Of a stretch of DNA of 64,000 bases, positions 1 through 64,000 are shown piece after piece; the first letter of the stretch is position 1; each line of letters opens with the position of its first letter. Origin of the DNA: a bacterium (lineage in GTDB: Bacteria > UBP6 > UBA1177 > JAKLFG01); NCBI GenBank assembly GCA_022709425.1, contig JAKLIW010000015.1:1-64000 (forward strand), read 5' to 3'. The position numbers and the translations under genes were made by a program. The notes beneath the pieces are model-generated. The model did no database searches. It was not told the DNA's origin and was given only the letters and a program-made list of their open reading frames with translations.

Positions 1-22
1 TTAAGTTGCCGCAACTACTTAA

Positions 23-292
23 AAACAGGGGATCCTCCCTCTTGTCAACAAATGTGCGAAAGATATTGTACGTTATCTTGCCAATACCTCGGACAACAAC
101 ACAACAATTTGCTTCAACTGGGGAAAAGGAGAGCTTGATTCCGGCGTCTCTATAACGACGACGCCAGAAGGCCGTCTTTATATTGGCGCACGCACTTATG
201 GTCTTTTGGGAAATCAGTCATTCGGCGACGGAAGCATCGATTCATGGGATGCCGTTCTTCTGACTACGACCATCAAAGAACTCGGCCTATAA
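23..292 (+). pseudogene. 3' fragment of a secreted repeat (SBBP/beta-propeller-like) protein
   Basis: An open frame of about 89 codons ends at a TAA at 290-292. Upstream it is closed by in-frame stops at 20-22 and 2-4, and it has no ATG with a ribosome binding site, so only the C-terminal end of a gene is present. The reading contains 'GRLYIGARTYGLLG' and ends 'LLTTTIKELGL', resembling the last blade of the SBBP/propeller-like repeats in the lipoprotein at 935. It is visibly richer in A+T than the rest of the window. It may be a decayed remnant or a gene broken at a contig edge by an assembly error. The function cannot be told from this piece. Confidence 0.4.
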
Positions 293-293
293 T

Positions 294-785
294 TTAGCCG
301 CAGCAACCGCCGCCGCAGGAACCGTCGTGACAGTGTTCGTGCTTCGGCATCTCGCAGCCGATCTCAAGGAGTTCTATCTCGAAAACGAGCGTTTCGCCGG
401 CGAGCGGATGGTTGGCGTCGAGCGTCACTTCGTCGCCCGCGATCTCGGCGATGACGGCGGGAAGCTGATGGCCCTGCCCGTCGTGCAGATCGAACTGCAT
501 CCCGACCTCGAGTTCGGCATCCTTCGGGAACTGCGAACGCGGGACCTTGAGGACGAATTCGTCCAGATATTCGCCGTATCCTTCGGTCGCCGGGATGGTG
601 ACGGTCTTCTTGTCGCCGACCGCCATGTCGACGAGCGCCGCATCGAAACCCGGGATGACCATCTCTTCGCCCGTCTTGAAGACGAACGGCTCGGCCCGTT
701 CGCGCGATGAGTCGAATATCTCGCCGCTCTCGAACTTACCGGTATAATGCACCTTTACGACATCGCCCTTCACTACTTTCGCCAT
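294..785 (-). CDS. slyD: FKBP-type peptidyl-prolyl cis-trans isomerase, SlyD family
   Basis: This is a 163-residue cytoplasmic prolyl isomerase and chaperone. The N-terminus 'MAKVVKGDVVKVHYTGKFE' is the FKBP core, followed by the insert-in-flap chaperone loop (about residues 70-120), the return to the FKBP fold, and a metal-binding tail ending 'HEHCHDGSCGGGCCG'. In SlyD such His/Cys tails bind nickel and deliver it to hydrogenase maturation; that role here is inference. The frame extends upstream to 851, but the start at 785 is chosen because AAAGGAGA lies just before that ATG and the homologous N-terminus begins there. A sigma70-like promoter lies at 824-851. It is transcribed alone, divergently from the lipoprotein at 935. 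Confidence 0.93.
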   Translation of the reverse strand: MAKVVKGDVVKVHYTGKFESGEIFDSSRERAEPFVFKTGEEMVIPGFDAALVDMAVGDKKTVTIPATEGYGEYLDEFVLKVPRSQFPKDAELEVGMQFDLHDGQGHQLPAVIAEIAGDEVTLDANHPLAGETLVFEIELLEIGCEMPKHEHCHDGSCGGGCCG

Positions 786-823
786 CGTTGTCTCCTTTAT
801 AACCAAGAAAATAAAAGCAGGGT

Positions 824-851
824 ATCGTAACCGCGACCGGCCGAATTGCAA
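824..851 (-). promoter_or_regulatory. sigma70-like promoter of slyD
   Basis: On the minus strand, TTGCAA (846-851) and TACGAT (824-829) are separated by 16 bp, about 40 nt upstream of the slyD start codon. Confidence 0.45.
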
Positions 852-870
852 CTATTATTTTCCCCGCCAC

Positions 871-898
871 TTGCTTTTGGCCGCGTCCCACCTATAAT
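871..898 (+). promoter_or_regulatory. sigma70-like promoter for the lipoprotein at 935
   Basis: TTGCTT (871-876) and a perfect TATAAT (893-898) are separated by 16 bp, 36 nt before the chosen ATG. It is back to back with the slyD promoter. Confidence 0.5.
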
Positions 899-934
899 CG
901 GCTCGGTTTTTTTATCTTACTCATGAGGGTTCCC

Positions 935-2656
935 ATGCGCGACCGCTTCATCTCCTGTCTTCTGTGCGCACTTTTCGCCGCCGCCTGCGGATCAAGCGGC
1001 ACCGGGGCGACCGACGATCTTTCGGGAAGCGATACCACGCCCACCGACGACACGGTGACCGACACCGTCATGAACGACGTCCCTGATACGGCGAACGACG
1101 ATCCCTCGATGGAGGGGGACACGCCGACGGTTGAAAACGACCAGCCGGCGACCGAGAACGATGAACCGCCCGTCGACGCCGACGAGGCGGCCGACACCCT
1201 GCCCGATGCCGACACTGCGCCCGATCTGTGCGGCAACGGCGTCACCGACGCGGGCGAAGCCTGCGACGGCGACACGGTCGACTGTACCGCGCTGAACGGG
1301 ACGGTCTACGCGAGCGGGACCGCTCTCTGCGCTGCTTCCTGCACCCATTACGACACCACCGGCTGCACCTATGCGACGGTGCCGACCTTCTCCTATTCCG
1401 GCGGCGGGGACGACTATGACGACGGGCTGACACTCATCCAGACCACCGATGGGGGATTGCTCGGGATCGGCTACTCGATGAGTTATGTCGATACGAATTA
1501 CGATCCGCAGAACGACACCTTTGTCATGAGCGATTCGGACCTCTATCTGGTGCGGCTCGATCTCACCGGTTCGGTGGTATGGACCAAGCATCACGGCGGT
1601 CCCTATCAGGACGCCGGCAACGCGGTCATCGCGGCCCATGACGGCGGCTACATCGTGGCGGGCGACACCAATGTGGTGGTCGGGACGGCCGACCAGAACG
1701 GGACGACCGTCGACAAGGTGCGCGGCGACGCGTGGGCGGTGAAGCTGGACGACAACGGCGATATCGTCTGGGAGAAACGGTTCGGCACGGTCGAGGATCA
1801 GGAGAGCTTCGCGACGGTCGCCGCCACCGCCGACGGCGGCTATATATTCGCCGGTTCCCGCAGTGTCACCCCGGCCGCCGAATACGGCAGTTCATGGACG
1901 ATGAGCTTCGACCGAATGGAGATATATCTCGTCAAGACCGACGGGAAAGGCGATCTGGTCTGGGAGAAGACGGTGAGCGGCCCCAGCGCGAAACTTGACT
2001 ACGCTGAAGCGATACTGGCACACGGAGGCAACTACTACATCGCCGGGGCGACCCGTTCGTTCGCCGTCGGGATGCGCGACCTCTATCTCGCCGAACTGGA
2101 CGACACCGGCGCGGTGGTCTGGCAGAAGAATCTCCCCGGCACCGGCGACGACTTCGCGCAGGCCCTGACCCTCTACACCGACGGCGCGGGCGATCCGGCG
2201 GGCCTGGCGATCGTCGGGATAGACGACTACTATTACGAGATAGCGCTCGGCGAGTTCCGCGGCGACATACGGCTCGTCCGGACCGACTTTGACGGGAACA
2301 TCGCGGCCGAGAAGACCTTTTCCTTCGATGAGAACGGCGACGACTACTGCGTCGACTGGGGGGTATCGCTGGTCGCAGGGGACAACGGCGCGCTGACCCT
2401 CATTGCCGCGACCCATTACGATATCTGGTACCAGTCGGTGGAAAAATCCGACATCACCCTTTTCCGCGTCGAGAACGACGATACCCTCGGCTGGGTGCGT
2501 CACTTCGGCGACCCCGGCTATTACGACTACCCCGGCGACCTGATCGCGACAGCCGACGGCGGGTTCGCCTTTATCGGTTCCACCCAGTCGAACACCCAAC
2601 AGCCGCAGGACGACATCTTCATCGTCAAAACGGCGGCCGACGGCACGGTGGAGTGA
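935..2656 (+). CDS. Asp/Thr-linker lipoprotein with Cys-rich motif and beta-propeller-like repeats
   Basis: A 573-residue predicted lipoprotein. The signal peptide ends at Cys18 ('LFAAACGSS'). A low-complexity Asp/Thr/Pro linker follows (about 20-95), then a Cys-rich motif beginning 'CGNGVTDAGEACDG', a type common in Myxococcota surface proteins, then repeated blades such as 'GGYIVAGDTN', 'GGYIFAGSRS' and 'GGFAFIGSTQ', each followed by '(V/I)VWxK' or 'IFIVKT' strands. The repeats resemble SBBP/delta-60 propeller repeats. An ATG at 923 is in frame, but GAGGG lies a few bases before 935, so the second ATG is preferred. The likely location is the outer membrane or cell surface. No catalytic motif is seen; the function is unknown. 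Confidence 0.8.
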   Translation: MRDRFISCLLCALFAAACGSSGTGATDDLSGSDTTPTDDTVTDTVMNDVPDTANDDPSMEGDTPTVENDQPATENDEPPVDADEAADTLPDADTAPDLCGNGVTDAGEACDGDTVDCTALNGTVYASGTALCAASCTHYDTTGCTYATVPTFSYSGGGDDYDDGLTLIQTTDGGLLGIGYSMSYVDTNYDPQNDTFVMSDSDLYLVRLDLTGSVVWTKHHGGPYQDAGNAVIAAHDGGYIVAGDTNVVVGTADQNGTTVDKVRGDAWAVKLDDNGDIVWEKRFGTVEDQESFATVAATADGGYIFAGSRSVTPAAEYGSSWTMSFDRMEIYLVKTDGKGDLVWEKTVSGPSAKLDYAEAILAHGGNYYIAGATRSFAVGMRDLYLAELDDTGAVVWQKNLPGTGDDFAQALTLYTDGAGDPAGLAIVGIDDYYYEIALGEFRGDIRLVRTDFDGNIAAEKTFSFDENGDDYCVDWGVSLVAGDNGALTLIAATHYDIWYQSVEKSDITLFRVENDDTLGWVRHFGDPGYYDYPGDLIATADGGFAFIGSTQSNTQQPQDDIFIVKTAADGTVE

Positions 2657-2659
2657 ACG

Positions 2660-3094
2660 ATGCCGAAGAAGAACAAGAACGCCCCGAAGCCCGTCACCAC
2701 CGCCGACTGCATCTCCTGCGGCAGCGCCTGCTGTCGCTACATCATCGTCGATCTGCCCAATGAGCCGCGCAGTGAAGAGAGTTTCGAGGAGTTGCTCTGG
2801 TACCTCTTCAACCCGCACACCAAGCTCTTGAAGGAGGGCCGCCTCTGGTCGCTCATGGTGTCGGGCCGCTGCCGGATGCTGGCCGACGACGGACACTGCC
2901 GCATCTACGACGACCGCCCGTTCATCTGCGGCGACTACCCGCAGGTGACCGAGGACGAATGCCACGGCCCCGATCTGCGCGACTTCTCGGGCCGCATCTT
3001 CCACACCGCCGAGGAACTGCTGACCTACCTCGCCGACGAACGCGGTAAAGAGTGGGCGAAACGGCGACTTGCAAAAATGGCGGCGCTCAAGTAG
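2660..3094 (+). CDS. YkgJ-family cysteine cluster protein
   Basis: 144 residues starting 3 nt after the lipoprotein stop. It carries the zinc/iron-chelating pattern of the YkgJ (former UPF0153) family: 'CISCGSACC' near residue 18, 'GRCRMLADDGHCRIYDDRP' and 'FICGDYP'. Members are small cytoplasmic proteins thought to bind a metal or Fe-S cluster; no reaction is established. Tight spacing to its neighbours suggests co-transcription with the DUF362 protein downstream, another metal-binding protein. No signal peptide is present. Confidence 0.85.
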   Translation: MPKKNKNAPKPVTTADCISCGSACCRYIIVDLPNEPRSEESFEELLWYLFNPHTKLLKEGRLWSLMVSGRCRMLADDGHCRIYDDRPFICGDYPQVTEDECHGPDLRDFSGRIFHTAEELLTYLADERGKEWAKRRLAKMAALK

Positions 3095-3157
3095 ACTCCC
3101 CCCATGAACGGTCGTTTTCTCGTCATACTTCTGTGCATACTTGTTTCGGGAGGCACC

Positions 3158-4201
3158 ATGCCCGCCAACGATAAAGCGCCGGCCGCCGCCGCGCCGGTCA
3201 AGGTCTATTTCACCCGCGACCTCTCCCCGGCGGGCCTGATGAAGGCCTTCGAGAAGATACGCCCCGCCGTCACCGGGACGCGCATCGGCCTCAAGGTCCA
3301 CTTCGGCGAGGATGGCAACAAATACTACATCAAGCCGGCGCTCATGAAGGAACTGGTCGCGTCGCTGAAACCGAACTTCGTCGAGACCAATGTCCTCTAC
3401 CCCGGCAAACGGCGCTACACCGACAGCCACATCGCGCTGGCGAAAGAACACGGTTTCACCTTCGCCCCCATCGACATCCTCGATAGCGAAAGCACCATAG
3501 AGTACCCCGCCAAAGGGCTCAAGCACATCAAGAAAGCGATCGTCGGCTCGCACATGGCGAACTACGACACCATCGTGGTCCTGTCGCATTTCAAGGGGCA
3601 CATGGGGGCCGGGTTCGGCGGCGCGATAAAGAATGTCGGGATGGGGCTCGGCGCCATCGCGGGGAAGATGGCGATGCACGCTTCGACCATACCGACCGTC
3701 AAGGCCTCCAAGTGCACCAAGTGCGGCCTCTGCGTCCCGCAGTGCGCCGGCAACGCCATCACGATAGAACCCAAGGTGGTCATCGACCCCGAAAAATGCA
3801 TCGGCTGCGCCAAGTGCATCGGCGTCTGTCCGACGCGGGTCTACGGCGTCCCGTGGGGCTCGACCGACACCCCGGCGTTCATGGAGAAACTGGTCGAATA
3901 CGCCAAGATCATCAAAGACAACAAACACCTGGTCTACATCAATGTCCTCGCCGACATCTCGCCCGACTGCGACTGCATGGCGGGCGCCGCGAAACCCTTC
4001 ACCAAGGACATCGGCATACTCGTATCGACCGACATGCTCGCGATAGATGCCGCCGCGTACGATCTGGTCAACGCGGCAACCCACACCAAAGATGCCTTCG
4101 CCAAACATTCGGGCGTATCGGGGAAACCGCAGTTGGAATACGGCGAGAAGATAGGACTCGGCACGACGCATTACGAACTGATAGACCTCGACAAGAAATA
4201 A
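3158..4201 (+). CDS. DUF362 domain protein with two [4Fe-4S] ferredoxin motifs
   Basis: The DUF362 domain ('VKVYFTRDLSPAGLMKAFEK' onward) is followed by two clusters, 'CTKCGLCVPQC' and 'CIGCAKCIGVCP' (about residues 186-225), giving a 2[4Fe-4S] protein of 347 residues. DUF362 proteins are uncharacterised iron-sulfur proteins common in anaerobes. Two starts are possible. 3158 has GGGAGG four bases upstream and suits a cytoplasmic Fe-S protein. 3104 lacks a ribosome binding site but would add a signal-like 'MNGRFLVILLCILVSGG'. I prefer 3158. The final TAA overlaps the next ATG by one base, implying coupling. Confidence 0.85.
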   Translation: MPANDKAPAAAAPVKVYFTRDLSPAGLMKAFEKIRPAVTGTRIGLKVHFGEDGNKYYIKPALMKELVASLKPNFVETNVLYPGKRRYTDSHIALAKEHGFTFAPIDILDSESTIEYPAKGLKHIKKAIVGSHMANYDTIVVLSHFKGHMGAGFGGAIKNVGMGLGAIAGKMAMHASTIPTVKASKCTKCGLCVPQCAGNAITIEPKVVIDPEKCIGCAKCIGVCPTRVYGVPWGSTDTPAFMEKLVEYAKIIKDNKHLVYINVLADISPDCDCMAGAAKPFTKDIGILVSTDMLAIDAAAYDLVNAATHTKDAFAKHSGVSGKPQLEYGEKIGLGTTHYELIDLDKK

Positions 4202-4599
4202 TGGAAACCAAACCCTTCGACCTCATTCTCGAGCGGCTACGCACCATCGAGATACCGGAGCAGTTCGATCTCGTGGTGGCGGTCGCTCGCGGCGGCCTTG
4301 TCCCGGCGGCGCTGGTCGCTCACCGGCTCGGCTGCGATCTCGCGACGATCTGGATGAATTTCCGCGACGAGACGCATAGGCCGTGCCGCGAATGTCCGGC
4401 GCTCCTGCGGCCGATATCGTTCCCCTACCGCGGCAAGCGGGTGCTCATCGTCGATGACCGGTCGCGGACCGGCGCGACGCTCAATGCGGCAAAGGAACTC
4501 CTCACCGATGCGGCGCTCGTGAAAACGCTCGTCGTCAACGGCAAAGCCGACTATTCGCTCTTCGATGAACCCTGCTTCAAGATGCCCTGGCAGGGGTGA
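4201..4599 (+). CDS. phosphoribosyltransferase-domain protein
   Basis: 132 residues. The PRPP-binding motif is clear: 'VLIVDDRSRTGATL' (about residues 81-94), the hydrophobic-DD-x3-TGxT signature of type I phosphoribosyltransferases. The N-terminal 'LVVAVARGGLVPAALVA' is the conserved first strand and loop. It lacks a recognisable hood specific for one base, so the substrate (purine, xanthine or a regulator) is undecided. Its ATG overlaps the stop of the DUF362 gene (TAATG), so it is translationally coupled and probably last in an operon with the YkgJ and DUF362 genes. Confidence 0.8.
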   Translation: METKPFDLILERLRTIEIPEQFDLVVAVARGGLVPAALVAHRLGCDLATIWMNFRDETHRPCRECPALLRPISFPYRGKRVLIVDDRSRTGATLNAAKELLTDAALVKTLVVNGKADYSLFDEPCFKMPWQG

Positions 4600-4602
4600 A
4601 AG

Positions 4603-4980
4603 TCAATCGCGCGGGTTGTCGCCCAGATCCTTGAGCAGTTTGTACGCGGCGGCACGGAGCGGCGGCAGGTCGGTCTTGATGGTCTGCCACACGATGGATG
4701 TATCGACGCCGAAATACTCGTGGGCGAGTTTGTTCCGCATACCGATCATCTCGGCCCACGCCATGTCGGGATGCTTCTTCTTGACATCGGCGGGCAGATT
4801 CCTGACCGCTTCGCCGATTATCTCCAACGCGCGGACCACCGCGAAGATCGTTTTGACATCGGTCGCAAACTTGCGGAACCGCATTCCTTTCGTGAAACTC
4901 TTTATCGCGTCGACCGACGATACGATGTCGTTGAGATAATCGCGCGCTTCCCGTTTTTGCGGCGACAACCGGTCAGACAA
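4603..4980 (-). CDS. hepT: HepT-like HEPN toxin (DUF86)
   Basis: 125 residues of the HEPN/DUF86 family. The RNase signature R-x4-H-x-Y reads 'RNKLAHEYFGVD' at about residues 82-93. In studied HepT-MntA pairs HepT is an RNase toxin whose Tyr in this motif is AMPylated by MntA. The start codon is TTG at 4980, lying inside the end of mntA (TTGTCTGA, 8-nt overlap), with GAGGTGG just upstream; this points to tight coupling that keeps the toxin below the antitoxin. Convergent with the phosphoribosyltransferase gene (3 nt between stops). Confidence 0.9.
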   Translation of the reverse strand: MSDRLSPQKREARDYLNDIVSSVDAIKSFTKGMRFRKFATDVKTIFAVVRALEIIGEAVRNLPADVKKKHPDMAWAEMIGMRNKLAHEYFGVDTSIVWQTIKTDLPPLRAAAYKLLKDLGDNPRD

Positions 4981-5263
4981 GGACCACCTCGCGCAGGATA
5001 TGTTGGCCGATGAACGGTTTGAGCGCGTTCTTCGTCACCAGATCGACCTTGACGCCGAGAAGTTCCTGCAGGTGCGCTTCGAGCCGCAGAAAGGCAACGA
5101 AGCCGACCGGCCGCGAGAATTCGACCAGCAGGTCGACATCGCTTCCTTTACGCTGTTCGTTGCGGGCGTAGGAACCGAACACGCCGATGGAGGCGACGCC
5201 GTATTCGGACGCAAGTTCCGCCCGGTGCGCGTTCAATGTTTTTCTGATTCTTGCAAGGTCCAT
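4973..5263 (-). CDS. mntA: MntA-type nucleotidyltransferase antitoxin
   Basis: 96 residues of the minimal nucleotidyltransferase fold. The catalytic GSx10DxD motif is intact: 'GSYARNEQRKGSDVDLLVEF' at about residues 30-49, followed by a third acidic strand ('VKVDLVTK'). The family AMPylates its HepT partner to neutralise it. An in-frame ATG at 5278 lacks a ribosome binding site; 5263 has GAGG five bases upstream and is preferred. The gene precedes and overlaps hepT, the usual order. A near-consensus promoter with an internal palindrome sits at 5291-5319. Confidence 0.9.
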   Translation of the reverse strand: MDLARIRKTLNAHRAELASEYGVASIGVFGSYARNEQRKGSDVDLLVEFSRPVGFVAFLRLEAHLQELLGVKVDLVTKNALKPFIGQHILREVVLV

Positions 5264-5290
5264 GGTCGCCTCATGCACAAAAACAAAGGC

Positions 5291-5319
5291 ATCTTATCCG
5301 GTTCACCGGTTCTTGTCAA
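5291..5319 (-). promoter_or_regulatory. mntA-hepT promoter with palindrome in the spacer
   Basis: On the minus strand a perfect TTGACA (5314-5319) and TAAGAT (5291-5296) are 17 bp apart. The spacer holds an inverted repeat CCGGT-TC-ACCGG at 5298-5309, well placed for a repressor that would exclude RNA polymerase. Autoregulation is inference. Confidence 0.6.
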
Positions 5320-5340
5320 TCAGAAACTCATCCTCGGATA

Positions 5341-5359
5341 TTTCAGACAGCGTCTGAAA
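5341..5359. repeat. perfect hairpin after the protease stop codon
   Basis: TTTCAGAC (5341-5348) and GTCTGAAA (5352-5359) form an 8-bp stem with a 3-nt loop, two bases beyond the stop of the trypsin-like gene. No T-run follows on either strand, so it may be a 3'-end stabiliser or a weak terminator between the protease and the toxin-antitoxin promoter. Confidence 0.4.
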
Positions 5360-5361
5360 GT

Positions 5362-6885
5362 TCAGATCACCGTCAGGCTGCAGCCGCTGGAGCCGCTCGC
5401 TTTGCGGGGGGTACCGTTGTCGGGAACGATCACGGTGTCGGGATTCTCTTCGGTATCGGCGTTCGCCGTCTCGTCGGTCGCGCCGTTGTCGGTCACCGGC
5501 GTATCGTCGGGGGTGACGCTATTGTCGGGGGTCGCGGTATCGGCATCGACCACCGGCGCCTCGGTGCAGGGCGTCGTATCGAAGTAGGTGCAGTCCTCCT
5601 TGCACGGAGCGTCGGTCCCCTCGGCGTAATTGCCGAGCGTCGAACAGTCGGTAGTCCCACCGTCGCAGAATTCGTTGCCCTCCTTCTTCCCGTCGCCGCA
5701 GACGGTCGCCACGCAGCCCGACTCATCCCAGCCGTCACAGGTATCGTTACACGAAGCGGGGCCGGTAGCATACTGACCGAGAGAGGCGCAGTCTATCGTG
5801 TTTCCGTCGCACACTTCCGGATCCTTCACCTTCTCATCGCCGCACACCGGCGGCTTTTCCTGACAGACGGTCAGATCGTAGCCCCAGCACCCCTCGTGGC
5901 ACGGCGCCATGACGCCCGGAACGAAGTTGGGATCCTGCTCGCCGCAGTCGACCTCGGAACCTTCGGCGCAGACATCGTCGGCATCGCCGCAGGACTGCGT
6001 CTCGATGAGACCGTGACCGGTGAAGGTCTGCACCTGCGTATTTATCCAGTCGCGGTAGGGCAGGACATAGGTGTAATAACCATCGCGGTTCGAGTAGCAG
6101 GTCTGACCCCCGAACGAGGTGACGCCCGATATCACATAGGCATCGTTCTGGGTGGTGAGGAACGGGCCGCCCGAATCGCCCTGACAGCTCCCCGACGGAT
6201 CGCCCACTTCGATGACATCCTTGCCCCAGTAGGGATTGAGATCGAGCAGTTTCGCATCGCCCATGCGGTGGATGCCCGAATCGAACGCGCCGGTGGCGGT
6301 GATGCCGTACCCGACGATCTTTCCCATCTCTCCTTCGGTCTCAGCGGGGTTATCGCGGATGCCATAGGTCTCGAGATGGTATATTTTGCGGTCGAGGTGG
6401 ATGACCGCCATGTCGACATTGTCGCCCCACGACGATATGTTGCCGGTCCACGTATCGTGTTTTTTGATGGTCTTTGCGTTGGCGAGCACATCGCCGACGA
6501 ACATGTTGGCGCCGTTGCGCACCACGATCTTCGACGGATCGGCCGGACCGTCGAGCACCAGCGTACCGTTCTCCTTGAGATAGACACAGTGTCCCGCCGT
6601 CAGCAACACCTCGGGGTCAATAAGGGTCGCCGTGCAGGCGCCCTGCCCCGTTGCGCCGCCCTGCGTCACGGTCATCACGAGTCCGACCACGCCGCGGAAC
6701 TGCTTGTACCCCGTTTCGGTGCCGTTGACGATCATCGGTTGCGGCTCGGCGACCGACACCACCGTGATGCCGCGTCCCGCGAGCCATTGCTCCAGCTCGT
6801 TGAGTCCCGCGATACCGGGCCGTTCGACCGCCGCAAGCGTCGATACGGCACAAAACAGCGACATCGCCATCATCGTGCGCGTCAT
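5362..6885 (-). CDS. secreted trypsin-like serine protease with Cys-rich repeats and C-terminal Cys tag
   Basis: 507 residues. The signal peptide 'MTRTMMAMSLFCAVSTLAA' begins at 6885, where GGAGGG lies four bases upstream (the frame itself runs on to 6921). An S1 domain follows with the full triad: His in 'LTAGHCV' (about 98), Asp in 'DMAVIHLD' (about 157) and Ser in 'GDSGGPF' (about 237). Then come several Cys-rich repeats of the 'CGDGKKEGNEFCDG' type, an Asp/Thr/Pro linker, and the terminal 'SGSSGCSLTVI'. The same arrangement ends the neighbouring C25 protease. There is no lipobox, so anchoring, if any, must use the C-terminus. A role in processing surface proteins or in nutrition is inference. 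Confidence 0.88.
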   Translation of the reverse strand: MTRTMMAMSLFCAVSTLAAVERPGIAGLNELEQWLAGRGITVVSVAEPQPMIVNGTETGYKQFRGVVGLVMTVTQGGATGQGACTATLIDPEVLLTAGHCVYLKENGTLVLDGPADPSKIVVRNGANMFVGDVLANAKTIKKHDTWTGNISSWGDNVDMAVIHLDRKIYHLETYGIRDNPAETEGEMGKIVGYGITATGAFDSGIHRMGDAKLLDLNPYWGKDVIEVGDPSGSCQGDSGGPFLTTQNDAYVISGVTSFGGQTCYSNRDGYYTYVLPYRDWINTQVQTFTGHGLIETQSCGDADDVCAEGSEVDCGEQDPNFVPGVMAPCHEGCWGYDLTVCQEKPPVCGDEKVKDPEVCDGNTIDCASLGQYATGPASCNDTCDGWDESGCVATVCGDGKKEGNEFCDGGTTDCSTLGNYAEGTDAPCKEDCTYFDTTPCTEAPVVDADTATPDNSVTPDDTPVTDNGATDETANADTEENPDTVIVPDNGTPRKASGSSGCSLTVI

Positions 6886-6990
6886 GTTTCCCTCCGTCAG
6901 AAAAAAATAGAGAACCACCACTCATAAAAAAACAAGCAAGAGCGGGTCCGGCTATTTTTTGCTAGTGATGATGAATAGTTAAGAAAACGC

Positions 6991-8466
6991 TCAGATGACG
7001 ATGCTACACCCGCCGGAGGTATCGTCGGCGGGCACAGCATCGTCGTTTACGGGGGGATCATCATCGGTGACGGTATCGTCGTCGTTCGGTTCTTCGACCA
7101 CGGCATGGTCGTAGAGGGTGAGCGACGGGTCGCCGAAATAGTTGAGCATCAGTTTGTGGTCGATGACGCGGAAGACCGTCTCGTCGCCCAGTTCGTCGCG
7201 GATGTCGGCGAAGACGCGCCCTGCATAGCCGCCGTCGAGCATGCGGTCGAAGAAGAGGACCGCGCTGTTGTCCTCGCCGAAGGTCGTCGCGTCGAGCGGC
7301 GCATCCTGATCGAGCCACTTCATCGCCGAAGGATCGGTGACGCTCGACGAACTGATGACGCCGACCGCCGCGCCGTCGGCCATGAACCGGTAGGTTATCG
7401 ATCCGGGGTCGCTCACGAAACCGACGAGGCACGATATCGCGACCACGAACGACGGCTTCCCCGATGCGATGTCGGCGCCGTTGGTTGAGTCGATGAGTGG
7501 CGGGCTGTCGACCTCGTCGTTCTCGCCCTGTTCGTTGCCGTTGGTGTCCTCGCGCCAGACGGTCCGCACCACGCCGGTCGGCATCCCGTGGCCGCCCCAG
7601 AGCACCATACCGTAGCCTTTCTCCCATTCGCTGACGAGATTCTCCTGCGTCAGCGGGATCTCGTAGTCGAACTGCGTCGGATAGTGCCCCTCCGCCTCGT
7701 ACAGCCGGGTGTAGGTGACGCCGGGATGGTCGGGCAGGATGTTGTGGATGAACCATTCGGCCGTTTCGGCCGTCTCCTTGTTCTCGTGCATCGTCTGGAA
7801 GACCTTGTAGCCGTCGAACCAGATGAACGAGAGCGGGAACAGCATCTTTTTGCGGTAGGCGGTCGCCTCTTCCGACGTCTGCATATACCCGACGATGTGG
7901 CCCAGCAGTTCGTCGAGTTCGTCCAGATCGCCGAAATAGACCGGGATGCGGCCTACCGCGAGTTCAGAGCCGAAGTCGATGCCGCCGTCGCCCATGTCGA
8001 CCGGCAGTTGCGCGAGGACGCCGTCGCCGTTGAGATCCCACGAGCCCGACAGGTCGCCGTAGTAGAGGTCGGTCGGTATCTTCACGCAGGAATAACCGGT
8101 GTCGGCGCACGGGTCGCTCACCCCGTCGCCCTGCGGCTGGCCGAGCACCATCGGCACATCGCCCAGTTTCGGCGACGGGTCGCCGATGAGCAGGACGAAA
8201 TCGTACCCGGCGCGGTTGGCGACGAGCCAGTCGCGTATCTTGGCGGCGCGCGCCGCTCCCTTGTCGCCCACCCCGCCGTAGTCGCTCTCGGTGACGACGC
8301 GGACGGTGAAGCCGCGCTTCTCCTTTTCGGCGATGAGGTCACCCAGCACCGCCGAGCCGTTCTTGATATAGTCGGTCGTCACGATAAAAAGCCCCTTGTC
8401 GGGCTCCACCGCGGTGAGCGGCAGCGCCAAAAGAAGCGCCGCGAGTAGCATGATCATCCGTTCCAT
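6991..8466 (-). CDS. secreted C25 (gingipain-like) cysteine protease with C-terminal Cys tag
   Basis: 491 residues. The start at 8466 (signal peptide 'MERMIMLLAALLLALPLTA') is supported by GAGGGAGGG just upstream. The C25 catalytic pair is visible: His in 'VLWGGHG' (about residue 292) and Cys in 'VVAISCLVG' (about 345). The family-typical 'LMLNYFGDPSLTLYD' closes the domain. An Asp-rich linker and the terminal 'DDTSGGCSIVI' follow, matching the end of the trypsin-like protease downstream. In Bacteroidota, C25 proteases reach the surface by type IX secretion with a C-terminal domain; no such domain is seen here. The gene begins 11 nt after the lipoprotein gene ending at 8478, so the two form an operon. 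Confidence 0.85.
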   Translation of the reverse strand: MERMIMLLAALLLALPLTAVEPDKGLFIVTTDYIKNGSAVLGDLIAEKEKRGFTVRVVTESDYGGVGDKGAARAAKIRDWLVANRAGYDFVLLIGDPSPKLGDVPMVLGQPQGDGVSDPCADTGYSCVKIPTDLYYGDLSGSWDLNGDGVLAQLPVDMGDGGIDFGSELAVGRIPVYFGDLDELDELLGHIVGYMQTSEEATAYRKKMLFPLSFIWFDGYKVFQTMHENKETAETAEWFIHNILPDHPGVTYTRLYEAEGHYPTQFDYEIPLTQENLVSEWEKGYGMVLWGGHGMPTGVVRTVWREDTNGNEQGENDEVDSPPLIDSTNGADIASGKPSFVVAISCLVGFVSDPGSITYRFMADGAAVGVISSSSVTDPSAMKWLDQDAPLDATTFGEDNSAVLFFDRMLDGGYAGRVFADIRDELGDETVFRVIDHKLMLNYFGDPSLTLYDHAVVEEPNDDDTVTDDDPPVNDDAVPADDTSGGCSIVI

Positions 8467-8477
8467 GACACCCTCCC

Positions 8478-9998
8478 TCACGGTTCGACCGCATCGAAGG
8501 CCGAGCATTCGATCACGGTCGTGTAGTTCTCGTTGCAACCGCACAGTTTGTCGGGGCTGTCGACCTCGAAGACCTGCATCAGGTAGGCCTCGTCGGTGGT
8601 GAGCGTGACATTGGCCGCCGACTGTATCTCCTCGCCCACCGCGAAGGCGGTGTTGCCCCCGATGCAGTAGAGTATCGCCGATGTCGCCGGGAGCGGCGCG
8701 AGCACCGCGGTCGGGCAGACCTTCTGGTAGGTGACGCTGCTCACCTGCTTTTCCTCCACCGCAAAGAGTTGCACGAAGGCCTTTTCGCCGTCGCCGATAC
8801 CCGAGAAAAGGCAGGAGGCGTCGCCCGATTCCTTTGCGTCAAGGAGCGTCTGCTTGTCGACGATGGCGGCAAAGTAATTGTACTTGTAATGGTTCTGGCC
8901 GCTGATCATCTCGACCCCGCCGAGCGATTCGACCGCGACCAGTTCCTGTCCGGCCGCGCCGAGCGAGGTGGTGGCGATGGCGGTGTAGTCGCTCACCGGC
9001 ACCTCGGCCCCGGCAATCTTCACGGTGAAAGTGCCGTATCCGGCGGTGTTCTGCTGCGCCCCCGCTTCATTGATCACTCCCTTGAAGGTATAGGTCGCGC
9101 TCGTGTCACCCACCCCGGCGAGAAAACCCTCCGGCAGGTCGCAGTCGAGTTTCGTCACATCCTTCACCAACTCCTCTTCGTACTGCGCCTTGGTGATGGT
9201 CGTGTCGTTAAGCCGGAAGGTGCACCACTGCCCTTCGTACTCCTCGTAACCGGTCAGTTTCTCCGGGTCGAAGTCGGTGGTCAGCGCGATATTGCCCCAC
9301 GCGAGGATGTTCTCGCCCGGTGTGAAGTCGGTGTTGTTGGCGAAATTCACGAACAGCCGCGACTCGTCCGGTTTGTCGAGCACCGCGATCATACAACGAC
9401 GCCACACGATGCTGTTGTCGGCACGGTTGAGATAGGTGGTGTGCAACAGATTGGTCCGCGCTGCAAGCGTCTCGGCGGTCGCCTCGGGCATTTTCTCCTT
9501 CTTGATGTTCTCGAGATTCGTCACCGGCATCCCGATGATGATCGTGTAATAGAGCACATAGCTTCCCTCCTGCTTGAGGTCGCCGTGCGCGCCGAAGATG
9601 AGATGCTCGGTCCCCGCCAGCTCGCCGTACTGTTCCTCATCGGGATAGAGGAGCCGGTAGGCGGTCGGATAATCGTTCATCGCGATGTTTATGTCGCCGA
9701 TCTTGAGCGTCAGGTCCATCACCCCCTTGGTATCGGTCTGCGCCATAGTGTCTTCGTAGGTGTTGATGAGCCCCTTGAACTCGAACAGCACGTTGCGTTC
9801 GGGGGTGTTGAAATCGTCACCCGGTTTGGTAGGCATCGCCGTATCGGCATCGGGCGTCGCCGTATCCTCGTCGAGCGTCGTCGTGTCGCCGTCGGCCGGC
9901 GCCGCGTTGTCTGTCGCCGCGGCCGGATCATCGCCGCATCCCGCACAGAACAGGAGCGCCGTCAGCGCTCCGGTCATCATCCACTGTTTTCTTTTCAT
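8478..9998 (-). CDS. Asp/Thr-linker lipoprotein of unknown function
   Basis: 506 residues starting at 9998, chosen because GGAGG lies five bases upstream; other in-frame ATGs lie further up. The signal peptide ends in the lipobox 'LLFCAGCGDD' (Cys about 21). An Asp/Thr/Pro-rich linker (to about residue 60) leads to a globular region with repeated phrases such as 'FEFKGLINTYEDT' and 'YTFKGVINEAGAQ', suggesting two related domains. I do not recognise the family. It is first in an operon with the C25 protease and lies next to a TetR-type operator, so its level is probably controlled with the protease. Confidence 0.75.
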   Translation of the reverse strand: MKRKQWMMTGALTALLFCAGCGDDPAAATDNAAPADGDTTTLDEDTATPDADTAMPTKPGDDFNTPERNVLFEFKGLINTYEDTMAQTDTKGVMDLTLKIGDINIAMNDYPTAYRLLYPDEEQYGELAGTEHLIFGAHGDLKQEGSYVLYYTIIIGMPVTNLENIKKEKMPEATAETLAARTNLLHTTYLNRADNSIVWRRCMIAVLDKPDESRLFVNFANNTDFTPGENILAWGNIALTTDFDPEKLTGYEEYEGQWCTFRLNDTTITKAQYEEELVKDVTKLDCDLPEGFLAGVGDTSATYTFKGVINEAGAQQNTAGYGTFTVKIAGAEVPVSDYTAIATTSLGAAGQELVAVESLGGVEMISGQNHYKYNYFAAIVDKQTLLDAKESGDASCLFSGIGDGEKAFVQLFAVEEKQVSSVTYQKVCPTAVLAPLPATSAILYCIGGNTAFAVGEEIQSAANVTLTTDEAYLMQVFEVDSPDKLCGCNENYTTVIECSAFDAVEP

Positions 9999-10030
9999 CA
10001 TCGCCTCCATCACGCGGTCAAAAAACAAAC

Positions 10031-10049
10031 TAACCGAACGGTCGGTCAG
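10031..10049. promoter_or_regulatory. putative TetR operator
   Basis: The core ACCGAACGGTCGGT (10033-10046) is a near-palindrome (ACCGA and TCGGT arms). It resembles operators of TetR regulators, which often contain paired ACCG/CGGT arms. It lies 35 nt upstream of the lipoprotein start (minus strand) and 117 nt upstream of the TetR gene (plus strand), so one site could control both. Confidence 0.55.
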
Positions 10050-10165
10050 TTACATGCAAGCGGCGTGCGAGACTTTTTTCTTAATTGATATTAAATGGTT
10101 GCAAAGGGAGCAAAAACTTTACATCGGCAACCATCGTGGCATACTACCGGCTGGTGGACCGAAGG

Positions 10166-10798
10166 ATGATGAAAAAAACAGTCGTGACCATGCGGCCCGA
10201 CGGCCGTAAAGAGAAGGGACGAAAAGTACGCGAGCAGATCCTTGTCGCGGCACTTGAATTAGCCGGAGAAAAGGGATCCGACGCCCTCACGGCGCGCAAC
10301 ATCGCCGAGCGGGTCGGTATATCGAAGGCGAATCTGTATCACCATTTCAAGAACATGTCGGAGATCCGGACCGCCGCCTGCATCCATTTCCTCGAGATCT
10401 TGAAGCCACCCTCCTTCGAGGCACCTTATACCGATCCGCGACAGTTCCTCTCCGATCTCCTGATGGGGGTCGCCGATTTCCTCCGGTCGAACAAGAAACT
10501 GAACGCCGGCTACAGCATCATCTTTTCCAACGAGGCGCGCGTCAACCCCGCCTTTCTGCGGACCATCGAGAAGAAGGTCATGGGACGGAAATCCTTCGTA
10601 CGCGAGAAGATAACCGCCATGATGAAACTTCCCGCGAACGACCCGGAGGTCGAACGGATACTGCTCGGACTCGACATGATGCGCGAAGGGGTCATCGTCT
10701 ATATCGCCGACACCAGCATGGACACCGCGCGCTGTCTGGAGGTATGGAACACGACGGTCGATATCCTGCTGGAACGGCTCAAAAAACTGCACCGTTAG
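10166..10798 (+). CDS. TetR/AcrR family transcriptional regulator
   Basis: 210 residues. The N-terminal helix-turn-helix is canonical: 'ILVAALELAGEKGSDALTA' then 'NIAERVGISKANLYHHF' (about residues 25-65). The rest is an all-helical ligand-binding and dimerisation domain with no recognisable ligand signature. The frame is open from 10085, but GAAGG sits next to the ATGs at 10166/10169. It is divergent from the lipoprotein-C25 protease operon, with a palindromic operator between. The likely action is repression of itself and the protease operon; the inducer is unknown. Confidence 0.88.
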   Translation: MMKKTVVTMRPDGRKEKGRKVREQILVAALELAGEKGSDALTARNIAERVGISKANLYHHFKNMSEIRTAACIHFLEILKPPSFEAPYTDPRQFLSDLLMGVADFLRSNKKLNAGYSIIFSNEARVNPAFLRTIEKKVMGRKSFVREKITAMMKLPANDPEVERILLGLDMMREGVIVYIADTSMDTARCLEVWNTTVDILLERLKKLHR

Positions 10799-10816
10799 TT
10801 TTCCGTTTTTTCTCTC

Positions 10817-10844
10817 TTGACTTCATTTTTCAATCTTCTACAAT
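10817..10844 (+). promoter_or_regulatory. sigma70-like promoter for the lipoprotein at 10883
   Basis: TTGACT (10817-10822) and TACAAT (10839-10844) with a 16-bp spacer, 38 nt before the start codon. Confidence 0.55.
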
Positions 10845-10882
10845 CCCATTGAACGATTTTTTCACCTCTAGGGGAGGCATCC

Positions 10883-11836
10883 ATGAAAGGCTTGACGGTG
10901 ATGGTTCTGTGCATCATGGCGCTCTGTATCCTTGTATCCTGCGAGAACGCGACCACCGGACTGAAAACCGACAAAGACGCCACGGCAAACACCGACACGG
11001 CGACCGACAGCGATTCGATCGCGCAGAACGACGACATCCTGAACGATGGCATCCAAAACGACGACCCGCTCTCCGACGATCTCCTGCCCGACGGGGTCAC
11101 CCCTGATGATCCGACGCCCGACGGCCCCCAGAACGACAACCAACAGCCCGACGGCACACTTCCCGATAACCCCCAGAACGACACGGTCGTCACCCCCGAC
11201 GCCGATATACCGGCCGCGACCTGCGACGGGTTCACCTGCGAAGATGTCAACAGCCACTGCGAAGTAGTGGAAAATGAACCGACCTGTCTGTGCGATGAGG
11301 GCTATCACTGGAACACCGGCATCTGCGTCGAGGACACCCTCACCGAGACCGGCACCTTCTCGTTCACCTTCACCGGCCCGGTCAACGCCGAAGGGACCGG
11401 AACGACATCGTTGCAGGGCGGCGAGGGAAGCGTCACCTTTTCACATCTCGGCGCCGATATCACCTACGAAAAGCAGACCATGTTCGGCAGAGACATCTCT
11501 CCTGTCGCTACCACGCAAGGGACCAACATCCTTGTGACTTGGACCTCCGAGTTCTCATTCAGCGGAACCCAATTTTTCTCCTTCCTCATCCCGGCCGACC
11601 AGATCGTCGCCGGCGAACATTCCTTTTCGACGGCAAAAGCGGTCGTCAGCTACGGCGATATGACCTTCTCGGGCGGTAACTTGGCGATAGATTGCGTCCG
11701 GGCGATGTCCAACGACGGCACCTTCACCATCGGGACCGTCACGGCCGGACAGCTCGACATCACCGCGGCGAGCGGCAAGATGTACGATCCCGCCGTGCTC
11801 GGGAGCAACCTTCCTTATCCCATCTGCGAAGAGTAG
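10883..11836 (+). CDS. Asp/Thr-linker lipoprotein with EGF-like motif
   Basis: 317 residues. GGGGAGG precedes the ATG. The signal peptide ends at Cys20 ('LCILVSCEN'). The linker (about 25-110) is built of Asn-Asp-Asp and Pro-Asp steps ('QNDDILNDGIQNDDPLSDD'). An EGF-like six-Cys segment follows ('CDGFTCEDVNSHC', 'CLCDEGYHWNTGIC'), then a beta-rich domain of about 165 residues of unknown type. It is probably exposed on the outer membrane. The HD-GYP gene starts 7 nt after its stop, so the two are likely co-transcribed. Confidence 0.78.
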   Translation: MKGLTVMVLCIMALCILVSCENATTGLKTDKDATANTDTATDSDSIAQNDDILNDGIQNDDPLSDDLLPDGVTPDDPTPDGPQNDNQQPDGTLPDNPQNDTVVTPDADIPAATCDGFTCEDVNSHCEVVENEPTCLCDEGYHWNTGICVEDTLTETGTFSFTFTGPVNAEGTGTTSLQGGEGSVTFSHLGADITYEKQTMFGRDISPVATTQGTNILVTWTSEFSFSGTQFFSFLIPADQIVAGEHSFSTAKAVVSYGDMTFSGGNLAIDCVRAMSNDGTFTIGTVTAGQLDITAASGKMYDPAVLGSNLPYPICEE

Positions 11837-11843
11837 GCCGCGC

Positions 11844-12953
11844 ATGACCGGACATACAGAACACAACATGCTCGAAACGATCCTGCAATACATCGGCAAG
11901 GTCGAAGGGGTCCGCAAGATAGACGCGGCGCTCATTCTTCTCGCCGAGATGGGACGCGATCTGGTCAACGCCGACCGCTGCACGCTCTGGATGTTCGACA
12001 AACAGAAAGAAGAACTCTGGACCAAGGTGGCGCACGGTATCGATCGCATCAGCATGCCGGCCACCACCGGTATCGCCGGGGTCGCGGTACAAAGCGGCGA
12101 TACGGTCATTGTCAACGATCCCTACCGCGACACCCGCTTCAATCAGGAGATAGACCGGCAGACCGGCTACACCACCCGCAGTATCCTCGCGGTACCGATA
12201 AAGAACAGCCGCGGCGAGGTGCTCGGCGTGTTCCAGACCATCAACAAGAAAAGCGCCGCGGGCAAATTCGAAGAGAGCGACATCAAGTTCCTCAAACTCG
12301 CCTCGACCTACGCCGGTGAAGCAATAGACGCCGCGAAACTCAACGAAGAGATAGAGGAGACCCAGCGCGACATCATCTTCGCCCTTGCCGAGGCCGGAGA
12401 AACGCGCTCGAAAGAGACCGGCAACCATGTCAAACGGGTGTCGGAATACTGCAAACTGCTCGCGCTCCGATCCTGCCTGCCTAAACGAGAGGCCGAACTG
12501 CTGAAACTCGCCGCGCCGATGCACGACATCGGCAAGATAGCGATACCCGACGCGGTGCTCCTCAAGCCCGGACGGCTCGATCCGGCCGAATTCGACATCA
12601 TGAAGACCCACGCCGAGAACGGCTACGCGATACTGAAGAACTCGGCGCGTCCCATACTGAAAGCGGCGGCGACGGTAGCCCGCGAACACCATGAACGGTA
12701 CGACGGCAAAGGCTATCCGCGCGGACTCAAAGGCGAGGACATCCATATCTTCGGCCGCATCTGCGCCATCGCCGATGTCTTTGACGCCCTCGGCAGCGAC
12801 CGGGTCTACAAGAAGGCGTGGCCGCTGGAAAAGATAGTCGAGGAATTCAAGGCACAGAGCGGCGCCCAGTTCGATCCGAAACTGATGGAGACCTTCCTCA
12901 CCCACATCGACGAATTCGTCGCCATCCGCGAACAGTTCAGGGATGAGATGTAG
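11844..12953 (+). CDS. GAF and HD-GYP domain c-di-GMP phosphodiesterase-like protein
   Basis: 369 residues. The GAF sensor domain occupies about 15-165 ('ADRCTLWMFDKQKEELW', 'ILAVPIKNSRGEVLGV'). The C-terminal HD-GYP domain holds 'HDIGKIAIPD' (about 227) and 'GKGYPRGLKG' (about 290). HD-GYP proteins of the RpfG class hydrolyse c-di-GMP through a metal centre. No membrane segment is present, so it is a cytosolic sensor of a small ligand or redox state. A GGDEF protein is encoded at 34781. The gene ends in a probable terminator. Confidence 0.9.
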   Translation: MTGHTEHNMLETILQYIGKVEGVRKIDAALILLAEMGRDLVNADRCTLWMFDKQKEELWTKVAHGIDRISMPATTGIAGVAVQSGDTVIVNDPYRDTRFNQEIDRQTGYTTRSILAVPIKNSRGEVLGVFQTINKKSAAGKFEESDIKFLKLASTYAGEAIDAAKLNEEIEETQRDIIFALAEAGETRSKETGNHVKRVSEYCKLLALRSCLPKREAELLKLAAPMHDIGKIAIPDAVLLKPGRLDPAEFDIMKTHAENGYAILKNSARPILKAAATVAREHHERYDGKGYPRGLKGEDIHIFGRICAIADVFDALGSDRVYKKAWPLEKIVEEFKAQSGAQFDPKLMETFLTHIDEFVAIREQFRDEM

Positions 12954-12984
12954 GCGATTCCGCGTCGGCTACTCATATTTTTTT
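12950..12984 (+). terminator. probable intrinsic terminator after the HD-GYP gene
   Basis: GTAG-G-CGA (12950-12957) pairs with TCG-G-CTAC (12965-12972) around one G-G mismatch and is followed by a T-run at 12978-12984. The T-run abuts the -35 box of the next gene. Confidence 0.45.
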
Positions 12985-13011
12985 GACAAAGGCGTTTTTG
13001 CCGCATAGATT
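12983..13011 (+). promoter_or_regulatory. strong sigma70-like promoter of the aminotransferase gene
   Basis: A perfect TTGACA (12983-12988) and TAGATT (13006-13011) with the optimal 17-bp spacer. Confidence 0.65.
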
Positions 13012-13064
13012 TTCCTTAACAGGGTCCCTACCCGCCTCATTGTTTTAATTTTTGGGAGATAGTC

Positions 13065-14282
13065 ATGATCAAAGACCTTCAAGGCATCCTTTCTCGCAGC
13101 GCCAAGAGCGCCAAGAAGTCGGTCATCCGCGAACTGCTGAAACTGACCCAGCGTCCCGAGATCATCTCGTTCGCCGGCGGGCTCCCCGCCCCCGAATCGT
13201 TCCCGCTCGACATCCTTTCCGATCTCTCGACCGAGGTACTCAAGAAGGACGGCGTCGCGGCGTGCCAGTACAGCACCACCGAGGGCGACAACGGCCTGCG
13301 CAAGGCGCTCATCGAGAAATACCGCCGCGACGAGGGACTGGAACTGGCGATGGAGAACATCATCATCACCACCTCCTCCCAGCAGGCGCTCGATTTCCTC
13401 GGCCGCGTGTTCATCGACCCGGGCGACGCGGTCATCTGCGGTCTGCCCACCTATCTCGGCGGCCTGCAGGCGTTCAACGCCTACGGCGCCCAGATGCACG
13501 GCGTCAAGCTCGACGAACAGGGAATGCGCCCCGATCATCTGAAGGCGAAACTCGAAGAGCTCAAAAAGGCGGGCAGGAAGCCGAAGTTCATCTACACCAT
13601 CCCCGATTTCCAGAACCCGGCCGGTATCACCATGCCCGAATCGCGCCGCAAGGAGATACTCGCCGTCGCCCATGAGTACGATGTGCTCGTGGTCGAGGAC
13701 AGCCCCTACCGCGAACTGCGCTTCGAGGGAAAGAACCCCAAGATGATCTACCAGCTCGACGGCACCGAACAGGTGCTCGTCCTCGGCACCTTCTCAAAGA
13801 TCTTCGTTCCTGGCTTCCGCATCGGCTGGATCGTCGGCAACAAGGATATCCTCGACAAATTCGTCACCGTCAAGCAGTCGGCCGACCTGTGCACCTCGTC
13901 GTTCGTCCAGAAGATAGCGGCGCTCTACCTCTCTCAGGGCCACTTCGAGAAGAACCTTCAGCGGGTCATCGCGATGTACCGCGAAAAACGCGACGCGATG
14001 CTCGAAGCGCTGGAAAAATACATGCCCAAGGGGGTCTCGTGGACCCATCCCGAGGGGGGCCTGTTCCTCTTCGTTAGCCTTCCCGAGGGGATGGACGCCG
14101 AAAAACTGTTCCCCAAGGCGATAGAGAAGAATGTCGCCTATGTGCTGGGGAGCGTCTTCCACTGCGACGGATCGGGACGCAACACCATGCGGCTCAACTT
14201 CTCGTTCGCCTCGAAGGAGAAGAATGCCGAAGGTATCCGCCGCCTCGCCGAGGTGATAAAAGAGGAGATGGGAACAAAGTAG
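13065..14282 (+). CDS. PLP-dependent aminotransferase, LysN/2-aminoadipate aminotransferase-like
   Basis: 405 residues, fold type I class I/II aminotransferase. Visible landmarks are 'SFAGGLPAPESFP' near the N-terminus, 'SSQQALDFLGRVFIDPGD', 'YTIPDFQNPAG', 'VVEDSPYRELRF' and the Schiff-base Lys in 'GTFSKIFVPGFRIGW' (about 245). This pattern fits the LysN/Aro8/MocR-like group acting on aminoadipate, aromatic or branched amino acids; the exact substrate is not decidable. GGGAG precedes the ATG. It has its own strong promoter and is convergent with the zinc-ribbon gene (3 nt between stops). Confidence 0.9.
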   Translation: MIKDLQGILSRSAKSAKKSVIRELLKLTQRPEIISFAGGLPAPESFPLDILSDLSTEVLKKDGVAACQYSTTEGDNGLRKALIEKYRRDEGLELAMENIIITTSSQQALDFLGRVFIDPGDAVICGLPTYLGGLQAFNAYGAQMHGVKLDEQGMRPDHLKAKLEELKKAGRKPKFIYTIPDFQNPAGITMPESRRKEILAVAHEYDVLVVEDSPYRELRFEGKNPKMIYQLDGTEQVLVLGTFSKIFVPGFRIGWIVGNKDILDKFVTVKQSADLCTSSFVQKIAALYLSQGHFEKNLQRVIAMYREKRDAMLEALEKYMPKGVSWTHPEGGLFLFVSLPEGMDAEKLFPKAIEKNVAYVLGSVFHCDGSGRNTMRLNFSFASKEKNAEGIRRLAEVIKEEMGTK

Positions 14283-14285
14283 TCC

Positions 14286-15011
14286 CTACTTCCCTTTCGG
14301 TCCCGGTTCCGGCTTTTTCTCGATATCTTCCATTTGTTTGCTGTGATCCTTGAGCATCTTCTCGAATTTTCCGCTGATACGGAAAGAGGGCTCTTTGACC
14401 GGGGTGAGCAGGCGCGGCTCATCTTTGGTCACCGCCTCAGTGGGCGTTCCTGAGTCCGGCGCGGTTGATTCAGGCTCGACGACGACCGGCGTCTCCGCCG
14501 ACCCGGCGGCCCGCACTATGACCGCCGGCGGCGCCGGTGGTTCGCCGGAAAGAAGGGCCGCGAATATCTGCGGCTCCAGCCACCGCATCGCCACCGAAAG
14601 AAGCGCCAAAAGGATCGCAGCAAAGAGTGCGCCGGAGGAAAAGGCCGATCGGCGATGATCGATCCGTCCGTATTCGGTGAGCCGTATCACCGCCTGCGAT
14701 CTTCCCTGCGACGCGGCAGGAGAAGAAGGCTCGGTATCGGCGACCGATTCCGTTTCCCCGACGAGCCGTGGCCGCTCTCCGCCGATCCACTCGTAGCCGC
14801 GGACATGTTCGGCCGGTCCGTCGGCGATCACCTGCCATGTCGTTATCGATATCTTGAGCGTACGGCCACAGCCGGCGCAGTCGAGCAGGACCGCCTCGCC
14901 GTCGGTCATCTGATGTTTTTTGAGGCTGATCCCTTCCCGGTATTTCTCGAAGGTCTCCTTCGCGATACGAAAGGTGTAGCGGCAACCGGGACAGGTAATG
15001 GTCTGTTCCAT
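14286..15011 (-). CDS. zinc-ribbon single-pass membrane protein
   Basis: 241 residues. The N-terminal 'CPGCRYTFRI' (Cys7, Cys10) and 'CAGCGRTLKI' (Cys45, Cys48) form a two-knuckle zinc ribbon of the MJ0042-like kind. A hydrophobic segment follows near 125-145 ('ALFAAILLALLSVAM'), then a Pro/Glu-rich tail and a short charged end. The likely topology is a cytoplasmic ribbon and an external tail. No enzymatic motif is visible; an envelope or motility scaffold role is only a guess. GAGAGGGGG lies upstream of the ATG. The next plus-strand gene also encodes a zinc ribbon with membrane helices. Confidence 0.7.
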   Translation of the reverse strand: MEQTITCPGCRYTFRIAKETFEKYREGISLKKHQMTDGEAVLLDCAGCGRTLKISITTWQVIADGPAEHVRGYEWIGGERPRLVGETESVADTEPSSPAASQGRSQAVIRLTEYGRIDHRRSAFSSGALFAAILLALLSVAMRWLEPQIFAALLSGEPPAPPAVIVRAAGSAETPVVVEPESTAPDSGTPTEAVTKDEPRLLTPVKEPSFRISGKFEKMLKDHSKQMEDIEKKPEPGPKGK

Positions 15012-15141
15012 GCGATCCCCCTCTCACGGACGGATGATTATAACGGCACGGCGTTTGATTTGCAACTCTTTAGCAGCGCGATAAAAATTGCGCTCCGCAC
15101 GGGACGATGCTACACTCACAGCGGTCTTTGACGGGTGGGAC

Positions 15142-16527
15142 ATGCGATCGCTCTATTTTCTTTTCATCGTGTTCGCCTCTTGTATCCTCGCCGCCGAACC
15201 GATACCCGCCCCCGATCTTTCCGCCGACCTGCGCGCCGCCGCCGCCGCCATCGGCGCCGGTAACGGCACCGATCTTGAACTGGCGATCGCCACGATGCGC
15301 AAGAAACTCGACGATGCCGGTGTCAGCGACGACCCCGCCGCCGCGCTGACCCTGCTCGACCTCACTGCAGGTCCCGGCGCCGAGAAACTGCGCTCCGTGA
15401 CGGGACGCTATGCCGTCATTCTCGCCCCCCATCTCCCCGAAGCGCATCTGCGCCATACCGATCGGTTACGCACTGACGGATTCGGCGCGCGCTATTGGAT
15501 TTCCGCGCTCGGCGACCTCCTGAAAGCGCTGGATCACCCTCTGTTCATGCGGCCGATCGCCGCGCATCTGCGTCAACCGCTTTCGCTGGGTGTGCCCGTC
15601 GGATTCCTGCTCCTTCTGTCAGCCCTTTTTCTGCGCCGCCGCGAGGCGCTACGCCATATCTACGTCGAACTGCCCGGCGCGCCGCTCATCGGCATCGATC
15701 TCTATGCATTCTTATCGCTTGTCATCGCGGCGAGCGCCGTCATATTCGATTCCGGAGCCACCTTCATCCTCCTGACCCTTGCGGCGCTCTTGTTCCCGGC
15801 GCTCATCCGGCGCGAACGGGCCCTACTGCTCGTCGCTCTGTTTTTCCTCATCACGACCCACGCCGCGGTCGTCGCGCTGGACCATCTGCCGCCACCGCCG
15901 CCGCATGCCCTGACCACCGCCGCCGACCTGTTCTCGCTGAGTGAACCGGGTGCTGCCGAACGCCCTGCGCCCGCCGCCGGATACCTCCTCTATCCCGCCG
16001 CCCGCAGTTGGCTGTTCCGCTACGCGCTGACCGCCTTCATGATCGCGGCGATATTTTTCTTGGTCGCGGGCGCCGTCGCCTTCTTCGCCCTGTCCCGACG
16101 AGCTTCATTCTGCGCGACCTGCGGCACGCCTATGGAACCGGGCGAGAACGCCACGGACGATCCGGCGCGCTGTATCATCTGCGAACATATCGCCCAGCGG
16201 CAACGACAGGCACGGGAGTCGGAGATACGCCGGTACCGTGAACAGACGGCGCTCCCCCGCCTGAAACTGCGGCGACGCGCCCTCTGGACGGCGTGGCTGA
16301 TACCGGGAGCGGGACTCATCATGTGCGACCGGAGCATAGAAGGAGCATTCTACCTCTTCGCGATAACAACCGGCATGACGGCCGCCGCAGTCTGGCTGGG
16401 CATCGCGCCGTTCCTAGCCCCTTACCGCCCGCCGACGATCCTGCCGGCAACGGCGCTGATCGCTATCGCCGTCATTCTCTATCTTTTTTCGGTACTGCGA
16501 ACCTACCGCAGAGAACGTCATTCATGA
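15142..16527 (+). CDS. multi-pass membrane protein with cytoplasmic zinc ribbon
   Basis: 461 residues starting at 15142, where GGTGGGA precedes the ATG; the signal peptide is 'MRSLYFLFIVFASCILA'. The first 140 residues are an exported helical domain. Several membrane helices follow, then a zinc ribbon 'CATCGTPMEPG' with 'CIICEHI' (about 323-350), a basic stretch, and two or three more helices near the C-terminus ('ALWTAWLIPGAGLIMC'). I recognise no enzyme. The start of the DUF4388-like gene overlaps its stop by four bases (ATGA), so the two products are coupled and probably work together. Confidence 0.7.
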   Translation: MRSLYFLFIVFASCILAAEPIPAPDLSADLRAAAAAIGAGNGTDLELAIATMRKKLDDAGVSDDPAAALTLLDLTAGPGAEKLRSVTGRYAVILAPHLPEAHLRHTDRLRTDGFGARYWISALGDLLKALDHPLFMRPIAAHLRQPLSLGVPVGFLLLLSALFLRRREALRHIYVELPGAPLIGIDLYAFLSLVIAASAVIFDSGATFILLTLAALLFPALIRRERALLLVALFFLITTHAAVVALDHLPPPPPHALTTAADLFSLSEPGAAERPAPAAGYLLYPAARSWLFRYALTAFMIAAIFFLVAGAVAFFALSRRASFCATCGTPMEPGENATDDPARCIICEHIAQRQRQARESEIRRYREQTALPRLKLRRRALWTAWLIPGAGLIMCDRSIEGAFYLFAITTGMTAAAVWLGIAPFLAPYRPPTILPATALIAIAVILYLFSVLRTYRRERHS

Positions 16528-17375
16528 AAAACGATGCACTGGAAATAACCTGTTCGCTCGGCGAATTCCTCACCCGCGAGGCACGTGAACGGCGCATCAC
16601 CGGCATTCTTTTCACCGAAGATCCTCTTCCGCTGTACCTTCACCTGCGCGACGGACTGATCATCAACATCGAATCGTGGGACCCTGTTTTCTCGCTTGCC
16701 GCTTTCACCGTTTCGACCGGCCTGCTTTCCATCGAGGAATATCGCGCCGTCCGGACGGTCCAGCGCGAAACCTACGACCGGTTTTCAGATATTCTCCGCG
16801 CTCAAACAACGGTCGATCTGGCCCTTCTCCAGCGTCTGTACGAAAGTTTCGCCTTCATAACGCTGTTGCGGCTTATCCGCCAGAATGGTGAATTCACCGT
16901 GACCGAAGGGGCCGTCAATGCCGATCCGGTACTCATCGAAGCGATCAACCCCGAACGATTCGCCGACCGGCTTACCAAACTGTTCGAAGAAGAAAAAACT
17001 GCGCGCATACTCGATCTCTGGGAAGGCCATATCGAGGTCGATGACCCCGCCTGCGGATTCGAGAACGGCCCCGTCGCGACCGGATTTGTCCGTTCACCGC
17101 TGCGATTCAGGGAACATCTGGAAAAGCTCGAAACGGCTCTGGCCGCTGGATCGATACGCACCGTGCGTGCCTCGACCATGCCCCCGCTCGCCGCCGCCGC
17201 AGTCGTCGTTCTGCTCTTCGCCGCACTGTTCGGCGCGATCATCTTCCTCGCGGCCCTCTCGCAGCAGGATTCTCGCAAGGATCAAGATATCGCGGAACAT
17301 CAGATAACGCTGGTGCGCGAGAAGACAGGCGAGGCGATGAAACGCCAAAGCGATGCCCTGCGGATACAACACTGA
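16524..17375 (+). CDS. DUF4388/PATAN-like protein with C-terminal membrane helix
   Basis: 283 residues. The N-terminus ('SLGEFLTREARERRITGIL', 'LPLYLHLRDGLIINIES') resembles DUF4388/PATAN domains, cytoplasmic modules tied to two-component and gliding regulation in deltaproteobacteria. A hydrophobic helix at about 215-240 ('AAAAVVVLLFAALFGAIIFL') and a short tail end the protein. The gene overlaps the upstream membrane-protein gene by ATGA. The family call is moderate and rests on the pattern alone. Confidence 0.6.
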   Translation: MKNDALEITCSLGEFLTREARERRITGILFTEDPLPLYLHLRDGLIINIESWDPVFSLAAFTVSTGLLSIEEYRAVRTVQRETYDRFSDILRAQTTVDLALLQRLYESFAFITLLRLIRQNGEFTVTEGAVNADPVLIEAINPERFADRLTKLFEEEKTARILDLWEGHIEVDDPACGFENGPVATGFVRSPLRFREHLEKLETALAAGSIRTVRASTMPPLAAAAVVVLLFAALFGAIIFLAALSQQDSRKDQDIAEHQITLVREKTGEAMKRQSDALRIQH

Positions 17376-17379
17376 CCGT

Positions 17380-18093
17380 TCAGAACATACCGGCCGCGAT
17401 CCCTTCACGCAGTATATCATAGCGTTTCCGGAGCGGCGGACGCGAACCGATCGTATCGGGAGCATACTTGCGGGGACTCGCGAGAAGCACGACCAGCCGC
17501 GCCAATTCATCATCCGAAAGATCCTTCAACGGCTTGCCGAAATGGTGGCGCGCACCGGCCGCCGCACCGTAGACCCCATTCCCCCACTCAACATAGTTCA
17601 GATAGAGTTCGAGTATCCGCTCTTTCGGCACGAGCAGATCAAGTTCCAGCGCGATGAGTATCTCCAGATATTTCCGCAGGTAACTTTTTTGCGGCCACAA
17701 GAAAAGCGTCCGCGCCGTCTGCTGGGTCACCGTCGAAGCGCCGTACCGTTTCTTCTCGAAACCGTCGTTGCGCCGCCACGCATCACGCATCGCGCCGGGG
17801 TCGATCCCCCAGTGATCGTAAAAACGGACATCCTCGACCGACAACACCATCCGCCCGAGGCTCGACGGCATCTTCTCAAGCGACGTCAAACTGATGGTCC
17901 GCGACCGTTCGCCGCTCAATACCATGCGGTAGATCATGAGGCTCGTCACCGGCGGATTCCAGAAACGGACATACACCGAACCAATGAAAAATACCAGCAG
18001 GAAGAGGGCATGGAGCGCCAGCACCGTCAGCGCCACCACCTTGAATATCCGCTTTGCGCGGCCCTTTTTCTTGCCCGTACCGACCTTGCCCAC
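17380..18093 (-). CDS. mtgA: monofunctional peptidoglycan glycosyltransferase
   Basis: 237 residues. One N-terminal membrane helix (about 18-42) precedes a GT51 domain with the catalytic Glu in 'SVEDVRFYDHWGIDPG' (Glu87), 'GASTVTQQTARTLFL' and 'KERILELYLNYVEWG'. It polymerises lipid II into glycan strands on the periplasmic face. No transpeptidase domain follows, and the length matches MtgA. The start is GTG at 18093 with GGAGG six bases upstream. Convergent with the DUF4388-like gene (4 nt between stops). Confidence 0.93.
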   Translation of the reverse strand: MGKVGTGKKKGRAKRIFKVVALTVLALHALFLLVFFIGSVYVRFWNPPVTSLMIYRMVLSGERSRTISLTSLEKMPSSLGRMVLSVEDVRFYDHWGIDPGAMRDAWRRNDGFEKKRYGASTVTQQTARTLFLWPQKSYLRKYLEILIALELDLLVPKERILELYLNYVEWGNGVYGAAAGARHHFGKPLKDLSDDELARLVVLLASPRKYAPDTIGSRPPLRKRYDILREGIAAGMF

Positions 18094-18162
18094 GACGAAC
18101 CTCCGTTGACCGGCGGCATCATATAGCGTTCATGATAAAAAGCAAAAGAGAGGAACGCCGCC

Positions 18163-20040
18163 CTAGAAACGCCCTTCGAGGCTGACGTAGAATGAAAGGA
18201 TATTGCGGATCTCCTCGTCGTCCCAGAACACGAGGTTGTTGCCCGTCTCGGCGTCGGGGATCTTTTTCGAGCGGTTCGAATCCTTGGTGAAGCTGAAGAG
18301 GAACGACGCCATGAGCGATTCGGAAAGCTGCGCCTTGACCGTGAAGGCATAAAAGGCGATGTTGAGCGGGTTGGCGCCGCTGGGCAGGGTCTCGAGATTC
18401 CGTCCGGTGAAAACGGCCAGATCCTTGATCGGCAGGCGGTCCTTCACCACCATGGTCTGGTCGCTTCCCGGCGCGAGATAGGAGGCGGGGGTCTTGATGC
18501 CGGTGGCGAACCCGAACCAGAGCATCCGCCAGTTGTAATCGACGGAGAACGATCCGGCGAGTTCGTCGAGTATCTTGCCATTCTTCGGGAAGGTCTGGTA
18601 GGGGACCAGCCCCGGACCGTCGAAGGTGAGGAACTGGAGCGACCGCCACGTGAACAGGCCGAATACCCGCAGATGCTCCCAGCGGAAGGCCGCTTCGACC
18701 GATCCCGCCGGCGCCCAGAAGTTCGCGGTTATCGGCGGTACCGCGAGGGTGTCGCCCTCCGCCCACGAGAGATAGTCGGCATTCTGCAGCCGTTCGTTGA
18801 GAAGGATGAGTTCGCCGCGGATACGGAAGGCGTAGGGGCCGTCGTAGACCGGTTCCTGCCACTCGCCGTTGTTGTAGGAGGTCAGGCCGAGCGGATCGCC
18901 GATCGTTTTGCCCCATTCGTATTGCGTGAACAGGTCCAGACCGTAGGAAAGGATCTCGTCATCCTTCCGGTCGGCAAGCTCCGCCTCGGCGATATAGACA
19001 TTATCCCCCTTGTCGATGAAAGCGCCCTGCAGACTCGCGGTGAAGCCGAGATCCTGATAGGTCACCCCGCCGAACGCGCCATAGGCGGTCTCCTTTTTCT
19101 TGAATTCGGTCCCGAGCGGGTCGCTCATGTACTGCATGTGGACCTTGAAGCCGGTGTAGACCGACAGCGGCCCCCAGCCGAAAAGGAGCTGGGCACCGGG
19201 TACGCCGTAGGAATTCTCGGGCCACGAACGGGTCGAACCCCAGCGCAACGCGGGAAAGAAACCGACCGCCATACGGTCCGAATCGTAGGGCCACGCGGTG
19301 AGTTTGAGAAGGAAACCCTTTTCATACTGCACCTCAAGGAACGATCCGCCCTCGATCAGCCGGGTCTCCAGCGTGCTCGCCTGATTGATGTAATGCTCCA
19401 TGCCGAAGCCGATGCCGATGCGGGTGACGAGGTTCTCGATAAGGCCGTCCGACTCGTGGAACAGCGTCAGCCGCGTGGTCCCCTTGGCGCGGTTACTGTA
19501 ACCGAGGAATTTGTTCATGAAGTTGTCATATTCGTCGCGCGGTCCGACATTGGTCGCGGGCGAATAGGATGATTCGTCGCGCAGGTTATCGTCGCCGATG
19601 ATGAAGGAGAGCGAGTTCTTCAGAAAGCTCGGCGCCATCATGCCGCGCTTCTCCTGTATGCCGCTTTTCGCCGCCTCCTCCTCTTTCTTTTTCTGTTCGG
19701 CCGCGGCCAGAGCGGCAGCTTTCTTCGCCTCTTCCTCCTTTTTTCGCGCGTCATCTTCGCTTTTCCGCGCCTCTTCAAGGGCCGCCACCTTTTCGGCCAC
19801 CTTTTTATCGATGAGCGCCTCGACCTCCTCGCGGGTCAGTGACGGCGGCGAGGGTTCAGCGACGGCGGGAACCACTTCAACGACCGGGACCGGAGCGGGC
19901 AACGCCGGTTCAACGGCCGGGGCTTGCCCGCCAGAGCCTTCGGCGACGGCGGGTGTCGTGTTCTCCGCCGGTTTTTCCTGCGCGGAAAGTACCGCCGCCG
20001 CCAGTAACACGAACCAGAAGATGACCATACGCTGTCTCAT
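18163..20040 (-). CDS. outer-membrane beta-barrel protein with N-terminal coiled coil
   Basis: 625 residues. The signal peptide ends 'AAAVLSAQE'. A Pro/Ala linker and a highly charged Lys/Glu/Ala coiled coil (about 65-120, 'EEVEALIDKKVAEKVAALEE') precede about 500 residues of alternating aromatic beta-strands ending in 'SFYVSLEGRF'. The C-terminal Phe is the usual barrel-assembly signal. The coiled coil may span the periplasm or trimerise. Cargo or function is unknown. It is the last gene of the leftward operon that begins at 24993, 16 nt after its neighbour. Confidence 0.75.
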   Translation of the reverse strand: MRQRMVIFWFVLLAAAVLSAQEKPAENTTPAVAEGSGGQAPAVEPALPAPVPVVEVVPAVAEPSPPSLTREEVEALIDKKVAEKVAALEEARKSEDDARKKEEEAKKAAALAAAEQKKKEEEAAKSGIQEKRGMMAPSFLKNSLSFIIGDDNLRDESSYSPATNVGPRDEYDNFMNKFLGYSNRAKGTTRLTLFHESDGLIENLVTRIGIGFGMEHYINQASTLETRLIEGGSFLEVQYEKGFLLKLTAWPYDSDRMAVGFFPALRWGSTRSWPENSYGVPGAQLLFGWGPLSVYTGFKVHMQYMSDPLGTEFKKKETAYGAFGGVTYQDLGFTASLQGAFIDKGDNVYIAEAELADRKDDEILSYGLDLFTQYEWGKTIGDPLGLTSYNNGEWQEPVYDGPYAFRIRGELILLNERLQNADYLSWAEGDTLAVPPITANFWAPAGSVEAAFRWEHLRVFGLFTWRSLQFLTFDGPGLVPYQTFPKNGKILDELAGSFSVDYNWRMLWFGFATGIKTPASYLAPGSDQTMVVKDRLPIKDLAVFTGRNLETLPSGANPLNIAFYAFTVKAQLSESLMASFLFSFTKDSNRSKKIPDAETGNNLVFWDDEEIRNILSFYVSLEGRF

Positions 20041-20056
20041 GTCGCTATCTCCCCTA

Positions 20057-21235
20057 TTACCTTTCTTCCATGACGATATCGGCGCTGTCGCGCGGGATGA
20101 GTATCCACGTCGAGGGACGCGCGCTGGTATGCTGTTTCAGGATGCCGGTGAGTGTCGCGAGCCGCCGTCCTTTCATCGACTCGGGATGGAACGCGGGAGC
20201 GGTGTAGACGGTCTGCGCCATGATGATGCCGCCGCCGTCGGTGGTGAGCGGGAACTGGCTGTATTCGGTCCAGCCCTCCTCGTTCTCATCGAAGTCGTCC
20301 ACCGTCACGCCGACGACCGTCACCAGCGACGATTCGGCCGATTCGAGGCAGAGGTCGTCGCCGCCGTCAAGACAGCCGGTGATGTCGCGCGGCGCGGGGA
20401 GCGCGTCGAGGTCGCGGATGATCCGATCCTGCGCGTCGCGCCGCAGCCGGAAGGTGGGGAACGAGAGTTCGGTGAAGCCGAAGAATTCGAAGACTGAGCC
20501 GTTCACCTCCTCGATGAGGGTCCCCGGTTCAAGGACGCCGCTTTCGCCGCCGTCCTCCACATACGGGGTCGAATAGGTATAGAGGTAGACGGCGCAGAAA
20601 TCGGCGCAATCGGTCTCGGAAAGATAGAACCCCCCTTCGATGATCGCGACCACTACCATGTCGCGATAACGGCCCGCTACCGGATCATAGGCGCCGCGTA
20701 GCGTCAGATTGCGCTTTTCCAGCCGCGACGGATAGCCGTCGCCGGCGTCGCCGCCGACCGATCCCTGCAGGGACGATATACGGGGATACGGCAGATATAT
20801 CGGCGCCGAAACGCCGACCGGCCCGGTCTTGATACGCACTTCGCGCGCTCCGATGACCGTTTTGTCGGGCGCTATCTCTTCGACCGCTATCCGTTCGAGG
20901 CGAAACCCGTTGGCGAAGCGGACCTCGACCGGCCCGACAAACCCGTTCTCCAATTTCAGCCGTTTGTAGGAGCGCAGTTCGGCTCCCAACAGACTTACTT
21001 CGACCTCGCCGCTGTAGTCGGCTATCCGTTCGCCCCACGCCCCGCGCGCCTCGACGGCGATGGAGAACCGATACTCGGCCGCCGCAGGAAGCGGTGAGCC
21101 GGGAGTCCCCAGATCGGTACCGGGGGCGAAGATCACCGAGAAGTACTGTGCGCCGCCGGGTATCGCCGGATCGCCTTTCGGAGCGCAGGCGATGACCGCC
21201 GCAAGAAGCATCGCGAGGATGAGTGTCCGTATCAT
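20057..21235 (-). CDS. lipoprotein of unknown function
   Basis: 392 residues. The ATG at 21235 is preferred over an in-frame GTG at 21244 because AAGG lies upstream at usable distance. The signal peptide 'MIRTLILAMLLAAVIACAP' gives lipid Cys17. An Ig-like beta domain ('YRFSIAVEARGAWGERIAD') is followed by segments with paired Cys ('ETDCADFCAVYLYTYS', 'CLDGGDDLCLES') and a closing phrase about tests and expansions ('GRRLATLTGILKQ'). This last part resembles the OB-like 'RITGILVYTFDAF' motif in the lipoprotein two genes upstream, hinting at a related domain. It is third in a four-gene operon. Confidence 0.7.
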   Translation of the reverse strand: MIRTLILAMLLAAVIACAPKGDPAIPGGAQYFSVIFAPGTDLGTPGSPLPAAAEYRFSIAVEARGAWGERIADYSGEVEVSLLGAELRSYKRLKLENGFVGPVEVRFANGFRLERIAVEEIAPDKTVIGAREVRIKTGPVGVSAPIYLPYPRISSLQGSVGGDAGDGYPSRLEKRNLTLRGAYDPVAGRYRDMVVVAIIEGGFYLSETDCADFCAVYLYTYSTPYVEDGGESGVLEPGTLIEEVNGSVFEFFGFTELSFPTFRLRRDAQDRIIRDLDALPAPRDITGCLDGGDDLCLESAESSLVTVVGVTVDDFDENEEGWTEYSQFPLTTDGGGIIMAQTVYTAPAFHPESMKGRRLATLTGILKQHTSARPSTWILIPRDSADIVMEER

Positions 21236-21245
21236 GCCCGTCACC

Positions 21246-23303
21246 TTAATTGATCATCGTGATGTGTTTCACGCCGCTCTTCTCGGCTGAGAAATCGGCC
21301 GGATCGATGTCGCCCCCGAGTCCCTGCATGAACTCGATAAGGGCGTCACGCAGCGGGATCGAGGTATCCCTGCGGGTGGTATTGCGCAGCAGCATGTCGA
21401 ATCCCGAACCGCCGCGCGCCATGTAGTCGTTGGTCGCCATCTTGAAGATCGCGTGGGGCAGTTTCAGCGCGTAGTTCTCTATCACGGTGACCGCGCCGAT
21501 ACGCAGGTTCCTAGTCAGAGCATAGGAGTTATATCTCTCCTGCAGCGACGCATCGGGCGAACAGTCGAGCTCGACCTCGAGGCCGGTCGCCTGCACCTGC
21601 GTCACACAGCCGCGGGTCGCCGAACGGCGCGCCACAAAATCGAACAGGTCCTTGAGTTCCTTTCCGGAGAGGTACATGACCGATATGCTGTTCTCGAACG
21701 GGAAGACCTCATAGAGCTTCTCACGGCTGATGTCGCCCGCCGGTATATCGGCGCGGATACCCATGCTGTTGGTCACCGCGAAATCGGCGCGGACCAGTTC
21801 GTGCTGCATCATCGATCCGGTGACGAGATTCCCCAGCGGCGAATCGCCGCCGGTCGGATCGGTCCGCCGTATCATGCTCGTCGCGTAGCCGACCACCTCT
21901 CCCAGATCCTGCGCATAGCGGAGCGTTTCGGAAAAGGGACGAAGGATGTTCACCATGTCGGCATCCTCGGCCACCGCGTCGGTGTTGGCGTGCGTGATGT
22001 AGGAGTGCCACACCACGCGACCGTTCTGCACCATCACCTGCAACTCCCCCGCTATCTTGAGATCGACGCCGCTGTGGACGATGATGACATCGCGTCCATC
22101 GGGCCCCTTGAGCACTTTGGGCGGATCGAGGACCACATGATGATGACCGCCGAGTATGACATCGACGCCGGGGACCTGTTCGGCAAGCGCATAGTCGCCG
22201 TCGAGTCCCTGATGGCTCGCGATGATCACCACGTCGCACTGCGCGCGGATGAGGCCGACATAGAGCTTCGCCGTCTCTATCGGGTCAAGCCCGTAGAAGC
22301 CGAGGCTGTTACCCACCTGATTCATCGAGGTGATGGAGGAGTCGTTGCTGATGCCGACGACCCCGATCCGCAACGTTCCGCGGTGCAATATCGCGTACGG
22401 CTCGACCAATTCCGACAGACCGTTCTGCGCCCGTCCGTCGAAGAGGAAATTGCCCGCCAGCAGTGGAAAACCGCCCGACCGCTCGTAGGCTTTCACGAAC
22501 GCGGCGGCGCCGTTGTCGAACTCATGATTGCCGAGCACCATCGCATCGACGCCGAGCGCCTGCAGGGCGCGCATCTCGAGTTCGCCGCGGAACAGATTGA
22601 ATTCGGGAGCCCCCTGAAAAGTATCACCGGTATCGATATGGAGGACCGGGAAAGCGGCCTGCTCGTCGCGTATCTGTTTGAAGATGGTCGCCATCCGGGC
22701 GATACCGCCGGTCGAAGCAAGTTCAGGCCGGTAGTCGAGCGCACTGCAACGGCCGTCGCGGTTGACATCCTCGCTCGCGCTTTTCGCCGTATTGTAGGCG
22801 CTTTTGTCGGTCGGATCGACGACCGTCCCGTCACCGCGCGTGAAGCTCGCGGTCGCGGCGTCATAGGGATAGCTGCACTTCCCGTCGCGGTCGCGGTCCC
22901 ACGTGATGGCGCAGTCATGGATATCGCACCGGCCGTCGCGGTTCACATCTTCCGAAACGAGACCCTGCGCCGCCATCTCCTCATCGGTCAGGTAGACATA
23001 TTTCCCGCTCTGCCAGACCTTGTAGCGCTCCTGTGACGCGATCCACGCGCCGTCGCAGTAGGAGACGCCGCCGGTCCAGCCGGTATCCCAGCAGGGAGGA
23101 TTGTGCGAGGTCACCCCCAGCGCGCGGTCGAACATATTGGGCTGTAGCCAGAAGGGAAAATACTTCGAATGGGAGTCGGTGGTGTGGATCAGGACGAGCT
23201 TGCGCGGCACCGCCGGATCGACCGGCGTCTCGCCGTAGGAGTTCTCGATGCAGCCGGCCGCCAGCAGTACGACGGACAGAACTATGAACAGCACGCGCAT
23301 CAT
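21246..23303 (-). CDS. 5'-nucleotidase/2',3'-cyclic phosphodiesterase-family lipoprotein with Ca-loop insertion
   Basis: 685 residues starting at 23303 (AGGGGC upstream); lipobox 'VLLAAGCIEN'. The metallophosphoesterase motifs are 'IHTTDSHS', 'GNHEFDNGAAAF' and 'ILGGHHHVVL', and the C-terminal 5'-nucleotidase domain shows 'NSMGIRADIPAGD' and 'VFPFENSISVMYL'. Between the first and second metal motifs is an insertion with three EF-hand-like loops, each with a Cys: 'DVNRDGRCDIHD', 'DRDRDGKCSYPY' and 'DVNRDGRCSALD'. It would hydrolyse extracellular nucleotides on the outer membrane. It starts 7 nt after the upstream lipoprotein gene. Confidence 0.9.
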   Translation of the reverse strand: MMRVLFIVLSVVLLAAGCIENSYGETPVDPAVPRKLVLIHTTDSHSKYFPFWLQPNMFDRALGVTSHNPPCWDTGWTGGVSYCDGAWIASQERYKVWQSGKYVYLTDEEMAAQGLVSEDVNRDGRCDIHDCAITWDRDRDGKCSYPYDAATASFTRGDGTVVDPTDKSAYNTAKSASEDVNRDGRCSALDYRPELASTGGIARMATIFKQIRDEQAAFPVLHIDTGDTFQGAPEFNLFRGELEMRALQALGVDAMVLGNHEFDNGAAAFVKAYERSGGFPLLAGNFLFDGRAQNGLSELVEPYAILHRGTLRIGVVGISNDSSITSMNQVGNSLGFYGLDPIETAKLYVGLIRAQCDVVIIASHQGLDGDYALAEQVPGVDVILGGHHHVVLDPPKVLKGPDGRDVIIVHSGVDLKIAGELQVMVQNGRVVWHSYITHANTDAVAEDADMVNILRPFSETLRYAQDLGEVVGYATSMIRRTDPTGGDSPLGNLVTGSMMQHELVRADFAVTNSMGIRADIPAGDISREKLYEVFPFENSISVMYLSGKELKDLFDFVARRSATRGCVTQVQATGLEVELDCSPDASLQERYNSYALTRNLRIGAVTVIENYALKLPHAIFKMATNDYMARGGSGFDMLLRNTTRRDTSIPLRDALIEFMQGLGGDIDPADFSAEKSGVKHITMIN

Positions 23304-23310
23304 GACGCCC

Positions 23311-24993
23311 CTATTTCGCCACGACATCGGCCGCATCACGCGGCGCCAGCTTGAAGGCATCGAAGGTATAGACGAGGATGCCCGTTATCCGCGAGAACTG
23401 CGTGCCGTTGGTGCGGGTACCGGGGAAGTAGAAGAGTTTCTTGTCTATCGCCAGCCCGCCGGTCACTTCCCACTGGCCATGACCGAGGTCTTCGTTGGTG
23501 ACGGTGACATCATGCACCTCGATGAGGACGCTTTCCCACTGTTCCCCCTGCGCGCCGTGGTTGGTGGTCGGAACCCATTCGGTACCGTTGTTCATGAAGG
23601 GGGTTGCCACGACCGACGGATCGGCGATGTAGGCGGGCGCCGGTATGGGCGCAGTGCTGATTTTGTTCAACGTTGCGTTCTCTACCTGCGATGCTCCTTT
23701 GTATTCTTTGTAGGTGCCCGAAACGGAGAGCAGGTCGCCCCGCGCATAGGCATCGAGCGCCGCCGGGGTCTGGATGAAGATATAGATGCCGCTCCACGGA
23801 AGCGCCGTAGAGAAGCCGATCTCGCTTACGAACAGTCCCTTGATGCCGGTCGGGTTGTAACTGGTGTCGAGCACATACTCGACCGCCGTCACTACCGCCT
23901 CGAACTCCACCGTGCTGTTGAGCGACACGCTCCCCTGTTGGATATCGGAGATAACGCCGTCGGCGGCCGTGTCGGTATCGGGGATCACGCTGTTATCGTC
24001 GGTCGTCGTCGTACCGTCATCGGTGACGACCGTGCCGTCATCGGTGACGACCGTGCCGTCATCGGTAACGACCGTATCATCGTCGGTGCCCGTGCCGTCG
24101 TCGAGCTCCAGATCGTCCGCATCGCGCGGCGCCAACTTGAAGGCATCGAAGGTGTAGACGAGTATCCCCGTTATCCGTTTGAACTTTGTCCCGGTCGAGC
24201 GTTCGCCGGGGTAGTAGAAGAGTTTTTTGTCGATGACCAATCCGCCGGTCACTTCCCACTGGCCGTGGCCAAGGTCCTCATTGGTGACGGCGACATCATG
24301 CACTTCGATAAGTACGCTTTCCCACTGTTCCCCCTGCGCACCGTGGTCGGTCGTCGGGACCCATTCGGTGCCGTTGTTCGTGAACGGGGTCGCAACGACC
24401 GACGGATCGGCGATGTAGGCGGGCACCGGCACATCGGCGGTACCCAGTTTGCCCAGCGTCGCATTCTCCACCTGTGACATCTCATAATATTCCTTGTAGG
24501 TCCCCGAAACGGAGAGCAGATCGCCCCGCGCATAGGCATCGGCCGCCGCCGGGGTCTGGATGAATATATAGATGCCGCTCCACGGAAGCGCCGTAGAGAA
24601 GCCGGTCTCACTTACGAAAAGGCCCTTGATGCCGGTCGGCTCGTAGTTGGCATCGAGCGCATATTCGACCGCCGTCACCACCGCCTCGAATTCCACCGTA
24701 CTGTCAAGCGACACCTCTCCGTGCTGGATATCGGGGATGACGCCGGTCGCGACCGGGGTGTCTTCGTCGGGCATCGTATCGGTCAGGGTATCCGTATCGG
24801 CGCCGGTATCGACCGCGGTGTCGCCATCGGTCGCGGGAACGTCGGTATGCGTATCGGTATCGCCGACCGTACTATCGTCGACACCGGCAACCGTATCGCC
24901 ATCTTTTTTGAACCAGCTGCTGTCGGGATCGAGATTGCAGCCCGAGAATGATAACGCTACCAACGCCACAATCAGAAAAAAGACTTTTTGCAT
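23311..24993 (-). CDS. lipoprotein with two tandem near-identical OB-like domains
   Basis: 560 residues; GGAGGTG lies upstream of the ATG at 24993. Lipid Cys19 ('LSFSGCNLD'), an Asp/Thr linker, then two copies of a domain of about 210 residues (about 81-293 and 343-555) joined by a repeat linker made of 'VVTDDGT' units. Each copy runs from 'VEFEAVVTAVEY' through 'GLFVSE.GFSTALPWSGIY' and 'YARGDLLSVSGTYKEY' to 'RITGILVYTFDAFKLAPRD'. The strand pattern suggests an OB fold of the kind found next to secreted nucleases and phosphatases; binding of nucleic acid or nucleotide is inference. First gene of the four-gene operon. Confidence 0.75.
   Translation of the reverse strand: MQKVFFLIVALVALSFSGCNLDPDSSWFKKDGDTVAGVDDSTVGDTDTHTDVPATDGDTAVDTGADTDTLTDTMPDEDTPVATGVIPDIQHGEVSLDSTVEFEAVVTAVEYALDANYEPTGIKGLFVSETGFSTALPWSGIYIFIQTPAAADAYARGDLLSVSGTYKEYYEMSQVENATLGKLGTADVPVPAYIADPSVVATPFTNNGTEWVPTTDHGAQGEQWESVLIEVHDVAVTNEDLGHGQWEVTGGLVIDKKLFYYPGERSTGTKFKRITGILVYTFDAFKLAPRDADDLELDDGTGTDDDTVVTDDGTVVTDDGTVVTDDGTTTTDDNSVIPDTDTAADGVISDIQQGSVSLNSTVEFEAVVTAVEYVLDTSYNPTGIKGLFVSEIGFSTALPWSGIYIFIQTPAALDAYARGDLLSVSGTYKEYKGASQVENATLNKISTAPIPAPAYIADPSVVATPFMNNGTEWVPTTNHGAQGEQWESVLIEVHDVTVTNEDLGHGQWEVTGGLAIDKKLFYFPGTRTNGTQFSRITGILVYTFDAFKLAPRDAADVVAK
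23328..24751 (-). repeat. intragenic direct duplication, period 786 bp
   Basis: Two copies of about 640 bp (23328-23965 and 24114-24751) are offset by 786 bp. They differ mostly by synonymous changes with a few replacements, for example 'TALPWSGIYIFIQTPAA' is the same in both. This is a domain duplication within one gene. Confidence 0.8.
24007..24075. repeat. 21-bp tandem repeat encoding VVTDDGT
   Basis: A unit close to GACCGTGCCGTCATCGGTGAC is repeated about three times within the interdomain linker of the lipoprotein at 23311-24993. It is coding and in frame, and its length suits slippage that would change linker length. Confidence 0.7.
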
Positions 24994-25112
24994 GATCGCA
25001 CCTCCACACGGTATCGCCGGATAGTATCCCAAATGAGGCGGCAAGTAAAGTATCCATTGACATTCACCCTCTCCCCGGCGATACTGACCGGTACTCAACG
25101 GCGGAGGAACGC

Positions 25113-26837
25113 TTGTTCATCCCGACGACCCGCAGCGAGGCGGCCCAAAGAGGCTGGGAACGGCTCGATATCATCATCATTACCGGCGACAGCTATATCG
25201 ATTCGCCCTACAACGGCGCCGCCATCATCGGCCACTACCTTATATATAAAGGGTTCCGCGTCGGCATTATCGCCCAGCCGGCGACCGACGGTCCTGCCGA
25301 CATCACCCGCCTCGGAGAGCCCCTTCTTTTCTGGGGCGTCAGCGCCGGTTCGGTCGATTCGATGGTATCCAACTATACCGCCTTGAAAAAACGGCGCACG
25401 CAGGACGACCTCACCCCCGGCGCGGTCAACGACCGCCGACCCGACCGGGCGAGCATCGTCTACACCGGACTCATCCGCCGCTTTTTCAAGAACACCGTCC
25501 CGGTAGTGCTCGGCGGCATCGAGGCGAGTCTCCGGCGCGTCGCCCATTACGACTACTGGTCCGATTCAATACGGCGCAGTCTGCTACTGGACGCTAAGGC
25601 CGACATCATCGTCTATGGCATGGCCGAACGAACGGTCGTGGAACTTGCCACGGCCCTGCGTGACGGCATCGACTGGCGCGCCATCCGCGGGATCTGCTAC
25701 GCCGCGAACGAACCGGCAGCGGAGTTCATCGACCTGCCGCCGTATGAAAAGACCGCCGAGAACAACAAAACCTTTACCGACATGTTTCTCACCTTCTACC
25801 GCAACAACGATCCGCTCACCGCGCGCGGCATGAACCAGCGGCACGGCGACAAATGGCTCGTCCACAACCCGCCGCAGTTACCGCTCGAACCGGACGAACT
25901 CGACGCGGTGTACGAACTCCCCTATGAGTACGATGCCCACCCCGCCGACAAGGAGCGCGGCGAGATACGGGCGCTCGAAACGATAAAGTTCTCGGTGACC
26001 ACCCACCGCGGCTGTTACGGCGAATGCAGTTTCTGCGCGATACACCTTCATCAAGGACGCCGCGTCGTGTCCCGTTCGGAAGGATCGATCGTCCGCGAGA
26101 TAACGCGGTTCCTCACGATGAAACGCTTCACCGGCGTCATCTACGACCTCGGCGGACCGACCGCCAATATGTACGGCATCGACTGCGGTCGCAAGTCAAA
26201 GAGCGGCAGCTGCCTCAAGAAACGGTGCCTGTATCCCACGGTGTGCAAGGAACTGGAACTTGATCATTCCCGCCAGACGGCGCTCCTGAAACGGGTGACC
26301 GCGTTACCGGGGGTGAAAAAGGTCTTCGTCGCCAGCGGCGTCCGCCACGACATGGTGCTCGCCGACACGATACACGGCGACGAGTATCTCGCCGAACTGG
26401 TCTCCCGCCACATCTCCGGTCAGATGAAGATAGCGCCCGAACACACCGATGATGCGGTGCTCGACCTCATGGGGAAACCGTCGAAAAAAACCATCCGTCG
26501 CTTCCGAGAACGGTTCCTTGCCCTCACCAAAGCGGCCGGCAAGGAGCAGTTTCTCACCTACTACTTCATCGCGGCCCACCCCGGCTGCACCGAGGAGGCG
26601 ATGCGGTCGCTCTCCCGTTTCTGCCGCGACGAACTGCACCTTTCGCCCGAACAGGTACAGATATTCACCCCCACCCCGTCGACCATCTCCACCCTCATAT
26701 ACCGTACCGGACAGGACCCTTACAGCGGAAAAGAGGTGTTCACCGAACGGAGTATGGAAGGAAAAATACGTCAGAAGAATGCGGTGAAGGGGGCGGCTAC
26801 TTTACGAGCAGCGCCTCGTACTGGAAAGAGGCGTTAA
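25113..26837 (+). CDS. YgiQ family radical SAM protein
   Basis: 574 residues. The start is TTG at 25113 with GGAGG five bases upstream, giving 'MFIPTTRSEAAQRGW', the normal N-terminus of the family. A cobalamin-binding-like N-terminal domain is followed by the radical SAM motif 'HRGCYGECSFCAIHLHQGR' (Cys-x3-Cys-x2-Cys). Further family marks are 'YDLGGPTANMYG' and 'APEHTDDAVLDLMGKP'. YgiQ (UPF0313) proteins use a [4Fe-4S] cluster and SAM; the substrate is unknown. The last 41 bp overlap, tail to tail, the gene ending at 26797. Confidence 0.93.
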   Translation: MFIPTTRSEAAQRGWERLDIIIITGDSYIDSPYNGAAIIGHYLIYKGFRVGIIAQPATDGPADITRLGEPLLFWGVSAGSVDSMVSNYTALKKRRTQDDLTPGAVNDRRPDRASIVYTGLIRRFFKNTVPVVLGGIEASLRRVAHYDYWSDSIRRSLLLDAKADIIVYGMAERTVVELATALRDGIDWRAIRGICYAANEPAAEFIDLPPYEKTAENNKTFTDMFLTFYRNNDPLTARGMNQRHGDKWLVHNPPQLPLEPDELDAVYELPYEYDAHPADKERGEIRALETIKFSVTTHRGCYGECSFCAIHLHQGRRVVSRSEGSIVREITRFLTMKRFTGVIYDLGGPTANMYGIDCGRKSKSGSCLKKRCLYPTVCKELELDHSRQTALLKRVTALPGVKKVFVASGVRHDMVLADTIHGDEYLAELVSRHISGQMKIAPEHTDDAVLDLMGKPSKKTIRRFRERFLALTKAAGKEQFLTYYFIAAHPGCTEEAMRSLSRFCRDELHLSPEQVQIFTPTPSTISTLIYRTGQDPYSGKEVFTERSMEGKIRQKNAVKGAATLRAAPRTGKRR

Positions 26838-28659
26838 GCAGTATCTGGTGGGTGTTGAAGGTATCCTTGACGTAGTTGTAGTCGAGCACGTTATTGTCGG
26901 CCATGTCGAGCGCCGCATCGTACTTGTAGAACACTTCCTGCACCCAGCGCCAATTAAGACCGACCTGGAAGTAATCGGTGACATTGTAATTCACCATCAC
27001 ATCTAGACCCAGCTTGGAATTCTTCTGATCCTCGACGAAACTGTAGAGATAGGGCTGTTTGGACCAGCTGAACCGGATCATCGCGTCGATCATCCAGAGT
27101 TTCGCGTAGGGAGCGGCGAAGAAACCGTAGGACTGATAATATGAATTGCCGTAATAGCTGGTGCTGCCGTCCTCAAGGAAACGATACTGCACCAGATCGG
27201 CGGCCGGCGTGGCGGGATCATCCCAGGTCTTGAAGGGGTTGAATATCTGCCGGTAGGAATAGTAGAATTCCGCCGCCATACCGAAATCCATGTTCTCATC
27301 AAGCCGATATCCGATGTCGGTGCCCAGCGTGAAAAGGATATTGTACTTGTTGCTGATAAAATCCTCAAGATAGATCGGCGTGGACTGCTGGCCCGGCACA
27401 TCGTAGAGATAGCCGAATCTCTCGGTGACATTGCCGTCACCGTCGAGATCGGCGGTATCGGTCTGGTTGAGCGCCGTATCAATGATGCCGCCGGCGGCCT
27501 TATCATTCATGCCATGATAGGAGGAACCGATGATGAGCGAAAGGGCCGAAGTGGTATGGAACGCCTCGTTCATCTCGAAACGGACATCGATACCGTGCGC
27601 CGGGTCCTGTATGTACTGACCGCCGTCAAGCTGAGCCTCGTTGCGGCCGTTGAACAGGAAGTAGCGCGCCTTGATCCCCATGGTCTCGGAAAGCGGCACA
27701 TTAGCGCCGAGCAGAAGACCCAGATCGTTGAATCCGCCGCCCAGATACTGTTCGAAAGCGAGCGGACGATAGTAGAACGGTATCTCATGATCGTACATCG
27801 TGTTCTCGACGCCGAAGGGCATACCGAACTTGCCGCCCTGTATTTCGATATAGTAGCCGCCGATGTTGGGGAAGTGGAACGACACATCCTTGATCATGTC
27901 GACCACATTGACCTGTTCGGCGATATCGGGCGTCAACGCATTGGCGACGTAATTGGGATTGTCGGGAGTATTGGCCGAAATAACGGTGTTCTGTTTCAGG
28001 AGTCCGTCCGCCAGATCGAAGGCGAGGCGGGCGGTGAAGGTGTCGGTGCCGCCCTTAAGGTCAAGTACCGCCTGCGGCACATCGAACTGATAACTGCTGT
28101 TGAGCACATCGCCGCCGAACAGATTCACGCCATTGGCGAACAGGCCGTACATCCCGAGCGAAAGGGTGAACTTCGAGGGCTCCGCCGCCTTCGGGGCCAC
28201 GACCGGAGCAGGAGCGACGACCGGTTCCGGTTCGGGGGTCACCACCGGGGCCGGGGCCGGCATCGGAGCAGGAGCCGGGGCCGGAGCAGGCATCGGAGCC
28301 GGGGCCGGCATCGGAGCAGGAGCCGGGGCCGGAGCAGGCATCGGAGCCGGGGCCGGCATCGGAGCAGGAGCCGGGGCCGGAGCGGGCACAGGAGCGGGCG
28401 CCGGTGCGGGCGCCGGGACCGGAGCAGGCGCCGGGGCGGGAGTCGGTTCGGCGTTAGTGTTGTACTTCTGGAGGTACTGCTGATACATGTCCTGATAGTT
28501 GGTCCCCTGATCAGCCTTCTGTTCTTCCTTTTTTTCCTCTTCCTTCACATCCGCTTTCTTTTCTTCCTTCTTCGCCGGGGCCACCGGTACCAAGGCCGGT
28601 TCCTGCGCGAAAACGAATGAACAGAATGCCGTAAGGAACATGATCGACACTAACCGCAT
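26797..28659 (-). CDS. outer-membrane beta-barrel protein with Pro/Ala repeat linker
   Basis: 620 residues; the ATG at 28659 follows GAGGAGG. Signal peptide 'MRLVSIMFLTAFCSFVFA'. A Lys/Glu-rich stretch, then a Pro-Ala repeat (about 70-150; units such as 'PAPMPAPAPAPAPM') leads to about 460 residues of porin-like strands ('KFTLSLGMYGLFANGVNLFG' onward). The PA segment could cross the peptidoglycan, as in other envelope proteins with rigid PA linkers. The end 'QILLNASFQYEALLVK' lacks a terminal aromatic. Substrate unknown. The leftward gene lies directly downstream of polA. Confidence 0.78.
   Translation of the reverse strand: MRLVSIMFLTAFCSFVFAQEPALVPVAPAKKEEKKADVKEEEKKEEQKADQGTNYQDMYQQYLQKYNTNAEPTPAPAPAPVPAPAPAPAPVPAPAPAPAPMPAPAPMPAPAPAPAPMPAPAPMPAPAPAPAPMPAPAPVVTPEPEPVVAPAPVVAPKAAEPSKFTLSLGMYGLFANGVNLFGGDVLNSSYQFDVPQAVLDLKGGTDTFTARLAFDLADGLLKQNTVISANTPDNPNYVANALTPDIAEQVNVVDMIKDVSFHFPNIGGYYIEIQGGKFGMPFGVENTMYDHEIPFYYRPLAFEQYLGGGFNDLGLLLGANVPLSETMGIKARYFLFNGRNEAQLDGGQYIQDPAHGIDVRFEMNEAFHTTSALSLIIGSSYHGMNDKAAGGIIDTALNQTDTADLDGDGNVTERFGYLYDVPGQQSTPIYLEDFISNKYNILFTLGTDIGYRLDENMDFGMAAEFYYSYRQIFNPFKTWDDPATPAADLVQYRFLEDGSTSYYGNSYYQSYGFFAAPYAKLWMIDAMIRFSWSKQPYLYSFVEDQKNSKLGLDVMVNYNVTDYFQVGLNWRWVQEVFYKYDAALDMADNNVLDYNYVKDTFNTHQILLNASFQYEALLVK
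28261..28387. repeat. 48-bp tandem repeat encoding the Pro/Ala linker
   Basis: Units at 28261-28308 and 28309-28356 are identical, with a third partial unit from 28357. Each encodes 16 residues of alternating Pro and Ala/Met. Looser PA repeats extend to about 28445. The GC-rich coding repeat is likely prone to slippage. Confidence 0.85.
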
Positions 28660-28742
28660 CGCACTCCTCCTCAAAATGTTATCCGAGCCTGACAGGGCTA
28701 CTTTAGTACAACGGAAAATTAAATACAATAATTTTTTTATCG

Positions 28743-31223
28743 TTAGTCGAGTTCGTCCCAACGGGACCCCTGAGAGACCGAAACCGTGAGCGGCACTGGG
28801 AAATCGGGCAGAACGCTTTGCATCGCCTCGGCGGCGATCCTGCCGCACTCGTCGGCGCGCCCCGCGGGGACCTCAAGGATGAGTTCGTCGTGGATGGCGA
28901 GAAGTATGCGGGCCGGGATAAGCGCTTCGGCGAAGGCGGCGCGCACTCTGACCGCGCCGAGTTTCATGATCTCGGCCGCCGTCCCCTGAATGACGGTGTT
29001 GACCGCCATCCGTTCGCCCGACTTCACGATATTCTTGTTGGCATCGTTCAACTCCGGCACCGCGCGCCGCCGGCCGTGCATCGTTTCGACCCAGCCGTCG
29101 CCGCGCGCCCGGTCGATGGTCGCGTCGATGAACCGCTTCACGCCGGTGTAGAACCGGAAATACTGGTCGATGTACTCCTTGGCGAACTTCATCTCGACGC
29201 CGGTGTCCTGCGAGAGCTTGAATGCCTGCATCCCGTAAACGATACCGAAGTTGACCGCCTTGGCGTGCCGCCGCATCGTGTCGTCGACGAATTCGGGGAA
29301 GACGCCGAAGATGGCCGACGCCGTTTTGCGGTGGATATCCTCGCCGTTCTTGAAGGCGCTTTTGAGTTCGGTATCGTCGGAAAGGGCGGCAAGCACCCGG
29401 AGCTCGACCTGATCGTAGTCGAGAGATATGAACCGGCATCCCGGCGCGACGGGGAAGAGCGACCGTATCCGCCTCCCCTCTTCGGTGCGAACCGGGATGT
29501 TCTGGAGGTTCGGATCGCGGCTTGACAACCGTCCTGTCGCGGCGTGGGTCAGGATGAAACTCGACCGCAGACGGCCGTCGGTGTCGACCTTCTGCGCTAT
29601 CGGTTCGATGTAGGTCGATAGGAGTTTCTGGAACTGGCGATGTTCGAGGATGAGTCCCGGCAGCGGATGGTACGGCGCCAATTCTTCGAGCACATCGACA
29701 TCGGTCGAGGGGCCGCTTTTCGACTTCCGGCGGACCGGCAGACCGAGCTTCTCGAAGAGCACCTGCGCGAGCTGTTTGGGCGAATTGAGATTCACTGGAC
29801 CGCCCGCCCAGTCGTGGGCTGAACTCTCTATTTGGGCCAATTTAGCGGTGTATTCGGTACGCATCGCCGCCAGCCGTTCGAGGTCGACCGCGATGCCGTA
29901 GCGCTCCATGTCGCGCACCACCGTGAGGTTCGGCATCTCGATATCGTAGAGCAGTTTCCGGCGGCGCGGATCGCCGGTTATCTGCGGCAGTATCTTTTCC
30001 CGCATCTGCGTGAGCTGTGCCGCTATCGCCTCCGGTCCGCTGTTCTCCGCCGGGGCGATATCGAGATAGCCCGCGACATCGCTCATCCCGTACTGATGGC
30101 GGCCGCTGTCGAGGATGAAATAGGCAAGTTGCAGATCGACGAAGCGGCATTCGTCGTCGACCGACGGCGGCAGATATTCCTTCATGTCGAAGCCGCACCA
30201 GAGGCGGTCGGGGGTGATGTCGGCGGCGGTCACCGCGCGGACCGCACCCTCGAAGGCGGCATAGAGCCGTCCGTCGAAGGAGAAAAGAAGTTCCTCCCGT
30301 TCCGGGACGACGCTTTCGAGCGGTTCAACCACGACCGGCGCCTGCGACACCGACGGTACTGTTATGGGGCGGTCCGGAAGAGCGGCGAGCATATCCAGAT
30401 GGCGCTGCAGCGACCGAAAACCGAACCTGTCGATGAAGGCGCGGAACTTGTCGGGATCGGGACCGCGCCACGGTTCGTCGGGAAGCGGCGGCAGTTCGAT
30501 ATCGGTGATGAGCGTCACCAGATCGCGCGACAGCATCAGCTGGTCGCGGAAGTTCGTGAACTTGTCGCGCAGTTTCGGCTGGAGCGCGTCAAGATGGGCG
30601 TAGATATCGTTGATGTCGGCGTACTGCGCAAGCAGTTTGGCCGCCGTCTTGGGGCCGACCCCCGGCAGGCCGGGGATGTTGTCGGAGCTGTCGCCGCTCA
30701 TCGCCAAGAGGTCGCGCAGTTGCACCGGCGGCACCTCGAACTTCTCCTGCACCGCCGCCGCGTCGATGAGCCGGTCCTTCACCCCGTCGTAGAGGAAGGT
30801 ATGATCGTCGACCAGTTGCATGAGATCCTTGTCACTACTGATGATGATGACCTCGTCGTCGGGATGGCGCAGGCGTACCGCGGCGATGACATCGTCGGCC
30901 TCATAGCCCGGCACCGCCATCGCGGTAAGCCCGAGCGCACCGAGCATCTCCGGCATGTAGGCGAACTGGACGCGCAGTTCATCGTCGAGTTCCTTGCGGT
31001 TCGCCTTGTATTCGGGATAGCGTTCGCGCCGCACCGTGTCGCGGCCGCAGTCGAGCGCCGCCACCGCGCGGAATTCGCCGAACCGCTTGGCGACCCGCAG
31101 GAACATCGCGGCGCAACCGTAGATCGCGTTGACCGGGCTCCCGTCGGGGGCGTTCATCGGCGGCAGGGCATGGTAGGCACGGAAGAGATACGCCGAAACG
31201 TCGAGCACGAGGATGCGGGTCAC
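28743..31223 (-). CDS. polA: DNA polymerase I
   Basis: 826 residues. The N-terminal 5' nuclease domain has 'YEADDVIAAVRLRH' and the helix-hairpin-helix 'SGDSSDNIPGLPGVGPKTA'. The polymerase motifs are complete: motif A 'DYDQVELRVLAALS' (about 600), O-helix 'RRHAKAVNFGIVYGM' (about 655) and motif C 'AIHDELILEVP' (about 780). The middle 3'-5' exonuclease domain is present as a fold but lacks the D-x-E metal motif (it reads 'WCGFDMKEYLPP'), so proofreading is probably lost, as in Bacillus and Thermus Pol I. GTG at 31223 is chosen (GGGAGG 8 bases upstream); an in-frame GTG lies at 31232. Confidence 0.95.
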   Translation of the reverse strand: MTRILVLDVSAYLFRAYHALPPMNAPDGSPVNAIYGCAAMFLRVAKRFGEFRAVAALDCGRDTVRRERYPEYKANRKELDDELRVQFAYMPEMLGALGLTAMAVPGYEADDVIAAVRLRHPDDEVIIISSDKDLMQLVDDHTFLYDGVKDRLIDAAAVQEKFEVPPVQLRDLLAMSGDSSDNIPGLPGVGPKTAAKLLAQYADINDIYAHLDALQPKLRDKFTNFRDQLMLSRDLVTLITDIELPPLPDEPWRGPDPDKFRAFIDRFGFRSLQRHLDMLAALPDRPITVPSVSQAPVVVEPLESVVPEREELLFSFDGRLYAAFEGAVRAVTAADITPDRLWCGFDMKEYLPPSVDDECRFVDLQLAYFILDSGRHQYGMSDVAGYLDIAPAENSGPEAIAAQLTQMREKILPQITGDPRRRKLLYDIEMPNLTVVRDMERYGIAVDLERLAAMRTEYTAKLAQIESSAHDWAGGPVNLNSPKQLAQVLFEKLGLPVRRKSKSGPSTDVDVLEELAPYHPLPGLILEHRQFQKLLSTYIEPIAQKVDTDGRLRSSFILTHAATGRLSSRDPNLQNIPVRTEEGRRIRSLFPVAPGCRFISLDYDQVELRVLAALSDDTELKSAFKNGEDIHRKTASAIFGVFPEFVDDTMRRHAKAVNFGIVYGMQAFKLSQDTGVEMKFAKEYIDQYFRFYTGVKRFIDATIDRARGDGWVETMHGRRRAVPELNDANKNIVKSGERMAVNTVIQGTAAEIMKLGAVRVRAAFAEALIPARILLAIHDELILEVPAGRADECGRIAAEAMQSVLPDFPVPLTVSVSQGSRWDELD

Positions 31224-31245
31224 CGGGTCCACCTCCCGCGCCGGA

Positions 31246-31611
31246 TCAGCGCATATTGATCAGCCAGAGTCCGCCGATGATCAGCGCGATGCCGCTCCAC
31301 TGCCACGCCGAGAGCCGTTCGCCGAAAAAAGTGAGCGACCAGAAGGTGACGATGAGTATGCCGGTCGAGGTCATCGCCGGGTAGGCGACGCTGAGGCTCA
31401 TTTTCTCGAGCGTCTTGGTGTAGAAGATGAGCGCAATACCGAACGAAACGATGCCCGCCATGAGTTTGAGGTTGGTCAGGTACGAAAGGGCGAGCGCCGT
31501 TACGCCGGCGTCGGTCGCGATGGCGCGATCCTTCACCCCCGCCTTCATGAGGATGTTGGCGAAGGCGTTAAAGAGTATCGCGAGTACCAGCGTAACGAAC
31601 GACCGGCTCAT
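31246..31611 (-). CDS. SMR/EamA-type small membrane transporter
   Basis: 121 residues with four predicted membrane helices: 'FVTLVLAILFNAFANILMK', a second helix with 'MAGIVSFGIALIFYTK', 'SLSVAYPAMTSTGILIVTF' and 'WQWSGIALIIGGLWLI'. The 'LSVAYP' and 'GERLSAWQW' phrases fit the small multidrug resistance (EmrE-like) superfamily or a half-size EamA transporter; the Glu typical of EmrE helix 1 is not evident, so drug export should not be assumed. Its ATG overlaps the kinase stop (ATGA), indicating coupling. Confidence 0.8.
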   Translation of the reverse strand: MSRSFVTLVLAILFNAFANILMKAGVKDRAIATDAGVTALALSYLTNLKLMAGIVSFGIALIFYTKTLEKMSLSVAYPAMTSTGILIVTFWSLTFFGERLSAWQWSGIALIIGGLWLINMR

Positions 31612-32582
31612 CCGATGATCAGCCTCCGCAAGGTATTCCATGATGCATCGTCTATCTTGGCGCCGACGCAGCAGATGACCCGCGACGCCAACAACGACCC
31701 GATCTCGCCGCAGCGGTCGAGCGGCAGGTCGTTGAGCAGTCCGTAGAGGAACCCGGCGGCGTAGAGATCGCCCGCGCCGGTGGTGTCGCGGCAGGGGGAC
31801 GGGACCGCCGCGATACGCGCCGTCTTCCCGTCGCGCGCGGCGACCGAGCCTTCGCGGCCCAGTTTCACCACGGCGACCGGGGCGAGCGCCGCCATGACGC
31901 CGAGAGCGTCCAACGGTTCACGGCCGGTAAAAGCGCGCGCCTCCTCCTCGTTGGCGAACAGCACATCTATCAGATGCCGCTCGGCCAGCCCGCGCAGAAA
32001 ATCGAGATTCTCGGTGACGACATTGTGGCTCGCGAGGTCGAGCGAGACCCGCGCACCGCTTTCCCGGGCCAGTTCGAGCGCCCGTTCGAGGAGCGCGTGA
32101 TTCTGGACCAGATAGCCTTCGATATGGATGACCGCCGCGCCGGCGAAGAGCCCCGCGTGGAGATCGTCGGCCGTAAGTTTCACCGCCGCGCCGAGATAGG
32201 TCGCGAAGGTCCGCTCGCCGTCGGGGGTGATGAAAGTCGCCGCGCGCCCCGTTTCGGGGCCGTCGGCCAACAGGTGTGCCTTGACGCTGTGGCGCGTCAG
32301 GTCGTCGCGGAAAAAGCGGCCAAGTTCGTCGTCGCTCACCTTGCCGACAAAGGCGCACGGCACGCCGAGCCGCGCCAGCCCATGGATGGTGTTGGCGGCC
32401 GACCCGCCAGAACTCACGGTGCGCGGCAGTCCCGCCGCCGCATCGAGCACCTCGCGGGAGCGTTCGCGCTCGACGAGGTTCATCGTGCCGCGCGGCAGAC
32501 CGAAACGGCGCAACAACGACTCGTCGGGAAGATCGATCAACATGTCGACCAATGCATTACCCAATCCGACAACCGTCGCCAT
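31608..32582 (-). CDS. PfkB-family sugar/nucleoside kinase, adenosine kinase-like
   Basis: 324 residues. The substrate-side motif 'SSGGSAANTIHGLARLG' and the C-terminal PfkB signature 'DTTGAGDLYAAGFLYGL' (about 262-278, catalytic Asp) are both intact. The opening 'VVGLGNALVDMLIDLP' resembles bacterial adenosine kinase-like members. It probably phosphorylates a nucleoside or sugar in the cytoplasm. The upstream gene encodes a periplasmic 5'-nucleotidase, so salvage of the released nucleoside is a natural inference. The start has AGGTCGGTGAT upstream. Confidence 0.88.
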   Translation of the reverse strand: MATVVGLGNALVDMLIDLPDESLLRRFGLPRGTMNLVERERSREVLDAAAGLPRTVSSGGSAANTIHGLARLGVPCAFVGKVSDDELGRFFRDDLTRHSVKAHLLADGPETGRAATFITPDGERTFATYLGAAVKLTADDLHAGLFAGAAVIHIEGYLVQNHALLERALELARESGARVSLDLASHNVVTENLDFLRGLAERHLIDVLFANEEEARAFTGREPLDALGVMAALAPVAVVKLGREGSVAARDGKTARIAAVPSPCRDTTGAGDLYAAGFLYGLLNDLPLDRCGEIGSLLASRVICCVGAKIDDASWNTLRRLIIG

Positions 32583-32626
32583 ATCACCGACCTATCGATA
32601 GTAAGGAATCCGTGCAGACCGCACGA

Positions 32627-34192
32627 TCACTTCATGATGGAAAGACGGCCCATTTCCGGCTTGGGGAATTTCTTGTTCTTCTTGAGATACTCGACCAGCG
32701 TGATCGGCAGGGAAATAAAGGTATCCTTCTTGTTCTTCATATCCTTCAGCATCGCATAGCCGTCACCGCCGTTGGCAATGAAACTGTTGATCGCGAAGGT
32801 ATAGACCTTGTTCTTGTCGAGCGGCTTGCCGCCGATCTTGATGTCGAGCGCGGAGCCTTTGTAGAGCTTCATCGAGAAACCCGATATCTGAAGGAAGCCG
32901 CCCGCCCCCTCGCCTTTTTCAGCGAAGTAGTCGAGTACCTCCTGCAGTTCGCTTCCCTTCATCTTACCGGTAACGATCGTGTCCATGAAGGGGAACATGC
33001 TGTAGAGTTCCCGTTCGGTCACCTTTCCCGCCGGAAGACCCTGTCGGATCGAGCCGGCGTTGAAAAAGGCGATGTCGGCTTTGCCGCGCTCACGCATGAT
33101 GTCGGCGATGATGTTGCCGAGCTCCGCCTCCTTGAAACGAACCACTTCGCGGGCGCCGTCAAGCGGGGTCTCGATGTTGCCGAGCAGCGTCTCGGAGAAT
33201 TCGCACTTGAAACCGGCAAGCATGTCGAGCATCGCCTGATTTTCCTTGAGTTCCTTGTCGACGAATTCATAGGTCACCTTGTTGTCGGCGATGATCTTTT
33301 TCTTCAGGTTGAGGGGATACATCTTGAAGTTGGTCTTCATGACCTTGCCGCCCTTGATGAACAGGTCGAAACGGCCCAGATGCTTGCCCATCCCTTCGGT
33401 CTGCACGATGAAGGTGTCGCCGATCTTGACCGGCGCATTCAGCTGGCGGTGGGTATGGGCGCCGACGATCAGATCGATGCCGGGGACCGACTTGGCGAGG
33501 AAGTTGTCACCCTCGAATCCGTCGTAGGACTTGTCAGCGTCGAAATACCCCAAATGGGTAAGCGCAATGACGATGTCGTTGTTCTTCTTGAGTTGCGGGA
33601 CGCGGGTCTTCGCCTCCTGCACCGGATCGGTCACCACGAGGTTTCCGGCCAGACCGGCGGCGGTGATCTGTTCTATCTCGCGGGTCGACAGGCCGAGGAC
33701 CGCCACTTTGAGCCCGCTGTCGAATTTCTTCTCGATGTATTCCCTATCGGCAAGCGGCTTCGCGCCACCGTCCTTATAGATATTGGCCGATATCCAGTCG
33801 AATTTGGCCTCCTGTTTCATCTCGTTGAACACGTCGACGCCGAAGAACAGGTCATGGTTGCCGACGACCGAGGCATCGAAGCCGACGAGATTCATCCCTT
33901 TGATGACCGGCAGATTCTTGCAAACATTACTGCGCGGATCGCCCAGCGCGATATCGCCGCCCATCAGAACGAGGGTTTCGCCCCCCTTTCCCTGCACCTC
34001 GGCCCGGATCTGGTCGACGAGCGTCTTCACAGCCGCCAATCCACCGATCCCGGGGTTGCCCGGCTCATCGTATTGCCACGCCATACCGTGGATATCGTTC
34101 ATGAACAGGACCGTCAGCACCGTCTCCTTTTCCTGCGCGAACGAGAGGGTCGCGAACAGAAGGATAGCTGAAACAATAAAGGATCTTACCAT
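32627..34192 (-). CDS. periplasmic 5'-nucleotidase/UshA-like metallophosphoesterase
   Basis: 521 residues. Start at 34192 with GGAG upstream; signal peptide 'MVRSFIVSAILLFATLSFA'. Metal motifs are 'FMNDIHGMAW', 'MGGDIALGDP', 'VGNHDLFFGV' and 'VGAHTHRQL'; the C-terminal domain has 'FFNAGSIRQGLPAGK' and 'FPFMDTIVTGKMKG', the UshA substrate-binding part. It is not a lipoprotein, unlike the paralogue at 21246. It dephosphorylates extracellular nucleotides so that nucleosides can be imported. It lies between the gamma-carbonic anhydrase and PfkB kinase genes, all leftward. Confidence 0.92.
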   Translation of the reverse strand: MVRSFIVSAILLFATLSFAQEKETVLTVLFMNDIHGMAWQYDEPGNPGIGGLAAVKTLVDQIRAEVQGKGGETLVLMGGDIALGDPRSNVCKNLPVIKGMNLVGFDASVVGNHDLFFGVDVFNEMKQEAKFDWISANIYKDGGAKPLADREYIEKKFDSGLKVAVLGLSTREIEQITAAGLAGNLVVTDPVQEAKTRVPQLKKNNDIVIALTHLGYFDADKSYDGFEGDNFLAKSVPGIDLIVGAHTHRQLNAPVKIGDTFIVQTEGMGKHLGRFDLFIKGGKVMKTNFKMYPLNLKKKIIADNKVTYEFVDKELKENQAMLDMLAGFKCEFSETLLGNIETPLDGAREVVRFKEAELGNIIADIMRERGKADIAFFNAGSIRQGLPAGKVTERELYSMFPFMDTIVTGKMKGSELQEVLDYFAEKGEGAGGFLQISGFSMKLYKGSALDIKIGGKPLDKNKVYTFAINSFIANGGDGYAMLKDMKNKKDTFISLPITLVEYLKKNKKFPKPEMGRLSIMK

Positions 34193-34220
34193 GTCACGCT
34201 CCTTTATGTACATTATGTTG

Positions 34221-34778
34221 TTAAGTGAGCTCCGCGTTCAATTCTTCACGAGAATATAGTATATCTGAAGAAGAAGTCAAATAGTTGTAGGAATATTTTA
34301 CATAGTTGGCGGCCGACCGTTCGAAAAAAAGTCGTTCGTCTTCGGTGATGTCTCGTTTGATCACCGCCGGATTGCCCGCCACGAGGACCCCGTCGGGGAT
34401 GACGCTCTTCATCCGCACTATCGATCCGGCCGCGACGATGACGTTCTTCCCTATCCGACACCCGTCAAGAAGCACCGCCCCCATCCCGATGAGGGTGCGA
34501 TCACCGATCGTCGACCCGTGAATGACGGCATTGTGTCCTACCGTCACCTCGTCGCCGATCTCGGTCGGATAGAGGGCGGTGGTCACATGAACCGTCGCGT
34601 TGTCCTGTATGTTGGTCCGGGCGCCGATGCGTATGTAATTCACATCGCCGCGCAGGACCACGCCGAACCAGATATTCGATTCGGGACCGATGACGACATC
34701 GCCGATGACGGTAGCTCCTTTGAACACGAACGCCTTTTCATCGATCCGGGGAAATGTGTTCAGATATCCCGCTATCAT
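34221..34778 (-). CDS. gamma-carbonic anhydrase-like hexapeptide-repeat protein
   Basis: 185 residues of left-handed beta-helix repeats ('GATVIGDVVIGPESNIWFG', 'IGARTNIQDNATVHV'). Three His at positions 64, 82 and 87 match the zinc ligand spacing of gamma-class carbonic anhydrases (the last two five apart). Trimeric cytoplasmic zinc or iron enzyme; CO2 hydration is likely but many YrdA-like members have low activity. The C-terminal 30 residues ('YVKYSYNYLTSSSDILYS') form an extra helix. Starts 2 nt after the GGDEF gene. Confidence 0.9.
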   Translation of the reverse strand: MIAGYLNTFPRIDEKAFVFKGATVIGDVVIGPESNIWFGVVLRGDVNYIRIGARTNIQDNATVHVTTALYPTEIGDEVTVGHNAVIHGSTIGDRTLIGMGAVLLDGCRIGKNVIVAAGSIVRMKSVIPDGVLVAGNPAVIKRDITEDERLFFERSAANYVKYSYNYLTSSSDILYSREELNAELT

Positions 34779-34780
34779 CG

Positions 34781-35746
34781 TCAGGCCATCTCAAAAGCAT
34801 CGCGGGAGCGTTTCTTGACCCGGTACATCGCCTCATCGGCTTTTTCGATGATCTCTTTGACGGTCCGCCCATCCTCGGGAAACCCCGACCAGCCGTAGCT
34901 GGCGGCGACCTTGAGGGGGATACCGTCTATGACGAATTCGTGCTTGCGGAGATTCTCATACAGCCGCTCAACGACGATCCGGGCGTTCTGCTTTGAGGTA
35001 TACGGCAGATAGACGACGAATTCATCGCCACCGTAGCGGAAGGCGAGATCGGCTTTGCGCAGATGCTGGAGCACGAACTGACCCACCTCGCGCAAAAGCC
35101 GCGAGCCGATGAGATGCCCGTGGGTATCGTTGACCTGTTTGAAACGGTCGAGATCGAAAAATATCAGGGAGAATTCGGTGAAATAACGCCCCGCCTGTTG
35201 CACGGTCTGTTCGAGTACGTTGAAAAGGTGGCGGGTATTGTAGAGGCCGCTCACCTCGTCAATGATGGTCAACTCCTTGATACGCTCTATCTTCGCTATC
35301 TTATGGACCGCCGCGCGGATGATCTCGACGAACAGCAGGACCTCCGCCATGAGTTCGGCGTCGGTGCGCACCTCGGCGGCAAGGCAGAACCACCCCTCGA
35401 CCCAGACCCGGTCATCGTCGCGGAACACGATCGGGAAAAAGAGGAACCGCTGATCCCCCATCTCGGGAAGCGAGACATCGGCGATCTGGTAGGGACCATC
35501 CTGCGCTATGTTCGACAGATCGTCATGCACCGGCAACGGAAAATGGAGCGTCTTGCGCGCCGGATAGGCGACATTGACCCAGAACCGCTCCTCGCGGCGG
35601 GTCACCACTGCGCAGGGATATTCGGTGAAGAGGTCGGCCGAAAGTTCTATGATCCGCGAATAGAGGAAATCGAACTCATCCGATTCGAGCACCCGCCGTA
35701 TGACCGCCGAGAGAGCGGGAGTGTCAGTCGGACGTTCGCTTCTCAT
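34781..35746 (-). CDS. diguanylate cyclase (GGDEF) with N-terminal GAF-like domain
   Basis: 321 residues from the ATG at 35746 (GAGG upstream); the frame continues to a TTG at 35767. A degenerate GAF-like region (about 1-150) is followed by a GGDEF domain with 'DLDRFKQVNDTHGH' and 'RYGGDEF' (about 235). An inhibitory site R-x-x-D ('RKAD') lies exactly five residues before GGDEF, so product inhibition by c-di-GMP is expected. Soluble; makes c-di-GMP from GTP. It overlaps the upstream two-helix membrane-protein gene by 23 bases. Confidence 0.9.
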   Translation of the reverse strand: MRSERPTDTPALSAVIRRVLESDEFDFLYSRIIELSADLFTEYPCAVVTRREERFWVNVAYPARKTLHFPLPVHDDLSNIAQDGPYQIADVSLPEMGDQRFLFFPIVFRDDDRVWVEGWFCLAAEVRTDAELMAEVLLFVEIIRAAVHKIAKIERIKELTIIDEVSGLYNTRHLFNVLEQTVQQAGRYFTEFSLIFFDLDRFKQVNDTHGHLIGSRLLREVGQFVLQHLRKADLAFRYGGDEFVVYLPYTSKQNARIVVERLYENLRKHEFVIDGIPLKVAASYGWSGFPEDGRTVKEIIEKADEAMYRVKKRSRDAFEMA

Positions 35747-36095
35747 CTTCCTCAATGAATTCATCAAGTTTTGTCTTAATACGCACGAACGCCACTATAA
35801 GCAATAGGAACGAGATTGTCAAAGTTATCGAGAAGAGCACTTTCCCCATGGCTATCTGGCCGAGGTTATTCTTGGCGCTCATCAGCTCGCGCCCGAGCCG
35901 CTGCTGCTCATCGGCCGAAAGTTTCTCCCATGCGGCGGTCTCGAAGCGCGGATCCTGCTCTATCACCCCCAGACGTTTCTGAGCGCCGTCATTGAACAGG
36001 ATGCTGAGAAGCAGGAACAGGACGCTCACCGTCACCCCGATGACCCCGTATCTGAAACGGCGCGTCGCGATACCCTGTCTGATTAATTCCCTCAT
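35724..36095 (-). CDS. two-helix membrane protein of unknown function
   Basis: 123 residues. Helices at about 15-35 ('YGVIGVTVSVLFLLLSILF') and 85-105 ('VLFSITLTISFLLLIVAFV') flank a charged periplasmic or cytoplasmic loop ('WEKLSADEQQRLGRELMSAK'). No family recognised. Its ATG overlaps the stop of the outer-membrane protein gene upstream (ATGA), and its end overlaps the GGDEF start, so it is embedded in the operon and perhaps a partner of one of them. Confidence 0.7.
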   Translation of the reverse strand: MRELIRQGIATRRFRYGVIGVTVSVLFLLLSILFNDGAQKRLGVIEQDPRFETAAWEKLSADEQQRLGRELMSAKNNLGQIAMGKVLFSITLTISFLLLIVAFVRIKTKLDEFIEEDEKRTSD

Positions 36096-37933
36096 AGTTT
36101 CACATCCAATTCCAGTTTAACTCCGGTAAAAGGGGGCAATTTCCGGCAGATCCCGCCGATGCAGGTCAATCCGCCGCGCATCGTGCCGCCGAACAGCGAC
36201 ACGCGGAGATCCCGGTATCCGTAACCGACCGATCCCCCCGGATAGTAGCCGTTGTCATTTCGCATGGAGCGGTTGAAATAGTAAGACCCGAGATAGGAAA
36301 GGAAGATCGTGTTCTTCCATGACAGATCGAGGACATGCTTCTGTTCGACCGCATCACGCTCCTCGTCGACCCCCTGCAGGACCAGATCGCGATAATACAC
36401 TTCGAGATTAAGTTTTCCCGAGAACCCCGCCTTCCCCAGCCCGGCGAGCAGTTGGGTATAGAGCGTTTCGCTGTTGTAGTCGCTGTAGGAAGCCCCGTTC
36501 ACCTTCAGAAATCCCGCCTTGGCCAGAAGGGTCGCCGGACCGATGCGCCGATCAAGAGAGCCGGCGACGAACCAGTAATTCTCCTTGGGCGCCAGATCGG
36601 CATTCCAGTTCCAATCGGTATCGTACTTGTCGGCCAGCCCGCCGATGAACTCGACCGCGGCGGTCAAGCCGGTCAGATCATTGTCGGCGAACTGGGCGCG
36701 GGTCCGGAGCGCCATCGTATTATATTCGTTGAGGAGCGGCAGATTCTCCCACAGAAGCGCCGGCGGCCGGAAGTAGCGCCGCTTGAAATCGGGGTGTTCC
36801 ATCTCACGGTAGTTGAGCCAATAATGATCGTACCGTTTCCCTTCGACCGTGAGCGTCAGGCGGCTCTTCGATATGTCGTACCAGTTGAGCACAGAAAAAT
36901 AGAGCGCATTGGCCAGCGTCAGATCGGCCCGTTTCTTGTCATCTCCCCAGACCATCTCCCGTGTCAAACGGTCCACGCCGGCCGGGACGAGGGTGGCGCC
37001 GATATAGGCGTTCACCTGCGGTATCAGCCGGAACATATCGAGATAGGCGCCGACCACATGATAATACTTGCTCTCATACTTACGCAACGAATCGGGGTCG
37101 TCCCAGTTGGCGCGATCGACCGTGTAGTCGTTGTGGAACCCGCCGCCGTACTCGACGCCGATATCGAAGCTCTGAAGGAATTTGTAGCCCGCTTCGGTTC
37201 CCCACAGGATGTCGTCGGCCTCCCCCATCCGCTCCAGCACGACGGTATCGCGCAGGTAGGGATTCGCCTTGCCGCCGAATGCCTTGGCGTGGAAATCGCC
37301 CGCCTTTACGACGGTGGATAGACCGCGAATGGCGTTGTCCTCTCCGGCCGGATCATCAAGCATCGAGAAAAGCAGGCCGCGGTTCATGCTCTCGTAAAAA
37401 TCACCGATCGTCACATCGACCACATCCCAATCGCCCTTAAGATAGATCCGCTCCAGATAGTATTGCCAGCCGTGGTTGAACGCCTCGGCCGAATAGCGGT
37501 AAGCGAAATTGTCCACCTTGAAATCGTAGTTGCGGCCGAAGAAAAGCACCAGATTCTTCCGAACGCCGAGCGTGTAGGCATCATAGTGTCCTTCCAGAAG
37601 CGTCTCGTTGGAAAGATCGGCGAGATCTTCCGGCGTCGAAGTGTCTTCGCGCTTAAAACCGATGCGTACATTTGAGCGGCTCGAGGAATAGCCGGTGAAC
37701 CTCAGCGGCGGCCGCGCCTCTTCACCGGGGACCGCCTTCTTGTCAACCTGAACAGCGGCCGGAGCGGTCTGGGTGGGAGCCGGGACCGGCGTCGCGACCG
37801 GCTCTTCGTCGGGCAACAGGATATCCTCGTCGGCAAGAAGCGGCTCGTCGCTTTTTTCTTCAGGAACAACGGCCGCCGTTTCCTGTCCCACCGCAAAAAC
37901 GCTGAAAAAAAGTATCAGCCAGAACAGCCGCAT
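36092..37933 (-). CDS. outer-membrane beta-barrel protein, DUF6029-like
   Basis: 613 residues. Signal peptide 'MRLFWLILFFSVFAVGQ', an acidic then Pro/Ala/Thr-rich linker (to about 70), then aromatic-rich barrel strands. The end, 'GGTMRGGLTCIGGICRKLP' with 'FTGVKLELDVKL', matches my memory of the DUF6029 family of deltaproteobacteria and Bacteroidota, function unknown. It has no clear ribosome binding site and starts 6 nt after the TlpA-like gene, so coupling is likely. The neighbours upstream are two thioredoxin-fold lipoproteins, which could act on its C-terminal Cys pair. Confidence 0.72.
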   Translation of the reverse strand: MRLFWLILFFSVFAVGQETAAVVPEEKSDEPLLADEDILLPDEEPVATPVPAPTQTAPAAVQVDKKAVPGEEARPPLRFTGYSSSRSNVRIGFKREDTSTPEDLADLSNETLLEGHYDAYTLGVRKNLVLFFGRNYDFKVDNFAYRYSAEAFNHGWQYYLERIYLKGDWDVVDVTIGDFYESMNRGLLFSMLDDPAGEDNAIRGLSTVVKAGDFHAKAFGGKANPYLRDTVVLERMGEADDILWGTEAGYKFLQSFDIGVEYGGGFHNDYTVDRANWDDPDSLRKYESKYYHVVGAYLDMFRLIPQVNAYIGATLVPAGVDRLTREMVWGDDKKRADLTLANALYFSVLNWYDISKSRLTLTVEGKRYDHYWLNYREMEHPDFKRRYFRPPALLWENLPLLNEYNTMALRTRAQFADNDLTGLTAAVEFIGGLADKYDTDWNWNADLAPKENYWFVAGSLDRRIGPATLLAKAGFLKVNGASYSDYNSETLYTQLLAGLGKAGFSGKLNLEVYYRDLVLQGVDEERDAVEQKHVLDLSWKNTIFLSYLGSYYFNRSMRNDNGYYPGGSVGYGYRDLRVSLFGGTMRGGLTCIGGICRKLPPFTGVKLELDVKL

Positions 37934-37939
37934 AGGTCG

Positions 37940-38512
37940 TTATTTCACACTGAGTTCGTCGAGTTCGCGGGCGATCCGTTCCTCGTCACCCGGTTCATAC
38001 CCGGTATGCGAGGAAAATACAGCGCCGTCACGCAATACCAACAGAGAATACGGCACGGTGTCGCCGCCCGGAAGAAGAGCGCCGACCTGTTTCTTCGACG
38101 GATCGACGAGAACCGGGAACGGGATGCTGTTCTCGATGACGAAGGAGCGTACCCTGTCCATACTCTCCTCGGCGTCGGTCGAGACGGCGACGAACTCGAT
38201 CTTATCGCGGTAGCGGTCATAAAGCGCGGCGAGCTCCTTGAGTTCCACTTTGCACGGATCGCACCACGTCGCCCAGAAGGCGACCAGCAGATGCTTTTTA
38301 CCGCGCACCTCCTCGAAGGAGAACCGGCCGCCGTCATAGGTCGCCAGATCGAGCGTGAACGATCCGTTCCCCGCCGCCGTGGTCGCCGCGACCGGAACCG
38401 GAGCGCCGGCATCAGCGGACGTCTGCGGAGCGGTCGCGCAACCCGCCAAGGAAGCGCAGAAAGCGGCGATCAGGAGCATCATGCGGAATGATAACGACGA
38501 GGGAGCGGTCAT
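37940..38512 (-). CDS. TlpA-like thioredoxin-fold lipoprotein
   Basis: 190 residues. Signal peptide and lipobox 'CASLAGCATA' (Cys25). The thioredoxin fold shows 'KHLLVAFWATWCDPCKVEL' with the redox pair WCDPC at about 83 and the cis-Pro in 'GDTVPYSLLV'. TlpA/ResA-like proteins are periplasmic thiol-disulfide reductases for cytochrome maturation or other Cys proteins. The ATG overlaps the stop of the upstream gene by one base (TGATG). Confidence 0.88.
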   Translation of the reverse strand: MTAPSSLSFRMMLLIAAFCASLAGCATAPQTSADAGAPVPVAATTAAGNGSFTLDLATYDGGRFSFEEVRGKKHLLVAFWATWCDPCKVELKELAALYDRYRDKIEFVAVSTDAEESMDRVRSFVIENSIPFPVLVDPSKKQVGALLPGGDTVPYSLLVLRDGAVFSSHTGYEPGDEERIARELDELSVK

Positions 38513-39225
38513 CAGATCTCGCCCAGCCAATACTGGATGGTAAGGTCCATGCTCTCGACACCCGACGGATCCCAGCCTTCCTGATGACTGACGATCTGCA
38601 TCGTTTTGCCGTTGATGAGGACATTGACCGGATAACCCTGATTGATGAACTTATTGAATATCGTCTGTTCCTTCAGGTAGCCGTAAACGAAGTCGGCCGC
38701 ATCGCCGTATTCGTCGAGCATGCTGGTCCGGAACGAATGTATCTTGGTCGGTTCTTTCGAGGGCTGGGGACCCGACAGGAGTCCGTTCTCGATGAAGATG
38801 ATCTCGAAACCCTGCTCCACGTATTCGGGCTTGTAGAGCTCGGGAAGAGCGGGCTTTTCGAGGGAACAGGCGGGGCAATCATAGGCCGAGAAGATGAGCC
38901 AGATAAGCTTTTTTTCCTTGTAAAAATGACCGAGCGTCCACTTCACGTCGTCCTGATCGTAGAACACCAGATTGTTCGCGATATCGTCGACTTTATTCGA
39001 TGTCGAGGTGACCTCGGGATATTCGGGCAACGGCTCCGCGGTATCGGCATCGCTCAACAATTCGTCGGTCGCCACATCATCGGTCGCCACCGTGTCGGTC
39101 GCCACATCATCGGTCTGCGCCTGATCGTCGGGCTGGCCGTTGTTGTCGTCATCCTCGCCGCAGGCGGGCAGGAAGGTCATCGCCGCGATCAAGAGCGCAA
39201 ACAGGAACAGTGAATTCTTCTTCAT
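38512..39225 (-). CDS. Asp/Thr-linker lipoprotein with thioredoxin-like domain
   Basis: 237 residues. Lipid Cys22 ('TFLPACGEDD'), a linker of Asp/Thr/Val repeats ('DDVATDTVATDDVATDE') to about 68, then a thioredoxin-like domain with 'LIWLIFSAYDCPACSLEKP' (CPAC at about 117) and a cis-Pro candidate in 'GYPVNVLINGKT'. GAGGTG lies before the ATG. It overlaps the second thioredoxin-fold lipoprotein gene by one base, making a tandem pair of surface or periplasmic redox proteins. Confidence 0.82.
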   Translation of the reverse strand: MKKNSLFLFALLIAAMTFLPACGEDDDNNGQPDDQAQTDDVATDTVATDDVATDELLSDADTAEPLPEYPEVTSTSNKVDDIANNLVFYDQDDVKWTLGHFYKEKKLIWLIFSAYDCPACSLEKPALPELYKPEYVEQGFEIIFIENGLLSGPQPSKEPTKIHSFRTSMLDEYGDAADFVYGYLKEQTIFNKFINQGYPVNVLINGKTMQIVSHQEGWDPSGVESMDLTIQYWLGEI

Positions 39226-39247
39226 GGGACACCTCGGGATACAATGG

Positions 39248-40012
39248 TTATTCGTCGATACGCAACAGCACCACGGAAATGTTGTCCTTACCGCCGTTCT
39301 CGTTCGCGCGGTCTATCAGGCGGTCGGCCGCCTCTTTGAGCGTTTTCGCCTCGGAGAGGATGGCGACCATCTCCTCCTCGGTGACCATATCCGACAGGCC
39401 GTCGGAACAGGCGAAGTACACCTCGCCCCGCTTGGTCGAGCGTTCCTGCACATCGACCAGCACATTCTCCTTCATCCCGAGGGCGCGCATGATGACGTTC
39501 TTGTGGGGGAAGTTCCGCGCCTGTTCCGGGGTCATCTGCCCCGCCTTGATGTATTCGTTCACCAGCGAATGATCCTCGGTGACCTGTTTGATCCCGCCGT
39601 CGAAATAGCAGTAGGCGCGACTGTCGCCGACATGGGCGATATACAGCGTCCCGTTCTCGAGCAAAAGCATCGCGACCACCGTCGTACCCATACCGGAATA
39701 ACTCGCGTTGCCCTGCGCGGCGCGGAATATCTTGCGGTTCGCGAACTTGATGCCGACCTTGAGCTTGTTGGCCTCGAGCGACAGGCCCGGATCGAGCTTG
39801 TAGGGCCACGTCATCTCCTCGTCCTCACTGGTGGCCCGGGAGAATTTGACGATGGTCTCTATCGCGATGGAACTCGCCACCTCGCCCGCATTATGGCCGC
39901 CCATCCCGTCGGCGACGACGAACACGCGCTCGGTATCGAGCACCGCGAACGAATCCTCGTTGAGTTCCCGTTTCCTGCCGACATCGGTCTTGCCGTGACA
40001 ACTGAATTTCAT
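39248..40012 (-). CDS. PP2C-family Ser/Thr protein phosphatase
   Basis: 254 residues. All main PP2C motifs are seen: 'RELNEDSFAVLD', 'VVADGMGGHNAGEVAS', 'IAHVGDSRAYCYF', 'YFACSDGLSDMV' and 'KDNISVVLLRID'. The length fits the stand-alone Stp/PrpC type that reverses Hanks-type kinase signalling; no such kinase lies in the window. The RBS (GGGG) lies within the end of the DAG-kinase gene, which stops 2 nt before this ATG. Confidence 0.93.
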   Translation of the reverse strand: MKFSCHGKTDVGRKRELNEDSFAVLDTERVFVVADGMGGHNAGEVASSIAIETIVKFSRATSEDEEMTWPYKLDPGLSLEANKLKVGIKFANRKIFRAAQGNASYSGMGTTVVAMLLLENGTLYIAHVGDSRAYCYFDGGIKQVTEDHSLVNEYIKAGQMTPEQARNFPHKNVIMRALGMKENVLVDVQERSTKRGEVYFACSDGLSDMVTEEEMVAILSEAKTLKEAADRLIDRANENGGKDNISVVLLRIDE

Positions 40013-40014
40013 CG

Positions 40015-40941
40015 TTACCCCGCTATGATATCGATCGTCCGCTCCACGGCGATATGGAGCTTCCCGTCACATTGGTAAAAATCGCCGTCTATCGTGTACT
40101 TGAACGGCCGGTCGGCCTCGATGAGGAAATCCTTGCCGATGGTGTCGAGCGCCGTCTTCTTGGGCAGCGGCTGGCCCAGCCACGCGAGCCCGAGATACGG
40201 CAGTATCCACGCATCCTTGTGGAAGGCAAGCATCTGCATTTTATCGGCCAGATCGCGGTTACGCCAGAACGGCTCGAACCCGAGCCCGATCTGCGACAGC
40301 GAGGTGATGAAGATACCCAGATAGGGTCTCGTCCCCAGATCCTTGCCGTCGACCACGAGGTGTCCGTTGAATCCCTCGAAGAGCTGGCGGTAGAGTTTCG
40401 TGCGCCACACTATCGCGCTGACCGAACTGACCAGCGTCTTGAAAGCGACATAGGGCGACGGATCGCCGTCCTTGTAGTAGTAGTCCATGAAGGCGGTGAC
40501 GATGCCGTTCCCAAAGATGAACCCATAGCGGTCGTCGATGCGGAACAGCGGCTTCTGCACGATGCGGAACTGATCGTCGTTCTCGTATTTCTTCACCAGC
40601 CGTTTGAGATGCGCCAACGCCGTGCCGCGCACCTTCACGTTGGTCGCCACCTGATTGATGGTGCCCCCTTTCAACACCGCGATCCGCGGAAGCGGCTGAC
40701 CGTCCCATATCTGGAAAAGCTTGGTGAGGACCACATGGATGGACCCGTCGCCGCCGTTGATGGCGAGTATCTCTATCTTTTTCTTCTTGAATTCCCCGAG
40801 GGCGTTGTCAAGGTCCTCGAAGGTGTCGGTGAATCGCGACAGGACCGCCGGATGCTCGTATTCGCGCAACTGACGCAGGCGGTTCGGATTGCGTTTGTTC
40901 TTGCGCGCTTTCGGGTTGGATATGACGCCGATGCCGGACAT
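40015..40941 (-). CDS. diacylglycerol kinase-type lipid kinase
   Basis: 308 residues; start at 40941 with GGGAG upstream. The DAGK catalytic motif 'LAINGGDGSIHVV' and the following 'LKGGTINQVATNV' are clear, with a C-terminal beta-sandwich containing 'YTIDGDFYQCDGKLHIAVE'. DagK/YegS-type enzymes phosphorylate diacylglycerol, sphingoid or related lipids on the inner membrane. The N-terminal 'ISNPKARKNKRNP' is a basic patch typical of the group. A near-consensus promoter lies 29-58 nt upstream. Confidence 0.88.
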   Translation of the reverse strand: MSGIGVISNPKARKNKRNPNRLRQLREYEHPAVLSRFTDTFEDLDNALGEFKKKKIEILAINGGDGSIHVVLTKLFQIWDGQPLPRIAVLKGGTINQVATNVKVRGTALAHLKRLVKKYENDDQFRIVQKPLFRIDDRYGFIFGNGIVTAFMDYYYKDGDPSPYVAFKTLVSSVSAIVWRTKLYRQLFEGFNGHLVVDGKDLGTRPYLGIFITSLSQIGLGFEPFWRNRDLADKMQMLAFHKDAWILPYLGLAWLGQPLPKKTALDTIGKDFLIEADRPFKYTIDGDFYQCDGKLHIAVERTIDIIAG

Positions 40942-40969
40942 GAAACTCCCATTCCGAGTTAAACGGGGC

Positions 40970-40999
40970 ATTATATAAGTAGGTATGTGCGCTTGTCAA
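40970..40999 (-). promoter_or_regulatory. strong sigma70-like promoter for the DAG kinase-PP2C series
   Basis: On the minus strand a perfect TTGACA (40994-40999) and a perfect TATAAT (40970-40975), 18 bp apart. It could drive many of the tightly spaced leftward genes that follow. Confidence 0.7.
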
Positions 41000-41036
41000 A
41001 TAAATAGTGGGATGAAGCGCCCCGCAGGCGGCTGTC

Positions 41037-41053
41037 AAGCGGCAGTGCCGCTT
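41037..41053. repeat. inverted repeat in the intergenic region
   Basis: AAGCGGC (41037-41043) and GCCGCTT (41047-41053) form a perfect 7-bp stem with a 3-nt loop. It lies between divergent promoters. No T-run follows; role unknown. Confidence 0.3.
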
Positions 41054-41159
41054 CTCCCCCTTTCAACCCTCAACAGGCGACCTGCCGCCGCTCAACTCCC
41101 CGCTCAACTTCCCCACGCCTCTGATAAATGATATGCGGCGATGGGAAATGTTCCTCTAC

Positions 41160-41187
41160 TTGCTTTTATGTTTGTTTCTGTTACCAT
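41160..41187 (+). promoter_or_regulatory. possible promoter for the lipoprotein at 41222
   Basis: TTGCTT (41160-41165) and TACCAT (41182-41187), 16-bp spacer, 34 nt before the start codon. Confidence 0.35.
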
Positions 41188-41221
41188 GGTGCGGTCCTGC
41201 TTTTTGAACGAGGAGGTGGTT

Positions 41222-42277
41222 ATGCGTAAGAGTCTGTTCGCGGTGCTCATCGGGATGTTGCTGTCGCTCGGGTGCGATGTGATCAGCACCGACATATCGG
41301 TCAGCTATCCTTTTGACGAGAACAAGCCGGAAGAATACGCCATCAGCATCGATGAGGCGATGAACAATCTGAACACCGCCGTTACGGCGCAGACGCGGAC
41401 GCTGGTCGGGCTCAAGGTCGACACCTCGGCGTTCCCGGCCGGCGCGGACATCACCGTCAACACCACCCTTTCGCTCGACAACCTGATCGCCTTCCTCGGC
41501 GGGCAGGATTCGGTGGTCAAGATATCGGTCACGGCGACCCACGCGAGCCTTCCCCAGCCGGTCATCGAAGAGCAGAGCATCACCTTCAGCATCTGCGATT
41601 TCGTCACCTTTAAATCGCAGGGGGTCTCGACCGAATTTTCCTTCGCCGATGTCCACATGGAGATACTGGGGCTCGACACCTACTGCCCCGCCAAGACGGG
41701 CGCTGTCCCCTATATCTTCATCACCCATCGCAACGTCCCCAAGCCGATCGCGCTGTCGGAGAACAAGCAGATGAAGGAATATAAGTCGCTGCTGAACAAG
41801 ATCCGTTCGGCGACGCTCGACCAGCTGAAACTCACCATAACCCAGCCGCTCAACGGCGTCACCTTCGGCGAAGATGCCGCCAGCGGCGACAGCAAGATAT
41901 CGATGAGCGCCGCTCTTTTCGCCCAGCCGGTCAAGGACTGCACCGGCACCGAGGATGCGATGACCTGCACCGGCGTCGATTTCACCGAAGAGCAGAAACC
42001 GGCCGATTTCTATGCCGGCCTCAAGGACCCGTTCACCGGCATCGATCCCTACTGGATAGGCAATTTCGGCAACAGCCAACTGACCGCCGGCGGCGTGCTC
42101 GATCTGGTGTACACCTACGACGGCAAGAATATCCTGCAGGAGGCCATCAAGAATCTCGACTTCCAGATCGGGATCAAGTCGTGGTATAAGATAACGCCCG
42201 GATCGACCAAGCCCTCCGGCGTCCTGAAGGCGACGGTCAGCGCGACCTTCTTTTTCAGCGTTGAACCGCTCCGGTGA
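41222..42277 (+). CDS. lipoprotein of unknown function
   Basis: 351 residues; the start at 41222 follows GAGGAGGT. Lipobox 'LLSLGCDV' (Cys18). No Asp/Thr linker, unlike most lipoproteins here. The mature part has a beta-rich pattern ('DITVNTTLSLDNLIAFLGG', 'VVKISVTATHASLPQP') with Cys in 'SICDFV', 'DTYCPAKTG' and a 'DCTGTEDAMTCTG' pair. I do not recognise the family. It precedes lgt by 30 nt and may share its transcript. Confidence 0.7.
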   Translation: MRKSLFAVLIGMLLSLGCDVISTDISVSYPFDENKPEEYAISIDEAMNNLNTAVTAQTRTLVGLKVDTSAFPAGADITVNTTLSLDNLIAFLGGQDSVVKISVTATHASLPQPVIEEQSITFSICDFVTFKSQGVSTEFSFADVHMEILGLDTYCPAKTGAVPYIFITHRNVPKPIALSENKQMKEYKSLLNKIRSATLDQLKLTITQPLNGVTFGEDAASGDSKISMSAALFAQPVKDCTGTEDAMTCTGVDFTEEQKPADFYAGLKDPFTGIDPYWIGNFGNSQLTAGGVLDLVYTYDGKNILQEAIKNLDFQIGIKSWYKITPGSTKPSGVLKATVSATFFFSVEPLR

Positions 42278-42307
42278 TGTGACCTATCCTCTACAGCGAG
42301 AATATCC

Positions 42308-43240
42308 ATGGAGACCTTTGTCTGGAATGCGGATCCCACCTTACTGGTGCTCGGCCCGCTGCAGCTTCGTTATTACGGGATACTGTTTGGCCTGACCCTG
42401 CTCATCGGCTACTGGTTCTTCCAGAAACAGTTGGAGCGCTACGGCTACCCCGAACCGGTGGCCGAAAGCTATCTGGTATGGGCCGTCATCGGCCTCATCA
42501 TCGGCGCACGCCTTGTCCACTGCTTTTTCTACGAACCCGATTACTACCTCAGCCATCCCGGCGAGATCATCAAGGTCTGGAAAGGGGGCATCGCGAGCCA
42601 CGGGGCAACCGTGGGGCTCTTCCTCACCGCCATCTGGTTCACGCGGAAACACAAGATGCCGTTCCTGAAACTGGGCGACGGCATCGTCTACGCGGCGGCG
42701 CTCGGCGCCACCTTCGTGCGGCTCGGCAACTTCATGAACAGCGAGATCGTCGGCCGCATCACCGATTCGTGGTGGGGTGTCAAATTCCTGCGCAACCCCG
42801 ACGACATCATACTGGCGCGCAAGGCGGCCTTCGCGGCCAACGCATCGTGCGATCTCTCTTCGATCGACTGCCTGCTCCCCTACTGGCCGGTTCGTTATCC
42901 GAGTCAGCTCATCGAGGCGATCGGCGGCCTGACGGTGTTCCTCGCGTTACTTCTCACCCTGAAACTCATCAAGGGAAAGAACTATCCCGGTATCTTTTCG
43001 GGCGTATTCCTGACCGGCTATTTTTCTTTCCGTTTCTTCGTTGAATTCATCAAGGAGTTCCAAGAGGAGTACCGCATCGGCGCATCGCTCACGATGGGTC
43101 AGTGGCTCTCGATCCCCTTCGTGGCCATAGGGATATGGTTCATCTACCTCGCGCTACGCCACGGCCCTGAAGCGCTCCCCGTGCCTGCGGCGGCACCGGC
43201 GCAAAAACAGAGCGGCGGAAAAAAGCACAAAAAGCACTAG
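42308..43240 (+). CDS. lgt: prolipoprotein diacylglyceryl transferase
   Basis: 310 residues, seven membrane helices. The family signatures 'LRYYGILFGLTLLIGYWFF', 'KGGIASHGATVG' and 'VRLGNFMNSEIVG' (Lgt signature with Arg, Asn and Glu) are intact, as are 'RYPSQLIEAIGG' and 'FFVEFIKEFQ'. It attaches diacylglycerol to the lipobox Cys of prolipoproteins, fitting the many lipoproteins here. An unusual basic C-terminal tail ('KQSGGKKHKKH') extends past the last helix. The 42-nt gap to the convergent nrdG shows no terminator. Confidence 0.95.
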   Translation: METFVWNADPTLLVLGPLQLRYYGILFGLTLLIGYWFFQKQLERYGYPEPVAESYLVWAVIGLIIGARLVHCFFYEPDYYLSHPGEIIKVWKGGIASHGATVGLFLTAIWFTRKHKMPFLKLGDGIVYAAALGATFVRLGNFMNSEIVGRITDSWWGVKFLRNPDDIILARKAAFAANASCDLSSIDCLLPYWPVRYPSQLIEAIGGLTVFLALLLTLKLIKGKNYPGIFSGVFLTGYFSFRFFVEFIKEFQEEYRIGASLTMGQWLSIPFVAIGIWFIYLALRHGPEALPVPAAAPAQKQSGGKKHKKH

Positions 43241-43282
43241 CAAGAGGGGGCGGCGCACAAGTTGCCTGACCCCAACTGACCC

Positions 43283-44041
43283 CTAGGAATACGTTCTCAG
43301 ATAGATGCGGTCGCGTCCGGTGAGACGCCGCAATTCCAGCGCCATCGCCTCCAGCTCGGCCGGTTCGAACGACGCGCTCTTCTGCGCCTCCTCCGACCAT
43401 GCGTTACGCGGAATGAACCGCTGGAGATAGAGGTCGGCCGAGGGCGGCACCAGTTCGAGCATCGCGGCGAGCGTCTCAACGCCGTCAACCACCGGCGGAT
43501 ACATCGTCGTGCGGTACTCGACCCGCGCCGTGACGCCGGTGAGGAGCATCTTGGTCTCGCGCAACCGTTCGCGGATAGACCCGGCCCCCGCCTGCGCCCC
43601 GAGCAGATAATAGCGTTCGGGAAGGGTCTTCAGATCGACCGCCACATAATCGACATACGGCAGCATCGCCCGGATAAATGCGGGATCAAGCCCGTTGGTG
43701 TCGAGTTTTATCTCCAGACCGTAGCGATCTTTCACCTCGCGGGCGAAGGCGACCAGTTCCGGATGCAACGACGGCTCTCCGCCGGTGATGACGATACCGT
43801 CGATGAAATCGTGCCGTTTGTCGAGCTCCTCCCGGAGCGCCTCGGCCGGCATCAGGTCGTCGTCGGACACGGTGAACAGCGCGCCGTTGTGACAATAGGG
43901 GCACCTGAGATTGCATCCGCCGGTAAAGAGTATCGAGGCGATGCGGCCGGGGAAATCGATCAGTGTCGTCCCCTGAAAACCGGCGCAGGAAAAAGAGACC
44001 GTCACCGGAGCGGCGGTGCTCATAACGGTGGCGGTGTGCAT
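43283..44041 (-). CDS. nrdG: anaerobic ribonucleotide reductase activase (radical SAM)
   Basis: 252 residues. The radical SAM motif 'GGCNLRCPYCHN' (Cys-x3-Cys-x2-Cys) and 'VITGGEPSLHPE' are clear. It is longer than E. coli NrdG and matches the NrdG2 type, often listed as anaerobic ribonucleoside-triphosphate reductase activating protein. It uses SAM to place the glycyl radical on NrdD. It lies 2 nt after the small glycyl-radical gene, third in the nrd operon. No strong RBS at 44041, so coupling is likely; an in-frame ATG at 44023 is an alternative. Confidence 0.93.
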   Translation of the reverse strand: MHTATVMSTAAPVTVSFSCAGFQGTTLIDFPGRIASILFTGGCNLRCPYCHNGALFTVSDDDLMPAEALREELDKRHDFIDGIVITGGEPSLHPELVAFAREVKDRYGLEIKLDTNGLDPAFIRAMLPYVDYVAVDLKTLPERYYLLGAQAGAGSIRERLRETKMLLTGVTARVEYRTTMYPPVVDGVETLAAMLELVPPSADLYLQRFIPRNAWSEEAQKSASFEPAELEAMALELRRLTGRDRIYLRTYS

Positions 44042-44043
44042 GA

Positions 44044-44241
44044 TTACGCGGAGGCGGCGATACGCTCGTCGCGGCTTTCACAGGCGCGGACCGGGGCGAC
44101 GACCTTGTCGTTGAGTTTGAAGGTCTTGCGGGCCTCGAATTCCTCTTTTTTACCCTTGTTCCAGTTCTGCACCGGACGGTAATAGCCGACCACGCGGCTG
44201 TAAACTTCGGTGGCGTGTCCGCATTCTTTTTTCTTTTCCAT
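44044..44241 (-). CDS. stand-alone glycyl-radical domain of anaerobic ribonucleotide reductase
   Basis: 65 residues; GGGAG precedes the ATG at 44241. The sequence reads 'CGHATEVYSRVVGYYRPVQ' and then 'WNKGKKEEFEARKTF', which is the C-terminal glycyl-radical segment that in most NrdD proteins is fused to the catalytic barrel; the Gly in 'RVVGY' would carry the radical. Here it is a separate gene, 13 nt after nrdD stops. The 'ECGH' Cys may complete a zinc site with Cys in the end of NrdD. The product presumably docks on NrdD and is activated by NrdG. Confidence 0.85.
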   Translation of the reverse strand: MEKKKECGHATEVYSRVVGYYRPVQNWNKGKKEEFEARKTFKLNDKVVAPVRACESRDERIAASA

Positions 44242-44254
44242 GTTCTTCTCCCTA

Positions 44255-46294
44255 TCAGTTGACCGTAGCGCTGGATCGTTCGGCATGTTTCGCGTGGCCC
44301 TCTTCGGCGGTCATATGGGTGCAGGTATGGTGCTCGCCGGCGATATAACCGTGCACCGGACAGACGCTGAAGGTGGGCGATATCGTGAAATAAGGCAGAT
44401 GGTAACGGTCGGTGATCTTTTTGACGAGCCGCTGGCACACCTCGCCGGACTCTATCTTCTCGCCGACGAACAGGTGGACGACGGTGCCGCCGGTATAGGA
44501 GGTCTGCAGTTCGTCCTGATGTTCGAGCACCTCGAAGATGTCGTCGGAGAAATCGACCGGCAGCTGGCTCGAGTTGGTGTAGTAGGGCTCCTCCTTGCCG
44601 GAGGTGACGATGTCGCCGAATTCCTTTTTATCCTTGAGCGCGAGCCGGTACGAGGTCCCTTCGGCCGGGGTCGCCTCGAGATTGTACATATGCTTGGTCT
44701 CCTCTTGGAAACCCTGAAGGATGTCGCGCATGAATTCGAGCGTCCGGAGGGCAAAGGCGCGCCCTTCGGGTGTGTGTATCCCCTTATGGACGAGATTCAG
44801 CGCCGCCTCGTGCATCCCGACCAGCCCGATGGTGGAGAAATGGTTGTCCCAGAACCCGCCCTGCCGCTGGAAAATGTCGTTGAGATAGTATTTCGAGAAC
44901 GGATACAGATCCTCGCGGGTGTACTGTTCGAGTATCTTGCGTTTTATCTCGAGCGACTCCTTGCCCACCTCCATGAGGTACTTCACCTTATCGCGGAATT
45001 CGGCTTCGTCACGCGACAGATAGGCCATCCGCGGCAGGTTGATGGTCACCACGCCGATCGATCCGGTGAGCGGGTTGGAACCGAACAGGCCGCCGCCGCG
45101 CTTGCGCAGTTCGCGGTTATCGAGCCGGAGCCGGCAGCACATCGAACGGGCGTCGTCGGGCGACATATCGGAGTTCACGAAGTTCGCGAAGTACGGGATG
45201 CCGTATTTCGCCGTCATCTCGAAGAGCCGCTTGACGATGGGACGATCCCACTGGAAATCCTTCGTGACGTTATAGGTGGGTATCGGGAAGGTAAAGATGC
45301 GCCCCTTGGCGTCGCCTTCGATCATGACCTCGATGAACGCCTGATTGAACATATCCATCTCGGCCTGGAAATCGCCGTATTTTTTGTCCATCATTTTGCC
45401 GCCGATAATGACCGCCTCTTCGGCGATCTGGCCCGACGGGATGATGTCCATCGTGATGTTGGTGAAGGGGGTCTGGAACCCGACGCGGGTCGGGATATTC
45501 ATATTGAAGAGAAATTCCTGTATCGCCTGTTTGACCTGATCGTAGGTGAGTTCATCGTAGCGGATGAACGGCGCAAGATAGGTGTCGAAGCTTGAGAAGG
45601 CCTGCGCGCCGGCCGATTCGCCCTGCAGGGTATAGAAGAAGTTCACGATCTGGCCGAGCGCTGTGCGCAGATGCTTTGCCGGCTTCGATTCGATCTTGCC
45701 GGGGGCGCCGCGGAAACCGTCGGTAAGGAGTTTTTTGAGATCCCAGCCACAGCAATAGACCGACAGAAGCCCGAGATCGTGAATGTGGATCTCGGCCTTG
45801 TCGTGCGCATCGCGGACATACTGCGGATATATCTTGTTGAGCCAGTAATGCTTGGTGAAGGCGGTCGATATATAGTTGTTGAGTCCCTGCAACGAATAGG
45901 TCATATTGGAGTTCTCGTTGACCTTCCAGTCCTCGCGCACCAGATACTGGTCGAGCAGTTTATTGGCCTCGCTGAAGACCTCTTTCGACTTGCGGAGCTC
46001 GGAACGGCGCGACCGATAGAGGATATAGGCCTTCGCCGTCTTGGCGTGCCCCTCCTCTATGAGTATCTTCTCAACGAGGTCCTGCACCGATTCGACCGAC
46101 GGATAACCACCGTCCTTATATAATATCTCGAGATAACCGACCACTTTGTCGCTGATCTTCTCGGCCATCGAACGATCGGAACCGCCGACCGACTGTACCG
46201 CCTTGAATATCGCATCGGCGATCTTCTGCGGATTGAATTCTACAAGCACATTGTTTCTTTTTTTGATGAACCGAATCGACGACCGAGTTTGCAT
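44255..46294 (-). CDS. nrdD: anaerobic ribonucleoside-triphosphate reductase, catalytic subunit lacking the glycyl-radical tail
   Basis: 679 residues from the ATG at 46294 (GGGGGAG upstream). An ATP-cone regulatory domain (about 5-95, 'VEFNPQKIADAIFKAVQSVG') precedes the ten-strand reductase barrel ('SVYCCGWDLKKLL', 'GFQTPFTNITMD', 'MCCRLRLDNREL', 'FSTIGLVGMHEA'). It ends at 'FSVCPVHGYIAGEHHTC' and 'HAERSSATVN', just where zinc-site and radical segments would follow; those are encoded by the next gene. It reduces NTPs to dNTPs without oxygen. Tandem NrdR-like boxes cover its promoter. Confidence 0.95.
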   Translation of the reverse strand: MQTRSSIRFIKKRNNVLVEFNPQKIADAIFKAVQSVGGSDRSMAEKISDKVVGYLEILYKDGGYPSVESVQDLVEKILIEEGHAKTAKAYILYRSRRSELRKSKEVFSEANKLLDQYLVREDWKVNENSNMTYSLQGLNNYISTAFTKHYWLNKIYPQYVRDAHDKAEIHIHDLGLLSVYCCGWDLKKLLTDGFRGAPGKIESKPAKHLRTALGQIVNFFYTLQGESAGAQAFSSFDTYLAPFIRYDELTYDQVKQAIQEFLFNMNIPTRVGFQTPFTNITMDIIPSGQIAEEAVIIGGKMMDKKYGDFQAEMDMFNQAFIEVMIEGDAKGRIFTFPIPTYNVTKDFQWDRPIVKRLFEMTAKYGIPYFANFVNSDMSPDDARSMCCRLRLDNRELRKRGGGLFGSNPLTGSIGVVTINLPRMAYLSRDEAEFRDKVKYLMEVGKESLEIKRKILEQYTREDLYPFSKYYLNDIFQRQGGFWDNHFSTIGLVGMHEAALNLVHKGIHTPEGRAFALRTLEFMRDILQGFQEETKHMYNLEATPAEGTSYRLALKDKKEFGDIVTSGKEEPYYTNSSQLPVDFSDDIFEVLEHQDELQTSYTGGTVVHLFVGEKIESGEVCQRLVKKITDRYHLPYFTISPTFSVCPVHGYIAGEHHTCTHMTAEEGHAKHAERSSATVN

Positions 46295-46348
46295 CTTCCG
46301 TCTCCCCCTGGACACGCCTATTATCGATACCGTTGAAGCACGCCGGCA

Positions 46349-46364
46349 CCACTACATCTTGTGT
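46349..46364 (-). promoter_or_regulatory. NrdR box 1 (promoter-proximal to nrdD)
   Basis: The plus strand reads CCACTACATCTTGTGT; it matches the NrdR consensus acaCwATATnTwGTgt at most positions. It lies downstream of the -10 element of the nrdD promoter. Confidence 0.7.
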
Positions 46365-46375
46365 GGTGCTTGCTT

Positions 46376-46403
46376 ATAGTACACCATATCAAGGAAGAGT
46401 CAA
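46376..46403 (-). promoter_or_regulatory. nrdD promoter
   Basis: On the minus strand TTGACT (46398-46403) and TACTAT (46376-46381) are 16 bp apart. NrdR box 2 fills the spacer, so repressor binding would block the polymerase. Confidence 0.65.
46381..46396 (-). promoter_or_regulatory. NrdR box 2
   Basis: The plus strand reads ACACCATATCAAGGAA, a weaker match to the NrdR consensus. It is exactly 32 bp (16-bp gap) from box 1, the three-turn spacing typical of NrdR box pairs. Confidence 0.6.
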
Positions 46404-46637
46404 CAATTCTGGAGATTTTTTTCGCGAACGATTCCGTTCAGTTGGTTATTTGGAGTAAGGGGCTCCGAAAAGGCAGACCGAAACACGCTCGGGGGCTTAT
46501 ATTTTCAAGGCAACAACGATACCGATCGTACCAAAATAAGCGATCGAAAGAAGGATCGCCTGAAAAAAATTCTCTTTTCCCCTTTTCCTTTGTACAATGG
46601 GCGCGGTTTTAGGTACTGTTTGACAAAGGGGGATCGT

Positions 46638-49427
46638 ATGAACATGCTGAAGACTCTCTGGCTTGCCGTGTTGTTCGTATGCATGACAGGGTTGCTTGCG
46701 GCCGAGGAGATACGGGTCGTCGTCCTGCCGAAACTCGTGGTCGAGAACGCCGAACAGAACGGCTCTTCGCTTGAGTCGATGGTGATCAAGGCGCTGCAGG
46801 AAAAAGGGATGCGGGTTGTCGAACTTTCGGCCGCTCTTTCCGCGCAAAAAGCCGCCTTTTCCGACACCGTCCAGCAGGGGAAGATCCCGCAGGAGCTCAC
46901 GGTGCTCAGCGCCGATGCGCTCGCTTCGATACAGCTCGCCTGCGACAAGAACACCGGATCGGTGCTCGGGACCGGCGTGGCGAGTTACTACTGTGCGTTC
47001 AATACGAAGATCATCCGTGTTGATACCGGCGATGTGGTCTACACCGACTCGAAAGATTTCACCACCCACGGCATGAACGCCCTGCAGGCGACGCAACTCC
47101 TGATGAAAAAGACGGTCGCCCCCGAACTGGCGGCCGGCATCGCCCAGTGGCAGAAGAACTGGGCCGGCGACGGCACGTGGGGACTCGACATCGTCGTGAC
47201 CGGCATGCCCGACAAGCAAAAGGCCGAAGCGCTCGCGGGACTGCTGGGCAAAGGCGACGGCATCAGTTCGGCCACCCTCAAGATGTTCATGAAGGATTTT
47301 TCGAAATACACCGTGTCCGGGAACGGCGCGGCCGCCCTCAAGGCGCTCAAGGCCCGCATCGATTCGGATGAGGCGTTGTCGCTGCGGATCAACTACGAGG
47401 CGGGCCGGCTCATCCACGCCGAGTTCGATTTCGGCCGGGCCTACTCGCGCGCCGCGCGCGTATTTCTTACGGTGAACGCGCCGACCGCATCCAAGTCGTT
47501 CCTCGATCTCCTGTCGGGCAACGGCGCCCAGATACTCGATTCCTATCTCCGCAACTGCGATTACTTCGAGGTCAAGGAGACCACCTTCTCGAAGAAGGAA
47601 CGCAAAGGACTCGTCGATGAAGCGAAGTCGGCGGGCGTTCCGGTGGCCGTCATCGCGAGCATCGCGAGCAACGATAACCTCTGGGTGACCACCGTCGAAC
47701 TCATCCACGCCCCGTCGGGCCGAACGCTCGTGACGGCGCTGGGTAACGACGCCGAACCGTTCGCCGCGATGGACAAAGCGGTGCGCGATCTGGACGCAAA
47801 GTACCGCAGGGGACTCGCGAACGCTCAACTCCGCAAGGATCTCAATTTCGGCGGCGAGGTGCAGAAGGCGGCGGCGATCGAACGGCTTTCGATCGAGAAA
47901 TTCGAGGCGGGACAGATATTCCCGGCGCTCCTCCCCTCCTACCGCCAGAACGGCATCGGCACCATCACGCTCAAGAACATCGCGGGCCGCAAACTCACCA
48001 ATCTCGAGATCCGCTATCTCATCGGCGAAAAGGTCGCCGGCACGCACAAACTCGCGGCGATCGACGCGGGCAAAAGCGAAACGATACCGGTGAAGCTCGC
48101 TGTCATTCCCGAAAGCGGCCAATATGGCCAGATAACGGCGACGGTTCAGTATCAGGACGGCGAAACGTGGGGCCGCAAGGATGCCTTCACGCCGCTCATC
48201 CTCCACAAAAAGAACGCCATCAACTGGTTAAATCCGCGGACGCTCGCCGCCTTCGTGGATCCGGCACAGAAACTGGTCCGCGATCTCGCCACCAAGGCGA
48301 TCGCCGGCGACAAACCGAAAAAACTGGTGACCAAACAGCTTACCCATGCGGCCCTTATTTTCGGGGCCCTGTGGCATCAGCCGCTGAAATACGTTACCGA
48401 TCCGGTCAACACCAGCTTTGAGGCCGATATCGACACCGTCCAGTTCCCCGCCGAGACTCTTTCGCGGCTCGCGGGCGACTGCGACGACCTGACCGTTCTG
48501 CTCGCCTCTCTCTATGAATCGGTCGGACTCGCGACCATCGTCATCACCACCCCGGGCCATGTCTTCCTCGGCGTCGAGAGCGGCATCCTCGCGGGCGGCA
48601 ATGTCCTGCTCAACCTCCCCGAATCTCTTCTGGTGAAGGTCGACGGCGCGCTGTTCGTCCCGGTCGAGGCGACCGCCATCGGCTCATCGTTCTCGGAGGC
48701 ATGGCTCAAGGCGGCCGACATCCTCAACAAGTCGCGCAAGGATATGCAGGCGTTCCGCACCCGCGAGGCGTGGAAGAACTACCCGGTCTTTGCGGTCGAT
48801 GGAAATAAAAGCGCGCTCTCTCCGGCGAAGAACGACCTCGCCGCCATCGACGGCACGCTCGACAAGGTCCGTACCGGCGCGACCGAGAAGGCACCGGCAT
48901 GGGCGAAAGAACTGAACGAGGCGGTCACCGCCGGCCGCGCTCCCCAGCTCGCCGCCAACGCGACCGGCAAGAACGGACTCGCGGCGGCCAATGTCCTGTG
49001 GCTCGCGGGCGACCGCGACGCCGCGATCGCCAAGTCGGGTGAACTGTGCGCCAAGGACACCGTCGAGGCGTGCTACAACATGACTGTCATGACGATGTAC
49101 GACGCGCTGGAGCGCAACGACCTCAACATCGTGCAGGTCAACATGGAACAGCAGAACTTTACCGACGCCGTCGCGGTTCTGCCGGCCAATGTCGTTTCGA
49201 TGCTGCTCGATAACGGCGGCATGGGGATGGGCGACGAGGCATCGAAAGAATCGGAGGCCAAAAAGAAACTGGCCGAGGTGCTCAAACAGGCGCGCGCAAA
49301 GATACAGGAGAAGAAGGCGAAAGGGACGCTCAATGTGAAGACCTCCCATGTCGGAGGACGCAAGGGAGCCGACGCGTCACAGACCAAGGCGACCGCCGGT
49401 ATGCTTTTCTGGAGTACGGTAAAATAG
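46638..49427 (+). CDS. secreted protein with transglutaminase-like domain
   Basis: 929 residues. Start at 46638 after GGGGGAT; signal peptide 'LWLAVLFVCMTGLLAAEE'. The first 400 residues resemble CsgG/FlgO-like periplasmic assembly domains ('IRVVVLPKLVVENAEQN', 'GVASYYCAFNTKIIRV') in pattern only. A transglutaminase-like core at about 600-650 has Cys in 'RLAGDCDDLTVLLASLYE' and His in 'TTPGHVFLGVE'. The C-terminal 200 residues are helical, TPR-like, ending in a charged coil. The CHASE2-cyclase gene begins 1 nt after the stop, so the two belong together. The reaction (crosslinking or peptide cleavage) is unknown. Confidence 0.75.
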   Translation: MNMLKTLWLAVLFVCMTGLLAAEEIRVVVLPKLVVENAEQNGSSLESMVIKALQEKGMRVVELSAALSAQKAAFSDTVQQGKIPQELTVLSADALASIQLACDKNTGSVLGTGVASYYCAFNTKIIRVDTGDVVYTDSKDFTTHGMNALQATQLLMKKTVAPELAAGIAQWQKNWAGDGTWGLDIVVTGMPDKQKAEALAGLLGKGDGISSATLKMFMKDFSKYTVSGNGAAALKALKARIDSDEALSLRINYEAGRLIHAEFDFGRAYSRAARVFLTVNAPTASKSFLDLLSGNGAQILDSYLRNCDYFEVKETTFSKKERKGLVDEAKSAGVPVAVIASIASNDNLWVTTVELIHAPSGRTLVTALGNDAEPFAAMDKAVRDLDAKYRRGLANAQLRKDLNFGGEVQKAAAIERLSIEKFEAGQIFPALLPSYRQNGIGTITLKNIAGRKLTNLEIRYLIGEKVAGTHKLAAIDAGKSETIPVKLAVIPESGQYGQITATVQYQDGETWGRKDAFTPLILHKKNAINWLNPRTLAAFVDPAQKLVRDLATKAIAGDKPKKLVTKQLTHAALIFGALWHQPLKYVTDPVNTSFEADIDTVQFPAETLSRLAGDCDDLTVLLASLYESVGLATIVITTPGHVFLGVESGILAGGNVLLNLPESLLVKVDGALFVPVEATAIGSSFSEAWLKAADILNKSRKDMQAFRTREAWKNYPVFAVDGNKSALSPAKNDLAAIDGTLDKVRTGATEKAPAWAKELNEAVTAGRAPQLAANATGKNGLAAANVLWLAGDRDAAIAKSGELCAKDTVEACYNMTVMTMYDALERNDLNIVQVNMEQQNFTDAVAVLPANVVSMLLDNGGMGMGDEASKESEAKKKLAEVLKQARAKIQEKKAKGTLNVKTSHVGGRKGADASQTKATAGMLFWSTVK

Positions 49428-49428
49428 C

Positions 49429-51441
49429 GTGGAGTTCCTGAAAAAAAGGAAGTATCTCCTGCGCCTCATCGCCGCGCTGTGCGGTGCGGCGCTCGGCGTG
49501 GTCATCGCCCAACTCCCTTTTTCCGAAAAGGTCGATCTGTCGTTCCTCGATCTGTCGCAAAAACACGGCCTGCCGCAACGCGACCCCGGCACCGTCATCG
49601 TCGCGCTCGACGAAAAGAGCTTCATGGTCTACGGGTGGCCCATCGGCCGCGAACTTTACGCGGCGCTTATCATGACGCTCCACGGCGCCGGCGCGAAGAA
49701 GATCGGCTTCGATCTGTTTTTCACCGACCGTTTCGAATCGTGTCAGGTCTCCGACGACGGCAAGGCGGCGCTCGAGGAGAACGAGGAGTTCCTCGGCCAG
49801 TCGGCGGCGGCCAGCGGCGCGGTGCTTGCCAGTTTCGTGGTCGAAACGATCGATGGCGACCCGACGCAATTTCCGCCGACACCGCCCAAGGCGCTGTTCG
49901 ACTGCCATGAACGGGACCGCGCCACCTATCTTCAGGAGCTACTGCCGGGCGTCGTGAAACATGCGCCGCCGATGGCCCATGTTCATACCATTCCCTCGAC
50001 CATCGACGGGGTGAATCGCAAGATACGCCCGTGCCGTTCGCTTTATGACGGTTGCGTGGTGGACCTCGCCTCGGTGATGACCGGCGTGCCGCTCGATCCG
50101 GCGGCCTGCATGGAGCCGGTGCTGATCCCCTTTTTCCGGTCGTACGAACAGTTCCCCCATCTCTCAATGGTCGATGTACTCGAAAAGTCGGAGGATGAAA
50201 AGGGGCTCGCGGAACTGGCGAAGATCGTGAAGGACAAGTATGTCGTTATCGGCGCGACCGCGCAGACGCTCAAAGACGTCGGCCCGACGCCGCTGTCGGA
50301 CCTCGACCCGCTGGTGGTGACCCACGCCAACCGCATCGAAGGGATACTCGCCGGCATCTCGATACGGGAATTCGGACAACGAACGATATTCCTAGTCTCG
50401 GCCGCGGCGGGACTCGCGGTGGCCCTTGTCACCGGCGGCAGCAGCCTTCTGTTGCTTTTCGGGGCGCTCTGGGCGTTCTTCTCCTTCGGCGCAGCCTTTT
50501 TGCTGTTCAAATGGTATTTTATCTGGATACCGGTCTCGGCGCTCTTCCTTCCGGCGATGTTCGCGCTCTTCGCCGCCGCCGGGTATGTGGCGTGGCATAA
50601 CTTCCTCTTCAACCAGATGCTCTCGCAGGCCTTCGACAACTATGTCTCGCCCGAGATACTGAGCTGGCTGCGCGAAACGGGCGGCGACGCGCTCAAATCC
50701 GATTCGGCCGAACGGCGCGACATCACGATACTCTTCTCCGACATCGCCGGCTACACGAGCATGTCCAACGCGCTGGACGCCGACACGATCATGCGGTCGC
50801 TCCGCTACTATCTCGACTCGATGCTCGTCATCGCGCAGAAACACAACGGTTACATAGACAAGATAAACGGCGACGGGCTGATGATACTCTTCGGCGCACC
50901 GAAGCGCTCCGACCGCCATGCCGAAGAGGCGGTCACCGCCGGGGCCGAGATGCAGCAACAGCTACTCGCGATGCAGGAGGAATGGCACCGGTTCACCGGC
51001 CGACCGCTCCGGATACGGGTCGGGGTGGCGCGCGGCAAGGTCTTTGTCGGCAACCTCGGCGGCACGGGGCACATCGAATACACCGCCATCGGGCGCGATG
51101 TCAACCTCGCGGCGCGGCTCGAGAGCGGATCGGAGATCGGCGGGGTGCTCGTGTCGGCCGATTGTTACGAGGCACTGACGGCAAAACCGCCCGCGTGGAA
51201 ACGCCGTGTTCATCTCAAGGGCTATGATGACGATGTGATCGCCTACCAGTTGCCGCCGCACCATATTGTGGTAGCCGATCCGGCGCGGCTCCTCCTTACC
51301 GCCGACGGCTACGCGGCGCTCAAGGAGAAACCGGCGGGCCGTTTTGTGGATGTCGCCGGGTCCGATGGAATAGCGCAGAAGCTTTTCGAGGTCGATACGA
51401 CGCAGTTCGCCGCCGCCCTTCCGGGCGGTGAGGATCACTAG
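49429..51441 (+). CDS. CHASE2-domain adenylate cyclase
   Basis: 670 residues, GTG start directly after the transglutaminase-like gene with no close RBS. One N-terminal helix, an extracytoplasmic CHASE2 domain ('VIVALDEKSFMVYGWPIGR', 'KIGFDLFFTDR', 'VVIGATAQTLKDV'), three helices (about 320-400), then a class III cyclase domain. The metal Asp residues are in 'ILFSDIAGYTSMSN' and 'KINGDGLMILFGAP', and 'YTAIGRDVNLAARLE' gives the Asn and Arg of the transition state. Lys and Thr at the purine-specifying sites favour ATP. The sensor probably detects an envelope state and makes cAMP. Confidence 0.9.
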   Translation: MEFLKKRKYLLRLIAALCGAALGVVIAQLPFSEKVDLSFLDLSQKHGLPQRDPGTVIVALDEKSFMVYGWPIGRELYAALIMTLHGAGAKKIGFDLFFTDRFESCQVSDDGKAALEENEEFLGQSAAASGAVLASFVVETIDGDPTQFPPTPPKALFDCHERDRATYLQELLPGVVKHAPPMAHVHTIPSTIDGVNRKIRPCRSLYDGCVVDLASVMTGVPLDPAACMEPVLIPFFRSYEQFPHLSMVDVLEKSEDEKGLAELAKIVKDKYVVIGATAQTLKDVGPTPLSDLDPLVVTHANRIEGILAGISIREFGQRTIFLVSAAAGLAVALVTGGSSLLLLFGALWAFFSFGAAFLLFKWYFIWIPVSALFLPAMFALFAAAGYVAWHNFLFNQMLSQAFDNYVSPEILSWLRETGGDALKSDSAERRDITILFSDIAGYTSMSNALDADTIMRSLRYYLDSMLVIAQKHNGYIDKINGDGLMILFGAPKRSDRHAEEAVTAGAEMQQQLLAMQEEWHRFTGRPLRIRVGVARGKVFVGNLGGTGHIEYTAIGRDVNLAARLESGSEIGGVLVSADCYEALTAKPPAWKRRVHLKGYDDDVIAYQLPPHHIVVADPARLLLTADGYAALKEKPAGRFVDVAGSDGIAQKLFEVDTTQFAAALPGGEDH

Positions 51442-52625
51442 AGCGCCGCTTCTTTCTCCCCTATCACCAGCAACCGTAATGCGACCAGCGTCCCCGCCGT
51501 CAGCACCGCCGCAAGGAACAGGAACCCGCAGGCGAGGCTCGTCGCATCGACGATGAGTCCGATGAGCGGCATCAGGATGACATTGAAAAGGCGCGTCAGC
51601 ATCGTCGCGGTGGAGAGCGAGGTGGCGCGGTAGGCAGCGCCGCAGCAGGCGTTCATCTTGGCCAGCAGATAGGGGGTCGAAAGGCCCCAGATGAGGGCGT
51701 GCAGGCAGGCGACCGGGGCAATGAGCGCCGCATCGTCGACCGCAAAGAGGAACAGCACCATCGGTATGATGAAGATATAGGCGGGCATCCGCCCTTTCGC
51801 GCCGGCCGCCATGAGATGCGAAGCGCGCGAACCGAAGGCCGAGGCGAGTTGGAAACAGGCGAAGAGGAGCCCGCTCCACAGCGGTGACAATCCGGCCGCC
51901 TCGAACCGGAGGAGATATGCCCACACCGCCGCCACGCCGACCGACCCGACCAGCGCGAACAGGAGCGCCGGACCGACGAATGAGCGATCGGTCAGGACCG
52001 ATCGGACGACCGTCCCCATCTCGGTTATCGGCCATTTCCCCGACGCCTTCTCGGCGCGCGGCGGCTCGACCAGCGGAAAGGCGACCGCCACCATGAGCAG
52101 TCCCGACAGGATGTTCGCGTAGAACGGCAGACGCAGGAAGTAGAGGGCGAGCGCACCGCCGATGAGCGATGAGACGGCGGTACCGTAGCGCAGGAAGGCC
52201 TCGGCGCGCCCCTCGATCTCGGTGTAGCGCTCCTCTTCGCCGGTCGCGGTGAGGGTGTCGAAGAGCATCGCCGAATCGGTGCCGCTCCGCATGCTTCCGG
52301 CGATGGCGAGAATGATCTCGGCGGCGATGAAGTAGGGCAGTGTCGTCGACAGCGCGTACAGGGTGAGGGCGAGCGGCATCAGGATAGCGCCCAGAAGCAG
52401 AGTCGTGCGGCGGCCGAGGACATCGGAAAGATACCCCGACGGTATCTCGAAGAGCATGATGGTGAGCGAATAGCTCGCCTGCACGATGAAGATATCGGTG
52501 GCGGTCAGCCCGCACGCATGGTAGTACGGGATGAGGACCGGCAGTAGCAGGTAGAAATCCGATAGGAACCGGTAGGCGGCGATCTTCCGCAGATTGCCGC
52601 GCAGTCGCCGCAACGCCGCGTTCAT
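51438..52625 (-). CDS. major facilitator superfamily transporter
   Basis: 395 residues, about twelve membrane helices. The start at 52625 overlaps the stop of the AlgJ-like gene (ATGA); the frame remains open well beyond, but that part is out of character. MFS loop 2-3 motif 'GYLSDVLGRRTTLLLGA' is clear, and an acidic motif in helix 4-5 is absent. Substrate unknown. Last gene of the MBOAT operon, perhaps exporting or importing an acylated product. Its stop and that of the cyclase share the palindrome CTAG (51438-51441). Confidence 0.88.
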   Translation of the reverse strand: MNAALRRLRGNLRKIAAYRFLSDFYLLLPVLIPYYHACGLTATDIFIVQASYSLTIMLFEIPSGYLSDVLGRRTTLLLGAILMPLALTLYALSTTLPYFIAAEIILAIAGSMRSGTDSAMLFDTLTATGEEERYTEIEGRAEAFLRYGTAVSSLIGGALALYFLRLPFYANILSGLLMVAVAFPLVEPPRAEKASGKWPITEMGTVVRSVLTDRSFVGPALLFALVGSVGVAAVWAYLLRFEAAGLSPLWSGLLFACFQLASAFGSRASHLMAAGAKGRMPAYIFIIPMVLFLFAVDDAALIAPVACLHALIWGLSTPYLLAKMNACCGAAYRATSLSTATMLTRLFNVILMPLIGLIVDATSLACGFLFLAAVLTAGTLVALRLLVIGEKEAAL

Positions 52626-53665
52626 GGCCGTTCCCCGAATTCGGTCCGCAGGTAGTCCTCGATGTTCCCGGGGGTGACGAGCTTTCCGAAGCGCGGATCG
52701 GCGGGCGTTTCGCGGCCGAGCGCCGCCTTGAGCATGATCGCGGTCAGCGGCTCGCTCGGGTGGACCGAGTCGAACCACCACGGGTTGCCGTCGTAATGCT
52801 CGACGCCGAAGTTATTGAAGTCACGCACTTCGCGAAAGATATTGACCACCTCCCGTTTGTAGGCGAGGAACATCGTGCGCAGATGATCATCCTTGAACAC
52901 CGCATCGAGATGCTCTTTGTTCATCGGCGAGATGGCGACGGTGAGCTTCACCCCCGCCGCGTCGAAGAGCCGTTTTATCTCCGCGAGGTTCGCCACGCGG
53001 GTCCGGTCGATCCGGTAATCGACATACTGGCTGGAGAAATACTGCTTGGCAAGCCGCGGGTAGTCGGGCGGCGTCTCGACCACATGGCGGCCGTTCTCCT
53101 CGTAGGCCTTCTTCACGATGCCGCGCCAGTTGTTCCAGAGCACCGTGAACGAATCGTCGAGCGCCTCGAGGCTGAAATACATCCGCTCGATGCCGAGGAA
53201 ACTCTTCCGCGTGTCGGTGAGCGCCGCCGGATCGAGGTAGCTCTTCAGGTGCGACTGGAGGAGCCGTTTGTCGATGCCGATGTACCCGTTGAGCATATAG
53301 AAGTCGAGCAGGAGGAACACCTCCCGCGGCTTCTGGGCGGCGAGCAGGTGCCGCGCGATGGCGAGCAGATCCTCCGGCAGGGCGTTCTCGACGCCGTAGT
53401 TGTAGCCGCGCAGGCCGGTCAGTTCCTCGGCGAGCGCCGGATCGAGCCGCTGGACACGGCTGGAGCCGATGAAGAAGAACCCGTAGGCATCGCGCCGCGC
53501 GTCGATGTGCCGGAACTTGAGTTCGCGCGATTCGGTCACCGCCTTCTCGAGCCCGAGCGGGTTCCAGCGGTATTTGTCGTAGGGGTCTATCGCGGCGTTG
53601 AACAGGTACGCCGACCCGACGATGGCCAGCGCGAGGAGCGTGTAGATGACGAAATACTTCTTCAT
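52622..53665 (-). CDS. AlgJ/AlgX-like SGNH-type partner of an MBOAT acyltransferase
   Basis: 347 residues. One N-terminal helix ('YFVIYTLLALAIVGSAYLF') anchors an extracytoplasmic domain with 'FFFIGSSRVQRLDP' (nucleophile Ser) and 'WWFDSVHPSEP' (Asp/His pair), the SGNH hydrolase pattern seen in proteins that pair with MBOAT enzymes to O-acetylate polysaccharides. It starts 1 nt after the MBOAT gene, with no strong RBS, so coupled translation is likely. The acceptor polymer is not evident from the window. Confidence 0.78.
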   Translation of the reverse strand: MKKYFVIYTLLALAIVGSAYLFNAAIDPYDKYRWNPLGLEKAVTESRELKFRHIDARRDAYGFFFIGSSRVQRLDPALAEELTGLRGYNYGVENALPEDLLAIARHLLAAQKPREVFLLLDFYMLNGYIGIDKRLLQSHLKSYLDPAALTDTRKSFLGIERMYFSLEALDDSFTVLWNNWRGIVKKAYEENGRHVVETPPDYPRLAKQYFSSQYVDYRIDRTRVANLAEIKRLFDAAGVKLTVAISPMNKEHLDAVFKDDHLRTMFLAYKREVVNIFREVRDFNNFGVEHYDGNPWWFDSVHPSEPLTAIMLKAALGRETPADPRFGKLVTPGNIEDYLRTEFGERP

Positions 53666-53666
53666 G

Positions 53667-55079
53667 TCAGAAATTGAAATAAAGGAATTCGGTCACTCTT
53701 CCCATCCCGAGGATCGCCGTCCCCGCGATGAGCCCGCCGGCGATCGCCCAGCGGGTCGTTATCCGGAACCGCGACGCCCACTCCATCGAATTGGGGCTCC
53801 GCACCGCGATGACGAGGAACACCGTCAGCAGCGCGACCGTCCCGGGGAGCGACCCGTATATCTCCTGCGCGCCGTGGGTGATGCCGTTAAGCCCCACGAG
53901 CCCCTTGAGCATGTAGCCCGCCTTGGGCAGATCGGGGGCGCGGAAAAAGACCCACGCGATGTGGACGAACAGGAATGTGCAGAGCCAGCCGAGGAGCCGC
54001 GGCATCCGGTACCCCGCGTCCTGCCAGAATTTGTGCAGGGCGGTCGCGAGCCCGTGGAGCGCCCCCCAGATGACGAAGGTCCACCCGGCGCCGTGCCACA
54101 GGCCGCCCAACAGGAAGGTGAGGAAGAGATTGAGATAGGTCCGGCCGGGCCCCTTGCGGTTGCCGCCCAGCGGTATGTAGAGGTAATCGCGCAGCCAGCG
54201 CGACAGCGTCATGTGCCAGCGGCGCCAGAAATCCTGTATGCTCAGCGCTTTGTAGGGGGAGTTGAAGTTGAGCGGCAGGCGGATATTGCACATGAGCGCG
54301 CCGCCCATCGCCATGTCGGTGTAGCCCGAGAAATCGAAATAGAGTTGGAGCGTGTAGGAGAGCGACACCACCCACGCGTTGAGCAGTGTCAGCGCCACCG
54401 GGTTGTCGTAGCCGTTGTTGGCCCAGACGGCGAACAGATCGGCGACGACCGCCTTCTTGAAGAGCCCTATCGAGAAGATGAACAGGCCGCGCGCGAGGTT
54501 CTCGGCGTTGAACACCTTGGTCCGCAGGGCGGCGAACTGCGGCATCATCTCGCCGTGGTGGACGATCGGCCCGGCGATGAGTTGCGGGAAGAAGGTGACG
54601 AACAGGCAGTAGTTGACGAAGTCGTATTCGCGCGTCTCGCCGCGGTAGGAATCGACCAGATAGGCGACCTGCTGGAAGGTGAAGAACGATATCGCGAGCG
54701 GCAGGACGATGTGTTGCAGTTCGAACGACGCGCCGAAAAGGAGGTTGGCGTTGGTAATGAGGAAGTCGGTGTATTTGTAGTAGCCGAGGAAGCCGAGGTT
54801 GAGGATTATCCCGCCGATGAAGAGGACCTTTTTCGATACCGGGATGCGCAGTATCTCCTTCTTTTCGCGGGCAAGCGCCGTGCCGATGGTGTAGTTGACG
54901 AAGATCGAGCCGAGGATGAGGATGAGGTACTGCGGGCTCCAGAAGGCGTAGAAGAAAAAGGAGGCGAGGGTGAGCCACACCATCCCGGCGTAGAGGAGCC
55001 GCATTCTATTAAGAAGGAAATAGACGATGACCGCCGTCGGCAGAAAGAGGAATACGAACTCGGGAGAATTGAAAAGCAT
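53667..55079 (-). CDS. MBOAT-family O-acyltransferase, AlgI-like
   Basis: 470 residues, about ten membrane helices. The start at 55079 ('MLFNSPEFVFLFLPTAVIVY') is the usual AlgI-like N-terminus; GGGG lies upstream. MBOAT marks are 'FFPQLIAGPIVHH', 'DFWRRWHMTLSRWLRDYLY' and the catalytic His in 'GGLWHGAGWTFVIWG'. AlgI-like proteins pass acetyl groups across the membrane for O-acetylation of alginate, cellulose or peptidoglycan. First gene of the operon with the AlgJ-like protein and the MFS transporter; no polymer synthase is nearby. Confidence 0.93.
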   Translation of the reverse strand: MLFNSPEFVFLFLPTAVIVYFLLNRMRLLYAGMVWLTLASFFFYAFWSPQYLILILGSIFVNYTIGTALAREKKEILRIPVSKKVLFIGGIILNLGFLGYYKYTDFLITNANLLFGASFELQHIVLPLAISFFTFQQVAYLVDSYRGETREYDFVNYCLFVTFFPQLIAGPIVHHGEMMPQFAALRTKVFNAENLARGLFIFSIGLFKKAVVADLFAVWANNGYDNPVALTLLNAWVVSLSYTLQLYFDFSGYTDMAMGGALMCNIRLPLNFNSPYKALSIQDFWRRWHMTLSRWLRDYLYIPLGGNRKGPGRTYLNLFLTFLLGGLWHGAGWTFVIWGALHGLATALHKFWQDAGYRMPRLLGWLCTFLFVHIAWVFFRAPDLPKAGYMLKGLVGLNGITHGAQEIYGSLPGTVALLTVFLVIAVRSPNSMEWASRFRITTRWAIAGGLIAGTAILGMGRVTEFLYFNF

Positions 55080-55208
55080 CCGATACCCCGGAAAATGCGA
55101 TGAAATCAGGTACCAGCCGGTGACCGCTTTGTCAAGAAAAGGCTTGAAAACTGGCATTATTCCGGTCATCTGCTATGATCGGATGTTTTGTGAACGGAGG
55201 AGATGATC

Positions 55209-56849
55209 ATGCAAAAACTTCTGTTCGCCGCGCTGGCGGCGGCGGCCTTCATCGCCTGCTCATCATCGACCGATCCGGCGACCGACGACATGACCACCCC
55301 CGATGAGACCACCCCGACCGACAAGGATCAGGTGCTCCCCGACACCACGGATGGGGAAAAGGACGAAAGCGACCTAAAGGACGAAAGGGACGAGATACTG
55401 CCGGACGAGGATCTGCTGCTGTCCGATGATACTGCCACCGAAGCGGACGAACTTTTATCGGATGATCAGTCGGATCAGTCCGATCAATCAGACGATCTGT
55501 TGTCCGACGACGATGTTTCGCAGTGCACGAGCATCCCGGAACCCGACCCGGCCGCCGCCGACCCGCTCCCCACCTTTTATAATGGCAAGGTCGAAACGGT
55601 CACCAACAACGACGTCACCGACCACTACCTCTACAGCAACGCGAGCGACTACCTGAAGGTCGGCATCCGCGAGAACTGGGGCGCCAGCATCGTCTTCTTC
55701 GGCATAGCCGCCAACGCGAACTCCAATGTCATCGACGCCAACGATACCGGCCGCGAGGTGCAGGTCGCCTTCTACGATCCGGCCCGCTCGATGCAGGGGT
55801 GCGCCTACAACGCCTCGTGCCAGACCAACCCCGAACTCATCTGCGCGAACTCCATCCGCTACCTCGGCTGGGACCCGGTGCAGGGGGGCAACCGCTGCAA
55901 CAACGGCTCGCCGGTCGAATCGGTGAACGCGGTAGCGGGCGAACTTTCGGCGGTGGTGCGGCCGCTCTTCTGGAACCCCGACTGGGATCAGGTCGGTTGC
56001 GGCGGCGACGGCTGTACCGACAATATCCTCAAGTACCGCCAGTCCGATGTCCGCTACTACCAACGGCTCCGGTTCGTCGGCGAACATATCGTCGAGATGC
56101 GGATGACGGTCGAGAACCTCACTGCCACCGCCGTGCAGGCGACGCTGCAGGAATTCCCGACGCTCTATGCCGCCTACGGCGCCTACGGACTCGCCAACCT
56201 GCACGACATCCTCGATTCGACCGGAACGCAGATCGCGGTCGACATCCCGGCCAACGACGGCTTTTTCTACAAGAATTTCGAGACGCCGGGCGGCTGGGCG
56301 ACGCTCCAGAACGACGAGCGGACCTACGGCGTCGGTATCTACTACGAGAATCGCCTCACCGCCTATCAGGCGTGGCAGAAGGAGGGGGTGTTCAACAACA
56401 TCCGGTCGCAGTTCTCCTTCGGCATCCCGGCGAATGGCTCGGTCACGGCGCGCGCCTACCTGATGCTCGGCAGTTTCGACACCATCAAGACGACCGCCGA
56501 GGAACTTGACGCGACGCTGTCTCCCTTCGGCGTCATCGACGCACCCGCCGCCGACGGTGTTTATAGCGGGACGCTCGCGGTGAGCGGCTGGGTGCTCGAC
56601 AACAAGGGGGTGACTGCCCTCATGCTCCTCATCGACGGGACCGATCACACGGCGCTCACCCTCGACACGGCGCGCGGCGATGTCTGCGTCGTCTATCCGG
56701 GGTACGGGATGTGTGCGGGGAATGTCGGCTATTCGGGGAATGTTTCACTGGAGGGCGTCACGCCGTGCCAGCATATCATAGAGGTGCGAGCGACCGATAC
56801 CGACGGCAATCAGCGGATCATCGCGCGGAGGCGCATCACGGTCAAATAA
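55209..56849 (+). CDS. Asp/Thr-linker lipoprotein with C-terminal Ig-like domain
   Basis: 546 residues; the ATG at 55209 suits GGAGG at 55196-55200 better than the in-frame ATG at 55203. Lipid Cys17 ('AAAFIACSSS'). A long acidic linker (about 20-100) with 'LLSDD' and 'SDQSDQSDD' repeats, then a globular domain rich in aromatic residues and Cys pairs ('CAYNASCQTNPELIC', 'GCGGDGC'), and an Ig-like end ('GVYSGTLAVSGWVLDN'). The central domain looks like a secreted sugar-binding or lyase-like fold but I cannot name it. Own transcript, divergent from the MBOAT operon. Confidence 0.75.
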   Translation: MQKLLFAALAAAAFIACSSSTDPATDDMTTPDETTPTDKDQVLPDTTDGEKDESDLKDERDEILPDEDLLLSDDTATEADELLSDDQSDQSDQSDDLLSDDDVSQCTSIPEPDPAAADPLPTFYNGKVETVTNNDVTDHYLYSNASDYLKVGIRENWGASIVFFGIAANANSNVIDANDTGREVQVAFYDPARSMQGCAYNASCQTNPELICANSIRYLGWDPVQGGNRCNNGSPVESVNAVAGELSAVVRPLFWNPDWDQVGCGGDGCTDNILKYRQSDVRYYQRLRFVGEHIVEMRMTVENLTATAVQATLQEFPTLYAAYGAYGLANLHDILDSTGTQIAVDIPANDGFFYKNFETPGGWATLQNDERTYGVGIYYENRLTAYQAWQKEGVFNNIRSQFSFGIPANGSVTARAYLMLGSFDTIKTTAEELDATLSPFGVIDAPAADGVYSGTLAVSGWVLDNKGVTALMLLIDGTDHTALTLDTARGDVCVVYPGYGMCAGNVGYSGNVSLEGVTPCQHIIEVRATDTDGNQRIIARRRITVK

Positions 56850-56855
56850 TTCTCT

Positions 56856-58502
56856 TCAGCAGGGAGGCAGGTGGCGGCGGATGACCGCCATCAGTTCCTC
56901 GGCGCGGACCGGTTTGGTGATGAAATCGCTGACGCAGGCCGCGGCCAGTTTTTCCTTCTCATGCTCCACGCTGAAGGCGGAGATGGCGATGAGCGGCACC
57001 GGCCGGGCGCGGAATTTCGGGGTCAGACATATCCGGCGGATCGCCTCGTAGCCGTCGAATTCGGGCATCTGCAGGTCGGTGAGGATGAGCTGGCAGTCGA
57101 CCTGTTCGAACCGTTCGACCAGTTCCCGGCCGGTACGGGCCTCTTCACAGCGGATACCCATCCGGTCAAGCACCTTGCGGAAATAGTAGCGGTTCACCTC
57201 GTCGTCCTCGGCCAGCAGGATGCAGGGAGATTTATCGAACGGTAGCGCCGCGGCGTCCTGCGGAAGGTCGACCGGTATCCTGACGGTGAAGGTCGATCCG
57301 GCGCCCACGACGCTGTCGACCGTGATCGTACCGCCCATCAGATCGACGATACTCTTCACTATCGACAGCCCGAGGCCGAGTCCCTGCCGGTGTTTCTCCG
57401 GATCGTCGGTCACCTGAACGAAGCGCTCGAATATCCGCGGTATCTGCGCGGCGGGGATGCCGGGACCGGTATCGGCAACGATGATCTGAAGGGTCGGGCG
57501 GTTGGCGGCGGGAATCCAGTCGACCGCGAGAGAAATCCGGCCGCGGTCGGTGAACTTCACCGCGTTGCCCAGCAGATTCATGAGTATCTGGCTGAGCCGC
57601 AACCGGTCGCCGACCAAAAGAGGCGGCACCGTCGCGGCGATCACGACCGAGAACTCGAGCCCCCGCTCTTTCGCCGCGTGCTCGGCACCGGCGGCGACCG
57701 TTTCGACCATGTCGCGCACCGCGAAGGGCTGGCGTTCTATCCGGATGTCGCCCGCCGAGAGTTTGGAGAAATCGAGCAGGTCGTTGATGAGTTTGAACAG
57801 TATCTCGGTCGACTTGGCGACGATCTGGTGCATCCGCCGCCGCTCCGGCTCCTTCTCGTCGGCCATGAGCAGCTGGGTGAAGCCGAGGATGCCGTTGAGC
57901 GGGGTCCGCAGTTCGTGGCTGGTCTTTGCGAGGAAGAGGTCCTTGGCGCGGTTCGCCTCTTCGGCCTTGTCCCGGGCCTCGGCCAGATCGCGGTTTACCT
58001 GATATTTGTGGTTGTTACTGATGTAGATGATCGACTGCCCAAAGATCATCATCGTGATAAACATGCCGCGCGGCACTTCCGGTACGTCGGAAAAGAAGAT
58101 GGCGGTCGCGCTGGAAAGAGTGGTGAAAAGGGCGAATACAACCATGTGCCGCGGGACGAACAGACCGAGGTTTATCGTCAGCGTCCCCACCAGTAACTGT
58201 ATGACGAAAATAGCGCGGAAATCGTTGGCGTAGGTAAAAAAGAGTATCCAGCAGAAGACCAAAACAAAGAAACTATGCAGGAGCGGTTGGAAGATCGTTT
58301 CGAACATCGGTCGGTAGTAACTGAGCGCATAGAGGGCAGCGAAGAGTCCCGACATCGCCAAGGAGGGCCAGAGCGGCGCGTAGAAGTAGTGCTGCGGATC
58401 GTAATTGAGGATGCCGAATAGCAGAAAAGCGACCGCGCAGATCATCATGAACCGGCGGAACGATATTTTTGCGTACTGCCGCGCCTCTTTCTGGATGCTC
58501 AT
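56856..58502 (-). CDS. membrane hybrid sensor histidine kinase
   Basis: 548 residues. Six N-terminal helices (about 15-165, a 7TM-like or MASE-type sensor) are followed by a HisKA domain with the phosphorylated His in 'KTSHELRTPLNGILGF', an HATPase with 'NLLGNAVKFTDRG', 'VADTGPGIP' and 'GLGLGLSIVKS', and a C-terminal receiver with 'CILLAEDDEVNRYYF' and Asp in 'LILTDLQMPEFDG'. No partner regulator lies nearby, so it is an orphan hybrid kinase that must signal through a distant phosphotransfer protein. AGGAGGAG precedes the ATG. Confidence 0.93.
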   Translation of the reverse strand: MSIQKEARQYAKISFRRFMMICAVAFLLFGILNYDPQHYFYAPLWPSLAMSGLFAALYALSYYRPMFETIFQPLLHSFFVLVFCWILFFTYANDFRAIFVIQLLVGTLTINLGLFVPRHMVVFALFTTLSSATAIFFSDVPEVPRGMFITMMIFGQSIIYISNNHKYQVNRDLAEARDKAEEANRAKDLFLAKTSHELRTPLNGILGFTQLLMADEKEPERRRMHQIVAKSTEILFKLINDLLDFSKLSAGDIRIERQPFAVRDMVETVAAGAEHAAKERGLEFSVVIAATVPPLLVGDRLRLSQILMNLLGNAVKFTDRGRISLAVDWIPAANRPTLQIIVADTGPGIPAAQIPRIFERFVQVTDDPEKHRQGLGLGLSIVKSIVDLMGGTITVDSVVGAGSTFTVRIPVDLPQDAAALPFDKSPCILLAEDDEVNRYYFRKVLDRMGIRCEEARTGRELVERFEQVDCQLILTDLQMPEFDGYEAIRRICLTPKFRARPVPLIAISAFSVEHEKEKLAAACVSDFITKPVRAEELMAVIRRHLPPC

Positions 58503-58530
58503 GGAACTCCTCCTCCTGCCCTGCCGGAAG

Positions 58531-58559
58531 AATATAACGGAACCGGAAGCCTATTGCAA
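58531..58559 (-). promoter_or_regulatory. promoter of the hybrid kinase gene
   Basis: Minus strand TTGCAA (58554-58559) and TATATT (58531-58536), 17-bp spacer, about 29 nt before the start codon and between the tgt stop and the kinase. Confidence 0.55.
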
Positions 58560-58567
58560 CTTTCGCA

Positions 58568-59668
58568 TTACCGGTCGTAGGGGGCAACGAGCGACCATGC
58601 ATCGTCGGCCCGGCCGTCGAGGATGAGCCGGCGCGTCTCCTTCACCAGATCGAGGTAGAACTGCAGGTTGTGGATGGTGTTGAGGACCGCCGCAAGTATC
58701 TCGCCGCTCCGGTAAAGATGGTTGAGATAGGCGCGGGTGAAGCCGCCGCGACAGGCGGCGCAGGAACAGCGCTCGTCAACCGGCCGCGTATCGCGTTCGA
58801 ACTCCTTGCGCTTGATGTTGAACGACCCGTCACGGGTGAAAAGCTGTCCGTTGCGGGCGTTGCGGGTCGGCATCACGCAGTCGAACATATCGACGCCCGA
58901 CAGTATCGCCGTCACCAGATCGCGCGGCGTCCCGACACCCATGAGATAGCGCGGTTTATCGGCGGGCATGAGCGGTGCGATGGACTGTATGATGCGGTAC
59001 ATATCATCTTTTTCCTCCCCCACCGACAGACCGCCGAGCGCGTAGCCGTCGAACGGGAGCGCCGCGATGGCGGCGAGATGTTCCCGGCGGAGCGTTTCCG
59101 ACACGCCGCCCTGCACGATGCCGAAGAGCGCCGCATCGCTTTTCCGCGCCGCCAGACACCGCGCCTCCCAGCGCGTCGTCCGTTCCATGCTTGCCCGCAT
59201 CTCGTCGTCGGTGCAGGGGAGCGCCGGACATTCGTCGAAGGCCATCATGATGTCGGCGCCGAGCGCCTCCTGTATCTCGATGGACCGCTCGGGCGAGAGG
59301 AATTCCTTCGAGCCGTCGAGGTGCGACCGGAACTCGACCCCCTCTTCGGTCATCTTGCGGAGCGGTCCCAAGCTGAAGACCTGAAAGCCGCCCGAATCGG
59401 TCAGTATCGGGCCGTCCCATCCCATCATCCGGTGGAGTGTCCCGAAGGTCTCGCGGATGAGTTCGTGCCCCGGCCTCAGCATCAGGTGGTAGGTGTTGCC
59501 GAGGATTATCTCGGCGCCCAGCGCGCGGAGTTGGTCGGGGAGCACCCCCTTGACCGACCCTTTCGTGCCGACCGGCATGAAGATGGGGGTGTGGACCGTG
59601 CCATGGGGCGTTTCTATAAGCCCCGCCCGGGCGTTCCCGCAGGTTTTTTCGACCGTGAACCGTATCAC
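58568..59668 (-). CDS. tgt: queuine/preQ1 tRNA-guanine transglycosylase
   Basis: 366 residues. Motifs include 'TPIFMPVGTKGSVKGV', the catalytic Asp in 'LTDSGGFQVFSL', 'GIVQGGVSETLR', 'YALGGLSVGEEKD', the nucleophile Asp in 'DMFDCVMPTRNARNG' and zinc ligands in 'CSCAAC' with His further on. It exchanges guanine 34 for preQ1 in tRNAs with GUN anticodons, the last gene-encoded base-swap step of queuosine synthesis. The start is GTG at 59668 with AGGTGG four bases upstream, immediately after a terminator. Confidence 0.96.
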   Translation of the reverse strand: MIRFTVEKTCGNARAGLIETPHGTVHTPIFMPVGTKGSVKGVLPDQLRALGAEIILGNTYHLMLRPGHELIRETFGTLHRMMGWDGPILTDSGGFQVFSLGPLRKMTEEGVEFRSHLDGSKEFLSPERSIEIQEALGADIMMAFDECPALPCTDDEMRASMERTTRWEARCLAARKSDAALFGIVQGGVSETLRREHLAAIAALPFDGYALGGLSVGEEKDDMYRIIQSIAPLMPADKPRYLMGVGTPRDLVTAILSGVDMFDCVMPTRNARNGQLFTRDGSFNIKRKEFERDTRPVDERCSCAACRGGFTRAYLNHLYRSGEILAAVLNTIHNLQFYLDLVKETRRLILDGRADDAWSLVAPYDR

Positions 59669-59678
59669 GCGGCCACCT

Positions 59679-59706
59679 AAAAAAAGACCCCCCGAAGACC
59701 GGGGGG
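59679..59706 (-). terminator. intrinsic terminator after the ferredoxin gene
   Basis: Minus strand CCCCCC (59701-59706) pairs with GGGGGG (59688-59693) around a 7-nt loop, followed by a T-run over 59679-59685. It sits directly before the tgt ribosome binding site, so read-through would be needed for co-expression. Confidence 0.75.
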
Positions 59707-59732
59707 CCGTAAAATCTGAACGTCAGTAACGA

Positions 59733-59906
59733 TCAGCCTTGCGAGATACACTCGACGGGACAGACACCTTTGCAGGCGCCGCAGTCAATGCATTTGCCCG
59801 CGTCTATCACATAGGCGCTGTCGCCCTGGCTGATAGCGTCGACCGGGCATTCGGCCGCGCACGCGCCGCAGCTGATGCAGGCGCCGGCATCGATCTTGTG
59901 CGTCAT
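59733..59906 (-). CDS. 2[4Fe-4S] ferredoxin
   Basis: 57 residues; GGAGGAA precedes the ATG at 59906. Two cluster motifs 'CISCGACAAECP' (Cys10-13-16-20) and 'CIDCGACKGVCP' (Cys39-42-45-49) form the clostridial-type fold. It is a soluble low-potential electron carrier for anaerobic enzymes such as NrdG or hydrogenases; the partner is unknown. Monocistronic by position: 79 nt follow the gene ending at 59986 and a strong terminator follows the stop. Confidence 0.95.
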   Translation of the reverse strand: MTHKIDAGACISCGACAAECPVDAISQGDSAYVIDAGKCIDCGACKGVCPVECISQG

Positions 59907-59985
59907 GAGTTCCTCCTATTCTTCAAAAAAGTGGGAAACACTCGGTTCGTCTACCATATTTATATCACGGAGTCAACTGCCCTGT

Positions 59986-60672
59986 TTATTTTTTCTTTGC
60001 GGCCGGTTTTTTACTCGGCTTTGCCGCGCCGCGCTCCTTGGTCGAAGGAGGCGGAGTGAACAGTTTCGCTTGAGCATCCTCCAGTTTCTTTTTCGGCGCG
60101 GGCGGCGGAGCGGCCGGTTTCTTGGGCGGACGACCGACCGGACGTGATGTGGGCTTCTCGACCTCCTTTTTCTCCGGCTCCTTCTTCTCGACCGACGGTT
60201 TGGGCGGCACCGGCGCGGGCTTCGACGGCGGTTTGGGAGCGACGACCGGTTTGGGCGCCGGCGGTACGACGACCGGTTTGGGTTGCGGCGCGATCTCGGC
60301 GGGCACCGGCGACTGCACCGGCAGTTTCACCTTGTCTCCACCCTTGAGCTTGACCACGCGGTAGGTCTTCACCGGGACGAGCGCCCGTTCGGGGATGATG
60401 GCTTTGTCGCCGGTCGCGGCCTTGGTGAACCACTCCTCGAAACTGACCATTCCCTTGTCGCAGACCACCTTGCCGTTGTACTTTTCACGGAACGAGGCGA
60501 CGGTATCGGACAACCGTTCCTGCTCCTCGCCCTGCGGCACCAGCTCGGTCACCACCTCGACCTCGAGCGTCCCGGGATAGACGACCTCGACCAGATCGAT
60601 GTTCACCGAGGCAAGTTCTGCTTTCTCGACATGCCGCACCTCGCCGTTCCTGAACTTCACGACATACATCAT
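59986..60672 (-). CDS. protein with N-terminal beta domain and Lys/Pro/Ala-rich histone H1-like tail
   Basis: 228 residues from the ATG at 60672 (GGAGGAAA upstream). The first 115 residues ('MYVVKFRNGEVRHVEKAEL') look like a small beta fold with a helical part; the last 110 are Pro/Ala/Lys-rich with 'RPVGRPPKKPAAPPPAP', an AT-hook-like 'GRPPKK' and a 'KPAAKKK' end. Such tails bind DNA or RNA non-specifically in histone H1-like bacterial proteins. The same frame stays open upstream to 61107, but the strong RBS supports this start. No signal peptide. Confidence 0.65.
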   Translation of the reverse strand: MMYVVKFRNGEVRHVEKAELASVNIDLVEVVYPGTLEVEVVTELVPQGEEQERLSDTVASFREKYNGKVVCDKGMVSFEEWFTKAATGDKAIIPERALVPVKTYRVVKLKGGDKVKLPVQSPVPAEIAPQPKPVVVPPAPKPVVAPKPPSKPAPVPPKPSVEKKEPEKKEVEKPTSRPVGRPPKKPAAPPPAPKKKLEDAQAKLFTPPPSTKERGAAKPSKKPAAKKK

Positions 60673-61044
60673 GGCTTTCCTCCACCTAAGCGATCGTATA
60701 AATTGTCTTCCTGTTCGTTCTTTGAACCGGCCGCAGATCAGATTGAGCCGGCAAAAGCTGGTCAATCCGATACACTTGGTCGTAAGCGTCGCCTTGCGCG
60801 GGCAGTACAGATCGGTCTTCTTCTTTGCCGCATCAAGTTTGTCGTTGAGTTCCATGAGTTTACGGTTGAGGCTCGACCGGCCGAGATCGACCTGTTCCGG
60901 CAAATATGCTTGGAATACTTCACTTTTGCGGGGGCATCCCTCTATAGGACAGGCAAGGCATTGCGAAAGATGGACCTTGGACCCGTCAAGCAGACCGAGC
61001 GGTTCGGGGAATAGGCACGTGACCCATAAGCTGTTGGAGGACAT
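60673..61044 (-). CDS. possible Cys-rich small protein or N-terminal extension, in frame with the next gene
   Basis: The frame of the downstream gene is open from 61107. The conceptual reading contains 'CLACPIEGCPRKSEVFQ', 'LNRKLMELNDKLDAAKKKT' and 'DLYCPRKATLTTKCIG', which looks like a real Cys-rich, partly helical protein rather than noise. No stop separates it from the downstream gene, and the best ATG (61044) lacks an RBS. A promoter-like pair lies at 61080-61107. It could be a fused N-terminal domain, a separate translation product, or a decayed gene. Confidence 0.35.
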
Positions 61045-61079
61045 CAGGACATCGGCCGCCGCATATAGTTCTCGGCGGC

Positions 61080-61107
61080 AGTATAATGACGCTCTTTCGG
61101 AGCGCAA
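61080..61107 (-). promoter_or_regulatory. possible promoter of the leftward gene(s) at 59986-61044
   Basis: Minus strand TTGCGC (61102-61107) and TATACT (61080-61085), 16-bp spacer. Back to back with the promoter at 61128. Confidence 0.4.
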
Positions 61108-61127
61108 GAAAAAAACGGGAAACCATA

Positions 61128-61155
61128 TTGACTTTTACTTCCGCCGTGTTATAGT
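61128..61155 (+). promoter_or_regulatory. promoter for the lipoprotein at 61197
   Basis: TTGACT (61128-61133) and TATAGT (61150-61155) with a 16-bp spacer, 41 nt before the start codon. Confidence 0.55.
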
Positions 61156-61196
61156 CGGAATCGAGTTTAACATGATCCCTCATTTAGGAGGCGCTA

Positions 61197-63347
61197 ATGT
61201 TCAAGTATTTCGTATGGTTGATCGGTATTTCGATCATCGCCACCGCCTGTAACAGTTACGATGTCGAAGGGAAACCGGAGATCACCTCCACCCCGCCGAA
61301 CTGGCGCGTTGACTACATTCTGCGCGCAGTCGACGCCAAAGGGACCGACCCGAACACCGGACTGGCCCTCACTTACGAGGAGTTCGTGATCAGCAACAAA
61401 GGCGAGACCGGCGAATTGCAGATATTCGCGATCAATCTGCTTTCCCCCGAAGGCCGCATCGTCGGGGCGAGCGGCGTTGATCCCGACATCTCCCGGCTCT
61501 TCTCGATGGAGCGTTCGAATGTCGGCGGCAACGGCAAGGTCGTCGGCGGCGACGGCGCAGGCTACACCGCCATCGAAGGGTTCTCGTTCGACAACAAAAG
61601 CAACGCCGGCAAGTTCGCCATCGCGCCGCTGTGCCCGCTCGTTGATCCCCTGAAGCCGACCTCGTCGAAATGCCGTAGCGGCTTTGACGGAACGCGCTAT
61701 AACACCTTCTTTAAGATGAAGGTCAACTACAAAGAGTTGGAAGGGGCGATATACAAAGATATGTTGAGCCGCGATATCAAGGACGAAGGCAACTACGCGC
61801 TTGAGTTCTGCACCAACGACTCCTCCAAAGAGGCGAGTCCGCTCACCTGCCCCGAAGGAAGTTCCTACAAGGTTCAGATATACCGCTATCCCAACCTTCC
61901 GCCCAAACCGTATGTCGGTCTTCGCTACAACAATCCGATCGGCGGTTTCAAGGATTACCGCGTCATCAAGGATCCGGTCAACATGGACATCAGCCCCTCC
62001 TGCCCGCGCAAAGAGGGATTGGACGCGGAAACGGCCTCCAAGTGCGAGAACGCGTATGTGGTCAATGACACGGTCGCCGGCGTCAACGGTTGGTGGACCG
62101 ATGAAAAGGATACCGGCGATCCGAAAAAACAATATTTCCTGTTCACGCAGGCAACCTTCGAACAGTCCTGCTGTGTAGAGAACTGGAAAGATCAATACTG
62201 CATCAAATATCGCTGGGAACTCGTCGACACGCCGACCCCGCTGACCCCCGAGACCCGCATCACGCTCGATGCGGTCAACAAGGGCGGCGAGGGTACGTGG
62301 TATCGCAACTGCGATGACGACGAGGATCCGACGATCGCCTCGTTCAAGGGCTTCATGATCACCCCCACGCCCGAGAACAAGAATTATAAGGTTCAGATAC
62401 AGGCGATCACCATCGACAAACAGACCCAGCTGGAAAGCGACATCACCGAGAAGCTCGATATCCCGAACATCATCCCCGCCGCGCGCGTCATGGTCCAGTT
62501 GACATGGAAAGAGGGTCTGCCGACCCGCGCCGGAGAGGATCGCATGGAAGGCGTTGCGGTCGATGTCGATGTCCATCTCATCAAGAAAAAAGGCATGGAC
62601 GCCTGCGCCACCGAGGTCGGCGCCGACGGCCTTATGTGCACTTCGATGAAACGGCCCGGCCTGTCCGGCATCGAGACCGCGACACACGACGACTGCCACT
62701 TCAACGACCTCGGCCTCAACGGCGAGTACGTTTTCACCGATTGCAACGGCGAGTTCCAGACGATCGGCTGGTACGCATCGCTCGATCTCGACACTACGTG
62801 GGGCGGCGGTAACTATACCAACCCCGAGACCATCAACCTTGGCCCCATCGACGACAGCGACCGCAACGGTCAGCCCGATGTCAATCCCTTCTCCGACGAT
62901 TATCTGGTGGTCGTGAACTACAATAAATGTCAGAACCTCGTGCAGGGCGGCTCGAACGCCGACTGCGAAGAGGGCGGTTCCGCATACAACGTCCATGCCC
63001 GGCTTGAGGTCTTCGTCGACGGCATCAAGGCGCCCCGCGCCCACAAAGAGGGCCGTCCCGACGACGACGATATCGCTCGGATCGATTTCGTGATCCGTCC
63101 GCAGGAATGGATCGTCCTTGATCACATCACGTGGGATCAGGCGCTGACCACCGGTAAATGGGCGGGCGATGCGGTCGTCAAGAATCCCGATGCCGCCTAT
63201 CAGCCCTGTTCCTTCGATTCTTCCAACTGCACCAATGTCAGCATCTGGGATACCGCCGCGTATGCGACGTGGGTCGCAGCCGATCCGGCGGTCGATCCCT
63301 ACGTGGGCGGTGGTGGCTCCTGCTACGACTACGGTACCCGGGAATAA
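61197..63347 (+). CDS. large Cys-rich lipoprotein with DUF2135/YfaP-like domain
   Basis: 716 residues; AGGAGG precedes the ATG. Lipid Cys18 ('ISIIATACNSY'). No Asp/Thr linker. The first 430 residues are beta-rich with many Cys ('CENAYVV', 'SCCVENWKDQYC'). A later domain has 'VMVQLTWKEG', 'VDVDVHLIKKKGMDAC', 'THDDCHFND' and 'WGGGNYTNPETINLGPIDD' (about 440-560), which fits DUF2135/YfaP-like domains that bind calcium through Asp-rich loops. The end repeats 'CSFDSSNCTNVSIWDTA'. Probably exposed on the outer membrane. Function unknown. Confidence 0.8.
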   Translation: MFKYFVWLIGISIIATACNSYDVEGKPEITSTPPNWRVDYILRAVDAKGTDPNTGLALTYEEFVISNKGETGELQIFAINLLSPEGRIVGASGVDPDISRLFSMERSNVGGNGKVVGGDGAGYTAIEGFSFDNKSNAGKFAIAPLCPLVDPLKPTSSKCRSGFDGTRYNTFFKMKVNYKELEGAIYKDMLSRDIKDEGNYALEFCTNDSSKEASPLTCPEGSSYKVQIYRYPNLPPKPYVGLRYNNPIGGFKDYRVIKDPVNMDISPSCPRKEGLDAETASKCENAYVVNDTVAGVNGWWTDEKDTGDPKKQYFLFTQATFEQSCCVENWKDQYCIKYRWELVDTPTPLTPETRITLDAVNKGGEGTWYRNCDDDEDPTIASFKGFMITPTPENKNYKVQIQAITIDKQTQLESDITEKLDIPNIIPAARVMVQLTWKEGLPTRAGEDRMEGVAVDVDVHLIKKKGMDACATEVGADGLMCTSMKRPGLSGIETATHDDCHFNDLGLNGEYVFTDCNGEFQTIGWYASLDLDTTWGGGNYTNPETINLGPIDDSDRNGQPDVNPFSDDYLVVVNYNKCQNLVQGGSNADCEEGGSAYNVHARLEVFVDGIKAPRAHKEGRPDDDDIARIDFVIRPQEWIVLDHITWDQALTTGKWAGDAVVKNPDAAYQPCSFDSSNCTNVSIWDTAAYATWVAADPAVDPYVGGGGSCYDYGTRE

Positions 63348-63400
63348 GGTGATCTCCGCCCGGTGGCGCATCCTTCTCCTTTCTCCCCGATAGGCATGTC

Positions 63401-64000
63401 ATGCTGAGACCTCTTTTCATCCTTATCTCTCTTCTCTACGCTATGACCCTCACGGCGCGCGAGGAATACCGCTATGATGTCCTCATGGCGGGCATGCCGG
63501 CCGGCGAGATAGTCGATATCTGGGAAACGATCTCGGTCGGCGGACTTTGTGCGGTACGCGCCACCAGCGATATGCGGGTCGTGATGGCGCGCGGCGGTTT
63601 CGAACTCAAGATGCGGACCAAGACCGTCTCCGAGGCCGACTGCGGTACCTACCGGCCGCGGTCTCTGCGGGTTGAACGAGACGAAGGGGGCGGCCCGGTG
63701 ATCACCAAGGCGCAACGCGTTGGCGACGCGCTTCTTTTCACCACCGAAAAGAATGGGGTGGTCGAAAAAGGTTCGACCCCGCTTGCTGTCGACGCGGTAT
63801 TCTTCGGGATGCTGTTCCGCAAATATCCCAACGAACATTTCCAGAAGAAAGGCACCGTGAACGCTCTTTCGGAAGAAGGTCTCGTTGTGCGGCAGATATC
63901 GTTCGATGGCCGCCGCGACGGCGACCGAACTGCGGTCGACATGGTCTACGAAGGGGTCCCGATCTCCTTCATCGTGCGCGGCGCAGTGGCCACCGGCGTG
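63401..64000 (+). CDS. DUF3108-like secreted protein (cut at window end)
   Basis: At least 200 residues, open to the last base. Signal peptide 'MLRPLFILISLLYAMTLTA' then 'EEYRYDVLMAGMPAGEIVD', the opening of DUF3108-type periplasmic proteins, followed by beta strands ('GFELKMRTKTVSEADCG'). 53 nt after the lipoprotein stop, so perhaps the same transcript. No catalytic motif; the C-terminal end is outside the window. Confidence 0.65.
   Translation, partial: MLRPLFILISLLYAMTLTAREEYRYDVLMAGMPAGEIVDIWETISVGGLCAVRATSDMRVVMARGGFELKMRTKTVSEADCGTYRPRSLRVERDEGGGPVITKAQRVGDALLFTTEKNGVVEKGSTPLAVDAVFFGMLFRKYPNEHFQKKGTVNALSEEGLVVRQISFDGRRDGDRTAVDMVYEGVPISFIVRGAVATGV

Follow-up and report, generated by a model that had tools for sequence, protein, structure and literature searches.

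The window, the whole stretch of 64,000 nucleotides that was analysed, encodes two proteases with signal peptides on its minus strand. The first is a trypsin-like protease (5362..6885, minus strand; Pfam PF00089 Trypsin, 1.3e-19) whose ATG at 6885 is preceded by a GGAGG site, a start that we read from the sequence. Its C-terminus, ...RKASGSSGCSLTVI before the stop at 5362, consists of a linker rich in D, T, P and N (5386..5553, with approximate limits) and a short terminal tag, GCSLTVI plus the stop codon (5362..5385), within the final residues SGSSGCSLTVI. The second is a C25 (gingipain-family) protease (6991..8466, minus strand; Pfam PF01364 Peptidase_C25, 3.9e-27), which likely starts with MERMIMLLAALLLALPLTA at the ATG at 8466. 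It closes in ...ADDTSGGCSIVI, with a D/T/P-rich linker (7012..7095, again with approximate limits), the final residues DDTSGGCSIVI, and the tag GCSIVI plus the stop codon (6991..7011; stop at 6991). Both tags contain a single Cys.

An earlier note on this DNA had pointed to a shared C-terminal Cys tail on two proteases of unrelated folds. Both tails are present on the minus strand at the positions given above, and the Pfam assignments place the two proteins in different families. The observation is therefore confirmed, and it proved to be far larger than two proteases.

The Cys is also conserved between species. Orthologues of the trypsin-like protease in three metagenome-assembled genomes (MAGs) end in SGSDGCSLTVL (81% identity), GGSGGCALTMI (75%) and GGSGGCALMVI (74%), so that the Cys and a hydrophobic end are kept in all three, and the three orthologues of the C25 protease, which end in TSGGCSLVL once and in TSGGCGLVRLW twice, likewise all retain the Cys.

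Occurrence of the tag in the genome and the order

The earlier note had named two findings that would refute its claim, a Cys not conserved in orthologues and absence of the tag from other proteins, and the claim withstands both. At least 28 proteins of the same genome carry the tag, each with a D/T/P linker followed by [GA]CxC[ST][VLI][VLI]F or by a one-Cys form. The main form has the consensus [DN]GCGC[ST][VIL][VIL]F and is absent from the window, whose proteases carry the minority one-Cys variant. We searched the whole genome (3.01 Mb) with the DNA pattern GGNTGYWSNNTNNTNNTNTRR, in which TCN, AGY and ACN codons were allowed at the Ser/Thr position, and obtained 21 matches, at least one of which ends in TGG rather than a stop, a few matches being false stops or lying in short frames. 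A version one codon longer gave 4 matches. Because reversed-pattern controls over the same 3.01 Mb gave 0 matches, the tag is not a product of chance.

Counts of open reading frames were taken from about 2 Mb of sequence, out of the genome's 3 Mb, read as stretches, with simple ORF calls (1,641 ORFs). All 17 occurrences of the strict motif in this set lie at the C-terminus, with 0 internal. A start resembling a signal peptide, as called by a simple hydropathy rule, is found in 25 of 28 tagged ORFs vs 479 of 1252 ORFs overall (Fisher p 2e-8). The tag carriers fall into about 20 unrelated sequence families, or 21 clusters when relatives are counted; the idea that two folds had converged on one ending thus stands as to the unrelatedness of the carriers, and understated their number. 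Codons differ among the tags, and we rejected recent DNA copying as the means by which the ending spread. Spacing is regular: four residues follow the tag Cys in 57 of 71 cases, five in 11, six in 2 and three in 1, counts that are partly biased by the search patterns.

The tag further persists where the sequence around it does not. Orthologues of a tagged metalloprotease from several families and genera end in ACGCTLVF, GCGCSLMF, GCGCTIVF, GCSCRLIF, GCSCGLIY, GCSCSFISF and ACSALLI, with linkers that can no longer be aligned. Across homologous pairs the tag is better conserved than the preceding 40 residues, and orthologues retain the Cys and the hydrophobic end as the linker varies.

The tag is both genome-wide and clade-specific. 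Its strict form is found in all five genomes of the organism's own family and, within a sister family, in two genera, at 7-19 strict tags per genome in the own family vs 0-3 elsewhere in the part of the order examined. Relaxed CxC forms are present in all other genera of the order except one, g4, whose 15 genomes have essentially no CxC tag; since the patterns used miss one-Cys forms, this absence concerns the CxC form only. Among 386 genomes, most of them from other phyla, no strict tag with a real stop was found outside the order, the one extra match ending in TGG.

Tripartite tails and the relation to MYXO-CTERM

We compared the tag with C-terminal sorting signals of known type. MYXO-CTERM (TIGR03901), processed by MrtX in Myxococcota, resembles it in several ways: the substrates have signal peptides (here 25 of 28 by the hydropathy rule), they carry a GCGC-type signature with a key Cys near the C-terminus (here the main form GCGC[ST]), they number in the dozens, and a CPBP protease that resembles the myxosortases, at scores under their cut-offs, is encoded in the genome. 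Unlike MYXO-CTERM, the tag has no transmembrane helix, only 3-6 residues following the Cys, and no Arg-rich cytoplasmic end, the proteins stopping at hydrophobic residues. Because the helix and the basic end were looked for and are lacking, we have not filed the tag as MYXO-CTERM, and no signal model among the NCBIfam CTERM models matched any of 15 tag tails at E values up to 1. The JDVT-CTERM and Synerg-CTERM signals, with their enzymes MrtJ and MrtS, share with the tag an invariant Cys (JDVT) and a related CPBP protease, but they too are tripartite and the tag is not. GlyGly-CTERM also occurs on a secreted trypsin-like protease, VesB, as a C-terminal signal; it differs in consisting of GlyGly, a helix and a basic end and in being served by a rhomboid enzyme, rhombosortase.

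The same genome does, however, encode five proteins with tripartite tails, each composed of a CxC[SA] head like that of the tag, a membrane helix and an Arg cluster. That of C45:85128, GCGCSTVGDTTTASSALFLLLPALFLLLRRKISRS, runs from GCGCSTVG to ...LLLPALFLLLRRKISRS and matches the MYXO-CTERM model TIGR03901 at 22.3 bits (cut-off 20), and that of C45:91422-94559, PCDCSMIAG...ARRPRRES, is nearest to JDVT-CTERM at 21.0 bits, under the cut-off of 27. The others are C45:88271 (GCQCALVES...SRRVYGDK), C45:82016 (GCSCSIVT...RSRRRDHSV) and C2:4275-7385, in which (S)GCGCSVVPV precedes the helix and VRRRMAA.

Four of the tripartite proteins were aligned and prove to be paralogues, each about 1,030 residues long. 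Their family has a fifth member, C1:249143-252175, which is 60% identical to C45:91422-94559 over 1,013 aa and ends in CCCGCSLVF followed by a stop; the two align without a break as far as the CxCS head, where the former reaches its stop and the latter adds the helix and Arg cluster. The tag therefore occupies the same position as the tripartite head. On contig C2, moreover, a short-tag gene (C2:2478-4148, ending in SGCGCSLI and a stop) adjoins the tripartite gene at C2:4275-7385. From the paralogues with both endings and from these neighbours we conclude that the tag corresponds to a signature of the MYXO/JDVT type without its other two parts. The earlier note had observed that the tag lacks the helix and basic cluster of MYXO-CTERM, but this does not make the two unrelated, given that the tripartite tails have the same CxC[SA] head and that one paralogous family has both endings. 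The presence of a myxosortase-like protease in a tag-bearing genome, described below, also points to a relation. Judged by the paralogy of its carrier proteins, the tag is a helix-less variant and kin to MYXO-CTERM, and by analogy it probably works like it.

We also asked whether a helix might be hidden beyond the tag by a frameshift or read-through. Only 6 of 84 downstream stretches (three frames at each of 28 tag stops) are hydrophobic, and this was rejected as a general explanation. Several of these 6 stretches encode the signal peptide of the gene that follows.

One could also view the tags as decayed tripartite signals that have lost the helix and basic end and have no function, as the two endings within one family might suggest, yet short tails outnumber tripartite ones 28 to 5 in about 2 Mb, the length of the tag is regular (subject to the bias of the search patterns), and among species it is better conserved than its linker, so that we regard decay as very improbable.

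Candidate enzymes

A CPBP (PF02517) protein with intact EEFFFR, FGxxH and HxxxN motifs is encoded in every examined genome of the order, at C3:11594-12214 in this one, and weaker relatives occur in the one other family of the phylum. Its best NCBIfam matches are all myxosortases (MrtP 90.7, Mrt_core 84.2, MrtC 80.5, MrtS 70.8 and MrtJ 66.5 bits), at scores below every curated myxosortase cut-off (for Mrt_core, 84 of 100). Within the order Mrt_core scores range from 76 to 84 bits against the same cut-off of 100, the orthologues likewise falling under the curated cut-offs. A PDB sequence search with this protein as query returned no match.

Enzymes of the Lgt class are present as well. The window encodes a canonical prolipoprotein diacylglyceryl transferase (Lgt; 42308..43240, plus strand; TIGR00544, 172.6 bits), which is a candidate for the putative enzyme that lipidates the tag. 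Genomes contain 3-7 Lgt-type matches (PF01790), and there are five in the organism's own. In a tree these formed four order-wide groups, one group confined to the own family and one comprising g4 plus the family f3. No group follows the distribution of the tag, and we rejected Lgt phylogeny as a marker for it. Because the order-wide CPBP protein is also found in the 15 g4 genomes that lack the CxC tag, and the four order-wide Lgt groups are likewise present in g4, no tested enzyme tracks the tag; among the CPBP proteins and Lgt groups tested, none is exactly co-distributed with it. As a possible export partner we considered T2SSK, which is part of a secretion system used in M. xanthus, and rejected it, since a profile search with this short model found nothing above cut-off in any tag-bearing genome.

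Two further genes are private to the own family, each being found in all five of its genomes and in no other genome examined in the order: an Lgt paralogue (C45:187583) and a second CPBP protein (C11:14862). It could be proposed that these, rather than the order-wide protease, lipidate and trim the tag, and their distribution does coincide with the tag-rich family. Tags are present, however, in genera g5, g6, g7 and g8, which have neither gene; the private CPBP protein shows QEFLYR where EExxxR would be expected and lacks HxxxN; and many genes that have nothing to do with the tag will also be specific to the family. We therefore rejected the second CPBP protein as a general enzyme, its catalytic motifs being degenerate and its range limited to one family, and we consider processing by the own-family pair unlikely.

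A proposed sorting signal and its alternatives

Comparable systems offer a guide to how the tag may function. Cleavage of the TraA MYXO-CTERM by MrtX, a CPBP protease of M. xanthus, depends on the Cys, lipidation of the Cys before cleavage has been proposed, with Lgt as the leading candidate enzyme, and for each of sortase, rhombosortase, archaeosortase and myxosortase the signal is described as tripartite and as including a membrane helix (PMC11980579). The same paper reports JDVT-CTERM as a gene pair of one enzyme and one substrate (PMC11980579). In the literature that we searched, no helix-less relative of such sorting signals was found. The known CPBP sorting substrates are tripartite, which weighs against the proposal that follows, since this would require a helix-less end to be accepted.

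On balance, we lean towards reading the tag as a C-terminal surface-sorting signal: a myxosortase signature of the MYXO-CTERM/JDVT-CTERM kind, without helix and Arg cluster, whose Cys is lipidated and whose end is trimmed. Under this proposal the tagged protein would be exported by Sec and its signal peptide removed. At the outer face of the inner membrane an Lgt-like enzyme would then lipidate the tag Cys, namely the second one in GCGC, or the sole Cys of the one-Cys forms, the short hydrophobic end (SVVF) perhaps helping the tag to dock. The myxosortase-like CPBP protease would probably then trim the residues past the Cys, much as Rce1 removes -aaX, and a lipid at the C-terminus would anchor the protein, the acidic D/T/P linker serving as a spacer. 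We infer lipidation, cleavage and the roles of these enzymes from the signature held in common and from the enzyme classes encoded here, and surface placement of the tagged proteins is our guess.

The likeness to the CaaX box invites a more specific but more tentative reading, in which the tag may be an extracytoplasmic CaaX counterpart, a helix-less lipidation and sorting signal of about 9 residues that a CPBP (Rce1-family) protease would process and an Lgt paralogue might lipidate. In both the tag and the CaaX box the chain ends in a Cys with a few aliphatic residues after it, and Rce1, the CaaX protease, belongs to the same CPBP family as the myxosortases. In the CaaX box the Cys is followed by exactly three residues, in the tag usually by four, and CaaX substrates are cytosolic and are prenylated by a prenyltransferase, whereas the tagged proteins are predicted from their signal peptides to be exported.

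A second parallel is the lipobox of lipoproteins (Lgt/LspA). There too a Cys lies beside small and aliphatic residues, so that the tag resembles a lipobox reversed, and some lipoproteins here also have a D/T/P linker, after the lipobox Cys. The lipobox is N-terminal and its lipid proven, whereas the tag is C-terminal and its lipid is proposed. The earlier note had described the tagged proteins as mirror images of the lipoproteins, which is not strictly so: two of them (C1:67876-70782 and C23:40113-41846) also start with a lipobox, and the tag must therefore do more than supply a first anchor. Its suggestion of a sorting or anchoring signal fared better, in that a C-terminal Cys signal without helix or basic cluster is indeed shared by unrelated exported proteins; anchoring or sorting is the best reading of the tag and is partly supported.

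The tag Cys might instead form a disulfide or thiol link to a surface partner, making the tail a covalent dock that involves no lipid. A Cys exposed at the tip of a flexible linker would be well suited to this, and a CxC pair could be redox active, but the strict aliphatic-aliphatic-Phe end, its fixed spacing from the C-terminus and the head held in common with MYXO-CTERM-type tails would all be left unexplained, and one-Cys forms are common and conserved. These single-Cys forms make an intramolecular CxC disulfide unlikely as a general function. We consider the thiol link quite unlikely and, given the kinship to MYXO-CTERM, lean towards a lipid rather than a disulfide on the tag Cys. There is still less to recommend the proposal that the hydrophobic C-terminus and its free carboxylate act as the signal, to be recognised by a PDZ-type protease, a chaperone or a secretion machine, with the Cys secondary. 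It would account for a terminus that is nearly always hhF, hhL or hhI (h being aliphatic) and for a strict motif that is never internal; it is hard to reconcile with orthologues whose ends have changed (GCALMVI, GCGLVRLW, ACSALLI), in which no residue is as constant as the Cys, or with the tripartite paralogues, in which the same Cys head precedes a different end.

If the Cys of the tag is lipidated, a complete surface-sorting signal may be little longer than the CaaX box of animal and yeast proteins, and the tag draws bacterial surface sorting nearer to CaaX processing. That helix-less and tripartite forms occur in one genome, and even in one paralogous family, amounts to a natural experiment on the requirements of the pathway, and the unusual set of Lgt paralogues might include an enzyme that lipidates C-termini. 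The tag also reveals a class of putative surface proteins, among them proteases, propellers and metalloproteases, that current models miss.

Lgt-family paralogues and a fusion protein

Across all of the genomes of the order and phylum that we searched, Lgt-family matches number 3-7 per genome and make up old orthologous groups. Where the canonical copy (window 42308-43240, + strand) has the motif GNFMNSE, most of the paralogues that we read carry GC[FY]xxGCC[FY]G instead. One member from the genome that is the source of the window, G000, is a single protein of 1,252 residues (C12:60966-64724, - strand), in which an Lgt-like membrane domain is joined to a putative two-component-regulator-type propeller and a putative AraC-type helix-turn-helix, both named from reading the sequence. 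Similar frames of 1,241-1,252 residues are present in three further genomes of its family; in other genera, the Lgt domain stands alone.

A second CPBP-family protein

A second CPBP-family protein (G000, C11:14862-15131), distinct from the order-wide myxosortase-like protease, was found only in this same family, with equivalents in L298, L300, L301 and L302. It carries QEFLYR and lacks HxxxN. The proteins encoded by the adjoining gene in L301 (1819-3270, - strand; C-terminus PGKKDCGSGGEGGC) and L302 (1805-3112, - strand; PGKEDCGSGGEGEC) have a further conserved C-terminus that contains Cys but lacks a hydrophobic end.

Other genes of the window

Directly downstream of the trypsin gene, two small overlapping genes (4603-5278, - strand), with the nucleotidyltransferase motif GSYARNEQRKGSDVDLLVEF, look like a HEPN/MNT toxin-antitoxin pair. 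A SlyD-like FKBP (294-851, - strand) has a C-terminal tail rich in His and Cys, HEHCHDGSCGGGCCG, that probably binds metal.

Proteins with a lipobox and a tag

Two repeat proteins of G000 (C1:67876-70782 and C23:40113-41846) combine an N-terminal lipobox with the C-terminal GCGC tag, and possibly bear lipid on both termini.
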